A DNA stretch of 64,000 bases, from contig JAPPIK010000040.1 in the NCBI GenBank assembly GCA_028820655.1, forward strand, positions 42,874 to 106,873, read 5' to 3'. Position 1 is the stretch's first letter; each line of letters starts with the position of its first letter. Below, piece by piece: positions 1-64,000 of the stretch. The stretch is from Candidatus Poribacteria bacterium (GTDB taxonomy: Bacteria > Poribacteria > WGA-4E > JAJDTR01). The notes beneath the pieces were generated by a model that was not told the DNA's origin, searched no databases, and worked only from the letters and a program-made list of their open reading frames with translations. The position numbers and the translations under genes were made by a program.

Positions 1-1045
1 TGCTGGCTTTCGGATCGTTGCTCAAGCGGGCGGTTTCGTCAAAATAGTCAGCCATTTGCCGTGTCGCCGTCAAAAACTCCGCGACGTATTCGGGAATCTG
101 AAATTCTGTTACGAAGCGTTCGCGCCGCGCGGCGGGCAACTCGGGCAACGCCGTACGAATTTTCTCAATTCTATCGGGACTAACATTGGTGCGCACAAGA
201 TCCGGCTCGGGAAAATAACGGTAATCGTGAGCCTCCTCTTTGCTTCGCATAGGTGATGTTCTACCTGTGTCGAGATCGAACAACAGCGTTTCCTGATGTA
301 TTTCGCCGCCCTCATCCAGGATCCTTGCCTGGCGCTTTTCTTCGTAATTTAGCGCCGCCAAAACGTGCTGGAACGAGTTCTTGTTTTTCAATTCGGTCCG
401 CGTTCCGAATTCATTACTACCGATTGGACGCAACGAAATGTTGGCGTCGCATCGGAAACTACCCTCCTCCATATTGCAGTCGCTGATGTCAATATATTCA
501 ATAATCTCCTTGACCGCACGCCAATAGGCAATCGCTTCGTCGGGAGATCTCAAATCCGGTTCGCTGACAATCTCAAGCAACGGAACACAAGCGCGGTTGA
601 GATCTACATAGCTCCGATTCACGTTACCCGTTACATCTGCGTGAACAAGCTTGCCCGCATCCTCTTCCAAGTGAATCTGATGGACGCGTGTCCGGTGGGT
701 TTCACCCTCAAATTCAAAGTCGACATAACCGTTTCGACCCAATGGGGCGTATTTTTGTGAAATCTGGTAGCCTTTCGGCAGATCGGGATAAAAATAGTTC
801 TTGCGGTCAAAGCTGCAGGCGGGCGAAATCTCGCAGTTCAAGGCTACCGCGGCGCGGAGCGCGAATTCAAACGCGCGCTCGTTCAGGACCGGCAAGACAC
901 CCGGCATTCCCAAACAGATAGGGCATGTTCGCGTGTTGGCATCCGTGCCAAATGCTACCTCGCAATTGCAAAAAAGCTTGCTACGGGTGTTCAGTTCGGC
1001 GTGAATTTCCAAGCCGATGACGGTTTCATAATTGGAGTTGGACAT
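1..1045 (-). CDS. gatB: Asp/Glu-tRNA(Asn/Gln) amidotransferase subunit B, N-terminal part (runs off left edge)
   Basis: About 348 residues of GatB are present; the C-terminal portion lies beyond base 1. GatB is the tRNA-binding kinase/transamidase subunit of the GatCAB complex, which converts mischarged Glu-tRNA(Gln) or Asp-tRNA(Asn) to the correct amide form in the cytoplasm. Seen: the family N-terminus [15 protein letters not shown], the zinc-binding CNC...CPIC cysteines followed by [11 protein letters not shown], the [18 protein letters not shown] active-site stretch, and the [18 protein letters not shown] segment. The ATG at 1045 is preceded by AGGAAAAAAGT, a plausible ribosome site. gatA and gatC are not in this window. 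Identification is secure; only completeness is unknown. Confidence 0.97.
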
Positions 1046-1190
1046 ACTTTTTTCCTATAAGAATTGCAAATTAATCGGAAAGGATATGATCCACTTTGCG
1101 TGCCTTTATGAATTTGTAGGGTGGGATCAAAAGCGCAGTGAAACTCTCGCCTGATACTTGAAGCGCCGGCGGTATAACAGGTTGCAACAA

Positions 1191-1637
1191 CTACCGGGAA
1201 GCTGCCTCATTCAACGCCTCGTGAAGCGCCTTCGCAAATCCTTCGAGATCATCGGTCCCGATTCGGCATGTTTTGCCATTCTTCATCAGAAGTTCAATTG
1301 CAGAGAGACCGAAGATGCTGTAAAGCCAGCCGCGCGGCGTGTATCGAATCCCCAAACCATAATACCACGGATTCCGCACTTTCGCGTAAGTCTCGACATC
1401 ACTTAACTGAATGCGTTTACGGATAAATCCCACCCCGAATTTCGCCGTAATCACTCCGCCGCCTACCCTTACTGTCAATGACGAGAACAGTACCAGCAAA
1501 ATAAGCATGACAGTCAAGGGAATCAAAGTAAACAGTACAAAACCTGTGAAGATATTTAAGCAGCCCAAAAACAGGATAACGGCACTGTACGAAATGACAT
1601 GTATGTAACCAACTTGAGTGTGATTGTATCCTCTCAT
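1191..1637 (-). CDS. Small membrane protein with PH-like domain, function unknown
   Basis: A 148-residue protein if translation starts at the ATG at 1637; a TTG 14 codons upstream (1679) is an alternative. Two hydrophobic segments near the N-terminus (around residues 12-33 and 36-55) form a hairpin in the membrane, followed by a soluble part with the pattern VRVGGGVITAKFG and IQLSDVETYAKVRNPWYYGLG, which resembles bacterial PH-domain proteins of unknown role. It ends in a helical segment ending NEAASR. It lies convergent to nothing obvious and just downstream of the alcohol dehydrogenase on the same strand. No function is assigned. Confidence 0.65.
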   Translation of the reverse strand: MRGYNHTQVGYIHVISYSAVILFLGCLNIFTGFVLFTLIPLTVMLILLVLFSSLTVRVGGGVITAKFGVGFIRKRIQLSDVETYAKVRNPWYYGLGIRYTPRGWLYSIFGLSAIELLMKNGKTCRIGTDDLEGFAKALHEALNEAASR

Positions 1638-1692
1638 CAGCTCGCCACACTTTCCATTTGTTCCTTCTCCCGGCGCCAAATCGTACGGTGGC

Positions 1693-2784
1693 TCAAAGCA
1701 GAATCATACCGCGGGCGACTTTCCCGTCCAGCATATCCTTAAACGCGGTATTCACTTCCTCCAAACGATAAGTTTGGGTGATTAATTCGTCCAGTTTGAG
1801 AATGCCGGCGCGATACAGCGCAAGCAAACGCGGCATGTCGAATCGAGACCGAGATGAACCGTAGCAACAGCCCTTTACGGTTTTCTCGCCCCAGAAAACC
1901 ACTCCTGCGTCAAAGGATAGTGGTTCTCGCGGAGGTGCGCCCACCCAAACAGCGGTTCCCCCATTCCGTAAGGCGTACAACGCTTGCTCGTAGGTGGTGC
2001 GTGCGCCGATAGCTTCAAACGAATACTCGACCCCCAATCCATCCGTCAGAGCGTGAATGGCTTCTATAGGGTCAACATGGTCCGCATTGACCGTATGCGT
2101 GGCGCCAAATTCCAGTGCAAATGCCAGTTTCGACGCTAGTAAATCGACAGCGATGATTTTTTCCGCGCCGGCTATGGCGGCTCCTTGAATGACATTCAGA
2201 CCGATACCGCCAGCGCCAAACACGGCGACACTGCTCCCGGGACGAACCTGTGCGGTATTGGTCGCGGCGCACACTCCGGTTGTAACACTGCAACCAATCA
2301 ACGCAGCTTTGTCTAGTGGAATTTTTCGATCAATGGGCACGGCACAGGTTTCGGGGATTACGCTATATTCGGCGAAAGATGCCACGGTCGCAAAATGATG
2401 AATCGATTTTCCGTTCTTCTTATAACGAGTTGTTCCGTCCGGCAGGAATCCCTCCTCCTTTTCTCTTCCGGCTAAGCAAAGATTGGAGCGTCCTTGGACG
2501 CAATAGATACAGTGTCCGCAGGATTCCATCCATGAAAGGATGACGTGGTCGCCGGGTTTTACCAATGTGACCCCCTCACCGATCTCTTCAACCACACCAG
2601 CTCCTTCATCCCCGAGCACGGTAGGCAACGGAGGCGTTAGCAGCCCAGTGACAACGTGATAGCAACTATGACACACGCCCGTAGCCGCCATTTTGACGAG
2701 GATTTCCCCTTTCCTCGGAGCTTCCATCTCGATATCTTCGACGACGACCGGCTGGTTCGGTTCGTACAAGACTGCGGCTTTCAT
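1693..2784 (-). CDS. Zinc-dependent alcohol dehydrogenase, MDR superfamily (class III-like)
   Basis: A 363-residue medium-chain dehydrogenase that should oxidise an alcohol or aldehyde adduct with NAD(P). Seen: the N-terminal catalytic half with GVCHSCYHVVTG, the structural zinc cysteine set CGHCIYCVQGRSNLC, the third catalytic-zinc cysteine in GCSVTTGVCA, and the Rossmann motif VFGAGGIGLNVIQGA. Unusually the second catalytic zinc ligand, normally His in GHE, is Asp here (LGDEGAG). The start is set at 2784 because GGAGGGAGC lies directly before that ATG; an upstream in-frame extension lacks support. The substrate cannot be told from sequence. Confidence 0.92.
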   Translation of the reverse strand: MKAAVLYEPNQPVVVEDIEMEAPRKGEILVKMAATGVCHSCYHVVTGLLTPPLPTVLGDEGAGVVEEIGEGVTLVKPGDHVILSWMESCGHCIYCVQGRSNLCLAGREKEEGFLPDGTTRYKKNGKSIHHFATVASFAEYSVIPETCAVPIDRKIPLDKAALIGCSVTTGVCAATNTAQVRPGSSVAVFGAGGIGLNVIQGAAIAGAEKIIAVDLLASKLAFALEFGATHTVNADHVDPIEAIHALTDGLGVEYSFEAIGARTTYEQALYALRNGGTAVWVGAPPREPLSFDAGVVFWGEKTVKGCCYGSSRSRFDMPRLLALYRAGILKLDELITQTYRLEEVNTAFKDMLDGKVARGMILL

Positions 2785-3017
2785 GCTCCCTCCTATGACG
2801 TTTAAACGCAACGGCGGGTGCGGCGGCAAAAAAGCGATGCGGCATAAATTACGCCGACCGGCGAGCACCCCTGGCGCGATTTAACGCCTCTCGACCCTTT
2901 ACCCAAGACCAGTAGGCAATTTTTAAACCATATAAAATCCAAAAGCACATTTCGATCCCGGGCATCACAATGACACATTTTATCTATCATCTATCAATCG
3001 GTCAATGAGAATATTTT

Positions 3018-3046
3018 TTGACTCTGACCGCGAATTCTACTAAAAT
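3018..3046 (+). promoter_or_regulatory. Sigma-70-type promoter for the pterin dehydratase gene
   Basis: TTGACT at 3018-3023 and TAAAAT at 3041-3046 are separated by 17 bases. The start codon at 3077 follows with a GAGGAGG ribosome site, leaving a leader of about 25 nt. Confidence 0.6.
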
Positions 3047-3076
3047 GAAAATACTTAAGATTTGAGGAGGGTTAAA

Positions 3077-3364
3077 ATGGCTGCCGAAAAACTAACGAAT
3101 GCTGAGATTGAGGGTCACTTGGAAGGCGTCGCAGGTTGGAGCGTCAAGGATGGAAAACTGCACAAGCAGTTCCAATTTGAATCTTTTGTTGAAGCCTTCG
3201 GTTTCATGGCGAGCCTCGCGCTCATCGCCGAAAAAATGAATCATCACCCGGAGTGGTTTAACGTCTACAACCGAGTCACAATCGACCTCATGACGCACGA
3301 CGTAGAAGGTATCAGTGATTTGGACTTCCAGTTGGCGAAACAGGCTGATGCCTTAGCGAGTTGA
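3077..3364 (+). CDS. phhB: 4a-hydroxytetrahydrobiopterin dehydratase (pterin-4a-carbinolamine dehydratase)
   Basis: A 95-residue cytoplasmic enzyme that dehydrates 4a-carbinolamine pterin during tetrahydropterin recycling. The family signature is complete: E52-K-M-N-H56-H57-P58-E59-W60 followed by N-V-Y-N and the histidine and aspartate of MTHDVEGISDLD. Length matches the family (95-105 residues). The start at 3077 is chosen for the GAGGAGG seven bases upstream; an in-frame GTG/ATG-like start 15 bases earlier would overlap that site. No aromatic amino-acid hydroxylase is next to it, so its partner is not evident here. Its last 12 bases overlap the convergent ELM1-family gene. Confidence 0.95.
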   Translation: MAAEKLTNAEIEGHLEGVAGWSVKDGKLHKQFQFESFVEAFGFMASLALIAEKMNHHPEWFNVYNRVTIDLMTHDVEGISDLDFQLAKQADALAS

Positions 3365-4483
3365 AACGCCGATTTCAAGGCTAAGTCCAAGCATATGCGC
3401 GACGGCCGATGCCGCGACTTCGGTATCGCATAGGGAATTGACCGGCACGGGTTCTATTGGCGCGTGCCGGATGTGTCTGTCCAGTGCTTCAACGCTGTAC
3501 CAGCCGACGGAAGCGCGGCTGATAATATCGGCGTATACCCGATGTCGCTTGGGACGCCGCCGAGTTCGGTGATCAACCGGTACGATGAACGCATGGCGTC
3601 CGCTGCTGGCGGCTTCGCAGACCATTGAAAAGCTGTCTTCGGTAACAAGAATAACATCGGATAGTGCGAGGATCCCTTCAACCGGATTGGAGATAGGGCT
3701 CTCACGATCCGCCGCCACCAATATGGGGCAGAGATCTGAATCCGATAGGCGTTGGCTGATTAACGTCGCCACCCCGGATGGGGTACGGCGGGAGGTCGTC
3801 AACAGAATCTGACAATCGAGTTTTCCGCAGACTGCTTCCAAATCGTCAATTAACCGCGTAGCGGTATGCTCGGTGATGGTGTCGTAGCGGTCCTCGCCGC
3901 CGATCAAGACGCCGATTCTCGGGCGGTTCGGCAGATTAAGTTCCGTCCGCAACTGCCTGCGTCGCGCATTTAGCTTGTCTTCGGAGATGGAATTGGGAAC
4001 CCCGATCGTCTTGCAGACGTGTTTTTTCTCTCGACGGGGCCAATTCTCTTGCGGGAGTATGGCCAAATCAAAGTAAATCGCGCCCATGGGGGATGGACGA
4101 CGGCAGGTCACGTTTTTCGCGCCGAGGAATTGTCCGAGAAGCAGGTTAATCGATGCGACAGATGATCCGGTCGAGAGTATGAAATCTGCCCGTTTCAAAG
4201 CAAGTATCTCATGGAGCGTTTCCGATTGCAGTCCAATATGGAGGAATCGCTTTATAAGCCAATTGGGTAGTCGAAACCCTCCAAACAAACAGATTAGCAA
4301 GCGCATGAAATTGTCATGCCGCTTGCCGCGGAATTTAACATTTACCCACCGCGGATGGCACATAGGAAGGCGCTGTATTACGCCGAGAGATTGATTCACG
4401 TGCCCCGCTTTGCCGTCACTGAGTACGATCGCGTCGAAATACCTCTCCGCAACACCTATATCTTCAGATTGCCGGTTTTCCAT
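3353..4483 (-). CDS. ELM1/DUF1022 family protein (glycosyltransferase-fold, possible envelope sugar transfer)
   Basis: A 376-residue protein of the ELM1 (DUF1022) family, named after a plant mitochondrial fission protein but in bacteria found near lipid A and envelope glycan genes, with a GT-B glycosyltransferase-like fold. Seen: the family opening IVLSDGKAGHVNQSLGVI, GVLIGGEDRYDTITEHTA in the middle, and VILVTEDSFSMVCEAASSG near residue 280-300, typical of the family. No signal peptide. Its stop overlaps the end of the convergent pterin dehydratase gene by 12 bp. The actual substrate in bacteria is not established, so no symbol is given. Confidence 0.85.
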   Translation of the reverse strand: MENRQSEDIGVAERYFDAIVLSDGKAGHVNQSLGVIQRLPMCHPRWVNVKFRGKRHDNFMRLLICLFGGFRLPNWLIKRFLHIGLQSETLHEILALKRADFILSTGSSVASINLLLGQFLGAKNVTCRRPSPMGAIYFDLAILPQENWPRREKKHVCKTIGVPNSISEDKLNARRRQLRTELNLPNRPRIGVLIGGEDRYDTITEHTATRLIDDLEAVCGKLDCQILLTTSRRTPSGVATLISQRLSDSDLCPILVAADRESPISNPVEGILALSDVILVTEDSFSMVCEAASSGRHAFIVPVDHRTRRRPKRHRVYADIISRASVGWYSVEALDRHIRHAPIEPVPVNSLCDTEVAASAVAHMLGLSLEIGVSTR

Positions 4484-4590
4484 GGGGAAGACTTATCGTG
4501 GGGCGGCGGTACTCCTGCGTACCGACCGTGATGATATTCATGTCCCCGGTTCTATTTCATCTATCGCGGGACGCGTATCTGCAGTTACCA

Positions 4591-5391
4591 CTACTCGGCG
4601 ATTGCATACTCCATCAATTCGGTAATCCCGTCTTCGTCCTCGATTTTCACCACTCCAACCTCCGGCGCTAGCCAGATGTTCTGCACTTCGGTGCGGAGTA
4701 GCTCCTCCTCTTCCTCATTGACGACCGCCGTAACTTTGGAATCGTACTGGATTTTGAAACAGTCGTCGAACGCGCCCGCCGGGGTTTCGACGGATTCCAA
4801 GCGTGTGACGATCCCCGTGTTCACCCAATTGAGTTCAAACGGAAGAATGAAATTGCCTTGATCCCGGAAAATAACATTACCGGACGCTCTCATATCGATA
4901 ACTTCCCACTGAATGCCGCGAGCGGGCGGAATGCGGAAAAAGACGAGTTCCTCTTGAGAAACGGCGTTCACATTAATCTTGATGTCTCCAAACTCCTGAT
5001 AACTTTCTCGAAGAAAATCCGTCAAATCTTCCTTGTAGGCGCGATCAATCTCGTCTCCGACAAAGAATAGGACGCGATTTCTAGTTATCCGGTAAGACGG
5101 AGTCTTGAGAAAGTTGAATCGCGCGTCTTCGATCGGCGGATCGTAATTGAAGACGTGGTAAAGGTGCAGCCCGATCTCTACGGTTTCCGTCACTTCACGT
5201 GCCCACTCAAAACCGTCCGGAGACCGGTATACCCATCGACTCCCTATCGTATTCGGGTAGTAGTTGGGCGGTTCCTCAAATGATCGTACGACACTTTCCC
5301 TTGTTATTCCCTCTTCTCCATTTCCGCATCCAATTATCATGAGCAGAAGAAAAGGGATGCAAAACATTCCTCGCAAAAGTCGATAGCACAT
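4591..5391 (-). CDS. Lipoprotein, paralogue 1 of a local family
   Basis: A 266-residue lipoprotein. The N-terminus has a basic start, a hydrophobic stretch and the lipobox IIGC with Cys22 as the predicted acylation site. After a short linker come the motifs YYPNTIGSRWVYR, LYHVFNYDPP, SVETPAGAFDDCFKIQY and near the C-terminus IWLAPEVGVVKIE. These are shared with the neighbouring lipoprotein at 5512-6381 and with a gene fragment at about 8.1 kb, so this is a local paralogous family. The layout resembles proteins that carry one beta-rich domain on the outer membrane surface. Function unknown. The start follows AAGGCGAAGAT. Confidence 0.88.
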   Translation of the reverse strand: MCYRLLRGMFCIPFLLLMIIGCGNGEEGITRESVVRSFEEPPNYYPNTIGSRWVYRSPDGFEWAREVTETVEIGLHLYHVFNYDPPIEDARFNFLKTPSYRITRNRVLFFVGDEIDRAYKEDLTDFLRESYQEFGDIKINVNAVSQEELVFFRIPPARGIQWEVIDMRASGNVIFRDQGNFILPFELNWVNTGIVTRLESVETPAGAFDDCFKIQYDSKVTAVVNEEEEELLRTEVQNIWLAPEVGVVKIEDEDGITELMEYAIAE

Positions 5392-5511
5392 ATTATCTTC
5401 GCCTTTCTAATGTCGTTTAAGGAATGGTATCGATGTGCCAAGAGACGATTGGCCTTAATCCTGAGAGGTAGGGTACATTGTCGTACACACCCGCCATTAC
5501 ACAGGCGGCGA

Positions 5512-6381
5512 CTATCTTGCCTCCGAGAGATGGTATTCAATCAGTTCCGACGTTTTCTCGTCGCTTTCCATTTTCACCGGTCCCACTCCCGGCGCTAACC
5601 ACACCGTTTCCATGTTTAAGTTCGGTATTACGTTCGAAAACACGTCTGATAACTCTTCGCGGAGCGGTTTTTCGCGATCGCGCCAAACATCCTCCCAGAA
5701 GTCTCGGCCCCGCTCATCGGGCCCCCACTCGAATTCAATCGATTCCTTCGTCTCGTACTCGACTTTTAGGCAGTTCTCAAAGGTGCCGGCGGGTGTTTCA
5801 ACGGACTCACGGAAGCCAGCCATTGCCGTCACTTCCCAATCGGCCTCAAATGTGTGGCTGAACTCGCCGACACCCTCGCCTCCCCTCAGACTTACATTTA
5901 GCGCGTCCCATCTCAAACCGGCGGATAGCGGAAGACGGAACACGGTCAATTCGCCGTCCGAGACGATTTTTGTCTTGTAAAAGTCCAGGTAAAACCCGTC
6001 AACCTGTTCAATCGAACTCCTGATGGCGTCATCAATCTCATTTTCAACCAAAAGCAAAAGCCGGTTAGGGGCAATGGCGTAAGCGGGGGTTTTGAGAAAC
6101 TCAAATTGAACATCGTCTAGTGGCGGGTGATAGTTGAAGACATGGAAGAGATATAATCCGATTTCCTTGGCTTCCTTCACTACACGCACCCATTCCGAAC
6201 CGTCAGAATCTCGGTAAACCCACCGGCTGCCGACATTCATGGGAAAATAAACGGGATCAACCCGATCCGGTTTTACATTCCTCGCGGGTTCCGTTATGAT
6301 TTCTTCCCCGCCTCCGCAGCCAAAAATGAGCAGGAGGACATAAGACGAGAGAATCAATCTGAGAAATCGATGTATGGACAT
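5512..6381 (-). CDS. Lipoprotein, paralogue 2 of a local family
   Basis: A 289-residue lipoprotein with lipobox LIFGC (Cys22). It shares with its neighbour the order YFPMNVGSRWVYRDSDG, LFHVFNYHPPLDDVQFEF, LKTPAYAI, SVETPAGTFENCLKVEY and VWLAPGVGPVKMES, and is clearly its tandem duplicate. It differs by an inserted acidic/aromatic stretch around residues 215-250 before the C-terminal motif. The start at 6381 follows GAGGTAAAG. The two genes are 120 bases apart on the same strand and may be co-transcribed. Function unknown. Confidence 0.88.
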   Translation of the reverse strand: MSIHRFLRLILSSYVLLLIFGCGGGEEIITEPARNVKPDRVDPVYFPMNVGSRWVYRDSDGSEWVRVVKEAKEIGLYLFHVFNYHPPLDDVQFEFLKTPAYAIAPNRLLLLVENEIDDAIRSSIEQVDGFYLDFYKTKIVSDGELTVFRLPLSAGLRWDALNVSLRGGEGVGEFSHTFEADWEVTAMAGFRESVETPAGTFENCLKVEYETKESIEFEWGPDERGRDFWEDVWRDREKPLREELSDVFSNVIPNLNMETVWLAPGVGPVKMESDEKTSELIEYHLSEAR

Positions 6382-6439
6382 CTTTACCTCAACTGGGCAG
6401 TAGTTAGATGTTGTCTTGATTGGAGTGGAAGGTAGAGTC

Positions 6440-7873
6440 TCAGTTTTGGGGGACCGATTTGCTTTCTCGGCTCAATCGTCTCTGCAACTGCTCCAATTGT
6501 GGGCTTAATTCAACAGGGTATGCTTCGCCGTCGGTAAACCTCTTGTGATGATCGGGAAGCTTCGTTAATTCCTCCGTTGCTCTGGCTTGCAGCTCTTTGA
6601 GAGATGGAAAATAATAGACTGATTTTCCCTGATTCACAATCGGCACGAGCAACCCTTCGCCTTCTTGACAAGATTCACCCCACAGGCAGATCAGATCCTT
6701 TTCGTAACAGCCGCCGGCGTCGTGAAAACGATAAACCTGCTTCCGCGCAGGCAAGGTAGATTTCCCCGGTTCATCGCTAAGTTTGATTGTGGGTGTCACA
6801 GCGCTCCCGTCAATACGTTCCACATGCTTGTAAACGCCCGGCAACGCGGACACTGCGCCTTCGCCCGTCAAAGGATTGAAGTTTGCTCCGGTCGCTAGCC
6901 GTGTTCCGATGCCGAATCCGTCAATCGGCGCGTTCCGCTCCATGAGTTGGTTGATTTTGAATTCGTCCAAGTCTCCGCTGGCAAAGATTTGAACGTAGGT
7001 GAGTCCTGCCGCATCAAGTATGGATCGCACCTCTTGACTAAGTTTCAAAAGATCGCCGCTGTCTAGCCGTACCCCTTTCAAGCGATAGCCCTGCAATTCC
7101 ATCTCTTTACCTACGTGGCACGCGATTTTCGCTCCCTGAATCGTGTCATACGTATCAATGAGTAAAACCGTATTGTTTGGGAACGCTTTGGCATACGCCC
7201 GGAATGCCTCCAATTCGCTTGGGCGGTCTTGGATAAACTTGTGCGCAACCGTCCCGACACACGGTATATCGAAATACCTGCCGGCTATGACCAAGGAAGT
7301 TCCCGCCGCCCCGCCGATAAACGACGCCCGCGCTGCCAGAATCCCCGCATCGCGTCCGTGTGCCCGCCGAGCACCGAAATCAAAACATGCACTGCCTCGC
7401 GCCGCTCTTATCATTCGAGATGTCTTTGTAGCAATCAATGTTTGAAAGTTCATAACGCTCAGAAGGTAAGTCTCAAAAATCTGAACATCGATTGTCGGTC
7501 CGGTGACATTTATCAGCGGCTCATTGGCAAAAACTGGCGTTCCCTCGGGGACGGCGTAGATATCGCCTTCAAACTTGAAACGGCACAGATAATCAACAAA
7601 ATCGCCACTCATATTCCCCACCATCTGACTCTCCCGAAGCCACGCAAGATCGGCATCGCTGAAACGAAGGTTCAAGATGTAGTGAATAACTTGCTCCAAT
7701 CCGGCGACGATTAGGTAGTCCCCCTGCGGAATTGAGCGCACAAAGTAATTCGCGGTGCAAGTCGCGTTGTTTCCGTCAGTGATGTCCGCTTGCGCCATGG
7801 TCAGTTCATAGTAATCGGCGAACAACGCGATCTGCGATTCACTCAGGAGTGCGGATGCTGGAGGGCGCTTCAT
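6440..7873 (-). CDS. pncB: Nicotinate phosphoribosyltransferase
   Basis: A 477-residue cytoplasmic enzyme of NAD salvage that joins nicotinate to PRPP with ATP hydrolysis to give nicotinate mononucleotide. Seen: ALFADYYELTMAQADI at the N-terminus, the FDFGARRAHG motif near residue 168, VLLIDTYDTIQGAKIA, GVRLDSGDLLKLSQEVR and ASGDLDEFKINQL, all standard for the long bacterial form, and DGFGIGTRLATG for phosphate binding. Length agrees with the family. It lies between the lipoprotein pair and the lexA region and appears to be a single transcription unit. A PRPP synthase gene occurs elsewhere in the window. Confidence 0.96.
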   Translation of the reverse strand: MKRPPASALLSESQIALFADYYELTMAQADITDGNNATCTANYFVRSIPQGDYLIVAGLEQVIHYILNLRFSDADLAWLRESQMVGNMSGDFVDYLCRFKFEGDIYAVPEGTPVFANEPLINVTGPTIDVQIFETYLLSVMNFQTLIATKTSRMIRAARGSACFDFGARRAHGRDAGILAARASFIGGAAGTSLVIAGRYFDIPCVGTVAHKFIQDRPSELEAFRAYAKAFPNNTVLLIDTYDTIQGAKIACHVGKEMELQGYRLKGVRLDSGDLLKLSQEVRSILDAAGLTYVQIFASGDLDEFKINQLMERNAPIDGFGIGTRLATGANFNPLTGEGAVSALPGVYKHVERIDGSAVTPTIKLSDEPGKSTLPARKQVYRFHDAGGCYEKDLICLWGESCQEGEGLLVPIVNQGKSVYYFPSLKELQARATEELTKLPDHHKRFTDGEAYPVELSPQLEQLQRRLSRESKSVPQN

Positions 7874-8061
7874 TGTTCGAATCCGTGTTTTGTATTGGTT
7901 TTGTACCTTGTCAGTGGGTCAATTCGGCAGTGAAGCGAAACTGACTTAGGAGGCCGAGCAACCATTAGTGAATCATAAAAGAAACGGCATCAGGGATTCC
8001 ATACGAAGCGAAGCTGACACCGTATAACACTGAAAAGTTTGGGGATGTTGGGAGGATTCCC

Positions 8062-8238
8062 ATGCTAGCCGTGTATCTCCGACTCGTGGAGACGTATACT
8101 CGCGAAGAGTTGATCGACCTGTTGCTGCGCCGGGTGTCACAATTGGGACTGCAAACCGTTTGGTTAGTGCCGGGGGTAGGACCGGTGAAATTAGAAACCC
8201 CAGGTCGCAATGCCGGTTTGATTTACTGCGAGATAAAG
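8062..8238 (+). pseudogene. C-terminal fragment of a third member of the lipoprotein family
   Basis: Translation of this strand gives YTREELIDLLL and then QTVWLVPGVGPVKLET, which match the C-terminal LREELSDVFS and ETVWLAPGVGPVKMES of the lipoprotein at 5512-6381. No signal peptide, lipobox or N-terminal domain precedes it, and the frame runs on into sequence antisense to lexA. It lies on the opposite strand to the two intact copies, so it is best read as a decayed, rearranged third copy. Confidence 0.7.
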
Positions 8239-8312
8239 CAAGGCAGGGCGGGAAAATGTCAATACTTCCTTGCCGAGGAGTTTATCCGGTATCTTGTGCG
8301 TCGATTTGCGTG

Positions 8313-8918
8313 CTATATTTGCCGGAAGAGCGCAATGACCTTGCCCAAAATCTGCACGCTATTAACGATTATTGGAGGTAACGCGGGATTCTCCGGTTGT
8401 AAACGAATCTTGTCTCCGTCAACGAAAAAGCGCTTTACCGTCGCTTCGTCGTCCAGCAGGGCAACCACAATATCCCCGGCATCCGCGTGCTCCTGAGATC
8501 TGACGACCACGAAGTCCCCCTCAAAGATTCCCGCGTCAATCATACTCGAACCTTTGACACGCAGAGCAAAACATGTATCTCCATTTGCCATATCGTTCGG
8601 CAGCGGCAGAGTTCCGTCAATGTTCTGCGATGCGAGGAGTGGCGTACCGGCCGCAACGCGGCCGACAATGGGCACTTCAATGGCTTGAGCCGCTCCCTTT
8701 GCCAAGAACTCCATGACCTCTATCGCTCGAGGTTTACCCGGCACGCGCCGGATGTAATCCTTTTTTTCAATAGCGTTGAGATGGTCGTGTGCGCCCTTTT
8801 CCGAGATCTCGAATTCAGCTGCAATCTCGCGGACTGTCGGCGGAAAGCCGGCTTTTTGGATCTGGTTACGGATGAAGTTGTAAATTCTCTCTTGTCGATG
8901 AGTCAATTTTTTTCGCAC
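8313..8918 (-). CDS. lexA: LexA repressor, SOS response
   Basis: A 201-residue LexA. The N-terminal winged helix (residues 1-68) carries TVREIAAEFEISEKGAHDHL as the recognition region; the C-terminal autoprotease domain has the cleavage site Ala90-Gly91 (VGRVAAGTPL), the catalytic Ser125 in VKGSSMID and the catalytic Lys162 in EATVKRF. When RecA filaments form, it cleaves itself and derepresses DNA-repair genes. The start is the GTG at 8918, preceded by AGAGGGGG. A good promoter lies about 220 bases upstream; no operator of a known LexA type was recognised, so its binding motif in this lineage is open. Confidence 0.97.
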   Translation of the reverse strand: MRKKLTHRQERIYNFIRNQIQKAGFPPTVREIAAEFEISEKGAHDHLNAIEKKDYIRRVPGKPRAIEVMEFLAKGAAQAIEVPIVGRVAAGTPLLASQNIDGTLPLPNDMANGDTCFALRVKGSSMIDAGIFEGDFVVVRSQEHADAGDIVVALLDDEATVKRFFVDGDKIRLQPENPALPPIIVNSVQILGKVIALFRQI

Positions 8919-9463
8919 GAGTTACCCCCTCTCTAATTCAATCAGCTCTATTTGGGACCAGTGCAGATTGCCCCGATTCATAGAGAACGATTGGGGTTTG
9001 ACGTAATACGTAATGCAAAATACCTAAAAAATCTGTTTACGCATTATGGCTTTCCGCGACAACGAATTCGAGAATCATGTGCGGAAGTCCTACAGTCTAT
9101 ATCTAAAGATAAACCCGTCCCTCCCCGGATATACATAAACTATACTATACACGGGTTAAGTTGTCAAGCTAAATTGGAAAAAAAATTCAATTATGGGTTT
9201 CTCGGGAGGACGGAGAAGTGTTTCATAGCCCAAAAAGACTGGAAGGAGGTAGGCTTGGTAAAGTGGATGGATGACCGAACATCGTCCGTCGACACGGAGT
9301 TTGTCCATAAAACCCAGTTTCTTTGTTATACATGGGGCGCGGAGCGGCTCTACCCGATTGCAACCAGTGTGTGGGGAACGCCTGTTGCGTTCCGATATTT
9401 TGTAGCCAACGTTTCACTTGGATTGGGGGATGACGCCCAATCGGCCGAGCTACTGACGACGCT
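8919..9463. other. Intergenic region between lexA and the PQQ-propeller gene
   Basis: 545 bases without a convincing gene. It holds the minus-strand promoter described at 9139-9167 and, between it and lexA, an AT-rich leader with a 6-bp inverted repeat (TAATGC near 9011 and GCATTA near 9041). A plus-strand frame of 171 codons across this region shows no family resemblance and runs into the 3' end of the next gene. Confidence 0.5.
9139..9167 (-). promoter_or_regulatory. Strong sigma-70-type promoter reading towards lexA
   Basis: On the minus strand TTGACA (9167-9162) and TATAGT (9144-9139) are 17 bases apart. A second, overlapping TATAGT lies 5 bases closer. It would give a leader of more than 200 nt before the lexA GTG. 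Confidence 0.55.
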
Positions 9464-10723
9464 TTAGCCCCGCTCGGACCAATCCAAACATATCAATTCC
9501 TCGGTGTTTCGCAAATACAGTTTGCCATCGGACAACGTGGGCATGGTCCAACAGCGCCCATGGAAGATTTGTGTCTGGGCCGCTTCCTCATATTGGGTCG
9601 GCGTTGCCTTGGCTAAGACCAGACTTCCTTCTTCACCAAGGATAATCAGGTTGCCATCGGCAAAAAGCAGTGAGCCCTTTCCGAAGCCGCGTTTCACCCA
9701 CTGTTCTTCACCGGTTTCCGCATCGATACACTTCAGGAAGGCATTGTCGAAACCGTACAGATAACCGTCATGCAGCACCGAGGAGGAAAAGTGGTTTTTC
9801 ATCTCACGGCTAGTCCAAACCTCCGCAGCCGAGAGTCCATCGCCCGTTTCCTGGATTTGGACGACGGCAGCACCCATATCGTATCCGGAAGAGATGAAAA
9901 TCTTGTCGGGCGAGATAAAAATGGGGGTGGCGGCGTTCACGTTGAATCGGGTCGGCCAATCGTAGCGCCAATATATCTCCCCATCCTTCGGTGATACGGA
10001 GACGAGACCTCTACCGGTGAAAAACACCGTCTGCCGCTTACCTAGGACTGTTACCGTAATTGGCGATGAATAACCGCTAGCATCGTCCTCGGAACTCCAA
10101 ACTATCTTTCCACTCCGTTTATCACACGCCACAAGCGCTTTTCCGGATTCTCCGCCGGTCTCAATAAGCAGCAGATCTCCCTCAATGATGGGTGACGTGG
10201 AGAAGCCATGGCGCGGCATGTTACTGGAGAACGCCTTGGTGAAATCGTGACTCCATAACTCCTTTCCGTTGAGCGCATCGAGGGCGACCAATCTGCCATA
10301 CGCACTTAGCACATAAACTCTGTTACCATCCACTGTCGGGGTAGCACGAGGTCCGTCTCCTCCCTGACGGTTTTCAAAACGGTAATCATCGAGATAACGC
10401 CAGATTTCCTTTCCGCTAGCCGCATCGAGGCAGACGACAATCTCATCTTCGCCTTTGACGAACATCGTATAAGCACGTCCGTTGGAAATCGAAACTCCGG
10501 AGAAGCCCTCTCCAAGCGAGATTCGCCAAAGTTCGGTTGGGCCATCGTCGGACCACCGCTTGAGAAGACCGGTTTCCAAAGATATCCCATCCCGGTTCGG
10601 CCCTCGCCACTGGTGCCATTCGAGACTGTTTGCTTCGCTTTCCTCCGCATAAACGGCTATGTTCCAAACGCAGAAAAGCGCCAGAACTATGACAACTCCA
10701 CTATATGACGTCTTTGATTTCAT
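9464..10723 (-). CDS. Secreted PQQ-like beta-propeller repeat protein
   Basis: A 419-residue exported protein. The start at 10723 follows AAGGAA and opens a signal peptide (hydrophobic GVVIVLALFCVWNIAVYA). The mature part starts with WHQWRGPNRDGIS, the usual opening of PQQ-like quinoprotein propellers, and repeats of the type ALDALNGKELWSH, ACDKRSGKIVWSS and CIDAETGEEQWVK follow, each an 8-bladed-propeller blade with a closing tryptophan. It begins four bases after the stop of the RseB-like gene and is likely the last gene of the sigma/anti-sigma operon. Whether it binds PQQ or only uses the fold as in BamB is not clear. Confidence 0.88.
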   Translation of the reverse strand: MKSKTSYSGVVIVLALFCVWNIAVYAEESEANSLEWHQWRGPNRDGISLETGLLKRWSDDGPTELWRISLGEGFSGVSISNGRAYTMFVKGEDEIVVCLDAASGKEIWRYLDDYRFENRQGGDGPRATPTVDGNRVYVLSAYGRLVALDALNGKELWSHDFTKAFSSNMPRHGFSTSPIIEGDLLLIETGGESGKALVACDKRSGKIVWSSEDDASGYSSPITVTVLGKRQTVFFTGRGLVSVSPKDGEIYWRYDWPTRFNVNAATPIFISPDKIFISSGYDMGAAVVQIQETGDGLSAAEVWTSREMKNHFSSSVLHDGYLYGFDNAFLKCIDAETGEEQWVKRGFGKGSLLFADGNLIILGEEGSLVLAKATPTQYEEAAQTQIFHGRCWTMPTLSDGKLYLRNTEELICLDWSERG

Positions 10724-10727
10724 GCGA

Positions 10728-11909
10728 TTATTCCTTTTTGATGTCGTTTCGGCTTGCAAGGATAGCCGATTCTGCGACTTTAATCAGCTCGGACGCGTCC
10801 AACTCTCCGATAAGTGTGAAATCGACTCCGGAATTCGACCATTCAAGAATATGCGTGTGATGTTGCCTCATTACGTGAATCGGCACATCGTGGCGTGTAA
10901 TGGTTTTGCCGCCTCTTCTACGGGATCCTCGATCATGATCATGAGACTTGTGCTTCCCTTTTCGCTCAAACAGCGAAAAGGTTGCCAATCCGTCAGAGTA
11001 CCGCAGAAACACGGTTGATGAGCGGCGTTTGATGTAGCGTGTGTCCAGCAACCGAAATCCGGTGGGAAGATAGGTAGGTTGTACCAACCGACCCTCCAAC
11101 GCCTTTTCTGCCTCCGCGCCCTTGATGGGTAGACTTTGCCGCTCCCCTTTCTTGAATATCAGCTTCTCGTCGTTCTTCAATTCGGCGAGGGTTGCTTCAA
11201 CTTTCTCACGATCGAACTCTATCCGAGTAAAGAGCGCCATGAATCGAAGGTGTCCGGTGTAGTCAAACTCATCCACGCGCAGGACAATGTCATTGCGCCG
11301 CGCAATGAATAGACGCTTAGTAGGTCTATCCTCGTACTGGGGATAGATTTTAATCTCATCCGTTTCTTCGCCCGCAATAGCGGCTCCGCGCGACAGATGG
11401 AATCGGTAGTTTTGTACGAGGAGTTTAATCTCCTCGTCGGAAAGGTTACTGATACGTTTCCGCGGCGGCAGCATCCTTCTACGGTCAGATAGGCGATCGC
11501 CTCGACTTCGCCGCCGCTCTCTGCGATCTTTTCTCTTTAGGTGTTCGTTTTCGCGGTGTTTATCGAAATGTTCTCTGCCGATTATCGACAATACCTTGAC
11601 CGCATCAACTTCCGGGGGATGGTGAATAACGAGGTCCTCACGGACGGTTAGCCCGCGCGGCGTGTGGAATACAATTAACCGAGCACCGGAATAGCTTGTT
11701 TCGTCTTCGGCGCTCGCTAGGCGCCGCAAAACTTCGATAAACTCCTCCGGCGTACCGGACGAGGCGTTTTCCGTATAACCAATAAGCAACGCAAAAACGA
11801 GCAACGCGGGGAATAGCCATACGATGACGTGACTCCCGAATTGCGTTCGATTGCCGGGTTGTTCCGTGTTTGGGAACGGACTGCTCAGTTTCCTTGTTGG
11901 ATGTTTCAT
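10728..11909 (-). CDS. RseB/MucB-like sigma-factor regulatory protein
   Basis: A 393-residue protein with one N-terminal membrane segment or signal anchor (residues 27-45) and an exported body. The body begins with a lipoprotein-carrier-like domain (FIEVLRRLASAEDETSYSGARL, split here only for description), has a long basic insert rich in Arg/Lys around residues 105-150, and ends with the RseB C-terminal pattern LVQPTYLPTGFRLLDTRYIK, then VFLRYSDGLATFSLFE. RseB proteins sense envelope lipids and protect the anti-sigma factor. Gene order sigma, anti-sigma, this gene fits that role exactly. A His-rich loop (MRQHHTHILEW) lies near the end. Confidence 0.75.
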   Translation of the reverse strand: MKHPTRKLSSPFPNTEQPGNRTQFGSHVIVWLFPALLVFALLIGYTENASSGTPEEFIEVLRRLASAEDETSYSGARLIVFHTPRGLTVREDLVIHHPPEVDAVKVLSIIGREHFDKHRENEHLKRKDRRERRRSRGDRLSDRRRMLPPRKRISNLSDEEIKLLVQNYRFHLSRGAAIAGEETDEIKIYPQYEDRPTKRLFIARRNDIVLRVDEFDYTGHLRFMALFTRIEFDREKVEATLAELKNDEKLIFKKGERQSLPIKGAEAEKALEGRLVQPTYLPTGFRLLDTRYIKRRSSTVFLRYSDGLATFSLFERKGKHKSHDHDRGSRRRGGKTITRHDVPIHVMRQHHTHILEWSNSGVDFTLIGELDASELIKVAESAILASRNDIKKE

Positions 11910-11912
11910 GGT

Positions 11913-12428
11913 TTATTCCCCGAGAAAAACCTCAAGAAGAAAATCGGTATCCTCCTCGACATTTGTGGTAGATTGTGCTCCATTCAAGTCGATCGAGTCG
12001 TTAGCATCCTCCGATCGTGTAGAGTAAACGGAATACCGTGTATGCTCTGAAAGGTAAAGATCTAGCGAATCATCAGAGGTCGGCGTCAAATTTAAGTAGA
12101 CCAGCGCAAAGAGCAGACATGCCGAAACCACCGCGAAAGTGCCGCCCGTCACTGGACGGAAGAACCACCGTCGAAACTCCTCCGCGCTCGGGAGAAGTCT
12201 TCGGCGAACCGGCCCGCGGTCCGACAGTTGCGGCAGGACAAGATCCGCGATAGGAGGCGCTTCGTGTTTCAATGCGCCAAAGCATTGACGATTTCGCCGG
12301 AAGTCCGAGAGCATTTCAACACATTCGTCGCAGGTATTCAAGTGTGCTTCAATCCTTGCTCGATTCTCCGGACTTAACTGGTCGTCCAAGTAGGCGGATA
12401 GTTGATTTTGAATGCGTTTGTGGCTCAT
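11913..12428 (-). CDS. Zinc-finger anti-sigma factor (RseA-like position)
   Basis: A 171-residue membrane protein. The N-terminal cytosolic anti-sigma domain holds the zinc motif H29-x3-C33-x2-C36 (IEAHLNTCDECVEML); a single membrane segment (about residues 96-114) separates it from a short periplasmic tail rich in Asp/Ser. It should bind and silence the sigma factor encoded just upstream. The ATG at 12428 is preferred over a TTG 15 bases upstream because GGAGACTG lies at the right distance from the ATG. The gap to the sigma gene is 15 bases. Confidence 0.88.
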   Translation of the reverse strand: MSHKRIQNQLSAYLDDQLSPENRARIEAHLNTCDECVEMLSDFRRNRQCFGALKHEAPPIADLVLPQLSDRGPVRRRLLPSAEEFRRWFFRPVTGGTFAVVSACLLFALVYLNLTPTSDDSLDLYLSEHTRYSVYSTRSEDANDSIDLNGAQSTTNVEEDTDFLLEVFLGE

Positions 12429-12443
12429 GATGACAGTCTCCAA

Positions 12444-13028
12444 TCAGGAAAATTGCAAGACCAATTCCCTCAAGACTTTTCTGGCTTCGTGCAGTTTTGA
12501 TTTTACGCGTCCGACCGAACAGCCGATTACCTCTGCCAACTCCTCGTAGGAAAGGTCTTGCATTTCACGTAGAACCAAGATTTTTCGATAATCATCCTTC
12601 AACTCGCCGAGCGCCTTTTGAAGGATTTCTTGCTGTTCCAAGCGCAACACCGATTTTTCCGGGGTTTCCGTGTCGATGGGTACCCACGGTTGTGAATCGT
12701 CAATCTCCGTAGGATCCGTCTGACGCCGCTTTTTTTGGTCTTTGAGGTTTATACACCTGTTTGTCACGATTCGGTAGAGCCATGTGGAGAATCGCGATCG
12801 AAACTTGAACTGTCCGATATTTTCCCATAGCCAGAGAAAAACCTCCTGCGCCATGTCGGAGGCGTCTTCCCGATTACCAAGCATACCGTATGCGATATTG
12901 TACACCCAGTGCTGGTAATGGAGAATAAGCGCCTCCATGGCGCGCTTGTCGCCATCTTGGCAGCGAATCACCAAATCCTTTTCCTGTTCCTTCGTCAATG
13001 CGTCCGCGACTTGGGTGTTCAGAGGCAC
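12444..13028 (-). CDS. RNA polymerase ECF sigma factor (RpoE-like)
   Basis: A 194-residue group-4 sigma factor. Region 2 is at residues 25-95 (LILHYQHWVYNIAYGMLGN, EDASDMAQEVFLWLWENI, FSTWLYRIVTNRCINL) and region 4 at 130-190 with the helix-turn-helix LSYEELAEVIGCSVGRVKSK. It should redirect RNA polymerase to envelope-stress or surface genes and is paired with the anti-sigma factor downstream. The GTG start follows GGAGGAG. A candidate autoregulated ECF promoter lies at 13118-13144. Confidence 0.94.
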   Translation of the reverse strand: MPLNTQVADALTKEQEKDLVIRCQDGDKRAMEALILHYQHWVYNIAYGMLGNREDASDMAQEVFLWLWENIGQFKFRSRFSTWLYRIVTNRCINLKDQKKRRQTDPTEIDDSQPWVPIDTETPEKSVLRLEQQEILQKALGELKDDYRKILVLREMQDLSYEELAEVIGCSVGRVKSKLHEARKVLRELVLQFS

Positions 13029-13117
13029 AGGGGAAAATCTCCTCCAGAATCGAGTACACGTTCACCATCCTGAGACGCGTTGGCTGGAAACCCTAACGGT
13101 TTCGCTATTTCCATTCA

Positions 13118-13144
13118 TTAGACATGTAACGAAGGATAAGGTTC
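13118..13144 (-). promoter_or_regulatory. Candidate ECF (sigma-E-like) promoter of the sigma operon
   Basis: On the minus strand GAACCTT (13144-13138) and TCTAA (13122-13118) are separated by 15 bases, close to the sigma-E consensus of GGAACTT and TCTGA with 15-16 bases between. It sits 90 bases upstream of the sigma start codon, as expected for autoregulation. Confidence 0.4.
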
Positions 13145-13231
13145 GCGGTTTATCGTTTTTGCATTTCAATGTATAGGCGCTGGGCTGCCGTTTGACATGC
13201 CTCATTTGGGTGCGGCGTGTTTGTTCGGTTC

Positions 13232-15703
13232 TCACGGGTTCGGGCCGCCCGGCGTCATCTCTGCCGCAGCGAAGTCACCGATGCCATTGGGAACTCTTGC
13301 GATAGCGGTATCTTCCTTCTGTGCTCCGAATCTTACAGTGTCTAGCACCTGATTGTGTCGTTCGTCCGTGTCCACGAGGAACAGCGTTTCGCCGCTCCTC
13401 GAGAGGTTAAAATTCGTGTGAAGCTCTGTCTGGCTTTCGCCATCGGAATCAGCCCAGACAATCAAGTACCCCTTCGGAGCGATGGTGGTCTGTTCTGGAA
13501 ACTGCCATTTGCGAGGGTTCGCCCTATCGTCGCTAAGATACATGCCGGCAAGATTAACGGGATTCTCGCCGGAGTTGAAGAGTTCGATCCAATCGTCATG
13601 ATCGCCCTGAGCGTCCATGATACCGTTCGTATTACTCGCCATCAGTTCGTTGATTATAACATCCGAACGTTCTGCGGTTGGCGAATCTACGCGGAACGTC
13701 AGCGGTTCAAATTCAGCGGTTGCGGGATAGAATGCGGTTGTTCCGTAAGACGCCACCGTACGCGCTTCAACGTAGTAACGCACCTCTGTTCCGGCTGGGA
13801 ATTTTGGGATTTCGACGATGTATGCCCCTCCATGCTTTGCCATAGGCAGGCTCCGGAACGGTGATAGCCGTGCACTGGAATAATGTAGAATTACCTCGTC
13901 AACGGTAATCTTGTCACTGATCTTTGCCATGATTTGGACACGCTCACCCGCGGTCCGGTTTTCCGGCTCCGTGACGGATAGAATAACCGGTGTAGGATTA
14001 TTGATTTCCGGGTGAGAAAGCAGATATTCGCGGCGTTCGGTGACGAACTGTTTGAAACTGGGCGTGCCGCCTCTGCCGCCGCGTCCGCCTCCTCCTCGAC
14101 CGAATCCGCGCGATTGTTCTTTGATATGACTGGTGGCGAAGGCTTCGTAGGAATAGAGCTTCTTGTCATCCGCCTTGACAAACTCGTCGATTAGCGATTG
14201 GTAGGCTGCGATAATCGGTTCCAACTTTTCCCAATTTAGCCAGTCGGTGACGATGGTACGGACGTGGGCAATGTATCGTGCGCGGAGGCGGGGAATCGCG
14301 AATAGACGTTTGATGACGGGCCGCATCTCGTCGTCCGCTTGTCCAACCGGCGACAACATCGGCCCATCGGTCTGCCAGGAGTTCGGACCGCCGCCCCCGG
14401 CGAATCGAAAGGTTTCATTGCTATCGTACGGCAGCAGGTGAAATCGGCCGCCAGAATCCTGATAAATTGAATAATCGCTGCCACGGCTAAAATAGCCGTC
14501 ATTATCGATGAAAACGTTGTCAAGCGCGAGGAACCACAATGCCCTGTCTATGTCAAAGATGCGGGATAGCTCGGCTTCAAACCGGTCGTCGGGGGTTTGC
14601 CGAAGTGATTTGCACAGGTTGATTAAGTCAGTCCACGCATTGGGGGCTTCCTTCTCATTCGTTTTGAGTTGGTAGGACTCCTGGTAATCCGCCGGATTGT
14701 CGCCGTTGTAAACCAATCCGCTTTCGCGGCCGGGCGGTACTTTCCACCTAACGCCGCTCCTGGTGTCAAACCAATCCGACAGGAAATCCTTGTTGTACTG
14801 TTGGCTGTTGATATAGATACCCCAGTTCTCACCGTTAATGACCAATTTGACGAAGTTTGCTCGAAGCGCGGGGATATAGTTGCGAGCGATTCTTGAATAG
14901 AGAACTTCCCGAAGAAAAGAGGCATCCGCATGACCATTCAGCAGGTTCAGCGTTTTATACCGCAAGAGCCGTTGATTGTCATCGTTGGCATCGACAGCGA
15001 TATTGAACGATTTCTTCTCGTTCCGTACGGTGAAATAGGACGAACTTCCGCGAAAACGCACGCCGACCGATTCATATAGCTCCCCATCCGCTATCAAGTC
15101 CGCGGGGACGTCAACATCGGTTTTATAAAAATCCCCCAATTGCTCGTACCAATCGTCGTCGTGAAAACGGAGGTAGAGGGTGCGTAAGGTGTTGTCATCA
15201 TAGAGTCCAACCTCCTCGGAAATTGCCGCCGCTTTACTGCCTTTCAAGTCGTCTGATCGTGTTGTTGCAGGCGCCGTTGCGTCCGATTGGCGAGAAGCGC
15301 CGGAGACGCCGCGACTTTCTTTGATGTATTCGCGCGCCTCCATTCTCTCGACCGCATCCAGCTTCCCGTCTCCGTCCTTGTCGAATCGGTGCACAATCTT
15401 CTCGGCGCGTCTCGGGCCCCTCCTGCCTCTGTAGCCGCCCGATCCGCCACGTCGGCGCGCTGCGCGAATCGCTCGTTCATCCAACTGAACCCCCATCAGC
15501 GCTTCCCGAGTAACCGTTTCAAGCAGGATCTCTTTCTCTTCCTCACTTAACCGCCCATCTCCGTTGAAATCGAATCGTTTATCCTGATCCGTGAGGACTG
15601 TTTCTGAATTCTCCGAGGTTTCCGAATAGCTGCTTGATGCGACCGTCAGGCAAATCGTCAGAGTGATCGCAATCGTGCAGCAAATTAGGTTTTCCCGCGT
15701 CAT
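13232..15703 (-). CDS. Secreted CotH-kinase-family protein with EF-hands and lamin-tail domain
   Basis: An 823-residue exported protein with an N-terminal signal peptide (to about residue 27). Two calcium-binding EF-hands follow (DFNGDGRLSEEE near 45 and DKDGDGKLDAVE near 109) separated by an Arg/Gly-rich stretch. The CotH domain spans about 165-520 with LYLRFHDDDWYEQL, VGVRFRGSSSYFTV, KTLNLLNGHADASFLRE and HLLPYDSNETF. A Gly-rich loop (RGFGRGGGGRGGRGG) and an Ig-like segment lead to a lamin-tail domain at about 685-790 (IINELMASNTNGI, DDWIELFNSGENPVNL). CotH proteins are atypical protein kinases known from spore coats and cellulosomes. The start follows AAGGAG. The target is unknown. Confidence 0.92.
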   Translation of the reverse strand: MTRENLICCTIAITLTICLTVASSSYSETSENSETVLTDQDKRFDFNGDGRLSEEEKEILLETVTREALMGVQLDERAIRAARRRGGSGGYRGRRGPRRAEKIVHRFDKDGDGKLDAVERMEAREYIKESRGVSGASRQSDATAPATTRSDDLKGSKAAAISEEVGLYDDNTLRTLYLRFHDDDWYEQLGDFYKTDVDVPADLIADGELYESVGVRFRGSSSYFTVRNEKKSFNIAVDANDDNQRLLRYKTLNLLNGHADASFLREVLYSRIARNYIPALRANFVKLVINGENWGIYINSQQYNKDFLSDWFDTRSGVRWKVPPGRESGLVYNGDNPADYQESYQLKTNEKEAPNAWTDLINLCKSLRQTPDDRFEAELSRIFDIDRALWFLALDNVFIDNDGYFSRGSDYSIYQDSGGRFHLLPYDSNETFRFAGGGGPNSWQTDGPMLSPVGQADDEMRPVIKRLFAIPRLRARYIAHVRTIVTDWLNWEKLEPIIAAYQSLIDEFVKADDKKLYSYEAFATSHIKEQSRGFGRGGGGRGGRGGTPSFKQFVTERREYLLSHPEINNPTPVILSVTEPENRTAGERVQIMAKISDKITVDEVILHYSSARLSPFRSLPMAKHGGAYIVEIPKFPAGTEVRYYVEARTVASYGTTAFYPATAEFEPLTFRVDSPTAERSDVIINELMASNTNGIMDAQGDHDDWIELFNSGENPVNLAGMYLSDDRANPRKWQFPEQTTIAPKGYLIVWADSDGESQTELHTNFNLSRSGETLFLVDTDERHNQVLDTVRFGAQKEDTAIARVPNGIGDFAAAEMTPGGPNP

Positions 15704-15751
15704 ATCGTCTCCTTGATGATTAAAACTCTGATTTTCGGTATTTCGCCGAGT

Positions 15752-16402
15752 TTAGCCTTTGTCCTCCCGCAGATAGGGAAGAAGCAACACTCTTAAGTTG
15801 CGTTGTGCTTGAAAGAGGTGCGCCTTGATGGTTCCGGTCGACCGCCCCATTTTCCGACCAATTTCTTTCAACGGGAGATCCTCTCGATAACGGAGAATGA
15901 AAACCTCTCTCTGCTTTGGCGACAACTGCATAACCGCTCGGCGCAGATAAGCGTAAAACTCCTCATTTTCAACAGCCTTGGAAGGCGCCGACGGGTGTCG
16001 ATTGGCGACATTGCCGTAGAATACATCATCGGACACAGGATCATCGCTAATCACGCGGTGTTTTGACCGATGACGCATATAATCAATACAGCGGTTTATG
16101 GTGATGCGATAGAGCCAACTGTAAAATTGGGAAGCTTTCTTAAAGTTGCCAAGACCCTGATATGCCTTGAGAAAAACGTCCTGAGTGACATCAAGTGCGT
16201 CTTCGGGATTTGTGATGATTGCGCGGACAACCCCGTGAATTCGACTGCGATAGCGAAGATACAGGAGATTAAAGGCTTCCGAATCCCCCTCGTGGAATCG
16301 CTCGACGAGTTGGGCATCCTCCAGTTCAGTTTCAGGCACAAATTTGGAGTCGTCCATCGGAACAAAGTTAGCGTGAAATTGAAACCCTTGCCGAGTCTGC
16401 AT
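15752..16402 (-). CDS. RNA polymerase ECF sigma factor
   Basis: A 216-residue ECF sigma factor. Region 2 covers residues 35-110 (LLYLRYRSRIHGVVRAI, EDALDVTQDVFLKAYQGL, FYSWLYRITINRCIDYM), and region 4 is at about 150-205 with LPLKEIGRKMGRSTGTIKAH. The linker between them carries a Ser/Pro/Asp-rich stretch. The ATG at 16402 follows GGGAG; a second ATG 15 codons on is possible. No anti-sigma gene follows it; the CotH gene starts 48 bases downstream, so this factor could control or be co-transcribed with it. Confidence 0.93.
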   Translation of the reverse strand: MQTRQGFQFHANFVPMDDSKFVPETELEDAQLVERFHEGDSEAFNLLYLRYRSRIHGVVRAIITNPEDALDVTQDVFLKAYQGLGNFKKASQFYSWLYRITINRCIDYMRHRSKHRVISDDPVSDDVFYGNVANRHPSAPSKAVENEEFYAYLRRAVMQLSPKQREVFILRYREDLPLKEIGRKMGRSTGTIKAHLFQAQRNLRVLLLPYLREDKG

Positions 16403-16553
16403 GAAAATCGTTCTCCCGTGTGGAAGTGCGTAAAATCCGGCTAGTTGAAGATGAACTGCGAAGTATCATTCATGATTATAGATCCCTGATTGTCTATTAG
16501 GCAGCCGAGTCCGCCATTTGTTCGGAAAAAAATGAGGCAAAATTCGACACATA

Positions 16554-16575
16554 CGGAAAATTTTAGGATTTTCCG
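16554..16575. repeat. Intergenic palindrome (8-bp arms)
   Basis: CGGAAAAT at 16554-16561 and ATTTTCCG at 16568-16575 form a perfect 8-bp stem with a 6-base loop, 150 bases upstream of the ECF sigma gene at 15752-16402. It could be a regulatory site or one of the many palindromic repeats in this window. Confidence 0.4.
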
Positions 16576-16691
16576 CTTTGCCCCATTACGCAATAACCTG
16601 AGCTTACCCCCATCCTTTAGACAGATCATACAGCGATTTAATTGCTAAAGTCCGACTCGTTTTGGTCGGGCGAGGGATTTGCTATCGTCTT

Positions 16692-16727
16692 GGGATCTCT
16701 ATCGTGCTCGCTATCCACTCGCTTGAT
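16692..16727 (-). repeat. Dispersed 35-bp repeat, single inverted copy
   Basis: Reads on the minus strand as ATCAAGCGAGTGGATAGCGA followed by GCACGATAGAGATCCC, the same unit that is tandemly repeated at the right end of the window (63.7-64.0 kb). Confidence 0.7.
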
Positions 16728-17605
16728 CTCCTACAGAAACAGTATTAAGATTCCTCGTGCAGTCTTTGACCGGTCAGTTTACGTTTCAGCCGATTTCCTG
16801 CAGTATCCGGGTTGGGAGATCCCTCCTACCCTTTCGGGTTTCGGTTGATTCGCACCTTCGAAGTGTCGAAGCATGCTCCTTAGGGTGCACCCCCGGAGCG
16901 GGAGATGCACGCATCGGGGATCGGGAATGTCTCCTACAACAATCGGATGATTGCGCCGTTGCAATGAAAACGGGTGCCAACGGAGCGCCGATTTCTGCGG
17001 CATGTTGGCATTATTTTGAAACGGAGGTTCCTTTGGTAGCGCGGGTTCCAGGGGATCTCAATGCCAACAAAATGCCAATAGAAAATAAAACTTCAAGGAT
17101 GACGAATTGTCATGGTACATAGAATATGCCACACAACTGTTAAGTTTTCAATTCAAAAATTGACACGATACAGGTACAGTTTGCGGTTTGTTGACAGTGG
17201 ATGTCGGCTGCAGTCGGCGTGTCTGCCAAGCGTTCAACGCTTCTCTAAGGATATCGGAGCATTATGTCCACACAGGGGAAAGCAATACAACCGAAAGTTG
17301 ATAGCAAGAAACAGTTTTCGCCGCACCCAAGTAACTGACGCCGCCAGGGTTTCCGGCATGACGAAAAGCGTGTATCAGGTGCAACGTCGGAACCATGAGA
17401 AGTCGATGTTGGTCAAACTGAAGGATTTATTGACAGTGCGACAAACTTTGTAACGGCGATGACCAGCACGATTAGGGTACCTTCACAGAGCTATGCCGGA
17501 GGATTTCCGAACTTACCGATTCCAATCACATGCCCCAGATCTTTGGCGAAAAGGACTGAATTTTATAAAAATCCGCGGAGAATGCAGTTTTTTTAGCATT
17601 TTGTC

Positions 17606-17644
17606 TTGACAATCCATATTCGAGAATGCTAGTATTTTAGCATT
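17606..17644 (+). promoter_or_regulatory. Promoter overlapped by a palindromic operator upstream of the BlaI-family gene
   Basis: TTGACA at 17606-17611 and TAGTAT at 17630-17635 (18-base spacer) form a promoter. Across its -10 box lies a perfect inverted repeat AATGCTA (17625-17631) and TAGCATT (17638-17644); a further half-site TAGCATT lies just before the -35 at 17594-17600. This arrangement is what a BlaI/MecI-type dimeric repressor would use, and the blaI-like gene is the next gene on this strand, about 520 bases on. Confidence 0.5.
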
Positions 17645-17673
17645 GATGAACATCTGATGTCAATTTCACCCTC

Positions 17674-17814
17674 TCAAGTAACACTTTTTCAAAGCCAGTC
17701 TCAGAGAAGGAAATCTGTACCACAATCTGTTAGATTGTGATCGCAAACTGACAGTTTGCGGTACGAGAGTGTTACGTGTTGAAAGAATTATTCCGAGAGG
17801 GATAATGGCGCGCT
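17674..17814 (+). repeat. 142-bp direct repeat, copy A, with two hairpins
   Basis: First of two near-identical tandem units that begin TCAAGTAACAC. Inside are two perfect 8-bp hairpins, CACAATCT-GTT-AGATTGTG (17721-17739) and CGCAAACT-GAC-AGTTTGCG (17742-17760), enclosed by GTACC and GGTAC, so the centre can fold as a three-way junction. The unit ends near GGCGCGCT. Confidence 0.85.
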
Positions 17815-17815
17815 A

Positions 17816-17957
17816 TCAAGTAACACTTTCTCAAAGCCAGTCTCAAAGAAGGAAATCTGTACCACAATCTGTTAGATTGTGATCGGCAAACTAACAGTTT
17901 GCGGTACAAGAGTGTTACGTGCTGAAAGAATTATTCCGACAGGGATGATGGCGTGCT
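17816..17957 (+). repeat. 142-bp direct repeat, copy B
   Basis: Second unit, 142 bases after copy A, with the same hairpin pair; the second hairpin is GGCAAACT-AAC-AGTTTGC, one loop base differing from copy A. Confidence 0.85.
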
Positions 17958-18051
17958 CTCGATTAACATTTCATCCAAAGTAAGTGGTAGAGCGAAAAAC
18001 GAATTCCGAAATGAGGGAATCGTATCGTTAAGCATACTGGCGTTCTCCGTG

Positions 18052-18148
18052 CCACATTCTGTTAGATTGTGATCGGCAAACTAACAGTTTGCGGTACGAG
18101 AGTGTTACGTGTTGAAAGAATCATTCCGACAGGGAAAATGGCGTGCTA
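18052..18148 (+). repeat. 142-bp direct repeat, copy C (3' two-thirds only)
   Basis: A partial third unit starting at the first hairpin and keeping the 3' part to GGCGTGCT. Its first arm has one substitution (CACATTCT). It ends 15 bases before the BlaI-family start codon, so it would sit in that gene's leader. Confidence 0.8.
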
Positions 18149-18163
18149 ACAAGGAAAGGAAAA

Positions 18164-18562
18164 ATGCCTACGACAAAATTACCCCACGATTTGAGCCGCC
18201 GCGAGCGACAGATTATGGACATCGTCTATCGACGAGGCCGCGCTTCGGTGGCGGATGTATTGAACGGCCTAGCCGATCCCCCTTCCTATTCGGCGGTCAG
18301 GGCATTGATGCGAATCTTGGAAGAGAAGGGATATCTCAGGCATGAAAAAGAGGGTCTGCGATACATCTACACCCCGATTCACCCGCGTCAGAATGCCGGC
18401 GAGGCGGCGCTCAGCCGGGTGTTCCAGACCTTTTTTGACAATTCAATCGAGAAAACGGTCGCCGCGCTGTTAAACGTCTCGGACACAATGCTTTCCGCGG
18501 AAGAATCCGACCGGTTGGCTCAACTCATCGAACAGGCCAAGGAAAGAGAAGAAAAACCGTGA
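18164..18562 (+). CDS. BlaI/MecI/CopY-family transcriptional repressor
   Basis: A 132-residue repressor. The winged helix covers residues 5-75 (LSRRERQIMDIVYRRGRASV, DVLNGLADPPSYSAVRALMR, LRHEKEGLRYIYTP) and a dimerisation helix region follows. In BlaI/BlaR systems the repressor is destroyed on a signal relayed by the M56 metallopeptidase encoded beside it, as here. The ATG at 18164 is preferred over an in-frame GTG 21 bases earlier because AAGGAAAGGA lies directly upstream. A palindromic operator candidate lies at 17625-17644. The repressed targets are probably the neighbouring M56 genes. Confidence 0.93.
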   Translation: MPTTKLPHDLSRRERQIMDIVYRRGRASVADVLNGLADPPSYSAVRALMRILEEKGYLRHEKEGLRYIYTPIHPRQNAGEAALSRVFQTFFDNSIEKTVAALLNVSDTMLSAEESDRLAQLIEQAKEREEKP

Positions 18563-18744
18563 TGCAATCCATATGTGCCCTCAAACGTCTGACATAATTA
18601 CAGCCCGAAAAGAAACGACGAATGAAAAGAAAGAAGAATGGAGAATCCGTCCCCTTTGCTTTCTTCCAATTTACCGTTATTGCAAAATTAACCTGAGGAT
18701 TGCTTAAATTCCTCAGGAGCGTACATTTTAAGGAGGAATACCCC

Positions 18745-21700
18745 ATGATGTCCTTCATGTCGCTCTACGGAACTTCCGAACATTCGATAGGTTGGCTGGC
18801 AATATTACTTGATGCGTCCATAAAAAGCGTCATTGTGCTCGCACTTGCGGCGGGGTTGAACCTCGGGCTAAAACGCAGTTCCGCGGCGTTTCGTCACCTG
18901 CTCTGGTTACTGGCGGTTATGAGTTGCCTTTGTCTACCCGTCATCTCCGCAACCTTGCCAAGCTGGCGATTACCGCTTGGCGCACAGGCGGTTCCCTCGG
19001 CTAAAGCGGTCCCCGGTTTTGAAGGGAATCCCTCGGCGCAATTATCATCAACAAATCGTCAGGCGGTGACCCGGCACGCGCAGAATCCTCAAATAGACGT
19101 TAACCATAAAGCGGTGGGATCGCCGGACACGGTTCATGAGGCATTCGCCACCTCCGCTTCGCAGGCATCGGGTTGGTGGAATCAGTCTACCCTTTGGACA
19201 TATGTTGGAATTGCCTGGGGCACCGGCATGTTGGTTGTGCTGCTGCCGTTGTTAACGGGTTTAATCGGGATTTGGAGAATCGCACGACGAAGCCGGCGCA
19301 TCACGGATGGCTCGCTGCTGGCGTTGGCTCGCGAACTCGCAGGGCAAGTCGGGATTAAACGCGGTATCAGGCTGTTGCAGGGCGAGACTGATATGCCGCT
19401 GACGTGGGGCATCCTTCGTCCCCGCGTCTTGATGCCCGCCAATGCGGAGAACTGGCCGACAGACCAACAGCGCGCCGTTCTGCTGCACGAATTCTCACAC
19501 ATCCAGCGGTGGGATTGGCTGACGCAGACGATCGCCCAGATCTCCTGCGCCATTTATTGGTTCAATCCGCTAGTATGGGTCGCCGACCACCGGATGCGCC
19601 TCGAGCGTGAACGCGCCTGCGACGACCACGTCCTGACCAATGGTTGCCGCGCGACAGACTATGCGTCACAACTGCTTGAGATCGCACGAACGTCGCGTCC
19701 GCCAGCTTTCGCTGCGCGCGCCGCGGTAGCGATGGCGCAACCCTCATGGATCGAGAAGCGACTGCGGGTCATTCTCGCCACAGACCGCAATCGAAATCCG
19801 GTGACCAAAGCGGTGGTTGCCGTTAGCGTGCTGGCTGTCGCTTGTCTCGTGCTGCTGATCGGCGTTATGCGTCCCGCGGAAGCGGTCGAGGAGGAAGAGT
19901 TGCTGCAGCAGATTCGCGAAGCCGCGCTATGGTGGCCCCAGCCGGCTGAATTGCCGCCGAGCGACGCGGAAATAGACGCCTTAATGGGACAGTTCGCGAA
20001 ACGGATCAAAAACGGATTCAAACTCAGTGAACGGTTTCTCGACGCCTATCCCGAAAGCGAGGAGCGCGACGAAGTATGGATGTACAATGTCCGGTTTCTT
20101 TTGGGCCTTCGTAAACAGGAGCAAGCCAACGGCGAGATTGAAGCGTTCTTGAAGGCGTTTCCCGAATCGAAACACGCACCGGATGTATGGTCGATCAAGA
20201 TTGAGTTGCTTGAGCGGGAGGGAAAATTCAAGGAAGCGCTGGCGCAGATAGACAAGATGGATCACACGGTACCTCTTCCGGCCGTATATAAGCGGAAGGC
20301 GCAAATATACTCGCACATGGAGGATTCGGAAAAAGCCGCCGAATACCGGCTGCGCGCCGCGGAATCGACGTTGGGCAAACCCGCTCCGGATTTCACGCTG
20401 AAAGACATCAACGGCGAATCCGTCTCACTGGCGGATTTTCGCGGCAAGGTCGTGCTGCTCAACTTCTGGGCGACGTGGAGCGAGCCGTGCATGTACGGGT
20501 TGCCGGCGCTGAAGGCAATCTATGAAAGATTCAAGCACAATCCCGATTTTGCGCTCATCGGCATCAGTTGGGATTTCAAAGACGAAACCGTGTCGAAATT
20601 CACTGCGGACAACGAGATGCCGTGGATTCACATCCGCGATAGCAAAGATACGCGAGCCACATTCAACGTAAGAGCAATTCCGCACTTCACGGTCATCGGC
20701 AAGAGCGGGCTGATACACGAAAACAGTATGAGCGGCGGCGGCGGGCTCGACGCGGTGATTGCTTCCCTGCTTGCCGATGCGCCGGGGGAACCGGATCAGT
20801 CAAACATCGCCAAACTTCACGAGTTGCGCGGGGATCTGCACGAAATACGCGGCGAAAGGGAGCAGGCTCTCACGGAATACGAGCGAGCCTTGCGTCTTCA
20901 ACCGAAAAACATGGGACTGGTTTCCGCGATCAGAGATTGGTATGAACGCAGCGCCGCGGAAGGGCACAGCCAACCTGAAAAAGCGCTTGCATTTCACGAC
21001 GAGTCGCTGCCGAAGCTGGTGGAGGCAAATCGGTATAAAACGCGCGCAAGTTTCGGAATGGGCTATACCGCCTTAAAATTTGCCGAGTTTTATGACGAAC
21101 GAGGCAACGCCGAAAAATGCTGGCAGGCGTTTCAGATTGTAATGGAAAACGACCAGGATGAATATCTGGCGAAGTGGGTAAAAGGGGCGGCGGGCATTTG
21201 GTCAACAATCCGCGGCAGACCGGAGTTCAAGGCGTTTACGGAGGATGTGTTCGAGACGGAACAGGACAGGCGGAGCGACGAGGCGCATCGCAAGCTGTAC
21301 GCAGGCAGCGATGAGCGGACCGAAGCTGAGGACTCGTTCTTGGTTGTCGAAGCCGACGGGGAGATATTCATGGGCGTGGTTCTGAGTTCAACGGGCCACC
21401 TGCTTGTACTGGATAGAGTAGCCGATGCCACGGACATTCGAGTCAAGATCACGGGATATTTTCCGGCGCGAGTGGTTGCCAGGGATTCAGAGGCGCGGTT
21501 GGCGATTCTCAAGATTGAGGGGAGGGACGACCTGCGTCCCGTAGTGATGGGGACGGTGGAAGACCTGAAGGGATACGCGCCGTTTGACTATCGAACGGAA
21601 CACGGCGGCAAGTCGAAGTCGTTCCCAATGATCGTGTTTGTTACCGCCCGCGGCTTTTCGATACATGACAGCGGCGGAAAAATTGGGGTGCTCATCGCCG

Positions 21701-21954
21701 ATAGTGTCTATGCGCTTGAAATTGACAGAAGGGGAAATGTCAACTCATTCCTTATCGGCGGGAGGGTCGACTCGCCGTTGAGCGATGCGTATATCGACTT
21801 CGACGGCAAACTGCTGGGCTTCTGCGTGGATGATGAGGTCGTCTACACGGGCACCGCGCAAAGCATGCCCGGTCCGAAGTATAATGTGGTGCCCATCGAT
21901 CAGATTGGTGCAAGCCTCGAACGGATGGGCATGACAGTCATGCTCGGAAACTAG
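18745..21954 (+). CDS. BlaR1-type M56 metallopeptidase fused to TPR, thioredoxin-like and protease-like domains
   Basis: A 1069-residue membrane protein. Residues 1-350 are an M56 sensor peptidase with about four membrane segments and the zinc motif HEFSH (248-252), followed by LERERACDDHVL. After the last membrane segment (around 350-370, LAVACLVLLIGVMRP) comes a TPR-like part, then a TlpA/redoxin domain at about 545-680 (GKPAPDFTLKDINGESVSLA, VVLLNFWATWSEPC). In it the first active-site cysteine is Ser579, leaving only Cys582. More TPRs follow, then a domain at 863-940 resembling the N-terminal barrel of HtrA proteases but without the His-Asp pair. It should transmit an envelope signal to the BlaI-like repressor. 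Confidence 0.9.
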   Translation: MMSFMSLYGTSEHSIGWLAILLDASIKSVIVLALAAGLNLGLKRSSAAFRHLLWLLAVMSCLCLPVISATLPSWRLPLGAQAVPSAKAVPGFEGNPSAQLSSTNRQAVTRHAQNPQIDVNHKAVGSPDTVHEAFATSASQASGWWNQSTLWTYVGIAWGTGMLVVLLPLLTGLIGIWRIARRSRRITDGSLLALARELAGQVGIKRGIRLLQGETDMPLTWGILRPRVLMPANAENWPTDQQRAVLLHEFSHIQRWDWLTQTIAQISCAIYWFNPLVWVADHRMRLERERACDDHVLTNGCRATDYASQLLEIARTSRPPAFAARAAVAMAQPSWIEKRLRVILATDRNRNPVTKAVVAVSVLAVACLVLLIGVMRPAEAVEEEELLQQIREAALWWPQPAELPPSDAEIDALMGQFAKRIKNGFKLSERFLDAYPESEERDEVWMYNVRFLLGLRKQEQANGEIEAFLKAFPESKHAPDVWSIKIELLEREGKFKEALAQIDKMDHTVPLPAVYKRKAQIYSHMEDSEKAAEYRLRAAESTLGKPAPDFTLKDINGESVSLADFRGKVVLLNFWATWSEPCMYGLPALKAIYERFKHNPDFALIGISWDFKDETVSKFTADNEMPWIHIRDSKDTRATFNVRAIPHFTVIGKSGLIHENSMSGGGGLDAVIASLLADAPGEPDQSNIAKLHELRGDLHEIRGEREQALTEYERALRLQPKNMGLVSAIRDWYERSAAEGHSQPEKALAFHDESLPKLVEANRYKTRASFGMGYTALKFAEFYDERGNAEKCWQAFQIVMENDQDEYLAKWVKGAAGIWSTIRGRPEFKAFTEDVFETEQDRRSDEAHRKLYAGSDERTEAEDSFLVVEADGEIFMGVVLSSTGHLLVLDRVADATDIRVKITGYFPARVVARDSEARLAILKIEGRDDLRPVVMGTVEDLKGYAPFDYRTEHGGKSKSFPMIVFVTARGFSIHDSGGKIGVLIADSVYALEIDRRGNVNSFLIGGRVDSPLSDAYIDFDGKLLGFCVDDEVVYTGTAQSMPGPKYNVVPIDQIGASLERMGMTVMLGN

Positions 21955-21972
21955 AGGGATCCGACTGTTGTC

Positions 21973-22007
21973 GCAATGGAGTAGGGACAAAACGTCCCTA
22001 CTCTGCG
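21973..22007. repeat. Long hairpin after the first M56 gene
   Basis: GAGTAGGGAC (21979-21988) and GTCCCTACTC (21994-22003) form a 10-bp stem around AAAAC, extended by CGCA/TGCG. No T-run follows, so it is not a standard terminator. The same flank, with the second arm decayed, follows the second M56 copy near 25303, showing that the duplication included it. Confidence 0.7.
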
Positions 22008-22106
22008 ATTTGTCAAACCGCCCACCATACTTTCTTACTGTATTACATTGCTTCCTAGTCGTTGTAGAAATTCCACTATACAGTGCACGTTTAGGAGGAA
22101 AACCCC

Positions 22107-24605
22107 ATGATACCCTTCATTTCGCTCTACGGAACTTCCGAACATTCGATAGGTTGGCTGGCAGTGTTACTGGATTCTTCCGCAAAAAGCATCCTCGTGC
22201 TCACACTGTCTGCCGGGTTAACCCTCGCACTGAAGCGCAGTTCCGCGGCGTTTCGACACCTGATCTGGTTACTGGCGATTGTCAGCTGTCTCTTCCTGCC
22301 CGTGATTTCTTTGACCCTGCCAAGCTGGCGGGTGCCGGTGGAGCCACAGTTGCTTCCCTCATCCGGAGAATCACCAGATCCTGAAGGAAATCCGGACGCG
22401 ACACGATTATCATCACCGCATCGCCAAGCGGCGACACCGCACGCACCGATTCCGCAAGTCAACCCTAACCATCAAACAGCGGGATCGCCGCACATGGATC
22501 AAGAGGCGTCCGAGAGCATCGCTTCGCAGACGACCGGGTGGCGATCATTGTCTATTCTCTGGACCTGCATTGGAGCAGTCTGGGTAATCGGGATGTTGGT
22601 TGTCCTCCTCCCGCTGGTGGCGGGTTTCATCGGGATTCGGAGAATCGCAGGTCGAAGCCGGCGCATCACCAGCGGCTCCTTGGCGTCGTTGGCTGATGAA
22701 CTGGTGAAGCGCCGTGGCATAAAGCGTGGTTTTGCGCTGGTTCAAAGCGAGATGGACATGCCGCTGACGTGGGGCGTCATGCGACCCCTAATCTTGATTC
22801 CCGCTGACGCGGAACACTGGTCATCCGACAAACAGCGCGCTGTCCTGCTGCATGAACTCGCGCACGTGCGTCGATGGGATTGGCTAACGCAGATCATAGC
22901 GCACATATGCTGCGCCATATATTGGTTCAACCCGCTGGTCTGGGTCGCCGACCGTAGGTTGCGCCTTGAGCGTGAGCGCGCGTGCGATGACCATGTCCTG
23001 ACCAACGGTTGCTGGGCGGCGGACTATGCCTCGCACCTACTGGAGATTGCGCGAAGTTCTCGCCCGCCAGTCTTTGCCGTGCGTGCCGCGGTGGCGATGG
23101 CACAACCCTCACGGATTGAGAAGCGGTTGCAAGTTATTCTAGCGACAGACCGCAATCGGCGGCGGATGAAAAAGATTCCTATCACTGCTAGCGCGCTAAC
23201 CTTCGCCAGTCTCGTCCTATTAATCGGCGTCATGCGCCCCGTCAAAGCGATTGAGGAGGAAGAATTGCTGCTAAAGATTCGCGAAGGCATATTTCCGAGG
23301 GCTGAGCACACCGAAAAAACGCTAACTTATGCGGAAATGGAAGCTATAGTGAACCTTCCTTCGAAACGAATTGAGTACGGGCTTGAACTCAGTGAACAAT
23401 TCCTTAGCATGTATCCCGAAAGTAAAGTGCGCGATGAGGCACGGCTGTGCCGGATTCTATTCCTTCTGGGACTCGACAAGCAAGGGCGAGCCAACTCCGA
23501 GATCGACTCGTATTTGGTCGCGTTTCCCAAATCGAAACACGCGCCCGAGCTACTGTCACTCAAGATTGACCGATTCGAAAAAGACGGTAAGTATATGGAG
23601 GCGCTCGCCGAAGTGGACAAGATCACTCACTTGGCGATTCTTCCCCGTGCGTTTGAGGAGAAGGCACGCCTTTATTCGAACATGAAGGATAGGGTGAAAG
23701 CCGCCGAATACCGTCTCCGCACCGCGGAGTTGACGTTCGGCAAGCCCTCACCGGATTTCACGCTGAAGGATATAAAAGGCGAAACCGTTGCGCTCAAGGA
23801 TTTTCGCGGCAAGGTCGTCCTGCTCGACTTCTGGGCGACCACGTGTGGGCCGTGCATCACTGAACTTCCAAATCTGAGGGCGCTTTACAAGAAGCACAGT
23901 CCCAACCTCGTCCTTATCAGTGTCAGTTTCGATGCCGATGACGATACCGTCGCGAAGTTCGTCGAGATTAATGAGATGCCGTGGATTCACATACGCGACA
24001 CCATGGAGATGGCAGCCAAATTCAATATCGGATCTATCCCGGATTGTCGAGTGATCGACAAAAAGGGACTGATGCGAATAGGAAACCTGCGCGGCGAGAC
24101 CGCACTCAACAAGGTGATTCCTTTCCTGCTTGCCGAGGCGCCGCGCGAATCGGATTCGGCCAACATCGCCAAACTTTACAGGTTGCGTGCTGACCTGCAT
24201 GAGGTTCGCGGCGAACGGGAAGAGGCAATTGCGGCATACGAGGATGCCATGAGTCTACAACCGAATGACATTCAACCAATCAAAGCACTCGCCCGATTGT
24301 ATAGAGACAGTGGCGGCGAAAAAGCGCTTGCATTTCACGACGAGTCCTTGCCGGTTCTCGTCGAGGCAGACGAGTCGAAAACGGGGGCGGACATAACATT
24401 GGGTGAGGCTGCCTTTGATTTCGCCATGTTCTATGACGAGCAAGGGGACGCCGGAAAATGCAGGCAGGCGATTGAGATTGCCACGGAAAATGCCCCGGAC
24501 GGATTTCTGGCGGCGCAAATTGGACAGATGACAGGGCGAGTTTCCGGGATCAGCGAAAGATCCGCGTTTAAGGCCTTAACGGCCGACACTCCTGAGACGG
24601 AATGA
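22107..24605 (+). CDS. Second M56 metallopeptidase-TPR-thioredoxin fusion, C-terminally truncated
   Basis: An 832-residue tandem duplicate of the preceding gene, identical in its first motifs (SLYGTSEHSIGWLA) and starting from the same AGGAGGAAAACCCC leader. The M56 zinc motif is HELAH (249-253). The redoxin domain keeps an intact pair Cys580-Gly-Pro-Cys583 (WATTCGPC), where the first copy has lost its first cysteine, so the redox-active copy is this one. TPR repeats follow. It stops at TGA 24603-24605, about 230 codons before its paralogue, because a 14-nt deletion shifted the frame; the lost C-terminal domain remains as a remnant downstream. N-terminal functions should be intact. Confidence 0.92.
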   Translation: MIPFISLYGTSEHSIGWLAVLLDSSAKSILVLTLSAGLTLALKRSSAAFRHLIWLLAIVSCLFLPVISLTLPSWRVPVEPQLLPSSGESPDPEGNPDATRLSSPHRQAATPHAPIPQVNPNHQTAGSPHMDQEASESIASQTTGWRSLSILWTCIGAVWVIGMLVVLLPLVAGFIGIRRIAGRSRRITSGSLASLADELVKRRGIKRGFALVQSEMDMPLTWGVMRPLILIPADAEHWSSDKQRAVLLHELAHVRRWDWLTQIIAHICCAIYWFNPLVWVADRRLRLERERACDDHVLTNGCWAADYASHLLEIARSSRPPVFAVRAAVAMAQPSRIEKRLQVILATDRNRRRMKKIPITASALTFASLVLLIGVMRPVKAIEEEELLLKIREGIFPRAEHTEKTLTYAEMEAIVNLPSKRIEYGLELSEQFLSMYPESKVRDEARLCRILFLLGLDKQGRANSEIDSYLVAFPKSKHAPELLSLKIDRFEKDGKYMEALAEVDKITHLAILPRAFEEKARLYSNMKDRVKAAEYRLRTAELTFGKPSPDFTLKDIKGETVALKDFRGKVVLLDFWATTCGPCITELPNLRALYKKHSPNLVLISVSFDADDDTVAKFVEINEMPWIHIRDTMEMAAKFNIGSIPDCRVIDKKGLMRIGNLRGETALNKVIPFLLAEAPRESDSANIAKLYRLRADLHEVRGEREEAIAAYEDAMSLQPNDIQPIKALARLYRDSGGEKALAFHDESLPVLVEADESKTGADITLGEAAFDFAMFYDEQGDAGKCRQAIEIATENAPDGFLAAQIGQMTGRVSGISERSAFKALTADTPETE

Positions 24606-25278
24606 CGAGGCGCACCGCAAGCTGTTCGGGTTCACCGGCGAGCGGACTGAATCCGGGCAATATTTCCCGCTCGTTGATGCCGAAGAAGGAATCTCCATGG
24701 GCGTACTTTCAAATCCGACGGTGCACCTGGTTGTTCACTACGCGGTGTCTGGTGCTGGTGATATTCGAGTCAAAATTACCGATCATTTGAAGGCACAGAT
24801 TTCTGCTGGGGATTCGGGGGCAAGGCTGGCTGTTCTAAAGGCTGAAGGTGCGAAAGACTTACGGCCCGCCGGGATGGGGACAGTAGATGACTAGAAGGAA
24901 TACGCACCTTACGACCGCGCAAGTGCAGACGGACGCGTGGGAAAATTATTTCCTGTGATTCCATTGATTACTGCCCGAGACGATTCGGGACAAAGCGGTG
25001 GAGGACAATCTTTCGTAATCCTTGGTCACAAGTTCGATACGCTTGAAATCGACAATGCTGGAAACATCACGTCATTCCAGATCCGTGCGCTGGACGAATC
25101 ACCGCTCAGCGATGCGTATGTCCGCTACGATGGCAAATTGCTTGGCGTCTGCGTCGATGGCGAGGCGGTCAACACTGGCTTCCACCTTGGCCCGGGACCA
25201 AAATATAATGTGCTGCCGATCGATCAGATTGGTGCAAGCCTCGAACGGTTGGATAGGAGGGACCTAATCGGAAACTAG
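24606..25278 (+). pseudogene. Detached C-terminal domain remnant of the second M56 fusion
   Basis: In the frame shifted by one relative to the upstream gene, the sequence encodes ISMGVLSNPTVHL, then DIRVKITDH, ARLAVLKAEGAKDLRPAGMG, an in-frame TAG at 24892-24894 where the paralogue has leucine, and then EYAPYD to LPIDQIGASLERL, matching the last 230 residues of the first copy. It is out of frame with the upstream gene, has a nonsense codon and no start site, so it is not translated as a domain. Confidence 0.88.
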
Positions 25279-25337
25279 ATTCTTCCAACTGTTTGTTGCA
25301 AAAGAGTAGGGACACAGCACCGCCACTCCCGAACCCG

Positions 25338-25535
25338 TCAATCCGCCGCAGAGGTGTCGGGATAGGTAACGGGACCGCTAACGTTGAATTCTTGGCGCAG
25401 GCATTTGCGGCAGTAATAGGTGAGAAGCGTTTTGCGGTATGTAAACCCCTTCGCTTGGTTGCCGCAGGTGTCGCAGTGTTGCTCCTTTATCTCTCGAATA
25501 GCATCGGTAACCCTTGAAACCGCTGAAGTCTTCAT
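25338..25535 (-). CDS. Small zinc-ribbon protein
   Basis: A 65-residue protein with two zinc-knuckle pairs, CDTC (21-24) and CRKC (42-45), separated by a short basic stretch TYRKTLLTYY, which gives a typical four-cysteine zinc ribbon. The ATG at 25535 is preceded by TAGGAG at a good distance, which supports a real gene. The first 20 residues look helical and charged. Possible roles are DNA/RNA binding or metal storage; none can be assigned. It is convergent with the decayed end of the second M56 copy. Confidence 0.6.
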   Translation of the reverse strand: MKTSAVSRVTDAIREIKEQHCDTCGNQAKGFTYRKTLLTYYCRKCLRQEFNVSGPVTYPDTSAAD

Positions 25536-25829
25536 TCACAATCTCCTATATTGGACCTTCAATGAATCAACTCAAAAACTACTACTTATCTGTTATGCTA
25601 TACAAACGTATAGTTATCCAAAAGGGTTACAGAAAATGTGAAAAAAAATTCCTAGGTTGCAGATAACTCGAAAAAATCTTACGCTTCATCCTTCCCTTCT
25701 CGGCGGCTTTTCTCTTCCTTTAGCCTTTCCCACGCTTCTTGACAACCTGATCGACGGTGTGCTATTCTTTCGCGGTCGTAACCGATAGGAGAATCCAATA
25801 ATTTTCGTTCCACTAAACACAGAGATAGA

Positions 25830-26915
25830 ATGGCTTCAGCGAGGAAAGTCGTCGTCGCGATGAGCGGCGGCGTCGACAGTTCGGTCACTGCCGCATTGAT
25901 GCTTGAGGCGGGTTGTGACGTGATCGGCATCACGATGCGGCTCGGCACGCCCGACGCGCTCGAAGTAGAATCGGATAAGCCGAATTGTTGCTCGCTAGAA
26001 GGCATTGAGGATGCCCGGCGGGTTGCGACCCAGTTAGGGATTCCGTTCTACGGCGTGAATTATGAGGAGATATTCCAAGAGCGTATCATTGACTACTTTG
26101 TCAAGGAGTATCTCGACGGCAGGACCCCAAGCCCGTGCATGATTTGTAATCGAGAGTTAAAATTTGGAAAACTTCTGTCGCTCGTCGACAGCTTGGAGTA
26201 CGATTGCATCGCCACCGGTCACTATGCCAGAATCGAACAAGATCTAGACACCGGACGATATCTTTTGCGAAAAGGCATTGATGCCAATAAAGATCAGTCG
26301 TATTTCCTGGCCGCTCTCACACAAGATCAGTTGAACCGGGCGATTATGCCGCTCGGTGAATTCACCAAGGACAGGGTACGTGAGTTGGCAAAGAGGTTCA
26401 AGTTACGCACCGCCGATAAACTCGAGAGCCAAGAGTTGTGCTTCGTGGCGGACGACAACTATAGACGTTTCCTGAAAGAGCGGGTGCCCGAAAAGATTCA
26501 CGACGGCGACATCGTGGATAAAGAGGGCAATCTGCTCGGTACACATCAAGGGATCCCTTTCTATACGGTCGGGCAGCGCCGCGGGCTTGGAATTGCCGCC
26601 GGCAGCCCGTTATATGTAACTCGGGTAGACGCCCACAATAACACCATCGTTGTCGGTGGGCACGCAGAACTGCTGCGGCAGACCATGATGGTAGAGCGAA
26701 TCAATCTGATTTCCATCGAGAAGTTCGACGAACCCATCCGAGCGCTTGTCAAGGTGAGATCCAGAGACGAGGGAGCGTTGGCCGACATACACCCGTTGAG
26801 CGAAACGGAGGCGAAAGTCATATTCGATGAACCGCGTCGCGCGATAACGCCGGGGCAAGCGACGGTGTTTTACGACGGCGATCTCGTCATTGGCGGCGGA
26901 TGGATCAAATCGTAA
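25830..26915 (+). CDS. mnmA: tRNA-specific 2-thiouridylase
   Basis: A 361-residue cytoplasmic enzyme that puts sulfur on U34 of Lys, Glu and Gln tRNAs. The PP-loop motif SGGVDSS is at residues 12-18; the first catalytic cysteine is in GRTPSPCMICN and the second in LESQELCFV, a pair that forms the persulfide/disulfide cycle. GHYARIEQD and KDQSYFLAAL, then FYTVGQRRGLGI, are family blocks. Length is normal. The start at 25830 has only a weak AGAGATAG ribosome site, but no other start fits the N-terminal motif. Confidence 0.96.
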   Translation: MASARKVVVAMSGGVDSSVTAALMLEAGCDVIGITMRLGTPDALEVESDKPNCCSLEGIEDARRVATQLGIPFYGVNYEEIFQERIIDYFVKEYLDGRTPSPCMICNRELKFGKLLSLVDSLEYDCIATGHYARIEQDLDTGRYLLRKGIDANKDQSYFLAALTQDQLNRAIMPLGEFTKDRVRELAKRFKLRTADKLESQELCFVADDNYRRFLKERVPEKIHDGDIVDKEGNLLGTHQGIPFYTVGQRRGLGIAAGSPLYVTRVDAHNNTIVVGGHAELLRQTMMVERINLISIEKFDEPIRALVKVRSRDEGALADIHPLSETEAKVIFDEPRRAITPGQATVFYDGDLVIGGGWIKS

Positions 26916-26968
26916 CTGGTCGGGCTAAAGGACCGCAGTTCGGCGTTGTGCACTTATAGGGTAGAATC

Positions 26969-27059
26969 AAGCGAGTGGATAACGAGTGATCAAAGGAGCG
27001 GATAGCGATTGCGATAGAAATCCAGCAAGTGAGTGAATAGCGAACGCGGTAGAGATCCC
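26969..27059 (+). repeat. Dispersed 35-bp repeat, about 2.6 degenerate units
   Basis: AAGCGAGTGGATAACGAGTG opens the run, which ends in GAACGCGGTAGAGATCC. The units differ by point changes and small deletions from the perfect copies at 63.9 kb. TAGGGTAGAATC just before it matches a flank seen before the array at 63.7 kb. Confidence 0.7.
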
Positions 27060-27098
27060 TTAGCTAATCTTCCGACCACCATTTCCTTTAGTGGCCCG

Positions 27099-27200
27099 TA
27101 GGTTGGGTTGAACGGAAATCCGATAGAAATAGCGTACAGAAACAAGGCATCTGATTTTTCATTCTGTCCGAAGAGCTAAGCATTTCGAACGAAACCCAAC
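27099..27200. mobile_element. Small element with inverted ends (MITE-like)
   Basis: Begins TAGGTTGGGTT and ends GAAACCCAAC, which are near-inverted. A second element of 101 bases with the same ends is at 58146-58246. The interior does not code. Confidence 0.45.
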
Positions 27201-27354
27201 GCGTCATTGCGGCAAAACAATCCATGGTGTGAATTACTATCAATCAAACTTGAAATGACAAACAGGTTTATCCAAAAATCATTCAATCACGCTCTTTACG
27301 TGTAACACACAAGGAAACAATACCAGAATTACCCGGTAACCGGAGGCTCATTGT

Positions 27355-28548
27355 ATGGCAGTGTCAGTTCGAGAGTATCGCGAAGCAGACCGCGAGCAGT
27401 ATGAATTGATCTGGACCGCGGCTTTCCACGGCGGCGAAGCCTATCCTACGGAGAGACCTGTACCTGGGGCGAGCGAAACGGTTTACGTGGCGGAACGGGA
27501 GGGAAGAGTCACCGGAACATTCACGATTCGGCCCTCGGAAGTCTCGTGCAGAAATACGACTCTCTCGTGCGGCGGTGTCGCTGCGGTTGCCGTTTCCGCC
27601 GACTCGCGAAAGCACGGCGTGGGAAGAGTTATGATGACCTCGCTCGCCGAAATCATGCGGGAAGAGGGGTTGATTGTGGGAAATCTGCGCGCCTCCCACG
27701 AAAGCTTCTACCGCCGATTCGGCTGGGAAAGCTGCGGCCGCGAAGTCCGAATCACCTGCCCCGTTAGTCTGGTACCGCAGTTCGAATCTGCATTGCCGGT
27801 GCGTCAGATGCGTTTGACGGACTTCAAATTTGTGAACGAGGACAACCGATCGCTGCTCCAAGAGGAATGGTCTCCGTTAAATACTTGCTACGATGAATTT
27901 TCGCGCGCCTATTCCGGGATGATTATTCGTGAGAGCATGAGATGGGCACGGCTTCGAATGACTAGCGGCAGTCTGCCCTATGTGTTCGTTGCCGGCGATC
28001 CGGTCGAAGCTTACGCCGTCTTGCGAATCTCCTCGACGAGAGATCAGGATGTCGTAGAATTTGCTTGGTCCACACTGGAGGGTTATCAATCCTTGCTCGT
28101 CACCTTGGCTGGAGTTGCCATCAATCACGCGACACTCAGTTGGACTGAGCCTTCAAACGGCCCGTTTCTATCGACGTGGTTCACTCAGGGCGTTGAGGCG
28201 CAGTTGCGCAAGCCGTCCATGTTTCAAGTACTGGATGTCCCGGGTTCACTGTCTTTGCTCCAGCCGGTATGTTCGGGAAGCTTCACGCTCGAAGTCGGGG
28301 ACGAGATTCTTCCCGCCAACCACGGGCCTTGGCGAGTGTCCTACGCACCTGAAGGCGTTGATGTGGAGCCGTGCGACACCGCAGAGGTGCGGATGACGAT
28401 CCAGCACTACGCCCAGGCACTTATGGGTGAGCCCAGCTTCGCGGATCTGTTGACTTACGGGCTTGTATCGTGCGGCAGTGACCAAGCCGCTCAAGCGGTT
28501 AATGGACTATTGGATCCGCAAGTAACCTACAACCTTGAGATTTTCTAG
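27355..28548 (+). CDS. Eis-like GNAT N-acetyltransferase
   Basis: A 397-residue protein with the three-part Eis layout: an N-terminal GNAT domain (residues 1-140), a second GNAT-like domain (about 150-285) and a C-terminal sterol-carrier-like domain (290-397). The acetyl-CoA binding pattern is VSADSRKHGVGRVMM and the catalytic tyrosine is expected in SFYRRFGW. The protein ends in Phe (YNLEIF), as in Eis enzymes where the terminal carboxylate acts as base. Eis proteins acetylate amines such as aminoglycosides or protein lysines; the substrate here is unknown. GGAGG precedes the ATG. Confidence 0.88.
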   Translation: MAVSVREYREADREQYELIWTAAFHGGEAYPTERPVPGASETVYVAEREGRVTGTFTIRPSEVSCRNTTLSCGGVAAVAVSADSRKHGVGRVMMTSLAEIMREEGLIVGNLRASHESFYRRFGWESCGREVRITCPVSLVPQFESALPVRQMRLTDFKFVNEDNRSLLQEEWSPLNTCYDEFSRAYSGMIIRESMRWARLRMTSGSLPYVFVAGDPVEAYAVLRISSTRDQDVVEFAWSTLEGYQSLLVTLAGVAINHATLSWTEPSNGPFLSTWFTQGVEAQLRKPSMFQVLDVPGSLSLLQPVCSGSFTLEVGDEILPANHGPWRVSYAPEGVDVEPCDTAEVRMTIQHYAQALMGEPSFADLLTYGLVSCGSDQAAQAVNGLLDPQVTYNLEIF

Positions 28549-28631
28549 TCACGATTTAGGAGTGATACAGCCGCGGCAGGCTCCCGTGTGAAGTTCATCA
28601 AGCGTTCAGTTCTTTAATTTCCCCCAAATTT

Positions 28632-30666
<2,035 letters not shown>

Positions 30667-31081
30667 GGCGTGTGCTTAATGTCATTTCATGCGCGGCAAC
30701 AAAATGATTGAGAAGCCCGGCGCCCGTAAGGATCAAGTTGGGCGTGCTGTTGCACCATTCACGCGGTTTCAATGTCTCAAACTGTTGATCTCCACACAAA
30801 CTTGGGCGAAAGTGTGCCGACCCATTCATTTCCGTTGTGCCCCGGTGCGGTTAGAAACCGCACCTACCGGTATTGTTTAATAGTTCTCTTGTGGCAGTCT
30901 GCGACGTGTAAAATATTTTGAAAATCAACCATTTAACTCTGCCATCATTCGTTGTTCAGTCGGTAGAAATATCTACTGTTAAAAATGTCCTTATGTGTTG
31001 AATTGCATTCAACAATTTGATACACTTATCCATACCCAGCCCGCGCTTCACTACCTTTTTCAAAAAAGTCTAGGACAAACG
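30667..31081. other. Intergenic region with a perfect palindrome
   Basis: 415 bases between bioD and trpF without a gene I can support; it holds the palindrome at 30844-30864. No clear promoter for trpF was found. Confidence 0.5.
30844..30864. repeat. Palindrome, 9-bp arms with 3-base loop
   Basis: GGTGCGGTT-AGA-AACCGCACC is a perfect inverted repeat, flanked by CCC and TACCGG. It lacks a T-run and resembles the palindromes in the 17.7-kb repeats in size and loop. Confidence 0.7.
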
Positions 31082-31699
31082 TTGACTCACGTCAAAATCT
31101 GCGGAATCACAAACCTAGAGGACGCGTTAACGGCGGTCGAATCCGGCGCAGATGCGCTAGGTTTCGTATTCGTGCCGGACACGCCTCGGTTTGTCGAACC
31201 CAATCAGGTTGCCGCAATTGTCGCCGAACTGCCTCCCTTTATCACGACAGTTGGGTTGTTTGCCAACAAAGACGGCGGAAAAATAAGAACCATCGTCAAC
31301 CAGTGCCGGCTGGATGCCATTCAGTTGCACGCCGATGTAACGCCAGAATTTTGCGGCAACTTGGGAAGTAGAGTCATCAAAGCCGTCCGTGTGAAAGACG
31401 AGTCCAGCTTGTCTATTCTTTCGAATTATGACGTTGATGCTTTCCTTCTTGATGCCTATGTCGAAGGGAAAATGGGGGGAACGGGAAGAGTTTTCGACTG
31501 GAATCTTGCACTGCAAGCGAAAGATTACGGTCGAATCATCGTCGCGGGGGGCCTCAATCCGGACAATGTGGCGCAAGCCGTACAGCACGTGAAGCCCTAC
31601 GCCGTCGATGTCAGCAGCGGCGTTGAATCAGGTCCCGGCCGCAAGGATCCGGATAAAATCAGAAAATTTATCAACACCGTGAAATCCGTAGAGGATTGA
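31082..31699 (+). CDS. trpF: Phosphoribosylanthranilate isomerase
   Basis: A 205-residue TIM-barrel enzyme of tryptophan synthesis that isomerises phosphoribosylanthranilate. The start is taken as the TTG at 31082, after TAGGA, which gives the standard N-terminus THVKICGIT with the catalytic cysteine. ADALGFVFVPDTPRFVEP, DAIQLHADVTP, FLLDAYVEGKMGGTGRVFDW with the catalytic aspartate, and VIVAGGL-like VAGGLNPDNV, then DVSSGVESGPGRKD, are all family blocks. The frame extends 29 codons upstream without a family match. No other trp gene is adjacent; the DUF402 gene follows after 9 bases. Confidence 0.95.
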   Translation: MTHVKICGITNLEDALTAVESGADALGFVFVPDTPRFVEPNQVAAIVAELPPFITTVGLFANKDGGKIRTIVNQCRLDAIQLHADVTPEFCGNLGSRVIKAVRVKDESSLSILSNYDVDAFLLDAYVEGKMGGTGRVFDWNLALQAKDYGRIIVAGGLNPDNVAQAVQHVKPYAVDVSSGVESGPGRKDPDKIRKFINTVKSVED

Positions 31700-31708
31700 G
31701 TTGCCGGA

Positions 31709-32209
31709 ATGGGAACACTTGAACTGATTTACAAACGCCTGCCGGATCGTGTGAACCATTTTCAGCAAGAGCTGCTATACGAGGATTCCTCCGTAATCGT
31801 AACGACCCAGAAACTGAAGCCTTCCGATCCCATCGCCATTGACGGAATAACAGTACTTGATGACGGATTCACGGCGGTGTGGTTTGTCTTCGCTGATTTG
31901 TGGCACGATGTCGGGAAGATTTATAACTTTGAAAACGTGTTCACGGGATACTATTGCGACATCATTACTCCGATGCATCGGGCAGAAGATCACTATGAAA
32001 TTACCGATTTATTCCTGGATCTGTGGGTAACGCCCGGCGGCGATTATCAGATTCAGGACAACGACGAATTTGAAGAGGCTGTTGCCAACGACTGGATTCA
32101 ACCCGATTTGGCATTCAAAGCGAAAAATGCGCTTCAAAACCTTATTGCCGACGTTGAATCGGGAGTATTCCCACCGAAGATTGTAGCAGATTGGAAACTC
32201 ATGAAATAG
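31709..32209 (+). CDS. DUF402 family protein
   Basis: A 166-residue cytoplasmic protein with the DUF402 signature: WFVFADLWHDVGKIYNFENV, FTGYYCDIITPM, ITDLFLDLWVTPGG and QDNDEFEEAV. Members such as Staphylococcus Ntdp and Streptomyces FomD are nucleoside di/triphosphate hydrolases; the conserved Asp and Tyr residues needed are visible in these blocks. A nucleotidase role is therefore possible but not shown. It lies between trpF and prs on the same strand and may form one operon with trpF. Confidence 0.85.
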   Translation: MGTLELIYKRLPDRVNHFQQELLYEDSSVIVTTQKLKPSDPIAIDGITVLDDGFTAVWFVFADLWHDVGKIYNFENVFTGYYCDIITPMHRAEDHYEITDLFLDLWVTPGGDYQIQDNDEFEEAVANDWIQPDLAFKAKNALQNLIADVESGVFPPKIVADWKLMK

Positions 32210-32261
32210 CCGCCGCAGGTATCTTAATCCATCAAACACTATATCATACAGAGGACTCAAT

Positions 32262-33257
32262 ATGGTTCGGACACTCCAAGGTGAAGTGCGTGACGATCTC
32301 AGGTTGTTTTCCGGAAGCGCAAACCCGGAGTTGGCTAAAGAAATTGCCATGACGCTGGGTGTAGAATTAGGCAAGATTTCGATCTCGCCGTTTCCCAATA
32401 GCGAGACACGTGTTCAGATCGAGGAGAGCATTCGCGGGACGGATGTTTATATTATCCAACCGACGTGCCAACCCTCCAATGACAATTTGATGGAGTTGCT
32501 CCTTACCATCGACGCCATGAAGCGCGCCTCGGTGCGGCAGATCACGGCAGTGATACCGTATTTTGGTTACGGCCGCCAAGACAAGAAATCGACTGGACGC
32601 GAACCCATCAGCGCCAAGTTGGTCGCCGATCTGTTGACAGTGGCCGGCGCCAATCGTATTGTTGCCGTCGACCTGCACGTCGCACAGATTCAAGGCTTTT
32701 TCGACATCCCCGCAGACCATCTTACGGCATTGACGACCTTGGTGGATCATTTCAAGCTGAAAAAAATCGATAACGGTGTCATTATCGCACCCGACGCCGG
32801 ACGGGTCAAATTGGCGGAGAAATATTCAAATATTCTGGGGTGTCCGTTGGCGCTGATGCACAAGCGCCGCACGGGAGAGGGCGGTCGAGAAGTCGAAGCG
32901 GCAGGTATTGTCGGCGATGTTGCGGGCAAGAATCCGATTATTGTCGATGACGAGATTGCGACTGGCGGCACCGTGCTTGAACAGGTCGCGGTATTAGAAG
33001 AGGCCGGAGCGAAACCGGCTTACATTAGCGTGACGCACCCCGTACTTGCCGGCGCTGCACCGCAGCGACTTAAACACCCCGCCATTCGAGAGGTGGTTGT
33101 CACCAACACGATCCCGGTTCCCGCTGAAAAGCAGGCTAACGGCAAAACCGAGGTGCTTTCCATAGCGCCTCTCCTAGCGGAAGCCATTCTAAGGATTCAT
33201 CAGCACCGGTCCGTTAGCCAAGTATTTTCCGCGCAACAGTTGGTCTTTCCCGTATAA
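32262..33257 (+). CDS. prs: Ribose-phosphate pyrophosphokinase (PRPP synthase)
   Basis: A 331-residue enzyme that makes PRPP from ribose-5-phosphate and ATP for nucleotide, NAD, His and Trp synthesis. Seen: LRLFSGSANPELAKEIA, SISPFPNSETRVQIEESIRG, YFGYGRQDKKSTGREPISAK (ATP site), VDLHVAQIQGFFDIPADHL and the PRPP loop IVDDEIATGGTV. The flexible-loop region LMHKRRTGEGGREVEAAGIV is slightly unlike the classic KRR form. GAGGA lies before the ATG. TrpF, PncB and this enzyme all depend on PRPP. Confidence 0.96.
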   Translation: MVRTLQGEVRDDLRLFSGSANPELAKEIAMTLGVELGKISISPFPNSETRVQIEESIRGTDVYIIQPTCQPSNDNLMELLLTIDAMKRASVRQITAVIPYFGYGRQDKKSTGREPISAKLVADLLTVAGANRIVAVDLHVAQIQGFFDIPADHLTALTTLVDHFKLKKIDNGVIIAPDAGRVKLAEKYSNILGCPLALMHKRRTGEGGREVEAAGIVGDVAGKNPIIVDDEIATGGTVLEQVAVLEEAGAKPAYISVTHPVLAGAAPQRLKHPAIREVVVTNTIPVPAEKQANGKTEVLSIAPLLAEAILRIHQHRSVSQVFSAQQLVFPV

Positions 33258-33397
33258 AAATTCACATCGGGCGGAGCCCATTCGTTGAAACCGAGTTCGC
33301 TCCTCCACGCCCGGTTTCTCCCCTCCTACCGCCATCCTTCAGGTATCTGTTGCCCGAGTCGGAATCCAAACCGTACCGAAGGCACGACTTCGAGAGT

Positions 33398-35914
33398 TCA
33401 TTCTCGAGAAATCACGAGAGGTTCAATGCCCTGTGATTCTCTGAGTTCGTCTGCGAACTCCATGGCATCAGCCTCATCTTTGAAACGTCCGACCGTCACT
33501 CGGTACCACGTTCGGGACTTGATGTCCACCCGAGCAAATTCTATAAAATTGGCTAAGTCCAATGATTTCAGGTTCTCAACGAGCAGTTTAGCAGGTTCAC
33601 GGGACTTGAATGAACTTACCATTACGGTCCACTTGCCCCGCCGATCTTCCTTTGACGGGATCAACAAACGAGAATTGAGCTCAGTTATCTCGCCTGATAT
33701 CGCTTTCACACGGTTAGTGATTTCGGAAATCTTTTCTGCGTCCAGAGCGAGGGGACCCGAAATGGACAACACAATTTCTACGCGCCGGTTTATATGGCGA
33801 ATGGATTCCACATCGTTATCCACGATTGGCTTTTCCTCACCGTAGCCGATTGCCTTCATCCGCGCCCAAGAAATGCCAAACTCATGAACAAGATATTCCT
33901 TTAACGCCTCCGCTCGCTGATGCGACAGTTTAAGATTGTATTCGGCATTGCCAACGCTGTCCGTATGTCCTTCGATGTTTACCTTTACCTTGGGATGCTC
34001 GAGAATCACGTTCGCAACTTTTTCCAGAACCGTCCGATAGTCATCGCTGATTTCATAAGACCCCGTATCGAAAGCAGCAATACCCGGAAGCGTCATTACG
34101 ACCTCGCCAGCTTCCGACTCCTTTTCTGTGTCCTCGACCTCATGCGGAAGTACCTCCGCGGCGGTAACCTCCTCCTCGACCGGCAGTTCTTCCGGGGTCG
34201 GATCGATTAGCTGTAGAGGAGCGGATTTTGAATTACGGTTGCCGGCGATGTCGTGTACTATCATCTCAACATGGTAATCAGAGTCCGAGTCCGCGACCAA
34301 TTGAGAACGATCCCAGTCGGTCCAAACGATTGTATTTGAAGGCGGGCTGTCTCCCGTAAGTGTGTCTATGACATCTCCTCCGGCATTCACAATTCTCAGT
34401 TCCCATTGCACAATCTGATTCAAATCTGGTGTTTGTAAATGTACTGTTGGGTTGACAACCGTGCCCGAATCGCTTGAACTCGCCGCAGCAATCGAGTCCG
34501 TCGACGACTCGATCGAAAGCGGTGTCGCCGTGATTTCGAAATCTGTCGGAGTGGTGTCCACGTCAACCTTCGCTTCGCTTTGATGATACTGATAGTTCCG
34601 CATATCAAATGCCGTGAATTGAGCGGTGTATGTGCCGTCGTTCACTAAGCTCCCGGAATCGTCCTGTCCGTTCCACATGAGCGCCTCTTTGCGAAGCCCG
34701 GTTCCGGAATAGCGCCTCACGACCTCAGCACGCTCATCGTGGATTTTCAGCGTCCAATTCCCATTTTCGGGAACGGTTAAGCTGAATGAAGCAATGTCCT
34801 TAATGCCGTCGCCATTCGGCGAAATCACCCGATCCGACACACTGAAATCCGCTTCATTCTCGGAAAACGTGCGTACCGGGTCGATAGTTTCCGGCGGCAG
34901 AGGCGGGGGAGTAGGCATCAAGATAGGGGCTGGTGGTCCGGGAGGTGTGGCAGGGATTGCATTCGGCATGGCATTCCAGCGGAAGCTAGCGGCGATCCAG
35001 TGCGAACCCTCATCAAATCTGTCGGCGTTGAGGTACGCGTAATCGAGTCTCCCTAAGTCGCCCCGCAAGCTGAATCCACTTGACCATTCTCCTTCGGCGA
35101 AGCGGTCACTGTTCGTGATCGCCGTGTAGCCGAAGCGAATGCCGAATCTTCGGTTGAATATCCACTGTTCTACGCCAAAATGCACGCGGAATCGGTCGTT
35201 CCATGTGAGTTTGTCGTCATTGTGAAGCGTGAAATCACTCGAGAATATCGTACCCCGGAAAAGATGATAAGCGGTACCAAGGCGAACCACAAGCGGCAAG
35301 TCTTGAATGAGTTGTCCATCTCTGTAAAGACGACCGTCGAAATCTTCAAAATTCAATCCGAAAGCGATTCGATGACCCAATCGCTTCAGCTTCCGCGACA
35401 CCTGCATCCCGATGTCATTAGACCATCCAATGTGTGTGTTGGCACCCCGGCTCCGACGATGATGACGAATGTTGGCGCCGGCAGCAACCGATTCTCCAAA
35501 TGAATAGCCGTAGCCCAAGAGCATAAGGCGGTTTCGTACTCGGTCTTCGCCCCAGCCGTCAAACCAAGAGCCAAATGAGACATTGCCAAGTTTAACGGTA
35601 GAGATTCCGATGTCAACCGGATTTAAACCTATTGAAAAAGCCCCTTCCCGGTTTGCCACGTTCTCGGCATAGGGTAGCCCAACCAAGGAAACTTCCATTC
35701 CACTCAGGAACCCGAGTGATGATGGATTCCAATAGAAGCTGTCGCTCCCCGCCGGTCCCGCGGTGAACGCGCCTCCCATCCCGAGCGCCCGCGCGCTTGC
35801 ACCGACGATGATACTGCTATCGTCAAGGTCGGATTTTGTCTCCGTGGTTGAAGCAATGACCAATATCAGTGTAAGAAGCGCCGTTACGGCAAAAGTATTT
35901 GAATTCGTGTTCAC
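33398..35914 (-). CDS. Outer-membrane fusion protein: PorV-like barrel, FlgD-type Ig, OmpA and SPOR domains
   Basis: An 838-residue exported protein that starts with a GTG and a signal peptide (to about residue 28). Residues 30-312 are a PorV/PorQ (UPF0164)-like beta-barrel opening with ASARALGMGGAFTAGPAGSD and WNPSSLGFL. A proline-rich linker (about 315-343) leads to FlgD/CHU_C Ig-like domains (VISPNGDGIKDIASFSL, LMWNGQDDSGSLVNDGTYT). An OmpA peptidoglycan-binding domain lies at about 610-715 (VNIEGHTDSVGNAEYNLKLS, RRVEIVLS), and a SPOR domain ends it (760-838; WTVMVSSFKSREPA). It should tie the outer membrane to the cell wall and perhaps to division or surface secretion. Such a complete fusion is unusual. 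Confidence 0.88.
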   Translation of the reverse strand: MNTNSNTFAVTALLTLILVIASTTETKSDLDDSSIIVGASARALGMGGAFTAGPAGSDSFYWNPSSLGFLSGMEVSLVGLPYAENVANREGAFSIGLNPVDIGISTVKLGNVSFGSWFDGWGEDRVRNRLMLLGYGYSFGESVAAGANIRHHRRSRGANTHIGWSNDIGMQVSRKLKRLGHRIAFGLNFEDFDGRLYRDGQLIQDLPLVVRLGTAYHLFRGTIFSSDFTLHNDDKLTWNDRFRVHFGVEQWIFNRRFGIRFGYTAITNSDRFAEGEWSSGFSLRGDLGRLDYAYLNADRFDEGSHWIAASFRWNAMPNAIPATPPGPPAPILMPTPPPLPPETIDPVRTFSENEADFSVSDRVISPNGDGIKDIASFSLTVPENGNWTLKIHDERAEVVRRYSGTGLRKEALMWNGQDDSGSLVNDGTYTAQFTAFDMRNYQYHQSEAKVDVDTTPTDFEITATPLSIESSTDSIAAASSSDSGTVVNPTVHLQTPDLNQIVQWELRIVNAGGDVIDTLTGDSPPSNTIVWTDWDRSQLVADSDSDYHVEMIVHDIAGNRNSKSAPLQLIDPTPEELPVEEEVTAAEVLPHEVEDTEKESEAGEVVMTLPGIAAFDTGSYEISDDYRTVLEKVANVILEHPKVKVNIEGHTDSVGNAEYNLKLSHQRAEALKEYLVHEFGISWARMKAIGYGEEKPIVDNDVESIRHINRRVEIVLSISGPLALDAEKISEITNRVKAISGEITELNSRLLIPSKEDRRGKWTVMVSSFKSREPAKLLVENLKSLDLANFIEFARVDIKSRTWYRVTVGRFKDEADAMEFADELRESQGIEPLVISRE

Positions 35915-36566
35915 AAGCTTGGCTCAGAGATTCAATAAAATGTATGAATACTGCGTACTCTAATTCTCTCTTTAATATACGTCCGCCGTATGTTGATGGA
36001 TACAGCAATCCCCGAAATATCGTACTAACGACGAAGACGATATACGTCAGAAGCGCAATGTGTGTTCTTAGGTGATATCGCGCGAATCCTATGCGGAACA
36101 GTCGGAATTTGACGTTTTCTCGGGATGGGTAGCAATTCCTGTAGGTTTGGCATTCCCCATGATGAATATAGGGTTCGATTGTCAATGGCTAACTCCAGAT
36201 TTTCCTTCATCTCTTCCCATCGTTATCATTGTCGTGCGCGAGGCCAAAATACTCCATCGCCGAAAATCGGACGTAGTTGCTCTCGATCGACGATTATTCG
36301 CAATGGAAAACAGTGGTGGTTTCAGTTATAATATCAGCAGCCAAGTCCCCCTTCGCTCCGGATTGGATAGTTCGAGTTGCAGGGGTTGTAGTGCTTTGAC
36401 GGTAAAAATTGCGACGAAGGTTATTTGATCGGGATTAAACATGGTCGTTTGAAGAGATAGAGACCTCGTCGTCACACATCAACTAAGTTCAACGGGGCAA
36501 CAAAACCGCGCTTTGGAGGCGGCGGGATAGCAATCACCAAATAGAGCAAAATCCGAGGAGAAGACT
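35915..36566. other. Intergenic region, no gene seen
   Basis: 652 bases between the divergent outer-membrane fusion gene and the oxidoreductase cluster. Several short frames on both strands have no family resemblance. The last 20 bases contain the GAGGAGAAG ribosome site of the next gene. Confidence 0.5.
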
Positions 36567-37547
36567 ATGGTGCGTGTTGGCGTCATCGGTACAGGCGGCA
36601 TGGGCAACGGTCACTGCAATTCTCTGCCAAACGTCAAAAATTGTGAGTTCGTCGGCGTAGCGGACCTACGGCTTGAAGCCGCGCAAGCCGCCGCGGAGAG
36701 GCATCAGGTGCGTGCGTTTCAAGACTTCCACGCGTTATTGGACATCGTCGACGCCGTCGTTGTTGCGACGCCGCCTATGATGCATCGCGAGGTTGTGGTT
36801 GCGGCGGCGGAGGCGGGCGTTCATGCCTTCTCCGAAAAACCGCTCTCCCTGACCCTTGCCGACGCCGACGCTATGATTGACGCGGCAGACAAAGCCGGAA
36901 CGCATCTTATGGTAGGGCAAGTGCTTCGCTTTTATCCGGTGCATCGACTCGGCAAGCAGTTGGTCGATGACGGCGAAATCGGCGATGTGGTTTACATCGA
37001 GACGGATTACAGCGGGGTGTACAATGCGGCGCGAGAACGTCCATCCACGTGGTACGGTACCGTCGGCGGGCTACTCGAAAACGGCATACACAAGTCCGAT
37101 CTCATCAATTGGTTCGGGGGCACCGCCCTTACGGTCGCGGCGGAGGTGGACAGTTTTTCGGGGAACGAAGATTGGGAAGATTACACCGTCTCGCTAATCC
37201 GCTACGACACCAAAGCGGTGGGCATATTGCGTTGGGGCGGCTTCATGGGCGCACGCGGCACGACCGACACCATTATCGACGGAACGGAAGGCTCGCTGCG
37301 TCTCGATATGGGCGTGGATCTCGCCTACCACAAGAAGATAGGTGAGTCCGACTGGACTACCCTCACCCCTGATCGAGAAACGCCGCACGGCGTGGTCGGA
37401 GAATTGACCCATTTCGTCGATTGCATTCGGGATGGAAAGACGCCGTTAGTTGACGGTGTAGCCGGGCGCCGCGCCGTTGAGGTTGTTTTGGCAACCTACC
37501 GATCAGCGAAGGAAGGGAGCAAAGTCACCTTGCCAATCCACGATTGA
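36567..37547 (+). CDS. Gfo/Idh/MocA family oxidoreductase
   Basis: A 326-residue NAD(P)-dependent sugar or inositol dehydrogenase. The Rossmann motif is VGVIGTGGMGNGHCNSL near the N-terminus, then DAVVVATPPMMHREVVVAAA and HAFSEKPLSLTLADADAM with the EKP catalytic lysine. GGLLENGIHKSDLINWFGG provides the second conserved active-site stretch. Most members oxidise or reduce cyclic polyols, so the substrate is open. It heads a run of three same-strand genes (PhyH-type dioxygenase and threonine dehydrogenase follow, with 45- and 40-base gaps), each with its own strong ribosome site. Confidence 0.93.
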   Translation: MVRVGVIGTGGMGNGHCNSLPNVKNCEFVGVADLRLEAAQAAAERHQVRAFQDFHALLDIVDAVVVATPPMMHREVVVAAAEAGVHAFSEKPLSLTLADADAMIDAADKAGTHLMVGQVLRFYPVHRLGKQLVDDGEIGDVVYIETDYSGVYNAARERPSTWYGTVGGLLENGIHKSDLINWFGGTALTVAAEVDSFSGNEDWEDYTVSLIRYDTKAVGILRWGGFMGARGTTDTIIDGTEGSLRLDMGVDLAYHKKIGESDWTTLTPDRETPHGVVGELTHFVDCIRDGKTPLVDGVAGRRAVEVVLATYRSAKEGSKVTLPIHD

Positions 37548-37592
37548 CGAGATTGGACTTTTCCGGTTTAAGCAGATCAAGGAGAATCTTTA

Positions 37593-38408
37593 ATGAATCA
37601 AGCGTCGGGGAATGGAGACTATCTCGCCAATCAAATCGTCGGTGAAGAGCAGATTCAAGCGTGGGTGGAGCAATTCCATCGTGACGGTTTTTTGTTTGTA
37701 CAAGATGTCCTGCCGCCGGACTGGTGCGCCCAGATGCGTGACGACCTCGATTGGGCGCTTAAGGAAAACCCGAACGGTCTTAACAACGACTCGGCTCATA
37801 TCGCGCTGGCACACCGCATGTTTGAGACTAGCAAAACGAACCTTCGACTGTTCGATCTTGAACCCATTGTCAGTTTCGCCGAGGCGCTCGTTGCCCCGAA
37901 CTGCCACGTCATCCACAACAACTCCTTTCAAAGCCCGCCCGGCGGCGGCATTACGACGTGGCACCAAGACGATACCCCGCACATCACTGTTACGGATGGG
38001 AAGCCCCCCAAAAACATCCGCCTTTCGGTAATGTTCTTCACGGCGAACTACTACTTGACCGACGTTCCCGAAATCAAATATGGAGGCACCGAGGTGATTC
38101 CGGGTTCTCATCTATTCGGTGCCAGTCCGCCGCCTGACCTTGAAGGCACGGAATGGGAGGACAAGATTCGTTACAACTTGGGAAATGCCGGGAGCGTCGT
38201 TATGTTCAACAATCAGGTCTGGCACCATGGAGGGGTTAATCGCAGCGAGAGAACACGCTATATGACGCAGGTTACCTATGGCCGCCGCATGATTGGCCAC
38301 AAATACTACCCGTTCATGAATTACAACATGCCCGAGCACGTTTACAAGGACGCAAATCCGAGGTTGAAGCGACTCCTCGGTTTCCTTGACCACGGCCCTT
38401 ACGGATAG
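37593..38408 (+). CDS. Phytanoyl-CoA dioxygenase (PhyH) family protein
   Basis: A 271-residue Fe(II)/2-oxoglutarate dioxygenase. The metal ligands are the HxD pair in TTWHQDDTPHITV and the distal His in QVWHHGGVNRSERTRY, where the Arg for 2-oxoglutarate binding is also seen. The opening FHRDGFLFVQDVLPPDWCAQ is typical of PhyH proteins. Such enzymes hydroxylate small metabolites or lipids and are numerous in Poribacteria. A second, distinct PhyH gene is at 45744-46781. AAGGAGA precedes the ATG. Confidence 0.92.
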   Translation: MNQASGNGDYLANQIVGEEQIQAWVEQFHRDGFLFVQDVLPPDWCAQMRDDLDWALKENPNGLNNDSAHIALAHRMFETSKTNLRLFDLEPIVSFAEALVAPNCHVIHNNSFQSPPGGGITTWHQDDTPHITVTDGKPPKNIRLSVMFFTANYYLTDVPEIKYGGTEVIPGSHLFGASPPPDLEGTEWEDKIRYNLGNAGSVVMFNNQVWHHGGVNRSERTRYMTQVTYGRRMIGHKYYPFMNYNMPEHVYKDANPRLKRLLGFLDHGPYG

Positions 38409-38448
38409 CGGATGCTCCTAATCAAAAAGATTTTCGCGGGGAGGTAAT

Positions 38449-39399
38449 ATGGAGAAAATACTGGTGACCGGTTCGGTAGGGCAGATCGGATCCGAACTAA
38501 CGCTTGCCCTCCGAGAGCGATACGGCAATGACAACGTGGTTGCGGGAGGCCGCAAAACTCAGCCGAGTGCAGAATTGCGAAATTCGGGACCCTTCGAGAT
38601 CGTGGACTGCACGGATTTAGAAGCGGTCAATCGCGTCGTGGCGAATCATCGGATTGATACAATCTATCACCTCGCCGCGTTGCTATCGGCGGTAGCGGAG
38701 AACAATCCGCAACTGGCGTGGGAGGTGAACGTCAATGCACTGGTCAACGTCCTCGAGGTCGCACGCGAACATAATTGCGCCGTATTCACGCCTAGTTCCA
38801 TCGGCGCATTTGGGCCCACAACCCCCGCCGACAATACCCCGCAGGACACCATCCAGAGGCCCACCAGCATGTACGGCGTCACCAAAGTCTCCGGCGAGTT
38901 GCTGTGCGATTACTACCATGAAAAATTCGGCGTCGATACTCGCGGATTGCGATATCCGGGGATCATATCGTATGTCACACTGCCGGGCGGCGGGACTACG
39001 GATTATGCCGTGCAGATCTTCTATGACGCGATAAAGCATGGAAGATACACCTGTTTCTTGAAGCAGGGCACGAAACTGGATATGATGTACATGCCGGACG
39101 CTATCAAGGGCGCGATTGCGATAATGGAGGCGGATTCGGAGAGATTGAAACACCGCAATGCCTTTAACGTGTCCGCGATGAGTTTTGCACCCGAGGACAT
39201 CGCAGCAGAGGTAACAAAGTTAATTCCGGACTTCACCATGGATTACGAGGTGGATCCGCTAAGACAGGGCATTGCGGATTCTTGGCCCAACAGTATGGAC
39301 GACGCCGCGGCGAAGGAGGAATGGGGCTGGCAGCCGGACTACGATTTGCCTCGGATGTGCGAGGATATGATTCAAAAATTAACGCCGAAACTGACCTGA
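38449..39399 (+). CDS. L-threonine 3-dehydrogenase, SDR type
   Basis: A 316-residue NAD-dependent enzyme of the extended SDR class that converts threonine to 2-amino-3-ketobutyrate. The Rossmann motif TGSVGQIGSEL is at residue 7; catalytic Tyr142 and Lys146 lie in SMYGVTKVSGELL. YHLAALLSAVAENNPQLAWE, VFTPSSIGAFGP, VDTRGLRYPGIIS and GGGTTDYAVQIFYDAIK with KLDMMYMPDAI are the blocks that separate this enzyme from ordinary sugar epimerases. A classical zinc-type Tdh is not needed. GGGGAGG precedes the start. It closes the three-gene cluster. Confidence 0.9.
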   Translation: MEKILVTGSVGQIGSELTLALRERYGNDNVVAGGRKTQPSAELRNSGPFEIVDCTDLEAVNRVVANHRIDTIYHLAALLSAVAENNPQLAWEVNVNALVNVLEVAREHNCAVFTPSSIGAFGPTTPADNTPQDTIQRPTSMYGVTKVSGELLCDYYHEKFGVDTRGLRYPGIISYVTLPGGGTTDYAVQIFYDAIKHGRYTCFLKQGTKLDMMYMPDAIKGAIAIMEADSERLKHRNAFNVSAMSFAPEDIAAEVTKLIPDFTMDYEVDPLRQGIADSWPNSMDDAAAKEEWGWQPDYDLPRMCEDMIQKLTPKLT

Positions 39400-39432
39400 G
39401 TTCCGTCGTACGATTCCCAAGGCCCCAAGTCC

Positions 39433-40503
39433 ATGAGATATATTGGCCGCAAAACCAATCTCCTCCCATACATTGAAGATGTTGTGTTGAAGAACGCTTC
39501 CCGGACGGGCGTTTTTTGCGATCTCTTTGCGGGAACGCATTCCGTCGCGGCGCATTTCAAGAGACTGGGGTTCCAAATCATATCCAACGATCTCCTCTGC
39601 CTCGCGTATGTCTTCGGGCGTGCACTGATTCAAAATAATGAAGAACCAGCGTTCAGCGCGTTGCCCAACCTTCCGAACACTCCTTCAGGAGGACTCTTCA
39701 ATGGAATGGACGCCTACCTGAGAGTTTTGAATTATCTGAACGGGCTTGTAGGAGTTTCCGACGGGTTTATCTTTAATACCTACTGCCCAGGCGGAGCCAA
39801 TGAATACTGCCGACAGTACCTATCCGATAGGAATGGAAAGAAGATTGACGCCATCAGACAACGGATCGAGGAGTGGAAGCGAGACAATCTGGTCACAGAA
39901 GACGAATACTATAGCCTCCTGCTCTCGCTTCTTGAGGCGGTGTCCAAGGTGACCAACATTTCGGGGACGTACGGCGCGTATCTGAAGGAGTGGGATGCGA
40001 GAACCTACAAAGAATTGACGCTTGATCCGATTACTCCGATTCCATCAAACAAAGAACACTCTGTGTATCAGCAAGACGCAAACCGTCTTATTGAGCAGAT
40101 TGAGTGCGATATTCTCTACATAGACCCGCCATACAACCCCCGCCAATACATCACGAACTATCATCTCCTCGAAACCATCGCACGATATGACAACCCCAGC
40201 GTCTACGGCAAAACCGGGCTGCGTCCCTACTCCGATTCGGAGAAATCGGCGTACTGCTCACGGGGAGCGTGTCTGCGCGCCTTTGCGGGGTTAATATCTC
40301 GCGCAAAGGCGAAGCATATCATCGTGAGTTATAACAGTGAGGGCATTATGAGCGATGCTGAGATACACGGCGTGTTAAGTGAAAAAGGGGAAGTACCGAA
40401 ATTGATACCTATTGATTATCGTCGGTTCAAAAGCAATTCAACCGGTAAATTAAGTAGCAATAAGAACGTAAGAGAGTATTTATTTTATGTCCAAACAAAT
40501 TGA
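39433..40503 (+). CDS. DNA adenine methyltransferase, D12 class (restriction-modification M1)
   Basis: A 356-residue N6-adenine methyltransferase of the D12 (Dam-like) class. It opens with MRYIGRKTNLLPYIEDV, has the SAM motif I DLFAGTHSVAAHF near residue 30, and the catalytic DPPY motif at 231-234 (YIDPPYNPRQYITNYHLLE). ETIARYDNPSVYGKTGLRPY and VSYNSEGIMS match methylases such as the N-terminal half of M.FokI. Its last 17 bases overlap the next methylase gene. Together with that and the FokI-like endonuclease it forms a complete type IIS system in which each methylase probably protects one strand of an asymmetric site. Confidence 0.92.
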   Translation: MRYIGRKTNLLPYIEDVVLKNASRTGVFCDLFAGTHSVAAHFKRLGFQIISNDLLCLAYVFGRALIQNNEEPAFSALPNLPNTPSGGLFNGMDAYLRVLNYLNGLVGVSDGFIFNTYCPGGANEYCRQYLSDRNGKKIDAIRQRIEEWKRDNLVTEDEYYSLLLSLLEAVSKVTNISGTYGAYLKEWDARTYKELTLDPITPIPSNKEHSVYQQDANRLIEQIECDILYIDPPYNPRQYITNYHLLETIARYDNPSVYGKTGLRPYSDSEKSAYCSRGACLRAFAGLISRAKAKHIIVSYNSEGIMSDAEIHGVLSEKGEVPKLIPIDYRRFKSNSTGKLSSNKNVREYLFYVQTN

Positions 40504-41437
40504 GAAGAAAACACAAACAGGAACGTTGGATGCGCGCAATACGCTTAACGATTTAACCGGCAGGGAATGGGTCTACTTTTTGAACTCAATTGAGTTGATT
40601 GAAGGCGAGCCATATCTCCTCACCGGCGATAAACTCAACGACTTGTCGGAGGAACAGTGGACGGCGGATCAGAGTCCACTCATTGACACGTTTTATCCGA
40701 CATCCGGAGAGAATAGTCATGCACATCATATCCGCAAGAAGCACCCATCACCAAAACCGCCTCAACTGATGAAAAGACTGATAGAGTTTTTCACCAAGAT
40801 TAATGGATGGGTGCTTGATCCGTTTGTCGGTGTAGGTGGTACGCTATTGGGGTGTTCGATGGCGGGACGCCATGGGGTGGGTGTGGATCTGTCGCAAGAA
40901 TATCTTGATCTTTACGAAAAAGCTGCCGAGAACTTAAACCTTGAACCTCAGACGGTCTACCAAGGAGACTCGAGGCGTCTCGACAACATCTTCAATCGGG
41001 AGAATTATCAATTCGATCTCGTCCTGACCGATCCGCCCTACGGAGATATGCTTTCAAGAAAACGTACCGGCGAGCGGAAGAAGAGAACCGGCGACGATTC
41101 ACCTACACCGTTTACAAGTGATGAGGACGACCTCGGAAACATGGGAGCTGACCAATTCTACGAAGCCCTTAAATCCGTCATCGCTCAATCGATGGAGTTT
41201 CTCAAGGTGAAAGGATACGTCGTAGTTTTCTGCAAGGATCTTCAACCGACTGCCGAACATCACAACCTGATTCACGCTGATGTCGTTAATGCACTGACGG
41301 GGATACCCAATCTAAGGTTCAGAGGATATAAAATCTGGTACGACAAATCGCTGAAACTCTATCCTTTCGGTTATCCGTATGCGTACGTGTCCAATCAACT
41401 ACATCAGTTTATTCTGATTTTTCGGAAGGAAAGTTAA
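40487..41437 (+). CDS. DNA methyltransferase, N6/N4 class (restriction-modification M2)
   Basis: A 316-residue amino-methyltransferase of another class. Motif X (KHPSPKPPQLMKRLIEFF, about 86-103) is followed by motif I (DPFVGVGGTLLGCSMAGRHG, 111-130) and motif IV DPPYGDM (182-188), then FVFCKD-like VVVFCKDLQP. The order X-I-IV and its C-terminal recognition region differ from the D12 enzyme upstream, so the two were recruited independently. The first 17 bases overlap the upstream gene and the endonuclease gene starts 2 bases after it, which indicates one transcript and translational coupling. Confidence 0.9.
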   Translation: MSKQIEKKTQTGTLDARNTLNDLTGREWVYFLNSIELIEGEPYLLTGDKLNDLSEEQWTADQSPLIDTFYPTSGENSHAHHIRKKHPSPKPPQLMKRLIEFFTKINGWVLDPFVGVGGTLLGCSMAGRHGVGVDLSQEYLDLYEKAAENLNLEPQTVYQGDSRRLDNIFNRENYQFDLVLTDPPYGDMLSRKRTGERKKRTGDDSPTPFTSDEDDLGNMGADQFYEALKSVIAQSMEFLKVKGYVVVFCKDLQPTAEHHNLIHADVVNALTGIPNLRFRGYKIWYDKSLKLYPFGYPYAYVSNQLHQFILIFRKES

Positions 41438-41439
41438 AT

Positions 41440-43173
41440 ATGGCGTCGCGCACGTTCGGATGGGTGCAAGACCCCGGTAAAATAGAAAACCTCCGCAAAA
41501 CGGTGGAGGTTTTTGATCCTAGTTCGTCTACCTATCAGGAATTGATTGAGAATCGTATACCCGCGCTTGTTCAAGAACATGATGGGCGAGATCACTTGCT
41601 TTCCGAGTTAAGTCGTATTCCGCTAAAATTGAAATATAACGATCTGGTCGGTACCGCTTTTACTCCGCGATCTGAATCCCGTTGTGACGGCATTTTGCAG
41701 GCGGCTATTAAAGGCCAGAGGAGGGCATTCATAGGAGATTGGCCCGCCGATAATTTTCTGAGATGGGCCCATGCCTTCGGTCTTGTCGAGTATGATAAAA
41801 ACACTGATCGGTTCTCAATTAGTGATTTTGGCGCCCGGTATATGGAGGTACAACCAGATACTCCTGCTGAGAAGGAAATCCTCGCCCAAGCGTTCCTCTC
41901 ATACCCGCCTGTGATGCGGGTGTTGAACTTACTAGCGGATGGTTCACACCTCACGAAGTTTGAAGTTGGCCGGCAACTTGGATTTGTCGGCGAAGATGGC
42001 TTTACTAGCTTGCCTCAGAACATCTTAGTGCGTTCTCTTTGTCAGACAGAAGATTCAAAGAAAAGGAATGACATGCTGACGAATTGGGATGGCACCTCGG
42101 ATAAGTATGCTCGAATGATCGCAGGTTGGCTGAAGTACATGGGATGGGTAACGCAGTCCAAGAAGTGGGTTGTAGCGAAATTTGGGGACGAACAATACAA
42201 ATATCGAATCTCGCAAGCATATACGATTACGGACGCAGGATTGAAAGCGAGAAGAAGAGGAATTGGAACTAATATCCAGAGTCGAATCGCAAAGAACGTT
42301 TACTGGGAGATGTTGGCTACCAAGGGAAAAGATCGTGATTATATCCGTACGCGGCGTGCACTAGTTCTTCGAGGAATTGCCAATAAGTCATGCACTCTGG
42401 AAGGTTTGATGCAGCAATTGGCAGGCAGAGGTTTCAGCGAGACTCAGACAACCATTTTCAACGACTTGAGAGGATTGACACGAATCGGTCTCAATATTCA
42501 GCAGGAAAAGGAAGGGTATTTTCTGCGAGATACCATTAAGAATCTAGAGATACCACAACTTGCCACCGAAAGCTCGGTAAAGAGCAATATCCAAGAAATG
42601 GTTGACAAGTGTCGAACCGTTTTAGAGCATGTCCCTCACGATTATCTTATACTCATTCCCATAAGTTTTTCAAACAAGGAAAGCCGATTGCTTGAAATGA
42701 AAACGACTGAATTGCTCGTGGAACAGTGCGGATTTGATGGTCTCCATTTAGGCGGGCGAGATCAACCAGATGGTTTAATTTTCACTCGGAAACTAAGGGA
42801 CAATTATGGTGTAATCATTGATACAAAGGCGTACAAGGATGGGTTTAACATTGCTGCGGCGGAACGAGATAAGATGACACGTTACGTCACCGAAAACATG
42901 CGACGGAACCAAGAATATCCGCAAAAGTGGTGGGAACACTTTCCAAGTGGCATCAACATGTTTAGGTTCTTGTTTGTATCTAGTAAGTTTATCGGGACCT
43001 ACGAATCACAACTTAAACGAATATCAGAACTGACCCAGAACACGCGTGGGGCAGCAATCACATCTTTCAATCTGCTACTTCTGGCTGAGGAAATGGCCAA
43101 GGAGAGAATCACTCTTAAAAATACTAGCGAGATGTTTAGCAGTCTCGCAGAAGTGAAAGTCCAAATTTCCTAA
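41440..43173 (+). CDS. Type IIS restriction endonuclease, full-length FokI homologue
   Basis: A 577-residue protein close in length to FokI (579-583) and aligned with it from end to end. The N-terminal recognition region keeps RTFGWVQDPGKIENL, PRSESRCDGILQAAI, FLRWAHAFGLVEY, HLTKFEVGRQLGF and NWDGTSDKYARMIAGW. The C-terminal nuclease domain has PD at 443-444 and DTK at 461-463 (QPDGLIFT, YGVIIDTKAYKDGFN), at a constant offset of six from FokI Asp450, Asp467 and Lys469. The dimer-interface Asp477 and Arg481 match FokI Asp483 and Arg487. Some DNA-contact residues differ (Asn13 to Asp11; Asn217 to Thr214), so the recognised site may be GGATG or a relative. AAGGAAAG precedes the start. Confidence 0.96.
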   Translation: MASRTFGWVQDPGKIENLRKTVEVFDPSSSTYQELIENRIPALVQEHDGRDHLLSELSRIPLKLKYNDLVGTAFTPRSESRCDGILQAAIKGQRRAFIGDWPADNFLRWAHAFGLVEYDKNTDRFSISDFGARYMEVQPDTPAEKEILAQAFLSYPPVMRVLNLLADGSHLTKFEVGRQLGFVGEDGFTSLPQNILVRSLCQTEDSKKRNDMLTNWDGTSDKYARMIAGWLKYMGWVTQSKKWVVAKFGDEQYKYRISQAYTITDAGLKARRRGIGTNIQSRIAKNVYWEMLATKGKDRDYIRTRRALVLRGIANKSCTLEGLMQQLAGRGFSETQTTIFNDLRGLTRIGLNIQQEKEGYFLRDTIKNLEIPQLATESSVKSNIQEMVDKCRTVLEHVPHDYLILIPISFSNKESRLLEMKTTELLVEQCGFDGLHLGGRDQPDGLIFTRKLRDNYGVIIDTKAYKDGFNIAAAERDKMTRYVTENMRRNQEYPQKWWEHFPSGINMFRFLFVSSKFIGTYESQLKRISELTQNTRGAAITSFNLLLLAEEMAKERITLKNTSEMFSSLAEVKVQIS

Positions 43174-43285
43174 TCATTGCTCCTCCGGTCCTTTTTTACA
43201 CATAATAATTCTCCATTCTAGATTCTCAATGTCCTCGAAATCATGTGGCCACTTAGATACCTAGACTAGATTGATGCGCCAGAGA

Positions 43286-44503
43286 TTAATGAGAGGCTTG
43301 AATCGTGATTGAAGCGATATTGTTGGTGTAGTTCAGGAAGTCAAGGAACACCGCTTCCTCATTCGTGTCATTCTTAATGAGTTGATAGTCTGCGAGGAGC
43401 GTGACGCGTTCGTGCAACTTCCAATTGAGTTGAAAATTCAGGCCAAGTTGTGTGTCCCTGCGCTGTGCGGCGTTCTCAAGTATGATTCCTTCCTCATTTC
43501 GAACACGTCGTTCGTCGAACCCGACCCCCAAGCGCGATAATCGCAGTCGCGCCCAACTTTCCTGATCGATTTTGTAGAATGCGCTAAACGCCACCTCGGC
43601 GCTGAGAAAATCGTAAAAATCAACATTTGAACTGTTCATGAATATACTGAACTCTTCCTGCAAAACCACGCGATCCGACGCAATCTGAATTAATTTCGCG
43701 GAACCGAATTGACGCATATCAAGCCGTGATTCACCAGGTTTAATCCCCGCTACCCCAAGCACCAAGATGTTCAGATTGTCCTTGTAACTTTCCCGCTCAA
43801 TCGAATACTCCAACTTGCCCAGTAGACGTTTCAGCAAACCCAATTGAAGACGCGCGCCGCCTTGATGGCTTGTCGAACCAACGAGAAGAAAGTCTTCACG
43901 GCGTGTTTCTTCATCATCGAATCGGTTTAGCCGCAGGTTGTATTCCAATACCTTTCCGAATCGAAGTCCTATTTGACGTTGAATGCTGTCGTAGGCGTCG
44001 TCCTCCCTGTTTAATCGCTGAAGCTGATGAGAGAGGAGAAGCGCGGGGAGATCGGGAGTTGCCTGGAAACTCACCTCCGTTACAATGATGTCGGTCATCG
44101 CGTCGAACTCGTTGAGTTGCCCGTTTTCGCCGATGTAATTCTCGAACTGCGGCGTGTATTGTAACTTCACTCCAAATCGATCGCCCAGCGGCAATGTGCC
44201 TTGGAGGTTGACTCCGGCTCGGTTGATCAGACCGGAGAGTTGGGGATCTTCTCTGCCCGCCAAGCTGCTGGTGTTCGGGTCGATACTCAAACCGAATTCG
44301 ATATGGTCATTGAAGACATTGCTGAATTGATAGTCGATTAGGAGTTCGGGTTCGATTGTATTGGAGGGCTCTGCTTTCTGCTGAATCAACTGCTTGCCGA
44401 AGTCCGTCTGCAGTTGGGATTCCCCGATGGGGATGTTCGAAGCAAAGAAAATAACCGTAAACAACACGGCTTTGAATTTTATTACGTGAACATAGTTTGT
44501 CAA
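43286..44503 (-). CDS. Putative outer-membrane beta-barrel protein
   Basis: A 405-residue exported protein, starting at a TTG after AGGGAG, with a signal peptide ending near residue 30 (VLFTVIFFASNIPIGES). The rest consists of alternating hydrophobic/polar strands with aromatic girdle residues, such as FGVKLQYTPQFENYIG, LGLLKRLLGKLEYSIE and HERVTLLADYQLIKND, and ends in a strand NIASITIQASH. This pattern suggests a barrel of 14-18 strands. I do not recognise the family; a role as porin or autoassembling surface protein is possible. It follows the restriction operon on the opposite strand. Confidence 0.65.
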   Translation of the reverse strand: MTNYVHVIKFKAVLFTVIFFASNIPIGESQLQTDFGKQLIQQKAEPSNTIEPELLIDYQFSNVFNDHIEFGLSIDPNTSSLAGREDPQLSGLINRAGVNLQGTLPLGDRFGVKLQYTPQFENYIGENGQLNEFDAMTDIIVTEVSFQATPDLPALLLSHQLQRLNREDDAYDSIQRQIGLRFGKVLEYNLRLNRFDDEETRREDFLLVGSTSHQGGARLQLGLLKRLLGKLEYSIERESYKDNLNILVLGVAGIKPGESRLDMRQFGSAKLIQIASDRVVLQEEFSIFMNSSNVDFYDFLSAEVAFSAFYKIDQESWARLRLSRLGVGFDERRVRNEEGIILENAAQRRDTQLGLNFQLNWKLHERVTLLADYQLIKNDTNEEAVFLDFLNYTNNIASITIQASH

Positions 44504-44610
44504 AATTAGGCTCCCTATCCGCTACGCGGGTGAATCAAGACTCGCCAATCATTTCGTTGTTGAGCTTTGTGCAATTTAGATATTGAATTTACCTGAAACG
44601 AACGCCTGAA

Positions 44611-45381
44611 TCACTGAATCAACCCTTCCCACGGGCTTGATGCGGTCGCATACAGTTTCTTGGGTATGCGTCCAGCCAAAAAGGCCGTCCGTCCGGCTTC
44701 AATTGCCTTCCTCATGGCTTCCGCCATTAACACGGGTTGCCGCGCCTTTGCCACCGCCGTATTGAGGAGCACACCGTCACATCCGAGCTCCATCGCTATC
44801 GCGGCATCCGAGACTGTTCCGACGCCCGCATCAACAATCAGAGGCACGTTCACGATGTCGCGGATGATCTGGATATTGTAGGGATTGCGAATCCCCATCC
44901 CGGATCCAATCGGTGCGCCTAAAGGCATAACCACCGCGCAACCCAAATCTTCCAACTTTTTGCACGTTATCGGATCGTCGTTGCAATAAGGCAGCACGGT
45001 GAATCCATCCTTGATTAATGTTGCCGTCGCATGAAGCAACTGTTCCACATCGGGAAACAGCGTTCTATCGTCGCCAATAACCTCCAACTTAATGAGGTCG
45101 GTGTCAAGCGCTTCACGCGCAAGGTGAGCCGTCAGAATGGCTTCCTTAGCGGTGAAACACCCGGCGGTATTTGGCAGAATCGTGTAGTTTCTTTCCCGGA
45201 GGAGGTCGAAGAGGTTCTCTCCGGGTTTATCGCCCGGTTTTACTCGGCGGATCGCAATCGTAGCAATCTCCGCCCCGCTTGCCTCAAGGGCGCGTGTCAT
45301 CACATCAAAATTCGGATAACCCGCCGTGCCGATGAGTAGCCGCGATTGATACGTTTTGTCACCGATCTTGAGCCCTTCCAT
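44611..45381 (-). CDS. thiG: Thiazole synthase
   Basis: A 256-residue TIM-barrel enzyme that makes the thiazole phosphate of thiamin from deoxyxylulose-5-phosphate, dehydroglycine and ThiS thiocarboxylate. Seen: [33 protein letters not shown], the Schiff-base lysine Lys98 in [10 protein letters not shown], and the phosphate-binding [12 protein letters not shown] and [20 protein letters not shown], ending [17 protein letters not shown]. The start at 45381 follows GGAAGAG; an in-frame start ten codons upstream is less likely. thiS, thiH/thiO and a TPP riboswitch were not found next to it. Confidence 0.95.
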
Positions 45382-45743
45382 TGTTTCTCTTCCCGTTAGC
45401 TCTGAATCCATTCATTGGACATGCAGCAGAAGTATATCAATGTCACCCACCATTGTCAATCGCTTTTCCGTCAACGGTAGCCCGTAGGACGGGTTGAACA
45501 GCGCGAAACTCAACCTCAAAACGGCAAAAAAATCAGGCGAATTCACATGATTTTGCCCCTGAAGACTGTTGAAAAAGTAAACCATCTGTGCTACCATAGC
45601 CGGAATGATCGCCGTCTCTCATTCAATGCTTGCCGACGGCAGACTGCGTACTCATTTCGGACTAATTTAACCTAACACCACCATATTTTGCCCCCGATTT
45701 TTGATGGTCACCCTCGATAGAAAATTCCGTAAGGGGAAATGTC
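45382..45743. other. Intergenic region with a short repeat-like motif
   Basis: 362 bases. CCCGTAGGACGGGTTGAACA near 45480 resembles the TAGGTTGGGTT ends of the MITE-like elements at 27.1 and 58.1 kb, with a matching GAAACTCAACC close by, giving a shortened form. AAGGGGAAA precedes the next gene. Confidence 0.4.
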
Positions 45744-46781
45744 ATGCAACCGTTTATAGATTCAAATGACATACTCTACAATAGCGCCGAACTGCAGAAA
45801 CGCATGGAACGAGACGGTTACCTATTCATCAGTAATTTGCTGCCCAGCGAAACCCTAGAGCACCTCAGACAAAAGCAACTGAAAATCGGGCTTGAAGAGG
45901 GTTGGGTACGTACCGACGCACCGCATGAGGATGGCATAGCCGATCTCAATGGTTTCGGGGTTGAGCCTGAACCGGAGTATATGCGTGTAATGGGTCGAAT
46001 GAGCAGTATTCAGGAGTTCTACGCACTAGCTCAACACCCCAATCTCATCGGAATGTTCGAACGTATGCTCGGCGAGCCCGTGTTGCCCCATGCCAAAGTC
46101 ATCGGACGCTGTCTCTTTCCGCAGCGGGAAGCCTTCACGACACCGCCGCATCAAGACTATGTGTTCATTCGAGGAACCGCCGAAACCTACACCGCTTGGA
46201 TACCGCTTCAAGACTTGACGCCGGAGATGGGAGGTCTGCAAATTGCCTCCGGTTCGCACAATAACGGGATCTACGAATACAAACCGGCGCTTGGCGCGGG
46301 AGGCATGGGGATTAACGAATCCTTGGAGGGCTCATGGGTGAACAGTCCGTTCAAACAGGGCGATGTTCTCATCTTCCACAGCATGGTTGTCCACAAGGGG
46401 GTTCCCTGTACGGGTGAGCGGTTGCGCCTCTCGATCGATGCGCGGTATCAGCGGTTGAGCGAACCGATTGGTCCGGGGAATCTTACCCCGCATGCCGGGG
46501 GGTCGTGGGAGCAGATATACGCAGATTGGCCCTCCGATGACTTCAAATACTACTGGAAACGATGGGATCTGGACGAGTCCGAATACATTGACCGTTTTTC
46601 GGAGAGTGATGCGGAAGCGGCGGATGTCATCGAAGAACGAGATCGTATGGCGTTTGAAATGGGCGAAAACGGCGACACAGACGCGATTTCGACGCTTCAA
46701 CGCATAATGATGCGAGACGGCAATCCGGAAAAACGCCAACGAGCCGCCGACCTGCTAGACACGTTACAGTTAAACACCTAA
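45744..46781 (+). CDS. Phytanoyl-CoA dioxygenase (PhyH) family protein
   Basis: A 345-residue Fe(II)/2-oxoglutarate dioxygenase, longer than the one at 37593. The metal-binding HxD is in FTTPPHQDYVFIRG and the distal His and Arg in FHSMVVHKGVPCTGERLRLS. MERDGYLFISNLLPSETLEH is the typical opening; the middle has TAWIPLQDLTPEMGGLQIAS. The C-terminal 90 residues are acidic and unrelated to the catalytic core. Substrate unknown. Its gene stands alone between thiG and the reductase genes. Confidence 0.92.
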   Translation: MQPFIDSNDILYNSAELQKRMERDGYLFISNLLPSETLEHLRQKQLKIGLEEGWVRTDAPHEDGIADLNGFGVEPEPEYMRVMGRMSSIQEFYALAQHPNLIGMFERMLGEPVLPHAKVIGRCLFPQREAFTTPPHQDYVFIRGTAETYTAWIPLQDLTPEMGGLQIASGSHNNGIYEYKPALGAGGMGINESLEGSWVNSPFKQGDVLIFHSMVVHKGVPCTGERLRLSIDARYQRLSEPIGPGNLTPHAGGSWEQIYADWPSDDFKYYWKRWDLDESEYIDRFSESDAEAADVIEERDRMAFEMGENGDTDAISTLQRIMMRDGNPEKRQRAADLLDTLQLNT

Positions 46782-46948
46782 AGGGATAGTGGAAACACTC
46801 TCCGAATCGCGACTTCAATTCACATCATGCACTGTTATGCGGTGCCATCTTGGAGTCATGGAAACCACTACCCAAACCTCAAGAGAAACCAGATACAATT
46901 GCACCGATCCAACAACTATGGCAACACTGCGTTGCAAAGGAGAGCTAG

Positions 46949-47968
46949 ATGGGTAGTGTAGTGAGCCGGGAAGTTCACATTAAGCGGGCGCCGTCCGGCA
47001 TGCCTACCGAAGAGGACTTTGAAATTGTCGAAGTGCAAATCCCCGATCCCGGATCGGGCGAGGTGCTTGTGCGCAACATATATATGTCGGTGGATCCATA
47101 TATGCGCGGCCATGTGCTCGTAGGTCGGATGATTGATGATGCTTTGGGCAAAGTAATGGACGGCGGCGCGATCGGTCAGGTAGTCGCTTCCAACCACGAT
47201 GCGCACCAAGTTGGCGACTACGTGTCGAGCGACCTCGGATTCCGCGAATACTTCGTAGCCGACGGCTCCGGACACAAAACCGTTGAGCCCGGCATTGCAC
47301 CACTACAAGCCTATCTCGGCATAGCCGGCATGCCGGGACACACAGCCTATAGCGGATTCCTCACCATCGGAGAGCCGAAACCGGGCGAGACCGTGTTTGT
47401 GTCGGGTGCGGGCGGGGCGGTTGGCTCCATTGTCTGCCAGATTGCCAAAATTAAAGAGTGCCGCGTCGTCGGCAGCACCGGATCGGACGAAAAAGTGTCG
47501 TGGCTCGTTGATGAGCTTGGGGTGGATTCCGCGATCAATTACAAAAAGGTTGACGACCTAAGCGCGGAGTTGGGTGAACATTGCCCCGACAAAATAGATA
47601 TCTTCTTCGACAATGTCGGCGGAGATCACCTTGAAGCCGCGTTGTACCACATGAATCGTTTTGGCAGAATCATCGGGTGCGGCATCATATCCGAACTGAA
47701 TTCGACGGTTCCGCTGCCCGGTCCTCCCAATTTGGTTTATCTCTATACCCAAAGAGTTAAATTTCAAGGCTTCATTAGCAGCGATTATTCCGACCAGCTA
47801 CCGCAGTTTTACGAAGACATGGGCAGGTGGATCAAAGAGGGACGAGTGAAATGGAAGGAGACAATTCTGGAAGGGATTGAAAATGCCCCCAAAGCGTTCG
47901 TCGGTCTGTTCAGAGGGGATAACGCGGGTAAAATGTTGGTGAAAATCGGTCCCGATCCGGCTATCTAA
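46949..47968 (+). CDS. NADP-dependent oxidoreductase, MDR family (CurA/PTGR-like)
   Basis: A 339-residue zinc-free MDR reductase. The opening REVHIKRAPSGMPTEEDFEI and YMSVDPYMRGHV, GIAGMPGHTAYSGFLTIGEP and VFVSGAGGAVGSIVCQIAKI (nucleotide-binding) identify the prostaglandin/leukotriene-B4-12-hydroxydehydrogenase and CurA branch, which reduces the carbon-carbon double bond of enones. DIFFDNVGGDHLEAAL and FGRIIGCGIIS follow. No catalytic zinc ligands are seen. AAGGAGAG precedes the ATG. Likely a detoxifying enone reductase. Confidence 0.93.
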   Translation: MGSVVSREVHIKRAPSGMPTEEDFEIVEVQIPDPGSGEVLVRNIYMSVDPYMRGHVLVGRMIDDALGKVMDGGAIGQVVASNHDAHQVGDYVSSDLGFREYFVADGSGHKTVEPGIAPLQAYLGIAGMPGHTAYSGFLTIGEPKPGETVFVSGAGGAVGSIVCQIAKIKECRVVGSTGSDEKVSWLVDELGVDSAINYKKVDDLSAELGEHCPDKIDIFFDNVGGDHLEAALYHMNRFGRIIGCGIISELNSTVPLPGPPNLVYLYTQRVKFQGFISSDYSDQLPQFYEDMGRWIKEGRVKWKETILEGIENAPKAFVGLFRGDNAGKMLVKIGPDPAI

Positions 47969-48137
47969 GTTCCAGGGACATGTGCGTCGTAAAACTGGGT
48001 AATATAGTTAAAAACCTGCCTCTGCCATGGGCCCGCCTTTGACACGTATTGCTCACTAACGAGATTTCCGTCTTTTTTTCGTGAATTATTTTTGGCAGCA
48101 CACAACACAAGGCAGATTTTAGGAAAGGAGATTCTCC

Positions 48138-49184
48138 ATGGCAAGAACCGGACGCGCCACCGTGATGGTGGGCGAGCGCTTTGAAGTACGCGAATATCCC
48201 GTGCCGGATCCTGCACCGGGCACGGTTCTCTTGAGACAAGAATTGGGGGGCATCTGCGGCACCGACCTCCACAACTGGGAATTTCAACGCATGGAATTCG
48301 ATGTCATTCCCGGTCACGAAAACGTGGGAGTGATTGATTCCTTAGGGGAGGGCGCCGAGACTGATTCTTTGGGGAATCCCGTGGAGGTCGGAGATCGTGT
48401 GGTGCTGTCTCCGGCCGCCGGCTACGGCTTCTCTCCGTCGGAAGAACAGCCCTATTTGCGCGGGGGATTCGCTGAATACATCTATTTATGGGATCCGGAA
48501 ACCCTGTTCATCAAGACCGATCTGCCGGCAGAGATCGCGGTGCTTAGCGAGCCTGCCTCTTGTGCCGCCCACTGCGTTTCACGGGGAAAGATCCAGTTTG
48601 GCGACACTGTGGTTATCCAAGGAACCGGCCCCATCGGTCTCCTGGCGCTCAACTGGGCGAGAGTTTCGGGCGCTGGTAGGTTGATTGTCGTCGGAGGACC
48701 TCCGGGGCGGCTTGAAATGGCAAAACGCTTGGGCGCGGATGTCACAATCGATATTGCCGAAATCCCGGATCCCGAGGAACGGAAGAAAATCGTTCGCGAG
48801 AATACACCTCAGAACAAGGGGGCTGATATCGTGTACGAATGTTCGGGATTCCCCGCCGCTATTCCCGAAGGACTGGATTTCATCCGCTACAGCGGCACAT
48901 ACGTGGAATATGGCCATTTCGTCGATGTCGGAACGTTCGAGTGTAACCCCAACCAGATGCTCATGCGCAAGAACCTGCGATTGGAAGCCGGCTGGGGTTT
49001 CCAACCGCACCACTTCATCCGAGCGGTGCCGATGCTCGAAAAACACGAATCTCTCTTTACCGATTTCGTCAGCCACATTCTTCCATTGGAGGATGTCGCT
49101 CAAGGATTCAATGCGCTGCACACGAGCTACAACCTTGACGGAAGAGACGCCATCAAAATCGCCGTCAAAGGCGGTTTAGCCTAA
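48138..49184 (+). CDS. Zinc-binding alcohol/polyol dehydrogenase, MDR family
   Basis: A 348-residue MDR enzyme. Catalytic zinc ligands are Cys in GGICGTDLHNWEF, His in VIPGHENVGVID and the EPASCAAH stretch; the Rossmann motif is VVIQGTGPIGLLALNWARV. The structural zinc loop with four cysteines, which in related enzymes lies after GDRVVLSP, is absent: a short loop GYGFSPSEEQPYLRGGFAEY takes its place. This pattern is closer to sorbitol and threonine dehydrogenase-like members. AGGAAAGGAG precedes the start. It is unrelated in sequence to the dehydrogenase at 1693-2784. Substrate unknown. Confidence 0.9.
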   Translation: MARTGRATVMVGERFEVREYPVPDPAPGTVLLRQELGGICGTDLHNWEFQRMEFDVIPGHENVGVIDSLGEGAETDSLGNPVEVGDRVVLSPAAGYGFSPSEEQPYLRGGFAEYIYLWDPETLFIKTDLPAEIAVLSEPASCAAHCVSRGKIQFGDTVVIQGTGPIGLLALNWARVSGAGRLIVVGGPPGRLEMAKRLGADVTIDIAEIPDPEERKKIVRENTPQNKGADIVYECSGFPAAIPEGLDFIRYSGTYVEYGHFVDVGTFECNPNQMLMRKNLRLEAGWGFQPHHFIRAVPMLEKHESLFTDFVSHILPLEDVAQGFNALHTSYNLDGRDAIKIAVKGGLA

Positions 49185-49325
49185 ACGGGGACACAATCTC
49201 TCTGCGATTGTGCTTTGGTATGCATCAAAAGAGCTTGATCCATATAGGTTCGAATCGTGTTCCTGCACCTAGCAATCCTCCTAATTGATCGGCTTGGATT
49301 GACAAATCGTAACTTTTTAGTCCAC

Positions 49326-49351
49326 CGGTCTGGATTTGCCAATCCAGACCG
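49326..49351. repeat. Perfect palindrome, 11-bp arms with 4-base loop
   Basis: CGGTCTGGATT-TGCC-AATCCAGACCG is a perfect inverted repeat without a T-run. Confidence 0.75.
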
Positions 49352-49420
49352 AGCAGGGAAGTAAAATGCTAATTCCGACGAATCAGGAGTTTGCATGCCC
49401 GCAACGAACGTGCAATGAAT

Positions 49421-49456
49421 GGGATCTCTATCGCGCTCGCTATTTACTCGCTTGAT
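49421..49456 (-). repeat. Dispersed 35-bp repeat, single inverted copy
   Basis: Reads on the minus strand as AATCAAGCGAGTAAATAGCG followed by AGCGCGATAGAGATCCC, matching the unit of the right-end array with two changes. Confidence 0.7.
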
Positions 49457-49548
49457 TACTACTACAAACCGACTTCGTCGATATAAATTGATGGACTAAA
49501 CAATTACGACAAATCCAGACGACATACTTCAAGATGTAGAGGTAGCCT

Positions 49549-50391
49549 ATGGCGGGAGAGACAATTATCACTGCGGCAGTCGTGGGATCCAGTCCAACGA
49601 AAGAGATGAATCCTGCCGTGCCGTATACGCCGAAGGAGATTGCGGAGGCTGCAATCGAATCTTGCCGGGCGGGCGCCGCCATTGCGCACATCCATGTGCG
49701 CGACCCTGAAACCGGTGAACCCGATTCGTCAATCGAACTGTTTCGAGAAGTCGTTGATCGAATCCGCCGCGCCTGCGACGTTGTGATCAATCTAACAACG
49801 AGCGGCTACAATATCACGGGAGACGATGTCATTGAAAGGCGTCTGGAACCTGTCACACTGGGACCGGAAATCTGTTCGTTGGACATCGGTACCGTGAATT
49901 TTGCGAACGCAGCGTTCGTTAATTCTCCGGAGTGGGGAAGGACTGCGGCGGCTCGGATGCGCGCTCTCGGGGTGAAACCCGAGATTGAAGCCTTCGATGC
50001 GGGTCACATGCGTCAAGCGGTCGATTGGGTTGCCGAAGGGTTGTTTGATGACCCGCCATATTTCCAATTGTGCATGGGGTGCGGTTGGGGGATTCCAGCC
50101 ACACCGGACAACCTTCTGCTGATGCAGAAACTTGTGCCGCCCTCCTGTCCCTGGTCCGTTTTGGGAGTTGGAAGGCACCAACTGCCAATGATAGCAATGG
50201 GAGTCGTTTTGGACGGCCACATACGGGTCGGCTTTGAAGACAATATCTATTTTAGCAAAGGGGTGTTAGCCAAGAGCAACGCCCAAATGGTAGAGATGGC
50301 AGCAAATCTGGTGGAGAACCTCCAACACCAAGTAGCCACGCCCGACGATGCGCGTAGAATACTGGGACTCTCTTGCCGCGGCGCAAACTGA
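49549..50391 (+). CDS. BKACE-family beta-keto acid cleavage enzyme
   Basis: A 280-residue metal-dependent TIM-barrel enzyme of the DUF849/BKACE family, which exchanges a beta-keto acid and acetyl-CoA, like the 3-keto-5-aminohexanoate cleavage enzyme of lysine fermentation. Seen: [20 protein letters not shown], the zinc-binding [26 protein letters not shown] and the C-terminal [18 protein letters not shown] with catalytic residues. Family members vary in the acid used, so the substrate is open. GAGGTAGCC precedes the ATG. It is convergent with the anti-sigma gene. Confidence 0.92.
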
Positions 50392-50513
50392 CAGCCTTTG
50401 CATAAGAAACGCAAATCTGTGTTCGCTACTCCCATCCCACCCTATATTCACCCAATAAACCGAAAACCGGGCGCGGACCCCGCGAACTCATCCTAAACTC
50501 ACCGCACATCGGT

Positions 50514-51095
50514 CTATAACTGTCTGCTATCTCCAGGTCGGTCGCCAATGCTAGGTGTTGGGTGGGGTGCAGATCGCTGATGTATGGACAAATAGCGTTT
50601 CGGCGAGGAGGTAGGAATGATATCGATCCAAACGAGAGTGGCCTCTTCCGCGGATGGTTGCATGACAAGTTGGGCGTTGTCCGAGGATAGGCGCATCCCA
50701 TGAGGGAAATAGACGGTAGCGAAGGTGCCGAGTACCAGGAGCAGTGCAAACGCAGCCGCAAACGTAACGGAGGGTGCACGCTTGAGCACACTGTTGCTGC
50801 GCCACGCCATAGCGGCTTCAAATCTCTGACAAATTCGGCGAAATGGAGATGTCCGCAACTTTTCCCTTACACAGACCTCCGACGCCCGATTCATCACGTC
50901 AGAAACGAAATCGTCCGAGGTTTTGACCGGGTCTAGTCGATGAAGGATTCCATCGGTCTGCCTGATTCGCATAACCTCGCGGGCGCAGGTTGAGCACTGC
51001 CGAAGATGCCGTTTAATCAACTGACTCTTCCAAAGCGGCAACTCGCGGTCTAGGTAGGCAGAGATTTCGGACTGTATGCCTTCACACTTTTGCAT
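50514..51095 (-). CDS. Zinc-finger anti-sigma factor
   Basis: A 193-residue membrane protein. The N-terminal anti-sigma zinc motif is His30-x3-Cys34-x2-Cys37 (LIKRHLRQCSTCAREVM). A cytosolic linker, one membrane segment at about residues 110-130 (VTFAAAFALLLVLGTFATVY), and a short periplasmic tail follow. The ATG at 51095 follows GGAGAAAG; it lies inside the sigma gene, overlapping its last 14 bases, so the two are translationally coupled. It should bind the ECF sigma factor encoded upstream. Confidence 0.88.
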   Translation of the reverse strand: MQKCEGIQSEISAYLDRELPLWKSQLIKRHLRQCSTCAREVMRIRQTDGILHRLDPVKTSDDFVSDVMNRASEVCVREKLRTSPFRRICQRFEAAMAWRSNSVLKRAPSVTFAAAFALLLVLGTFATVYFPHGMRLSSDNAQLVMQPSAEEATLVWIDIIPTSSPKRYLSIHQRSAPHPTPSIGDRPGDSRQL

Positions 51096-51681
51096 TGAAA
51101 CTTTCTCCGATTCCAACCTCGATTAGCAGTGATTTCAAATTTTGGCGCGCCCGGTGAATCAATGATTTCACAGCGCTCACGGAACAATTCATGATTTCGC
51201 CGATTTCGTCGTACCTTAAATCTTGAAAGGTCACAAGGTTCAGCGCGATGCGCTGGTTTTCCGGGAGCATGTTCAGGGCACCTTGAATCATCAACTGCTG
51301 CTCTTTCTTTTCGTAAAGTTCATCGGGTAGATAACCTCGGTCCCGCATGAAATACGAATGATTAACGTCCTCGCCCTCCGGCACGAGGTCATCAAGGAAT
51401 GCGGTGTTACGCCGGTTCCGATTCCGCACTTCGTTCCGACAGAGATTCGTCGCAATCAGATAGATCCAGTTTTTGAATTGGCATTTGGGCTCATAGCTGT
51501 TTGCGCTCTTCAGAACTCTGATAAACGTCTCCTGTGCCAAATCTTCGGCGCGGTGATAGTCGCAGATACATCGATGGATATAATTGACAATTAAATCCTT
51601 GTAGCGTATGACTAGAAGTTCAAACGCACTCATATCGCCGTTTCGACATCGCGCCATCAACTCTTCGTCCGAAGTTCGCAA
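51082..51681 (-). CDS. RNA polymerase ECF sigma factor
   Basis: A 199-residue ECF sigma factor starting at a TTG six bases after GGAGG. Region 2 is at about 15-85 (LLVIRYKDLIVNYIHRCICD, RAEDLAQETFIRVLKSAN, FKNWIYLIATNLCRNEVRNR) and region 4 at 130-185 (LRYDEIGEIMNCSVSAVKSL). The stop codon lies within the anti-sigma gene. The promoter recognised is not visible here, and no RseB-like gene accompanies this pair, unlike the pair at 12-13 kb. Confidence 0.93.
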   Translation of the reverse strand: MRTSDEELMARCRNGDMSAFELLVIRYKDLIVNYIHRCICDYHRAEDLAQETFIRVLKSANSYEPKCQFKNWIYLIATNLCRNEVRNRNRRNTAFLDDLVPEGEDVNHSYFMRDRGYLPDELYEKKEQQLMIQGALNMLPENQRIALNLVTFQDLRYDEIGEIMNCSVSAVKSLIHRARQNLKSLLIEVGIGESFNAKV

Positions 51682-52173
51682 CGCGCACCTCCATTTCTCA
51701 ACAAGAGGGCAACGGGTTTCACGTTAGGAGCATTGTGTTTCTCTAAAACACCAGTAAACCCCTCCGAGTTTCGCACCAATTCGCCAGAATTGCGGAAATC
51801 CGCCGTTGACACACTAAAAGTATACCTCATGCGTCAAAAATGGTGTAGAGAAAAATCCTGCTCACGCGCGCCCGAAAGCGATCTTTCACCCCCGTCTTGT
51901 GTGCGACAAAACGTGCGTACGTGTAGGATGAGAATTGTCCACAGGCCGCGAAAAGCGCCAGAGGGGTCACGCGAGATTAAATGACCGTATTGCGGATGCG
52001 ATAGAGATTGGTCTTCAATCATCATATCCCCGATTCACTTTCTACTCTTCAAGGCGCACAACCAACAGCCCTCCACACTAAAGTTGAAGTTCAACCCAAC
52101 TTCAGGTATACTGAAGACGACCAATGTGCTCATTCTGGGCGAATTTCTTATAAGGAATGCGGGGCGGTGTCAT
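51682..52173. other. Divergent intergenic region
   Basis: 492 bases between the sigma gene (minus) and the peptidase gene (plus). It has the plus-strand promoter at 52084-52112. I found no clear ECF-type promoter for the sigma gene. Confidence 0.5.
52084..52112 (+). promoter_or_regulatory. Sigma-70-type promoter for the HExxH peptidase gene
   Basis: TTGAAG at 52084-52089 and TATACT at 52107-52112 are 17 bases apart. Its presence rules out a translation start upstream of about 52118 and supports the TTG at 52174 as the start. Confidence 0.5.
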
Positions 52174-53109
52174 TTGATTAAACCGTTTCTCCTTTGCCTT
52201 TGCGCTCTTTTTTCGATTCTGCCGTCCGGGACACACGCCGACACACCCGAATCGTGGCATTTGGTAGGAAGCGACAATTTTCTGGTCTACTACCGCGGCA
52301 ATGTAAAATCGGCGGAGAAAGTCCTTGGTATCGCGGATGATTTCTATCCCAAGATGCGCCGTCTGATGGGTGACATGCGCTTGGGCAAGATTGAAATATG
52401 GGTCTGTGAAGAGCCGTCACAGTTTCAAGCCGCGGTGCATGCCCCCATTCAAGACTGGGCAATCGGCTGCGCGTTTCCGCTTAGTCGGCGCATCATCATC
52501 CAAAACCCGCGTGTCATCATTCAGCGCGATTTTCAATTGGCGCAAGTTATCAGACACGAAATCGTGCACATCGTTTTCGGGCAGCGCACGCAGGAGGCAA
52601 TCGGCAAAATCCCGCGATGGTTTGTGGAAGGCATAGCCATCTATTTCTCGGGCGAGTGGGCGCCGCGCCGCAACGATACACTGATGAAGCACATCTTCTC
52701 GAAGTCCGTGATTCCGCTTGCCGAACTCTCACACAGATTCCCGACATCCGAGAACCTCGCGCAACTTGCGTACGCGGAGAGCCAAAACGCCGTTGGGTGG
52801 TTGGCGGAAACGCACGGCGTTGAAAAACTCTGGGAAATTATTGATCGACTCGCTCGCGGCGACGATTTGGATACAGCCTTGAGGGATTCTATCGGACTAT
52901 CACTGAGCGCGTTTGACGCGAAGTGGCGCAGGTCACTCCCCGAACGCTATCACTGGGCGGCAATCCTCTCAAATTCCCATCTCTTTTGGGGAAGCCTGGC
53001 GGTTTTTTTCATGCTCGTTTATCTTCGATACTGGCGTTACAAACGAAAACGGCTTCGTCAACTAGAGCGTGATTCGGAAGAGGTGGACGCCTTCTTCATT
53101 GAGCGATGA
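52174..53109 (+). CDS. Membrane-anchored HExxH metallopeptidase (peptidase MA-like)
   Basis: A 311-residue protein with a signal peptide (IKPFLLCLCALFSILPSGTHA) and a C-terminal membrane segment near residue 270-290 (LFWGSLAVFFMLVYLRYWRY), followed by a basic cytosolic tail. The zinc motif is HEIVH (IRHEIVHIVFGQ), followed about 25 residues later by WFVEGIAIYFSG with the third ligand Glu, as in gluzincins of the MA clan. The TTG start at 52174 is chosen because it opens the signal peptide and a promoter lies just upstream. It diverges from the second ECF sigma operon, so it could be part of a proteolytic regulation step, but this is inference. Confidence 0.8.
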   Translation: MIKPFLLCLCALFSILPSGTHADTPESWHLVGSDNFLVYYRGNVKSAEKVLGIADDFYPKMRRLMGDMRLGKIEIWVCEEPSQFQAAVHAPIQDWAIGCAFPLSRRIIIQNPRVIIQRDFQLAQVIRHEIVHIVFGQRTQEAIGKIPRWFVEGIAIYFSGEWAPRRNDTLMKHIFSKSVIPLAELSHRFPTSENLAQLAYAESQNAVGWLAETHGVEKLWEIIDRLARGDDLDTALRDSIGLSLSAFDAKWRRSLPERYHWAAILSNSHLFWGSLAVFFMLVYLRYWRYKRKRLRQLERDSEEVDAFFIER

Positions 53110-53145
53110 TATAAATTTTCATGCGATTCGGAGAACCCGGCAACT

Positions 53146-53637
53146 ATGCGCGATAATCTTTTTGTGCCGAACAAAATGGCTTATGTGAAAGGGCAAGCAA
53201 AACCCGATGTCGAGTGCATCCTGTGCGCCATCGTCGAAGGCGACGAGCGGGTAAAGCGTTTGGATATTCACCACGCCGAACTGTTTACCATCTCCCTGAA
53301 TCTTTACCCGTATAGCCCCGGACATCTAATGATCTTTCCCAATCGCCATATTGTTGACGTTCGAGAATTTACGCCCGAGGAAGTGGTTGAATTGCATCGC
53401 CTTCAATGCCGCTCCCTTGAAGTCTTGGATCGCGTATACCAGCCCCGCGGGTATAACCTCGGTTTCAACGTCGGTCAAGCATCGGGGGCAAGCATTCCTC
53501 ACGTACACGCTCACGTCGTGCCGCGCTACCCGCGCGAACTGGGATTCATTGACGTCATCACCGGCGCCAGAATAATAGTCGAAGATCCGAACGTGACACA
53601 GGACAAACTCCGTCATGCGTTTAACGCCGACGATTGA
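53146..53637 (+). CDS. HIT family hydrolase
   Basis: A 163-residue cytoplasmic enzyme of the histidine-triad family, which hydrolyses nucleotide phosphoramidates or dinucleoside polyphosphates. The triad is in IPHVHAHVVPRY. CILCAIVEG near residue 25 marks a zinc-binding branch, and LYPYSPGHLMIFPNRHI and GYNLGFNVGQASGAS are standard blocks. It follows the peptidase gene by 36 bases and may share its transcript. Confidence 0.93.
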   Translation: MRDNLFVPNKMAYVKGQAKPDVECILCAIVEGDERVKRLDIHHAELFTISLNLYPYSPGHLMIFPNRHIVDVREFTPEEVVELHRLQCRSLEVLDRVYQPRGYNLGFNVGQASGASIPHVHAHVVPRYPRELGFIDVITGARIIVEDPNVTQDKLRHAFNADD

Positions 53638-53775
53638 AGTCTAACGACGCAAACTCTCGCCATTTCCCACACTCTTGTGCGGATAGTGACTGCGATAGAA
53701 GTCCCGTACTAATCCGATAGAAACCCAACACCAGACACAGTATGTCGCCGAAGAGAATATTCGCTCCATCCAATC

Positions 53776-54675
53776 TTATCCCTCAGCATCTGTAACAATC
53801 TGCGTCCCGATCCCCTCCGGCGTAAAGACCTCCAACAGAAGCGCGTGGCTGATTCGACCGTCAATGATGTGCGCTTTGGAAACGCCGCCTGCAATCGCGG
53901 TGGTGCACGCCTCGACCTTTGGAAGCATTCCGCTGCCGATTACCCGGTTAGCAATCAACCCTTCGATGTCTTCCAGCCCCACCGTCGAAATCAGTGTCGA
54001 GTCGTCGTCCAAATCTCGCAAAATGCCGCGCTGGTCGGTAAGCAATATCAGTTTTTCCGCCTTGAGGGCGGCGGCAATCTCCCCGGCCATGGTGTCCGCG
54101 TTGATGTTGTACGTGCTGCCATCCTCCCCGACGCCGTTCGGCGCGATAACAGGAATGTAACCGTCTCGATCAAGCGATACAATAACACTGGGATCGACAC
54201 CCACAATGTCACCGACGAAGCCCAAGTCAACCTCCGCAGCCTTACCAAGGTCATCGACGACCTGCGCAAAATGCTTTCGTGCCCGGATAAGGTTGGCGTC
54301 CTTGCCGCAAAGCCCCACGGCGCGTCCCCCGTGCGCGTTAATAAGCGAGACGATTTCCTTGTTGATGGTTCCGGCCAACACCATCTCGGCGACTTCGACG
54401 GTTTCCCGATCCGTGACGCGCAGCCCTTGCACAAATTCGGCGTCCTTTCCAATCCGCCGCATCCACTCGCTAATCTTTGTTCCGCCGCCGTGTACTACCA
54501 CGGGCTGCATACCCGTGTACTTCATCAAAACGATGTCCTGCATGACGCTATCCTTCAGGTCGTCGTTTTCCATGGCGGCTCCGCCGTACTTGATCACGAT
54601 GGTTTTTCCGAAGAATTGTCGGATATACGGGAGCGCCTCGATTAGCACATCTGCTTTCTTTACCAAATCATCCAT
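53776..54675 (-). CDS. argB: Acetylglutamate kinase
   Basis: A 299-residue enzyme of arginine synthesis that phosphorylates N-acetylglutamate. Seen: TIVIKYGGAAMENDDLKDSV, MQPVVVHGGGTKISEWM, VQGLRVTDRETVEVAEMVL, GVGEDGSTYNINADTMAGE and KLILLTDQRGIL, and the C-terminal VIGSGMLPKVEACTTAIAGG. Length is normal. GGAGATAGATA precedes the start. No other arg gene is adjacent. Confidence 0.96.
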   Translation of the reverse strand: MDDLVKKADVLIEALPYIRQFFGKTIVIKYGGAAMENDDLKDSVMQDIVLMKYTGMQPVVVHGGGTKISEWMRRIGKDAEFVQGLRVTDRETVEVAEMVLAGTINKEIVSLINAHGGRAVGLCGKDANLIRARKHFAQVVDDLGKAAEVDLGFVGDIVGVDPSVIVSLDRDGYIPVIAPNGVGEDGSTYNINADTMAGEIAAALKAEKLILLTDQRGILRDLDDDSTLISTVGLEDIEGLIANRVIGSGMLPKVEACTTAIAGGVSKAHIIDGRISHALLLEVFTPEGIGTQIVTDAEG

Positions 54676-54973
54676 TATCTATCTCCATAGGATAAAGGCG
54701 ACGTCTATTTCCTGCGGTTTGTTAAAAAGCAATACATGGTTGTATCGCTCAAGCCCTCGTTTTTTTATCATGCGTATGGGGTGTGATGGAGGATCGTCAA
54801 ATCCCCGATATTCTCTCTTACGGCGCACCAACCTTGGACGACGAGGACGTGTGAGTATTGGTTTATTAAACGAAGGTGGGATTTTTGCGGGTATACAGGT
54901 GATGGCAAAATCAGGAGAGCGCCTATTTCTCAAATCACCTTATCGACTTTGCCGGCAATCCTTCCAACAGATC

Positions 54974-56392
54974 CTAGAGTATCTCAACGTCAATCGCATT
55001 CGGAGGTGTTGCCAACCCGGTCGACATCCCGGCAACAATCACCGCGCGATCCCCGCGCTCCGCAATCCCGGATTCGAGAACGGCAGCCTTCGCGTTTTCA
55101 ACCGACTGCTCAAGACTTGCGCTCCGTTCAATGAGTGTGGGAGAGGTACTCCAAGACAGCAATGCCCTTCGGAGCGTGGATTCGCTCCAACTGGATACAA
55201 CGATGGAAGCGGAGGGGCGGTATTTTGCCAGAATCTTGGCGTCTTGCTCGGATTGCGTACAACAAATGATAACTTTTGCGCGAATCGCCAAAGCGATATG
55301 GCACGCGGCGTGAGCGATCGCGCTTGGAATGGATTTTTCCTCGTCGATTCGTTCGCGCTTGAGGTGCTCGGTGAAGTCGAGTCCGGCTTCGGTCGCCAAG
55401 GCTACGTCAGTCATCATCCGAGTGGCTTTCACGGGGTATTTGCCGACGGCGGTTTCACCGGAGAGCATTATCGCATCCGTGCCGTCGAAAATCGCATTGG
55501 CAACGTCCGTAACTTCGGCACGCGTCGGGCGAGGATTGTTGATCATCGAGTCAAGCATGTGCGTCGCCGTAATCACCGGCTTGCCTGAACGGTTTGAAGC
55601 GCGGGTGATCTGCTTTTGAACGATGGGAACCTCTTGAAGCGGAATCTCCAAGCCGAGATCGCCTCTCGCAATCATGACGCCATCCGCAGCTTCGATAATT
55701 TCATCAAGGTTGTCCAGCGCTTCACGCTTTTCAAGTTTGGCGATGATCGGTATGTTGCCTCCATGCTGCCGGATAATGTCCCGTAATGCGTGCAACTCTT
55801 CGGCGGAGCGCACGAATGATTGCGCCACCCAATCCACACCATGTTCAATCCCGAAGATGACGTCTTCGGTGTCTTTCGGTGTTGGAATCGCTTGATTCAG
55901 GGCGACACTCGGCGCACTGATTCCTTTATTCGAACCCAGTTCTCCGCCTACAACAACCTCGCAGGTGGCATCGGTTTCCGTCGTGGAGGCAACCGACAGC
56001 TCGATTTCACCGTCTGCCAATAGAATACTGTCACCAGGCTTCGCATCTCGCACCAATTCAGGACATGTTATCGAGACGCGTTCCAGATTCCCTTCCTGTG
56101 GCTGCGTCGTGAGAGTAAATCGTGAACCTCGCGTGAGTTTCACGGGCGGGTTGGCGAACGTGCCGATTCGCAACTTCGGCCCAGACAAATCTTGCAGAAT
56201 AGGCAACGGCATTTGTCGCTGTTTGGACACTTGGCGCACCCGAGCAATCAAATCAGCATGTTCTTCATGCGATCCATGGGCAAAACTCAAGCGAGCGATG
56301 TCCATACCTGCGTCGATCAAGGCGTGAATCTTCCGCGTCGAATTGCTAGCCGATCCGAGAGTGCAAACAATTTTTGTGCGTTTCCGTGTCAT
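54974..56392 (-). CDS. pyk: Pyruvate kinase
   Basis: A 472-residue glycolytic enzyme that makes ATP and pyruvate from phosphoenolpyruvate. Seen: KIVCTLGSASNSTRKIHALI, DIARLSFAHGSHEEHADLI, ILQDLSGPKLRIG with the substrate-binding arginines, the active-site EAADGVMIARGDLGLEIPLQ, TATHMLDSMINNPRPTRAEV and IMLSGETAVGKYPVKATRMM. In the HG stretch the usual NFSHG is SFAHG. The C-terminal domain ends in SGIAERGDRAVIVAGMSTG. A promoter lies at 56482-56510. Confidence 0.96.
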   Translation of the reverse strand: MTRKRTKIVCTLGSASNSTRKIHALIDAGMDIARLSFAHGSHEEHADLIARVRQVSKQRQMPLPILQDLSGPKLRIGTFANPPVKLTRGSRFTLTTQPQEGNLERVSITCPELVRDAKPGDSILLADGEIELSVASTTETDATCEVVVGGELGSNKGISAPSVALNQAIPTPKDTEDVIFGIEHGVDWVAQSFVRSAEELHALRDIIRQHGGNIPIIAKLEKREALDNLDEIIEAADGVMIARGDLGLEIPLQEVPIVQKQITRASNRSGKPVITATHMLDSMINNPRPTRAEVTDVANAIFDGTDAIMLSGETAVGKYPVKATRMMTDVALATEAGLDFTEHLKRERIDEEKSIPSAIAHAACHIALAIRAKVIICCTQSEQDAKILAKYRPSASIVVSSWSESTLRRALLSWSTSPTLIERSASLEQSVENAKAAVLESGIAERGDRAVIVAGMSTGLATPPNAIDVEIL

Positions 56393-56944
56393 CGTCCATC
56401 ACATGTCTTTGCACATATCCTTGCGTTACGATTGTCCATGCGCACGTATAAATTTGCGTAGCATAAGAATTCCGAACCGGGATTATACAATAATTCTCCT
56501 TGGATTGAAAGCACAAATCATCGTGTGCATGGGTTGAACGGAAATACTTGGAACATCTAAGGTGGAAGACGGGCTTTCGAAGTCGCGTCATACTCAATTA
56601 CGCCGCAATCAGAGTGAAACCCTACAATTCATTCGTAGCGTGGACCAAACCTATTTCCGTGCGAAACGATGTAGAAGCGACCTCCAGATCGCGATGATTA
56701 GGATGGAAATCAGATTGAAGAAAGGGGATATTTTGATGGGAACTATTTGATACTGATAATCTTGGCGGGATATGACTAACCACTAGAAGATGATCGGGAT
56801 GAGATACAACCCTGACGGAATGATCCGGAATGAGACCGCGTGTGACTTCTTCCGCTTCAAGCCAATGTGCGTAGTTCTTCAAGGCCAATCTGTACCGCAC
56901 CCCGTGTAATCACATTGACTATTATTCTTACGCAGTGTTTCTCA
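56393..56944. other. Intergenic region upstream of pyk
   Basis: 552 bases with the pyk promoter at its left end and no gene I can support elsewhere. Confidence 0.5.
56482..56510 (-). promoter_or_regulatory. Likely pyruvate kinase promoter
   Basis: On the minus strand a perfect TATAAT (56487-56482) lies 17 bases after TTTCAA (56510-56505), a weak -35. The pyk start is 90 bases further. Confidence 0.45.
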
Positions 56945-58060
56945 TCAAAGGGAATCCTCCCCATCCGTCAACCATTCCAAGTCGAAACGCGCAAACGAAA
57001 TGTCACCGCTATAGGTACTGATACCTTTGTTGTCTATGTTGCCCTTTTCATACAGACAACAAATCGTGCCGTCCTGCGCGATACAGAGATCGGAGTAGGA
57101 CGAAGGTCCTTCGCAGATCACCTTAGATACGGGCCAAGATCGGCACTCATCGTAGCTTAAACTTATCGTAAGATAGTTCCGTTCACGCGGTTGCGGGGCG
57201 CCCGGATTCGTGAATAGCACGCGGTTCTTCCCTCGCCCCGGAGGACCATCTTCCGCCGGTGTGTACCGGCACACACTCCCTTGACATCTGGGTTCCGGAA
57301 GTCCGGCGTCGCTGACACTGGGTGAAAAACTCTCGCCGCCGTCCTTGCTCCAAGCCGCTCGGCGGTGGTAAGTCACATTCTCACCGGAACAGTATTGATT
57401 GCGCGAATTGAGATAGAGCCATCCATCTGCGGTTTCCAATACCGTTGACTCGTTGGTGTGCCTATCGGCGCTTCCGCCCAACTTCCAACTTTCCCCGTGG
57501 TCGTCACTGTAGATTATGTGCGAGTGGTCGTAGTCATCCTCATCTTCCACATGTTGTTTTTTCTCTCTGTGATTGGCGGGGATCACGATGCGTCCGCTTC
57601 GCATCTGAATACCGTGGCAAGGTCCCGTGGCGTACCATGCCGCCCAGTGGGAAGGTCTGACCGAAGCCGTGATTTCTTTCGGCTCATCCCAAGTTTCCCC
57701 GTCGTCGTCGCTGCTTGTTGCCCACACGCTGCGAGGAACGTCGAGTGTAGAGACCTTCTCGGTTTGATTCCGGCAAAACAGCAGCCAAATCGTGCCGGTG
57801 GTTCTGTCCTGCACCGGAGCCGGATTTCCGGAGACCCAGCCGTCCTTGGTAGCGACGATTTGAACATCTCCGAAACTCACCCCGCCATCAAAACTGCGAC
57901 GAAGAAAGAGATCTATCTGATCCGAATCGCTGCCGGTAAACTTTCTCCCCTCATTGAATGCCAGGATTGTTCCGTTCGCCGTGGTAAGCAGCGCCGGGAT
58001 TCTGCACTCATGATATCCGAAGTCTCCGGCTTCATACAGATTGTATTCCTCAAAGAACAT
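56945..58060 (-). CDS. Sialidase-family exo-glycosidase (BNR/Asp-box repeats)
   Basis: A 371-residue six-bladed-propeller enzyme of the GH33-like sialidase family. The arginine-box start is ECRIPALLTTANGTILAFNE and Asp-boxes appear as SFDGGVSF, SSDDDGETW, YSDDHGESW and SKDGGESF; the nucleophile region is YSDLCIAQDG. No signal peptide is present, so it is either cytoplasmic or exported by another route; its neighbours are secreted LamG proteins. It would trim sialic acid or a related terminal sugar. GGAGGAATGG gives a good ribosome site. Confidence 0.88.
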   Translation of the reverse strand: MFFEEYNLYEAGDFGYHECRIPALLTTANGTILAFNEGRKFTGSDSDQIDLFLRRSFDGGVSFGDVQIVATKDGWVSGNPAPVQDRTTGTIWLLFCRNQTEKVSTLDVPRSVWATSSDDDGETWDEPKEITASVRPSHWAAWYATGPCHGIQMRSGRIVIPANHREKKQHVEDEDDYDHSHIIYSDDHGESWKLGGSADRHTNESTVLETADGWLYLNSRNQYCSGENVTYHRRAAWSKDGGESFSPSVSDAGLPEPRCQGSVCRYTPAEDGPPGRGKNRVLFTNPGAPQPRERNYLTISLSYDECRSWPVSKVICEGPSSYSDLCIAQDGTICCLYEKGNIDNKGISTYSGDISFARFDLEWLTDGEDSL

Positions 58061-58145
58061 CCATTCCTCCGGTTTTCACCCCAGTTTCATCGGCATAATG
58101 ATAAACAGTAGTTTGTAGAGTGGGATCAAGCGGGACAGGGAATTG

Positions 58146-58246
58146 TAGGTTGGGTTAAGCGGTCAGCAAACGGGTTCTATCAAGTTTCCAAGGAGGAATC
58201 TGTCTTCCGATGAGCCATTTTTGTTAAAGATATAGCGAAACCCAAC
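58146..58246. mobile_element. Small element with inverted ends (MITE-like)
   Basis: Begins TAGGTTGGGTT and ends GAAACCCAAC, 101 bases, like the element at 27099-27200; CTGTC and GATGAGC inside also match loosely. Just before it, TTTGTAGAGTGGGATCAAGC at 58112-58131 is a further repeat also seen at 1113 and 63709. Confidence 0.45.
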
Positions 58247-58299
58247 ATCGCGTGCCAAAAAGCCCCCGAGCACCGGACCAACCAAATCTTTGCCACCCA

Positions 58300-59148
58300 T
58301 TATTCAAACGAACTCTTGACTCCACCCCACGTCAGCGCTAATTTCCCGAATGAATCAACCGCAAACGTCGTCATGTTCGCCGTTACCTCTTCTTGGGTTA
58401 GCGCCTTATTCCAAAACCGCACCTCATCAAATTTCACGGGGTAGAAAACCTCCAGATGATTTCCCAGCCATATCTTGGTACGAGCTTTATCATCGCCCGG
58501 TTTGCTGTTGAGCGACCTCGTCAGATCCTGCGCTTCGCCCGCCAAGTTGCCGTCAATATAAAGTCGGAGTTGCTTATTGCCCTCGTCGCGCACGGCGGCG
58601 ATGTGATGCCACACGCCATCGTTAATCTTCGGCCTCTCTGCTATCACGCCATCCTTTCCATCGTTGACAAAGCTGTTCACATTTACTACAAAGAATCGAA
58701 GAAAATCCTCATTCAACAGGAGAATCGACCAGTGTCCCTGAAAGTGGGTTTTGGGGCCAAACCCTCCGATGATGCCAAGCCCGACAAACCGCTCTACATC
58801 CGCGGGCGGCGGGATGCCTTTCGCCTGAGTCTGAATCCAGAAGTCGGCGGTGAAGGAGTTCCTTTCGGCTTCAATCATCTCATCAGTCAATTCGATTTCG
58901 ACAAAACCGTTGGTGCCATTGAGTTCCAATGCCCTCGCGTGAACGCCCCCCGGAATCACTCTTGTACCGCCGACGAGTTTTCCGCCTTTCGTTTTGCCGG
59001 TGACATCCTCGGTGACCCCGGCGGTGTCGTTGTCGAAAGTGAGGTAAAGTAGCAGATTGTCATCAATGCCTTCCACGGGCAAAACTACTGCTATCAAAAA
59101 CGTGAAAACCGCCAATCCGATAGATAGATTCTGCGATGCTGACATCAT
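58300..59148 (-). CDS. Secreted LamG-domain protein (paralogue 1)
   Basis: A 282-residue exported protein, starting at the ATG at 59148 after GGGGGA. A signal peptide ends near IAVVLPVEG. One concanavalin-like (LamG) domain follows: LLLYLTFDNDTAGVTEDVTG, ALELNGTNGFVEIELTDEMI, FTADFWIQTQAKG, GVWHHIAAVRDEGNKQLRLY and VKFDEVRFWNKALTQEEV. The last residues, GKLALTWGGVKSSFE, match the tails of the other three LamG proteins here. It is a tandem duplicate of the next gene on this strand. Carbohydrate or peptide binding on the surface is likely. Confidence 0.9.
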   Translation of the reverse strand: MMSASQNLSIGLAVFTFLIAVVLPVEGIDDNLLLYLTFDNDTAGVTEDVTGKTKGGKLVGGTRVIPGGVHARALELNGTNGFVEIELTDEMIEAERNSFTADFWIQTQAKGIPPPADVERFVGLGIIGGFGPKTHFQGHWSILLLNEDFLRFFVVNVNSFVNDGKDGVIAERPKINDGVWHHIAAVRDEGNKQLRLYIDGNLAGEAQDLTRSLNSKPGDDKARTKIWLGNHLEVFYPVKFDEVRFWNKALTQEEVTANMTTFAVDSFGKLALTWGGVKSSFE

Positions 59149-59263
59149 TTGTCCCCCGTATTTCTTTGTATTTCGTCCCCCGTCATGGGTAACTTTTCCG
59201 ACGCGCCTACCAAGAACCACCTCATATCCATTGAAATCTCCAGCGCTCGGTTGGCACAAACCG

Positions 59264-60115
59264 CTAACTACCGTCTTTGTGATGCTCTTTTATTTCCCCC
59301 CATGTCAGGGGCAGTTTATCCGGAGCGCCGACCGAAAACCACGTCATGTTTTTCAAAATCTCGTCCTTGTTCAGTGCTCTACTCCAGAACCGCACTTCAT
59401 CAAATCTCACGGACCAAAATACTTCAAGATGATTCCCCAACCAGATTTTCCGCCGTGCCTTGGGGTTGTCCGGTTTGCTGTTGAGCCCTCTCGTAATATC
59501 GAGCGCCTCTCCCGCCAAGGCGCCATCTATATAAACTCTAATCTGCTTACTGTCTTCGTCACGGACGGCAACCACATGGTGCCAAGCGCCATCGTTGACC
59601 ACCGGCTTTTCTATTAACACACCGTCCCTGCCGTCATTGGTATGTTGACTGGCATTGACGACGTTGAATTGCAAGATGTCGTTGGCTAACAGGAACAGCG
59701 TCCAGTGCCCCTGAAAGTGATCTTTGGGACCAAACCCGCCGAAGATACCCAGCCCGATGAACCACTGTCCAGCCTCCGGAATGCCCTGTGCACGAGTTTG
59801 CATCCAGAACTCGGCGCTGAACGAATCTCTTTCCGCCTGAATCATCTCGGGACTTAGCTCAATCTCCACATAGCCGTCTGTTCCGTTGAGCTCCAGTGCC
59901 CTCGAATGGGCGCCCGACGTTATGATTTTTGTGCCTCCGACAAGCTTTCCGCCTTTGGTCTTTCCCGTCATGTCTCTCGCGACATCACCGGTGACCACGT
60001 CGAAAGTAAGGTAAAGCAGCAAACTTTCATCAAGCGCATGTGCGGGCAGGCACATCGCTATCAGAAACAGGCAAATCGCCGGTCCGACTAGCCAACTCGT
60101 CCCTTGTTTAGACAT
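59264..60115 (-). CDS. Secreted LamG-domain protein (paralogue 2)
   Basis: A 283-residue exported protein, clearly duplicated from or to its neighbour: LLLYLTFDVVTGDVARDMTG, ALELNGTDGYVEIELSPEMI, FSAEFWMQTRAQG, GAWHHVVAVRDEDSKQIRVY and VRFDEVRFWSRALNKDEI. The signal peptide covers AICLFLIAMCLPAHA. The C-terminus is DKLPLTWGEIKEHHKDGS. The start at 60115 is chosen because the signal peptide begins just after it; the upstream frame has no signal. Confidence 0.9.
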   Translation of the reverse strand: MSKQGTSWLVGPAICLFLIAMCLPAHALDESLLLYLTFDVVTGDVARDMTGKTKGGKLVGGTKIITSGAHSRALELNGTDGYVEIELSPEMIQAERDSFSAEFWMQTRAQGIPEAGQWFIGLGIFGGFGPKDHFQGHWTLFLLANDILQFNVVNASQHTNDGRDGVLIEKPVVNDGAWHHVVAVRDEDSKQIRVYIDGALAGEALDITRGLNSKPDNPKARRKIWLGNHLEVFWSVRFDEVRFWSRALNKDEILKNMTWFSVGAPDKLPLTWGEIKEHHKDGS

Positions 60116-60241
60116 CTTATGCACTTTCGCTGCACGTTTCCACTGAAGTTTTGAGCATGATTCTCGCCACTCGCGCGATTGCAACATCGCAATGAACCGG
60201 GAAGGTAAAACAACGCATGCAATCCACAGGTCGACCGTCTC

Positions 60242-61072
60242 TTAACGCATCCTCTTCAACCTTCCCCACGTCGTCGTCAGCTTATCGACAGGATCGACAG
60301 CTTGAGAGGCGCGCGGACGGCGGAAATTTTCGCGAACCTCGTTCGCGTCCAACTCTCTGTCATACATCCTGATGAGACTAATCGAACCGTTGAGGATTCG
60401 ATCATCGGGATCGACGGCATCCGATCTGAAAGCCGTGACACGCTTCACCTCTAACTTGCCGTCGAAACTCTGATTCGTAGGATCCTTGCCGAGAAACTTG
60501 CCGTCAAGATAGGATTGCAATGAGCGGGAACGACTGTCAAAAGTTAATACGACATGGTGCCATCTCTTTGCTCCGATGTCGAGACCGTTAGGTGCGATGT
60601 GATCGGTACCGCCAGGACCGCCGCCTTCTTCGGAGATGAGAGTCGCGCGGATGTGACCGGATTCAGCGCCGTCGAATCGGAGAAGAATACTTTGTTTGAA
60701 GGGCCAGGGACGATCCGCCATACCGAAGATTTGGTGTTCTCCGCCACCAGACGCGGGCCCATTGCGCTTCACCCAAATCTCGATCGTCCAGTCCTCAAAG
60801 AAAAGAGAAACACCGGCGTGGCCATAGGATTGTCCCCCTCTATTGGCAGTGTATGCAGGTCCGCCATCCGGTCCCGCATTTGGCTCCAATCTTGCCCCGC
60901 CGCTGCGACTGGGCAACTGTCCGCCTTCCGTTCCCAGATTGGTCCACGCCCTCGGGTGTGCCGGATTGTCGGCGGCGTCAAGATATAGGATGGGTTCGGG
61001 GACATAACCCGCCGCCATCGGAACCGCCGTTACCAATAAAACGCCCACGCTAAGAAAATGTAGTCTATTCAT
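60242..61072 (-). CDS. Secreted LamG-domain protein (type 3)
   Basis: A 276-residue exported protein with a signal peptide (FLSVGVLLVTAVPMAAG). The LamG domain differs from the previous pair: ILYLDAADNPAHPRAWTNLG, FFEDWTIEIWVKRNGPASGG, GEHQIFGMADRPWPFKQSIL, WHHVVLTFDSRSRSLQSYLD and ISLIRMYDRELDANEVRENF. It ends VDKLTTTWGRLKRMR, sharing the KL-x-x-TWG-x-x-K tail. It belongs to one same-strand series of four. Confidence 0.9.
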   Translation of the reverse strand: MNRLHFLSVGVLLVTAVPMAAGYVPEPILYLDAADNPAHPRAWTNLGTEGGQLPSRSGGARLEPNAGPDGGPAYTANRGGQSYGHAGVSLFFEDWTIEIWVKRNGPASGGGEHQIFGMADRPWPFKQSILLRFDGAESGHIRATLISEEGGGPGGTDHIAPNGLDIGAKRWHHVVLTFDSRSRSLQSYLDGKFLGKDPTNQSFDGKLEVKRVTAFRSDAVDPDDRILNGSISLIRMYDRELDANEVRENFRRPRASQAVDPVDKLTTTWGRLKRMR

Positions 61073-61218
61073 ATAATTTTCATATTAAATCTGCGATTTC
61101 TTGTCATCTGCTTTTATCTTAACTTAGCGCGTGTTGTCCCATCGCTCTTCAAATCTCGCACGATTGCCGTGCCACCTATCATCAAATCAAACTTCGATAA
61201 CATAGCATTCTCACATAC

Positions 61219-61266
61219 AAAAAACCCAAGTTCCGACGCAGCATCGCCGCAGCCGAAACTTGGGTT
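61219..61266 (-). terminator. Rho-independent terminator of the LamG gene at 61303-62148
   Basis: On the minus strand a stem of AACCCAAGTT and AACTTGGGTT (10 bp, perfect) with a GC-rich centre is followed by TTTTTT. It directly follows the stop of that gene. Confidence 0.85.
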
Positions 61267-61302
61267 GAAAAAACATCAATTCTAGACTAGTTGTAACTTG
61301 GC

Positions 61303-62148
61303 TTAATAACTTCCCGCTTTTACACGGCTCCAAGTTGTGGCGAGTTTGCCGTTCGCCTCGACAGCCGTACCGAACTCACCGGCGTCAACCACTCTATCCC
61401 ACATTCTGACCCTGGAGATCGAACCGCCAAAGCCGCGGCAGGGATTGTCACCCGGAATCAGGAAGATGCCAATCATATCGAACGGGATTGTGTCGTCGAA
61501 GTCTTGAATCGTCTCGAACTCGCTCTGCTCTTCGCCATTGACGTAGGTCTTCATCACGCCGTCATCATTGTTGAACGTGGTGGTTAGCACTGCCCACTCG
61601 CCAAACGGAAGCGTCCCAACGGGGAAAAGATGTTGGTTATTGTCAACTCCGCCAGATTTGGCGGCAGCAAGTGTGATTCGCAGGTCAGACGACGATAAAT
61701 CCGCAGGATCGCCTAGCTCGAAGCGATATCCAATCCACTGATTGGGCGGCCAAGGCTGATCAAAAAATCCGACCAGGTGGTGTTCGCCGCCGCCTTCGGC
61801 AACATCGACCGCGGTGCCGGTCTGTTTCGCGACGACCTCAAGCGTCCAACTTGCGACCAACAGTTCGGGTCTGCCATCCAATCCGTCGTCCCCGCTGGAG
61901 AAATTGTGGTTGCACTCGGTCGAGGTGTAGGCGGCGGTACCGCCCGGTCCCCCATCTCTCTCATAATCCGGTCTTCCATCGCCGGTTGGTACCACACCGC
62001 CGGCGCTGCCGGTGTTCGTCCAGCCATCCTTGGCATCGTCATCTTCGTTGGCGTCCAGCACGAGTATAGGTGGCTGAGCCATCGCGATTGGGCTAACTAC
62101 CGCAAGAAGAAACCCTACGGCAATGATTGTTACGATTCTTGTAAACAT
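61303..62148 (-). CDS. Secreted LamG-domain protein (type 4)
   Basis: A 281-residue exported protein; the signal peptide (IVTIIAVGFLLAVVSPIAMA) begins near the ATG at 62148, with an alternative TTG start nine bases before it after AAGGATAAC. The LamG domain opens ILVLDANEDDDAKDGWTNTG and has SWTLEVVAKQTGTAVDVAEG, EHHLVGFFDQPWPPNQWIGY and MWDRVVDAGEFGTAVEANGK, so it is related to type 3 by order. It ends GKLATTWSRVKAGSY. It has its own terminator at 61219-61266, so the LamG genes downstream are transcribed separately. Confidence 0.88.
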   Translation of the reverse strand: MFTRIVTIIAVGFLLAVVSPIAMAQPPILVLDANEDDDAKDGWTNTGSAGGVVPTGDGRPDYERDGGPGGTAAYTSTECNHNFSSGDDGLDGRPELLVASWTLEVVAKQTGTAVDVAEGGGEHHLVGFFDQPWPPNQWIGYRFELGDPADLSSSDLRITLAAAKSGGVDNNQHLFPVGTLPFGEWAVLTTTFNNDDGVMKTYVNGEEQSEFETIQDFDDTIPFDMIGIFLIPGDNPCRGFGGSISRVRMWDRVVDAGEFGTAVEANGKLATTWSRVKAGSY

Positions 62149-62523
62149 GCTTTTCAAAGTTATCCTTTCACTAAAAGTTTGAACAATTGCCCTCGCCATT
62201 ATCATAAGGGCAATTTGATCACCTGAATCTTTCAAGAGATTCTAGTTTTTACACAAATATCGGGAAAGTATATATTATGGGTGAAATGGCAGTCAAGAGA
62301 AAATGTATATCGAACATCGTTTCAGTTACCCGATAATCATGAGTTCCCCGCCTTCTCTGCCGCTCCTTCCATTCTTCCCGTCTTCCCTCGATCCATCCAA
62401 ATCATGTTGACAATTTCCACAAAAACCGCTCTTGATCTTTGGATACCAGTCACGTATAATAAAAATGTTGTCATCCATACAAATCTTGATATAGTCAATC
62501 TTGAATGCTTTGGGGGAAAACAC
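62149..62523. other. Divergent intergenic region
   Basis: 375 bases between the LamG gene (minus) and the oxidoreductase (plus). It has a 9-bp hairpin AATTGCCCT...AGGGCAATT (62185-62215) in the LamG leader and the plus-strand promoter at 62432-62460. Confidence 0.5.
62432..62460 (+). promoter_or_regulatory. Sigma-70-type promoter of the Gfo/Idh/MocA gene
   Basis: TTGATC at 62432-62437 and a perfect TATAAT at 62455-62460 are 17 bases apart. The start codon is 64 bases downstream, after GGGGG. Confidence 0.55.
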
Positions 62524-63654
62524 ATGACCACAACCTATCGCGCCGGTGCCATTGGTAGGACGGGCGGGGGAGATTATGGCCACGGCTTGGACATAGCCTA
62601 CGAGGGTATTCCGAATGTAAAGTTTATTGCGGTCGCCGATCCCGATTCGAACGGGCGTCAGAAAGCCGTCGAGCGGACAGGCGCCGAGCAATCGTACGCC
62701 GATTACAGAGAGATGCTAGAAAAGGCGAATCTGGATGTGGTCAGCGTTTGCCCGCGCTGGATAGACTGCCACGCAGAAATGGTAATCGCCTGCGCCGAAG
62801 CGGGAGTGAATGGTATTTTCTGTGAGAAGCCCTTTGCGCGAACATTGGTTGAAGCCGATGCCATGATTGATGCGTGTGAACGCAACGGAGTAAAAATGGC
62901 GGTTGCACACCGGCGGGCAAGCGGTTATGAGCAGTACGCCAAAAAACTGGTTGAAGCGGGAGAAATCGGCGACATTCTCGTGATGCGCGGACACGGAAAG
63001 GACGATCGCCGCGCGGGCGCGATGGATCTGATGGTCTTGGGAACGCACATCCTGGATAGCATGCGCTTTTTCGCAGGCTCCGATGTTGCTTGGGCGCATG
63101 GCCACGTCACCCAAGACGGAAGTGAGATAAGCCTTGAGGATATCCGAGAGGGCGAAGAACAGGTCGGTCTCCTCGCCGGAAACGGCGCAGCGGGGCATTA
63201 CGTTTTCAAAAACGGCATACGGGCATCGTATGAAACTCACGCGGGCATTCCACCCGGGGGCATAGACTCCGCGCGTTGGTTCGGGTTTGAGGTACATGGC
63301 AGTGAGGGGATTATTGCGCTCCGAAACTCTCCCAAAGGAGAGATGTACGTTTATCCCTACGGTACCTGGATTCCGGGCGAAGAAAACGGCAAATGGGAAC
63401 GTGTCCTTCTTGATGACTGGGAGAATGCGCCGGAGGGCGATACAGAACGCAGCAACCGGATGATTGTCGAAGAGCTCATTCAAGCCATAGAGGAAGATGG
63501 CGAAGTACGCAACTGTTCGAGCGGACACGATGCACGCGCCGCCCTTGAAATGATTATGGCGGTTCACGAATCTCAGCGGCTGGGCACACGCGTGTCTTTC
63601 CCGCTTGAAAACCGTGAGAATCCGTATGAAGTCTGGCGGAGAGAAACGATATAG
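62524..63654 (+). CDS. Gfo/Idh/MocA family oxidoreductase
   Basis: A 376-residue NAD(P)-dependent oxidoreductase. The N-terminal Rossmann turn is AGAIGRTGGGDYGHGLDIAY, followed by FIAVADPDSNGRQKAVER and VNGIFCEKPFARTLVEADAM with the EKP lysine. LMVLGTHILDSMRFFAGSD is the second active-site block. It shares the family fold with the protein at 36567-37547 but is only distantly related. The start at 62524 is preferred over an in-frame start 81 codons earlier because a promoter and a GGGGG site lie between them. The substrate is unknown. Confidence 0.92.
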   Translation: MTTTYRAGAIGRTGGGDYGHGLDIAYEGIPNVKFIAVADPDSNGRQKAVERTGAEQSYADYREMLEKANLDVVSVCPRWIDCHAEMVIACAEAGVNGIFCEKPFARTLVEADAMIDACERNGVKMAVAHRRASGYEQYAKKLVEAGEIGDILVMRGHGKDDRRAGAMDLMVLGTHILDSMRFFAGSDVAWAHGHVTQDGSEISLEDIREGEEQVGLLAGNGAAGHYVFKNGIRASYETHAGIPPGGIDSARWFGFEVHGSEGIIALRNSPKGEMYVYPYGTWIPGEENGKWERVLLDDWENAPEGDTERSNRMIVEELIQAIEEDGEVRNCSSGHDARAALEMIMAVHESQRLGTRVSFPLENRENPYEVWRRETI

Positions 63655-63708
63655 TTCGAAATCTGCGATCGGGGATCTATAAGTTAAGAGCCTGTTTGAA
63701 AAGTAAAT

Positions 63709-64000
63709 TTTGTAGGGTGCAATCAAGCGAGTGGATAGCGAGCGCGATAGAAATCCCCGCGCACCGGCCCTTAAAAGCCCCAGAGGGGAACAGGCGAACG
63801 GATAGTGAGTGCGATAGAGATCTTGAAGGTGTATAGAAACGCCCAAAGCCCCGTGCACCAAGCCCCAGAGGGGATCGAGCGAGTGGATAACGAGTGCGAT
63901 AGAGATCCAGCAAGCGAGTGGATAGCGAGCGCGGTAGAGATCCAGCAAGCGAGTGGATAGCGAGCGCGGTAGAGATCCAGCAAGCGAGTGGATAGCGAGC
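63709..64000 (+). repeat. 35-bp tandem repeat array and flanking repeat, runs off the right edge
   Basis: TTTGTAGGGTGCAATCAAGC at 63709-63728 opens the region. Variant units with AGCCCCAGAGGGG spacers are followed by perfect tandem units of 35 bases starting at 63911, 63946 and 63981 (CAAGCGAGTGGATAGCGAGC and then GCGGTAGAGATCCAG). The repeat does not look like CRISPR, since no unique spacers separate the perfect copies. The array is cut by the window end. Confidence 0.9.

Follow-up and report, generated by a model that had tools for sequence, protein, structure and literature searches.

A putative FokI-type restriction operon in Candidatus Poribacteria with a gamma-order methylase in place of the C-terminal half of M.FokI

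The window is a 64,000-nucleotide stretch of DNA from a Candidatus Poribacteria bacterium (assembly GCA_028820655.1, contig JAPPIK010000040.1). On its forward strand, two overlapping methylase genes, M1 and M2, lie upstream of a gene for a restriction endonuclease, R (Table 1). All three open reading frames are intact and full length, with the boundaries given to them by the first-pass annotation, which was made from the DNA letters without database searches. The description of the locus as a complete Type IIS operon of the FokI type is confirmed by the three full-length frames and by the end-to-end homology of R and FokI.

Table 1. Features of the operon and their positions in the window
Feature	Position	Strand	Basis
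M1, D12-class adenine methylase, 356 aa	39433..40503	+	PF02086, E 4.3e-42
M1 motif I, DLFAGTH (His for second Gly of FxGxG)	39520..39540	+	motif inspection
M1 motif IV, DPPY, adenine type	40123..40134	+	motif inspection
M1/M2 overlap	40487..40503	+	17 bases shared by both ORFs
M2, N6/N4-family methylase, gamma order, 316 aa	40487..41437	+	PF01555, E 2.4e-23
M2 motif X, HPSPKPPQLM, residue 86	40742..40771	+	motif inspection
M2 motif I, DPFVGVGGT, residue 111	40817..40843	+	motif inspection
M2 motif IV, TDPPY, residue 181, adenine type, not SPPY	41027..41041	+	motif inspection
Stretch holding R, absent from same-genus genome G013	41431..43274	.	blastn, window against L117
R, full-length FokI-family restriction endonuclease, 577 aa	41440..43173	+	1fok match; PADLOC REase_II PDLC03477, E 6.9e-156
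R recognition region: FokI_D1 (4-132), FokI_dom_2 (144-276), FokI_D3 (292-356)	41449..42507	+	Pfam
R cleavage domain, FokI_cleav_dom (381-559)	42580..43116	+	Pfam, E 3.1e-53
R catalytic P443, D444, D461, K463	42766..42828	+	aligned with FokI P449, D450, D467, K469
R dimer-interface D477, R481	42868..42882	+	aligned with FokI D483, R487

The match between R and FokI (1fok) covers residues 4-566 of R and 3-569 of FokI (E 4.2e-149). Cut-offs were passed for all four Pfam domains: FokI_D1 (1.3e-38), FokI_dom_2 (2.6e-49), FokI_D3 (5.2e-14) and FokI_cleav_dom (3.1e-53). Whole-length alignment, N-terminal part included, had been claimed and is borne out. In our family alignment, 247 of 571 columns are identical (43%), with 44% in D1, 51% in D2, 46% in D3 and 40% in the cleavage domain. 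The PD...D.K residues are present in the C-terminal domain, as are the Asp and Arg of the dimer interface. A constant numbering offset of six from FokI, also proposed earlier, holds for these catalytic and dimer residues, but in the N-terminal part the offset is 2 to 4. Here, FokI N13, which we take to be a base-contacting residue, is replaced by D11. The other base contacts of FokI presumably include Q12, R79, Q95, W105, K225 and R228, all conserved in R, and N217, which is T214 in R; E220 is D217. Among the 81 R sequences collected, the N13-equivalent position is Asp in 32, Asn in 45 and a gap in 4. Many systems that have the usual pair of D12 methylases carry the Asp as well.

M.FokI has two halves, of which the N-terminal one is reported to recognize GGATG and the C-terminal one CATCC (PMC3985630). 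By blastp, M1 matches the N-terminal half (42.5% over residues 1-356, E 1.7e-82) and nothing comparable in the C-terminal half. By sequence, M1 and this N-terminal, GGATG-specific half are orthologues. The His in its motif I is found in 8 of 8 Poribacteria M1 proteins encoded by separate genes, including those of genomes G040 and G063, where R is intact. At the same position, the nine fused Poribacteria forms that reach it have Ala (eight) or Gly (one), and the Zixibacteria fusion has Ala.

The second methylase had been assigned to a class other than D12, and this assignment stands. M2 belongs to PF01555, matches PADLOC MTase_II PDLC03391 (E 3.4e-94), and has the motif order X-I-IV of the gamma class (residues 86, 111 and 181 of 316). 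In an AlphaFold2 model (mean pLDDT 68), the motif I strand (108-111) precedes the motif IV strand (176-181). The target-recognition region probably lies C-terminal to motif IV, judged only from the 131 residues that follow TDPPY. No full-length similarity was found between M2 and either half of M.FokI, the C-terminal half giving only fragments with chance scores. Being a PF01555 protein and not a D12 enzyme, M2 is not an orthologue of that half. A fold search contributes nothing on specificity: its best matches are RNA methyltransferases, which share the general fold, and the DNA methylase M.TaqI comes only at rank 45. We found no characterised relatives of M2; its predicted role, as the adenine methylase of the CATCC strand, is assigned by elimination.

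Full-length FokI relatives had been thought few. In fact, at least 2134 homologous proteins were obtained (E<=1e-3, among 7995 scored candidates). The species-level genome collection gave 98 confirmed FokI-type stretches, of which 80 were kept for locus counts. Both FokI-type D12 methylases are present in 70 of these 80 loci, fused in 44 and separate in 26; 7 loci are unclassified. Gene separation, to which the first-pass annotation had drawn attention, is not unusual and does not set this operon apart. According to a review, individual methylase proteins are frequent in Type IIS systems, FokI being a fused case (PMC4081073). In the remaining 3 of 80 loci (two Poribacteria, one Zixibacteria), the C-terminal half of M.FokI is replaced by the M2 type. 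Linkage of the methylases to the nuclease in other genomes had been expected and was found: M1 and M2 stand beside a FokI-type R in G040 and G063, as in the window genome (G000), and a fused M1-M2 does so in Zixibacteria (L075). A profile search (E<=1e-60) of 118 genomes drawn from the Zixibacteria phylum recovered the M2 type once, in the genome already known, and the Zixibacteria case is isolated. We conclude that M2, not gene separation, is the unusual part of the operon: a methylase unrelated to the C-terminal half of M.FokI takes its place.

M1-family proteins also adjoin a second nuclease of about 465 residues, R465, which has no sequence match to the FokI-type R and is unrelated to it. 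R465 accompanies fused M1-M2 proteins in Poribacteria G001 and G080. On viral contigs, it stands with an M2-type methylase (L139), a C-half type (L137, L138) or both (L141). On plasmids of Psychrobacter (L204) and Bartonella (L205), it is found with a C-half-type methylase. The window genome has no R465 match, and scans of viral contigs with single proteins gave no relatives. The R465 model was too poor for a fold search (mean pLDDT 51.5). Among the R465 proteins listed, the best 120 all carry E-X14-QR and PD-X14-E-X-K, and all seven further copies taken from loci have E-X14-QR plus PD...E.K. Similar motifs are given for BtsCI in PMC6097692. From these short motifs, as quoted there and taken without the SD-X6 part of the first one, R465 is probably BtsCI-like.

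In the M1 tree, the R465-associated G001, G080, L137, L204 and L205 share the supported group of the window (24 rows, SH-aLRT 97), while L138, L139 and L141 fall outside. The Zixibacteria protein, with a FokI-type R, and G001, with R465, are sisters (support 99). Nuclease type requires seven changes on this tree, a rough count since the tree is a quick one with three long rows (L142, L139 and L138). For the count, the broken copies of G033 and G016 were scored as FokI-type and the end piece of G014 as R465; 10 rows with no nuclease seen were left out.

Altogether, 17 Poribacteria have the methylase pair. A full nuclease gene is present in five, a broken one in two (G033, G016), and neither nuclease was found in nine. 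The last, G014, is counted as undecided: its piece of R465 lies at most about 260 bases from a contig end, and a first reading of the piece as decay was rejected because of that position. In G013, of the same genus as the window genome, the operon occupies the same place, with both flanks and M1-M2 present and R absent. With relaxed search settings, no remnant of R was found where it is missing in G013, G015 and G012; the single match (E 0.35), within the 1203 bases that follow M2 in G012, is taken as chance.

Our preferred reading, with a probability of about 0.8, is that the window encodes an intact FokI-type Type IIS system directed at GGATG/CATCC, with M1 and M2 acting on opposite strands and with modular parts. 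R would cut unmethylated DNA at a fixed distance from GGATG, perhaps near the 9/13 bases of the FokI family. By analogy with FokI, a monomer would bind through D1-D2 and set free its cleavage domain, which would then pair with another cleavage domain via the D477/R481 surface. M1 would likely methylate the adenine of GGATG and M2 that of CATCC, on the other strand; the site being asymmetric, full protection would take both. GGATG, the recognition sequence of BtsCI, is the likely target since R465, which has BtsCI-like motifs, is another partner of the M1 clade to which the window belongs. Recognition of GGATG by R itself is likely from the orthology of M1 and the shared methylases. In such a modular operon, the M1 family would be constant, the opposite-strand methylase either M.FokI C-half type or M2 type, and the nuclease FokI-type or R465. 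That the same methylase pair is found with a different cutter, or none, in related genomes suggests that the parts are interchangeable. For P. intermedia, PMC5608340 assigns m6A at both GGATG and CATCC to a system that has two methylases. GGATG/CATCC methylation reported in Streptococcus equi (PMC8754150) is given no weight here, as no enzyme suited to comparison is named. The window does not avoid GGATG/CATCC (observed/expected 0.96), which is neutral for this reading.

Alternatively, R, M1 and M2 may act on an asymmetric site related but not identical to GGATG, the swap of the second methylase having accompanied the shift. The Asp residues at D11 and D217, and the Asp/Asn split of the FokI family at the former position, could be read in this way. 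However, the other presumed contacts are kept, apart from N217, Asp is also common where both methylases are ordinary D12 enzymes, and M1 sits within the M.FokI N-half family in a group common to R465 systems. We regard a shifted site as unlikely. It is also improbable that M2 derives from a solitary methylase specific for CATC and still reads a short site of this kind, thereby protecting CATCC while marking many other positions. In favour of this, PMC12898733 reports that the CATC-specific methylases predicted in REBASE are solitary, belong to the gamma group and cluster with the N6/N4-family enzyme of that study, and that GATG/CATC is methylated by the N6/N4 and D12 methylases fused in MhoVII. 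Against such recruitment, Poribacteria, Zixibacteria and viral contigs all have the M2 type linked to M1-family proteins and a nuclease.

Finally, the operon could be a decaying or inactive relic, given the broken or missing R of other Poribacteria and the His in M1 motif I. This is very doubtful: none of the three frames in the window is truncated, their active-site residues are conserved, the same His occurs in both other genomes with intact R, and R has a dN/dS of 0.11 between G040 and G063.

On the preferred reading, a GGATG/CATCC system, the closest comparison is FokI itself (Planomicrobium okeanokoites, L038). The two share a nuclease homologous over its whole length and methylases upstream of R on one strand. 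They differ in that the window operon lacks the C-terminal D12 half, encodes its methylases separately, and has an R 43% identical, with Asp for N13. In the 26 of 80 loci whose two D12 methylases are separate, a FokI-type R likewise stands beside two methylase genes, but the second methylase is of the C-half type. BtsCI/BstF5I-type systems probably recognize the same sequence. R465 systems have M1-family methylases in common with the window, and those of L139, G001 and G080 also the M2 type, but their nuclease is of the other family. BtsCI is described as having two catalytic sites within one chain (PMC6097692). MhoVII of Mycoplasma hominis resembles the window operon in using N6/N4-family and D12 adenine methylases on two strands of an asymmetric site, GATG/CATC. 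Unlike M1 and M2, its methylases are fused and its N6/N4 enzyme is described as beta order; in its nuclease, the authors saw no catalytic motif resembling that of FokI (PMC12898733).

If our reading is correct, methylases of independent origin can protect the two strands of one asymmetric site, and one methylase pair can exchange nucleases of two unrelated families. Co-evolution of recognition sequences would also become testable, as separately derived proteins must agree on GGATG/CATCC. The R-minus Poribacteria copies, including the same-genus locus missing just R, would form a natural series from restriction system to solitary methylase. More tentatively, and with the odds somewhat against it, the GGATG/CATCC methylase pair of Poribacteria may have been freed from restriction, two unrelated nuclease families coming and going, to become a core epigenetic enzyme in one genus. 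Its fused form would then mark both strands of a non-palindromic site, in a role comparable to Dam or CcrM. In that genus, six of six genomes have the fused methylase without a nuclease, and it is under purifying selection (dN/dS 0.06-0.14).

Three intact genes on the same strand, confirmed by an ORF check, make up the operon in the window; they are listed below. FokI and the endonuclease, R, align over their whole length (E 4.2e-149) with 43% identity overall and a maximum, 51%, in the D2 recognition subdomain. R scores above cut-off for each of the four FokI domains in Pfam. Furthermore, the catalytic and dimer residues of FokI, P449-D450, D467, K469, D483 and R487, correspond to P443-D444, D461, K463, D477 and R481. 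Hence, the first-pass annotation was right to describe a full-length FokI homologue in an intact operon, with the catalytic PD, D and K and the dimer Asp and Arg conserved, and to place the second methylase, M2, in a different class from the first, M1. We conclude that, judged by sequence, the operon is a real, intact FokI-type restriction-modification system. The nuclease is ordinary and the second methylase is unusual; the system is informative because relatives swap or lack the nuclease and retain the methylase pair. Three named relatives of M2 are likewise from Poribacteria. The G+C content of M1, M2 and R is 48.3, 46.9 and 45.5%; that of three upstream genes is 58.5, 53.7 and 54.6% and that of two downstream genes 48.6 and 54.1%.

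Genes of the FokI-type operon in the window
Gene	Coordinates	Strand	Description
M1	39433-40503	+	D12 methylase (Pfam, motifs)
M2	40487-41437	+	N6/N4-family methylase, motif order X-I-IV; 17-base overlap with M1
R	41440-43173	+	FokI-family endonuclease, 577 residues

The N-terminal half of the fused methylase M.FokI matches M1 over the whole length of M1 (42.5% identity, E 1.7e-82); the C-terminal half has no comparable match to M1. In M.FokI, recognition of GGATG is assigned to the N-terminal domain and that of CATCC to the C-terminal one (PMC3985630); M1 is therefore expected to methylate GGATG. M2 has a full-length match to neither half and, by elimination, is expected to methylate CATCC. 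A DPPY motif, typical of adenine methylases, is present in M2. Note that PMC12898733 applies the same DPPY-type reasoning to its N6/N4-family enzyme, for which 6mA was confirmed. By established knowledge of Type IIS systems, protection of an asymmetric site on its two strands takes the two methylases together (PMC4081073). In all eight Poribacteria copies that are separate genes, motif I of M1 (39520-39540) is FAGTH, not FxGxG. The fused relatives show FAGTA or FSGTA at this place, apart from Poribacteria genome G001 with FAGTG.

By analogy with published descriptions of FokI (PMC10201449, PMC4081073), a single R molecule would bind the site while its cleavage domain is restrained; dimerisation and cleavage beyond the recognition sequence would follow. 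We consider it unlikely that this site has shifted from GGATG, the sequence expected for M1. Such a change is possible because FokI N13, which contacts a base, is replaced by Asp in the R of the window. Among 81 collected R sequences, window included, this position is Asp in 32, Asn in 45 and a gap in 4.

The first-pass annotation called full-length FokI relatives few and pointed to the methylases being separate, unlike in FokI. Neither feature proves special. At least 2134 homologues of R (E<=1e-3) were found among 7995 scored candidates, and 98 stretches were confirmed when each species was scanned through a single genome. The best 80 of these 98, which include true FokI from Planomicrobium okeanokoites (locus L038), were kept for counts. 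Two FokI-type D12 methylases are fused in 44 of the 80 loci and separate in 26. The second D12 methylase is seen alone in three. No methylase is seen in four, where R starts at most 312 bases from the start of the stretch and the upstream region is outside view. M1 has an M2-type partner in three of the 80, two from Poribacteria (separate genes) and one from Zixibacteria (a fusion). Hence, the special feature is the M2-type partner, and neither R nor the lack of fusion. Among 118 genomes drawn from Zixibacteria, the M2 type occurs in one, which was already known. Among the open-licence papers listed for Poribacteria with restriction-modification, and for FokI homologues with GGATG/CATCC, none describes this operon in its title or displayed abstract. 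FokI-type genes on Staphylococcus plasmids (hits H9-H15) match residues 1-297 of R only; at the sensitivity of the search used, these are the recognition part alone.

Of 84 Poribacteria genomes, a set that includes the genome of the window, five have FokI-type R and two have R465, a second nuclease type with no sequence match to it. M2, at >=59% identity, is in 17. FokI-type R is full in three of these 17 (the window's own genome, G000, of 5.9 Mb; G040, of the same order; and G063) and broken in two (G033 and G016). Full R465 is in two (G001 and G080); G014, with an R465 piece running to a contig end, is counted apart. Neither nuclease was found anywhere in the assemblies of nine (G012, G013, G015 and G017-G022), with completeness of 88-98%; G022 is a single contig. 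In G013, which belongs to the genus of the window, the flanking genes match and M1 and M2 are both present; it has no counterpart to the 1844 bases holding R, and about 150 unmatched bases in their place. All six genomes of one genus, G017-G022, encode a fused M1-M2 methylase of 674-681 residues (L123-L127, L129) with the same neighbours (one side only in G020, where the contig begins). Its dN/dS is 0.06-0.14 in 15 pairwise comparisons, and similar for the two halves in four pairs tried. For the R gene, dN/dS is 0.11 between G040 and G063, the sole comparable pair; G000 pairs are saturated at silent sites. M2 of G033 (L120 4873-5802) has lost its normal C-terminus and lies beside the broken R, hence both may be decaying. 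The linkage of methylases and nuclease recurs in other genomes: M1 and an M2-type methylase also adjoin FokI-type R in G040, in G063 and, fused, in the Zixibacteria locus.

The neighbour of R465 (464-465 residues) in G001 and G080 is a protein in which M1 and M2 are fused. R465 matches PADLOC Type II restriction model PDLC03445; a Pfam scan gave no family above cut-off. The R465 family is large: of 8000 candidates scored, at least 2591 are homologues. E-X14-QR and PD-X14-E-X-K occur in all of the 120 best listed members, and E-X14-QR with PD...E.K in 7/7 further copies from our loci. The motifs published for BtsCI, an enzyme for GGATG, are SD-X6-E-X14-QR and PD-Xn-EXK (PMC6097692). With E-X14-QR and a PD...EXK-type motif shared, R465 appears to resemble BtsCI, by motifs alone. 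A two-methylase system of P. intermedia, called FokI-like by its authors, was assigned m6A at GGATG and CATCC (PMC5608340). Coordinates in that paper give nucleases of 466 and 475 codons in two strains which, by length, would be nearer R465 than FokI. R465 accompanies M1-family and M.FokI-C-type methylases in viral contigs L137 and L138 and on Psychrobacter and Bartonella plasmids (L204, L205). The partners are M1-family and M2-type in viral contig L139, and all three methylase types in viral contig L141. The Psychrobacter plasmid has a tandem pair of R465 genes behind both methylases (L204 3530-6404). Four near-identical Streptococcus constellatus prophages (H16-H19) encode R465 relatives at 45% identity.

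In a quick tree of M1 (94 rows), the window's group (24 rows, support 97) mixes FokI-type and R465 systems. Within it, two sister pairs join the nuclease types: the Zixibacteria sequence (FokI-type R) with G001 (R465), at support 99, and L081 (FokI-type R) with L137 (R465), at support 94. L138, L139 and L141 fall outside. Across the whole tree, nuclease type needs seven changes. The three genes therefore appear to be modules with a common target site.

An unannotated protein with a D..DVK pattern, of about 176-186 residues across copies, is encoded near FokI (L038 8883-9443, minus strand). Copies with 56-67% identity to the L038 one occur in L046, L034, L137, L139 and L140, near GGATG-type systems of both nuclease families; a search of the window and all collected loci found these six loci only. 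Scans of two copies against Pfam and PADLOC gave no match, and the protein looks like a small PD-(D/E)XK domain. In viral contigs L142 (4158-7769) and L143 (4721-8332), genes for an AAA_5 protein (729 residues) and a McrC-like protein (467 residues) come after the M1-family and M2-type methylases. This arrangement would suit a third nuclease module, of McrBC-like kind, working with the same pair of methylases.
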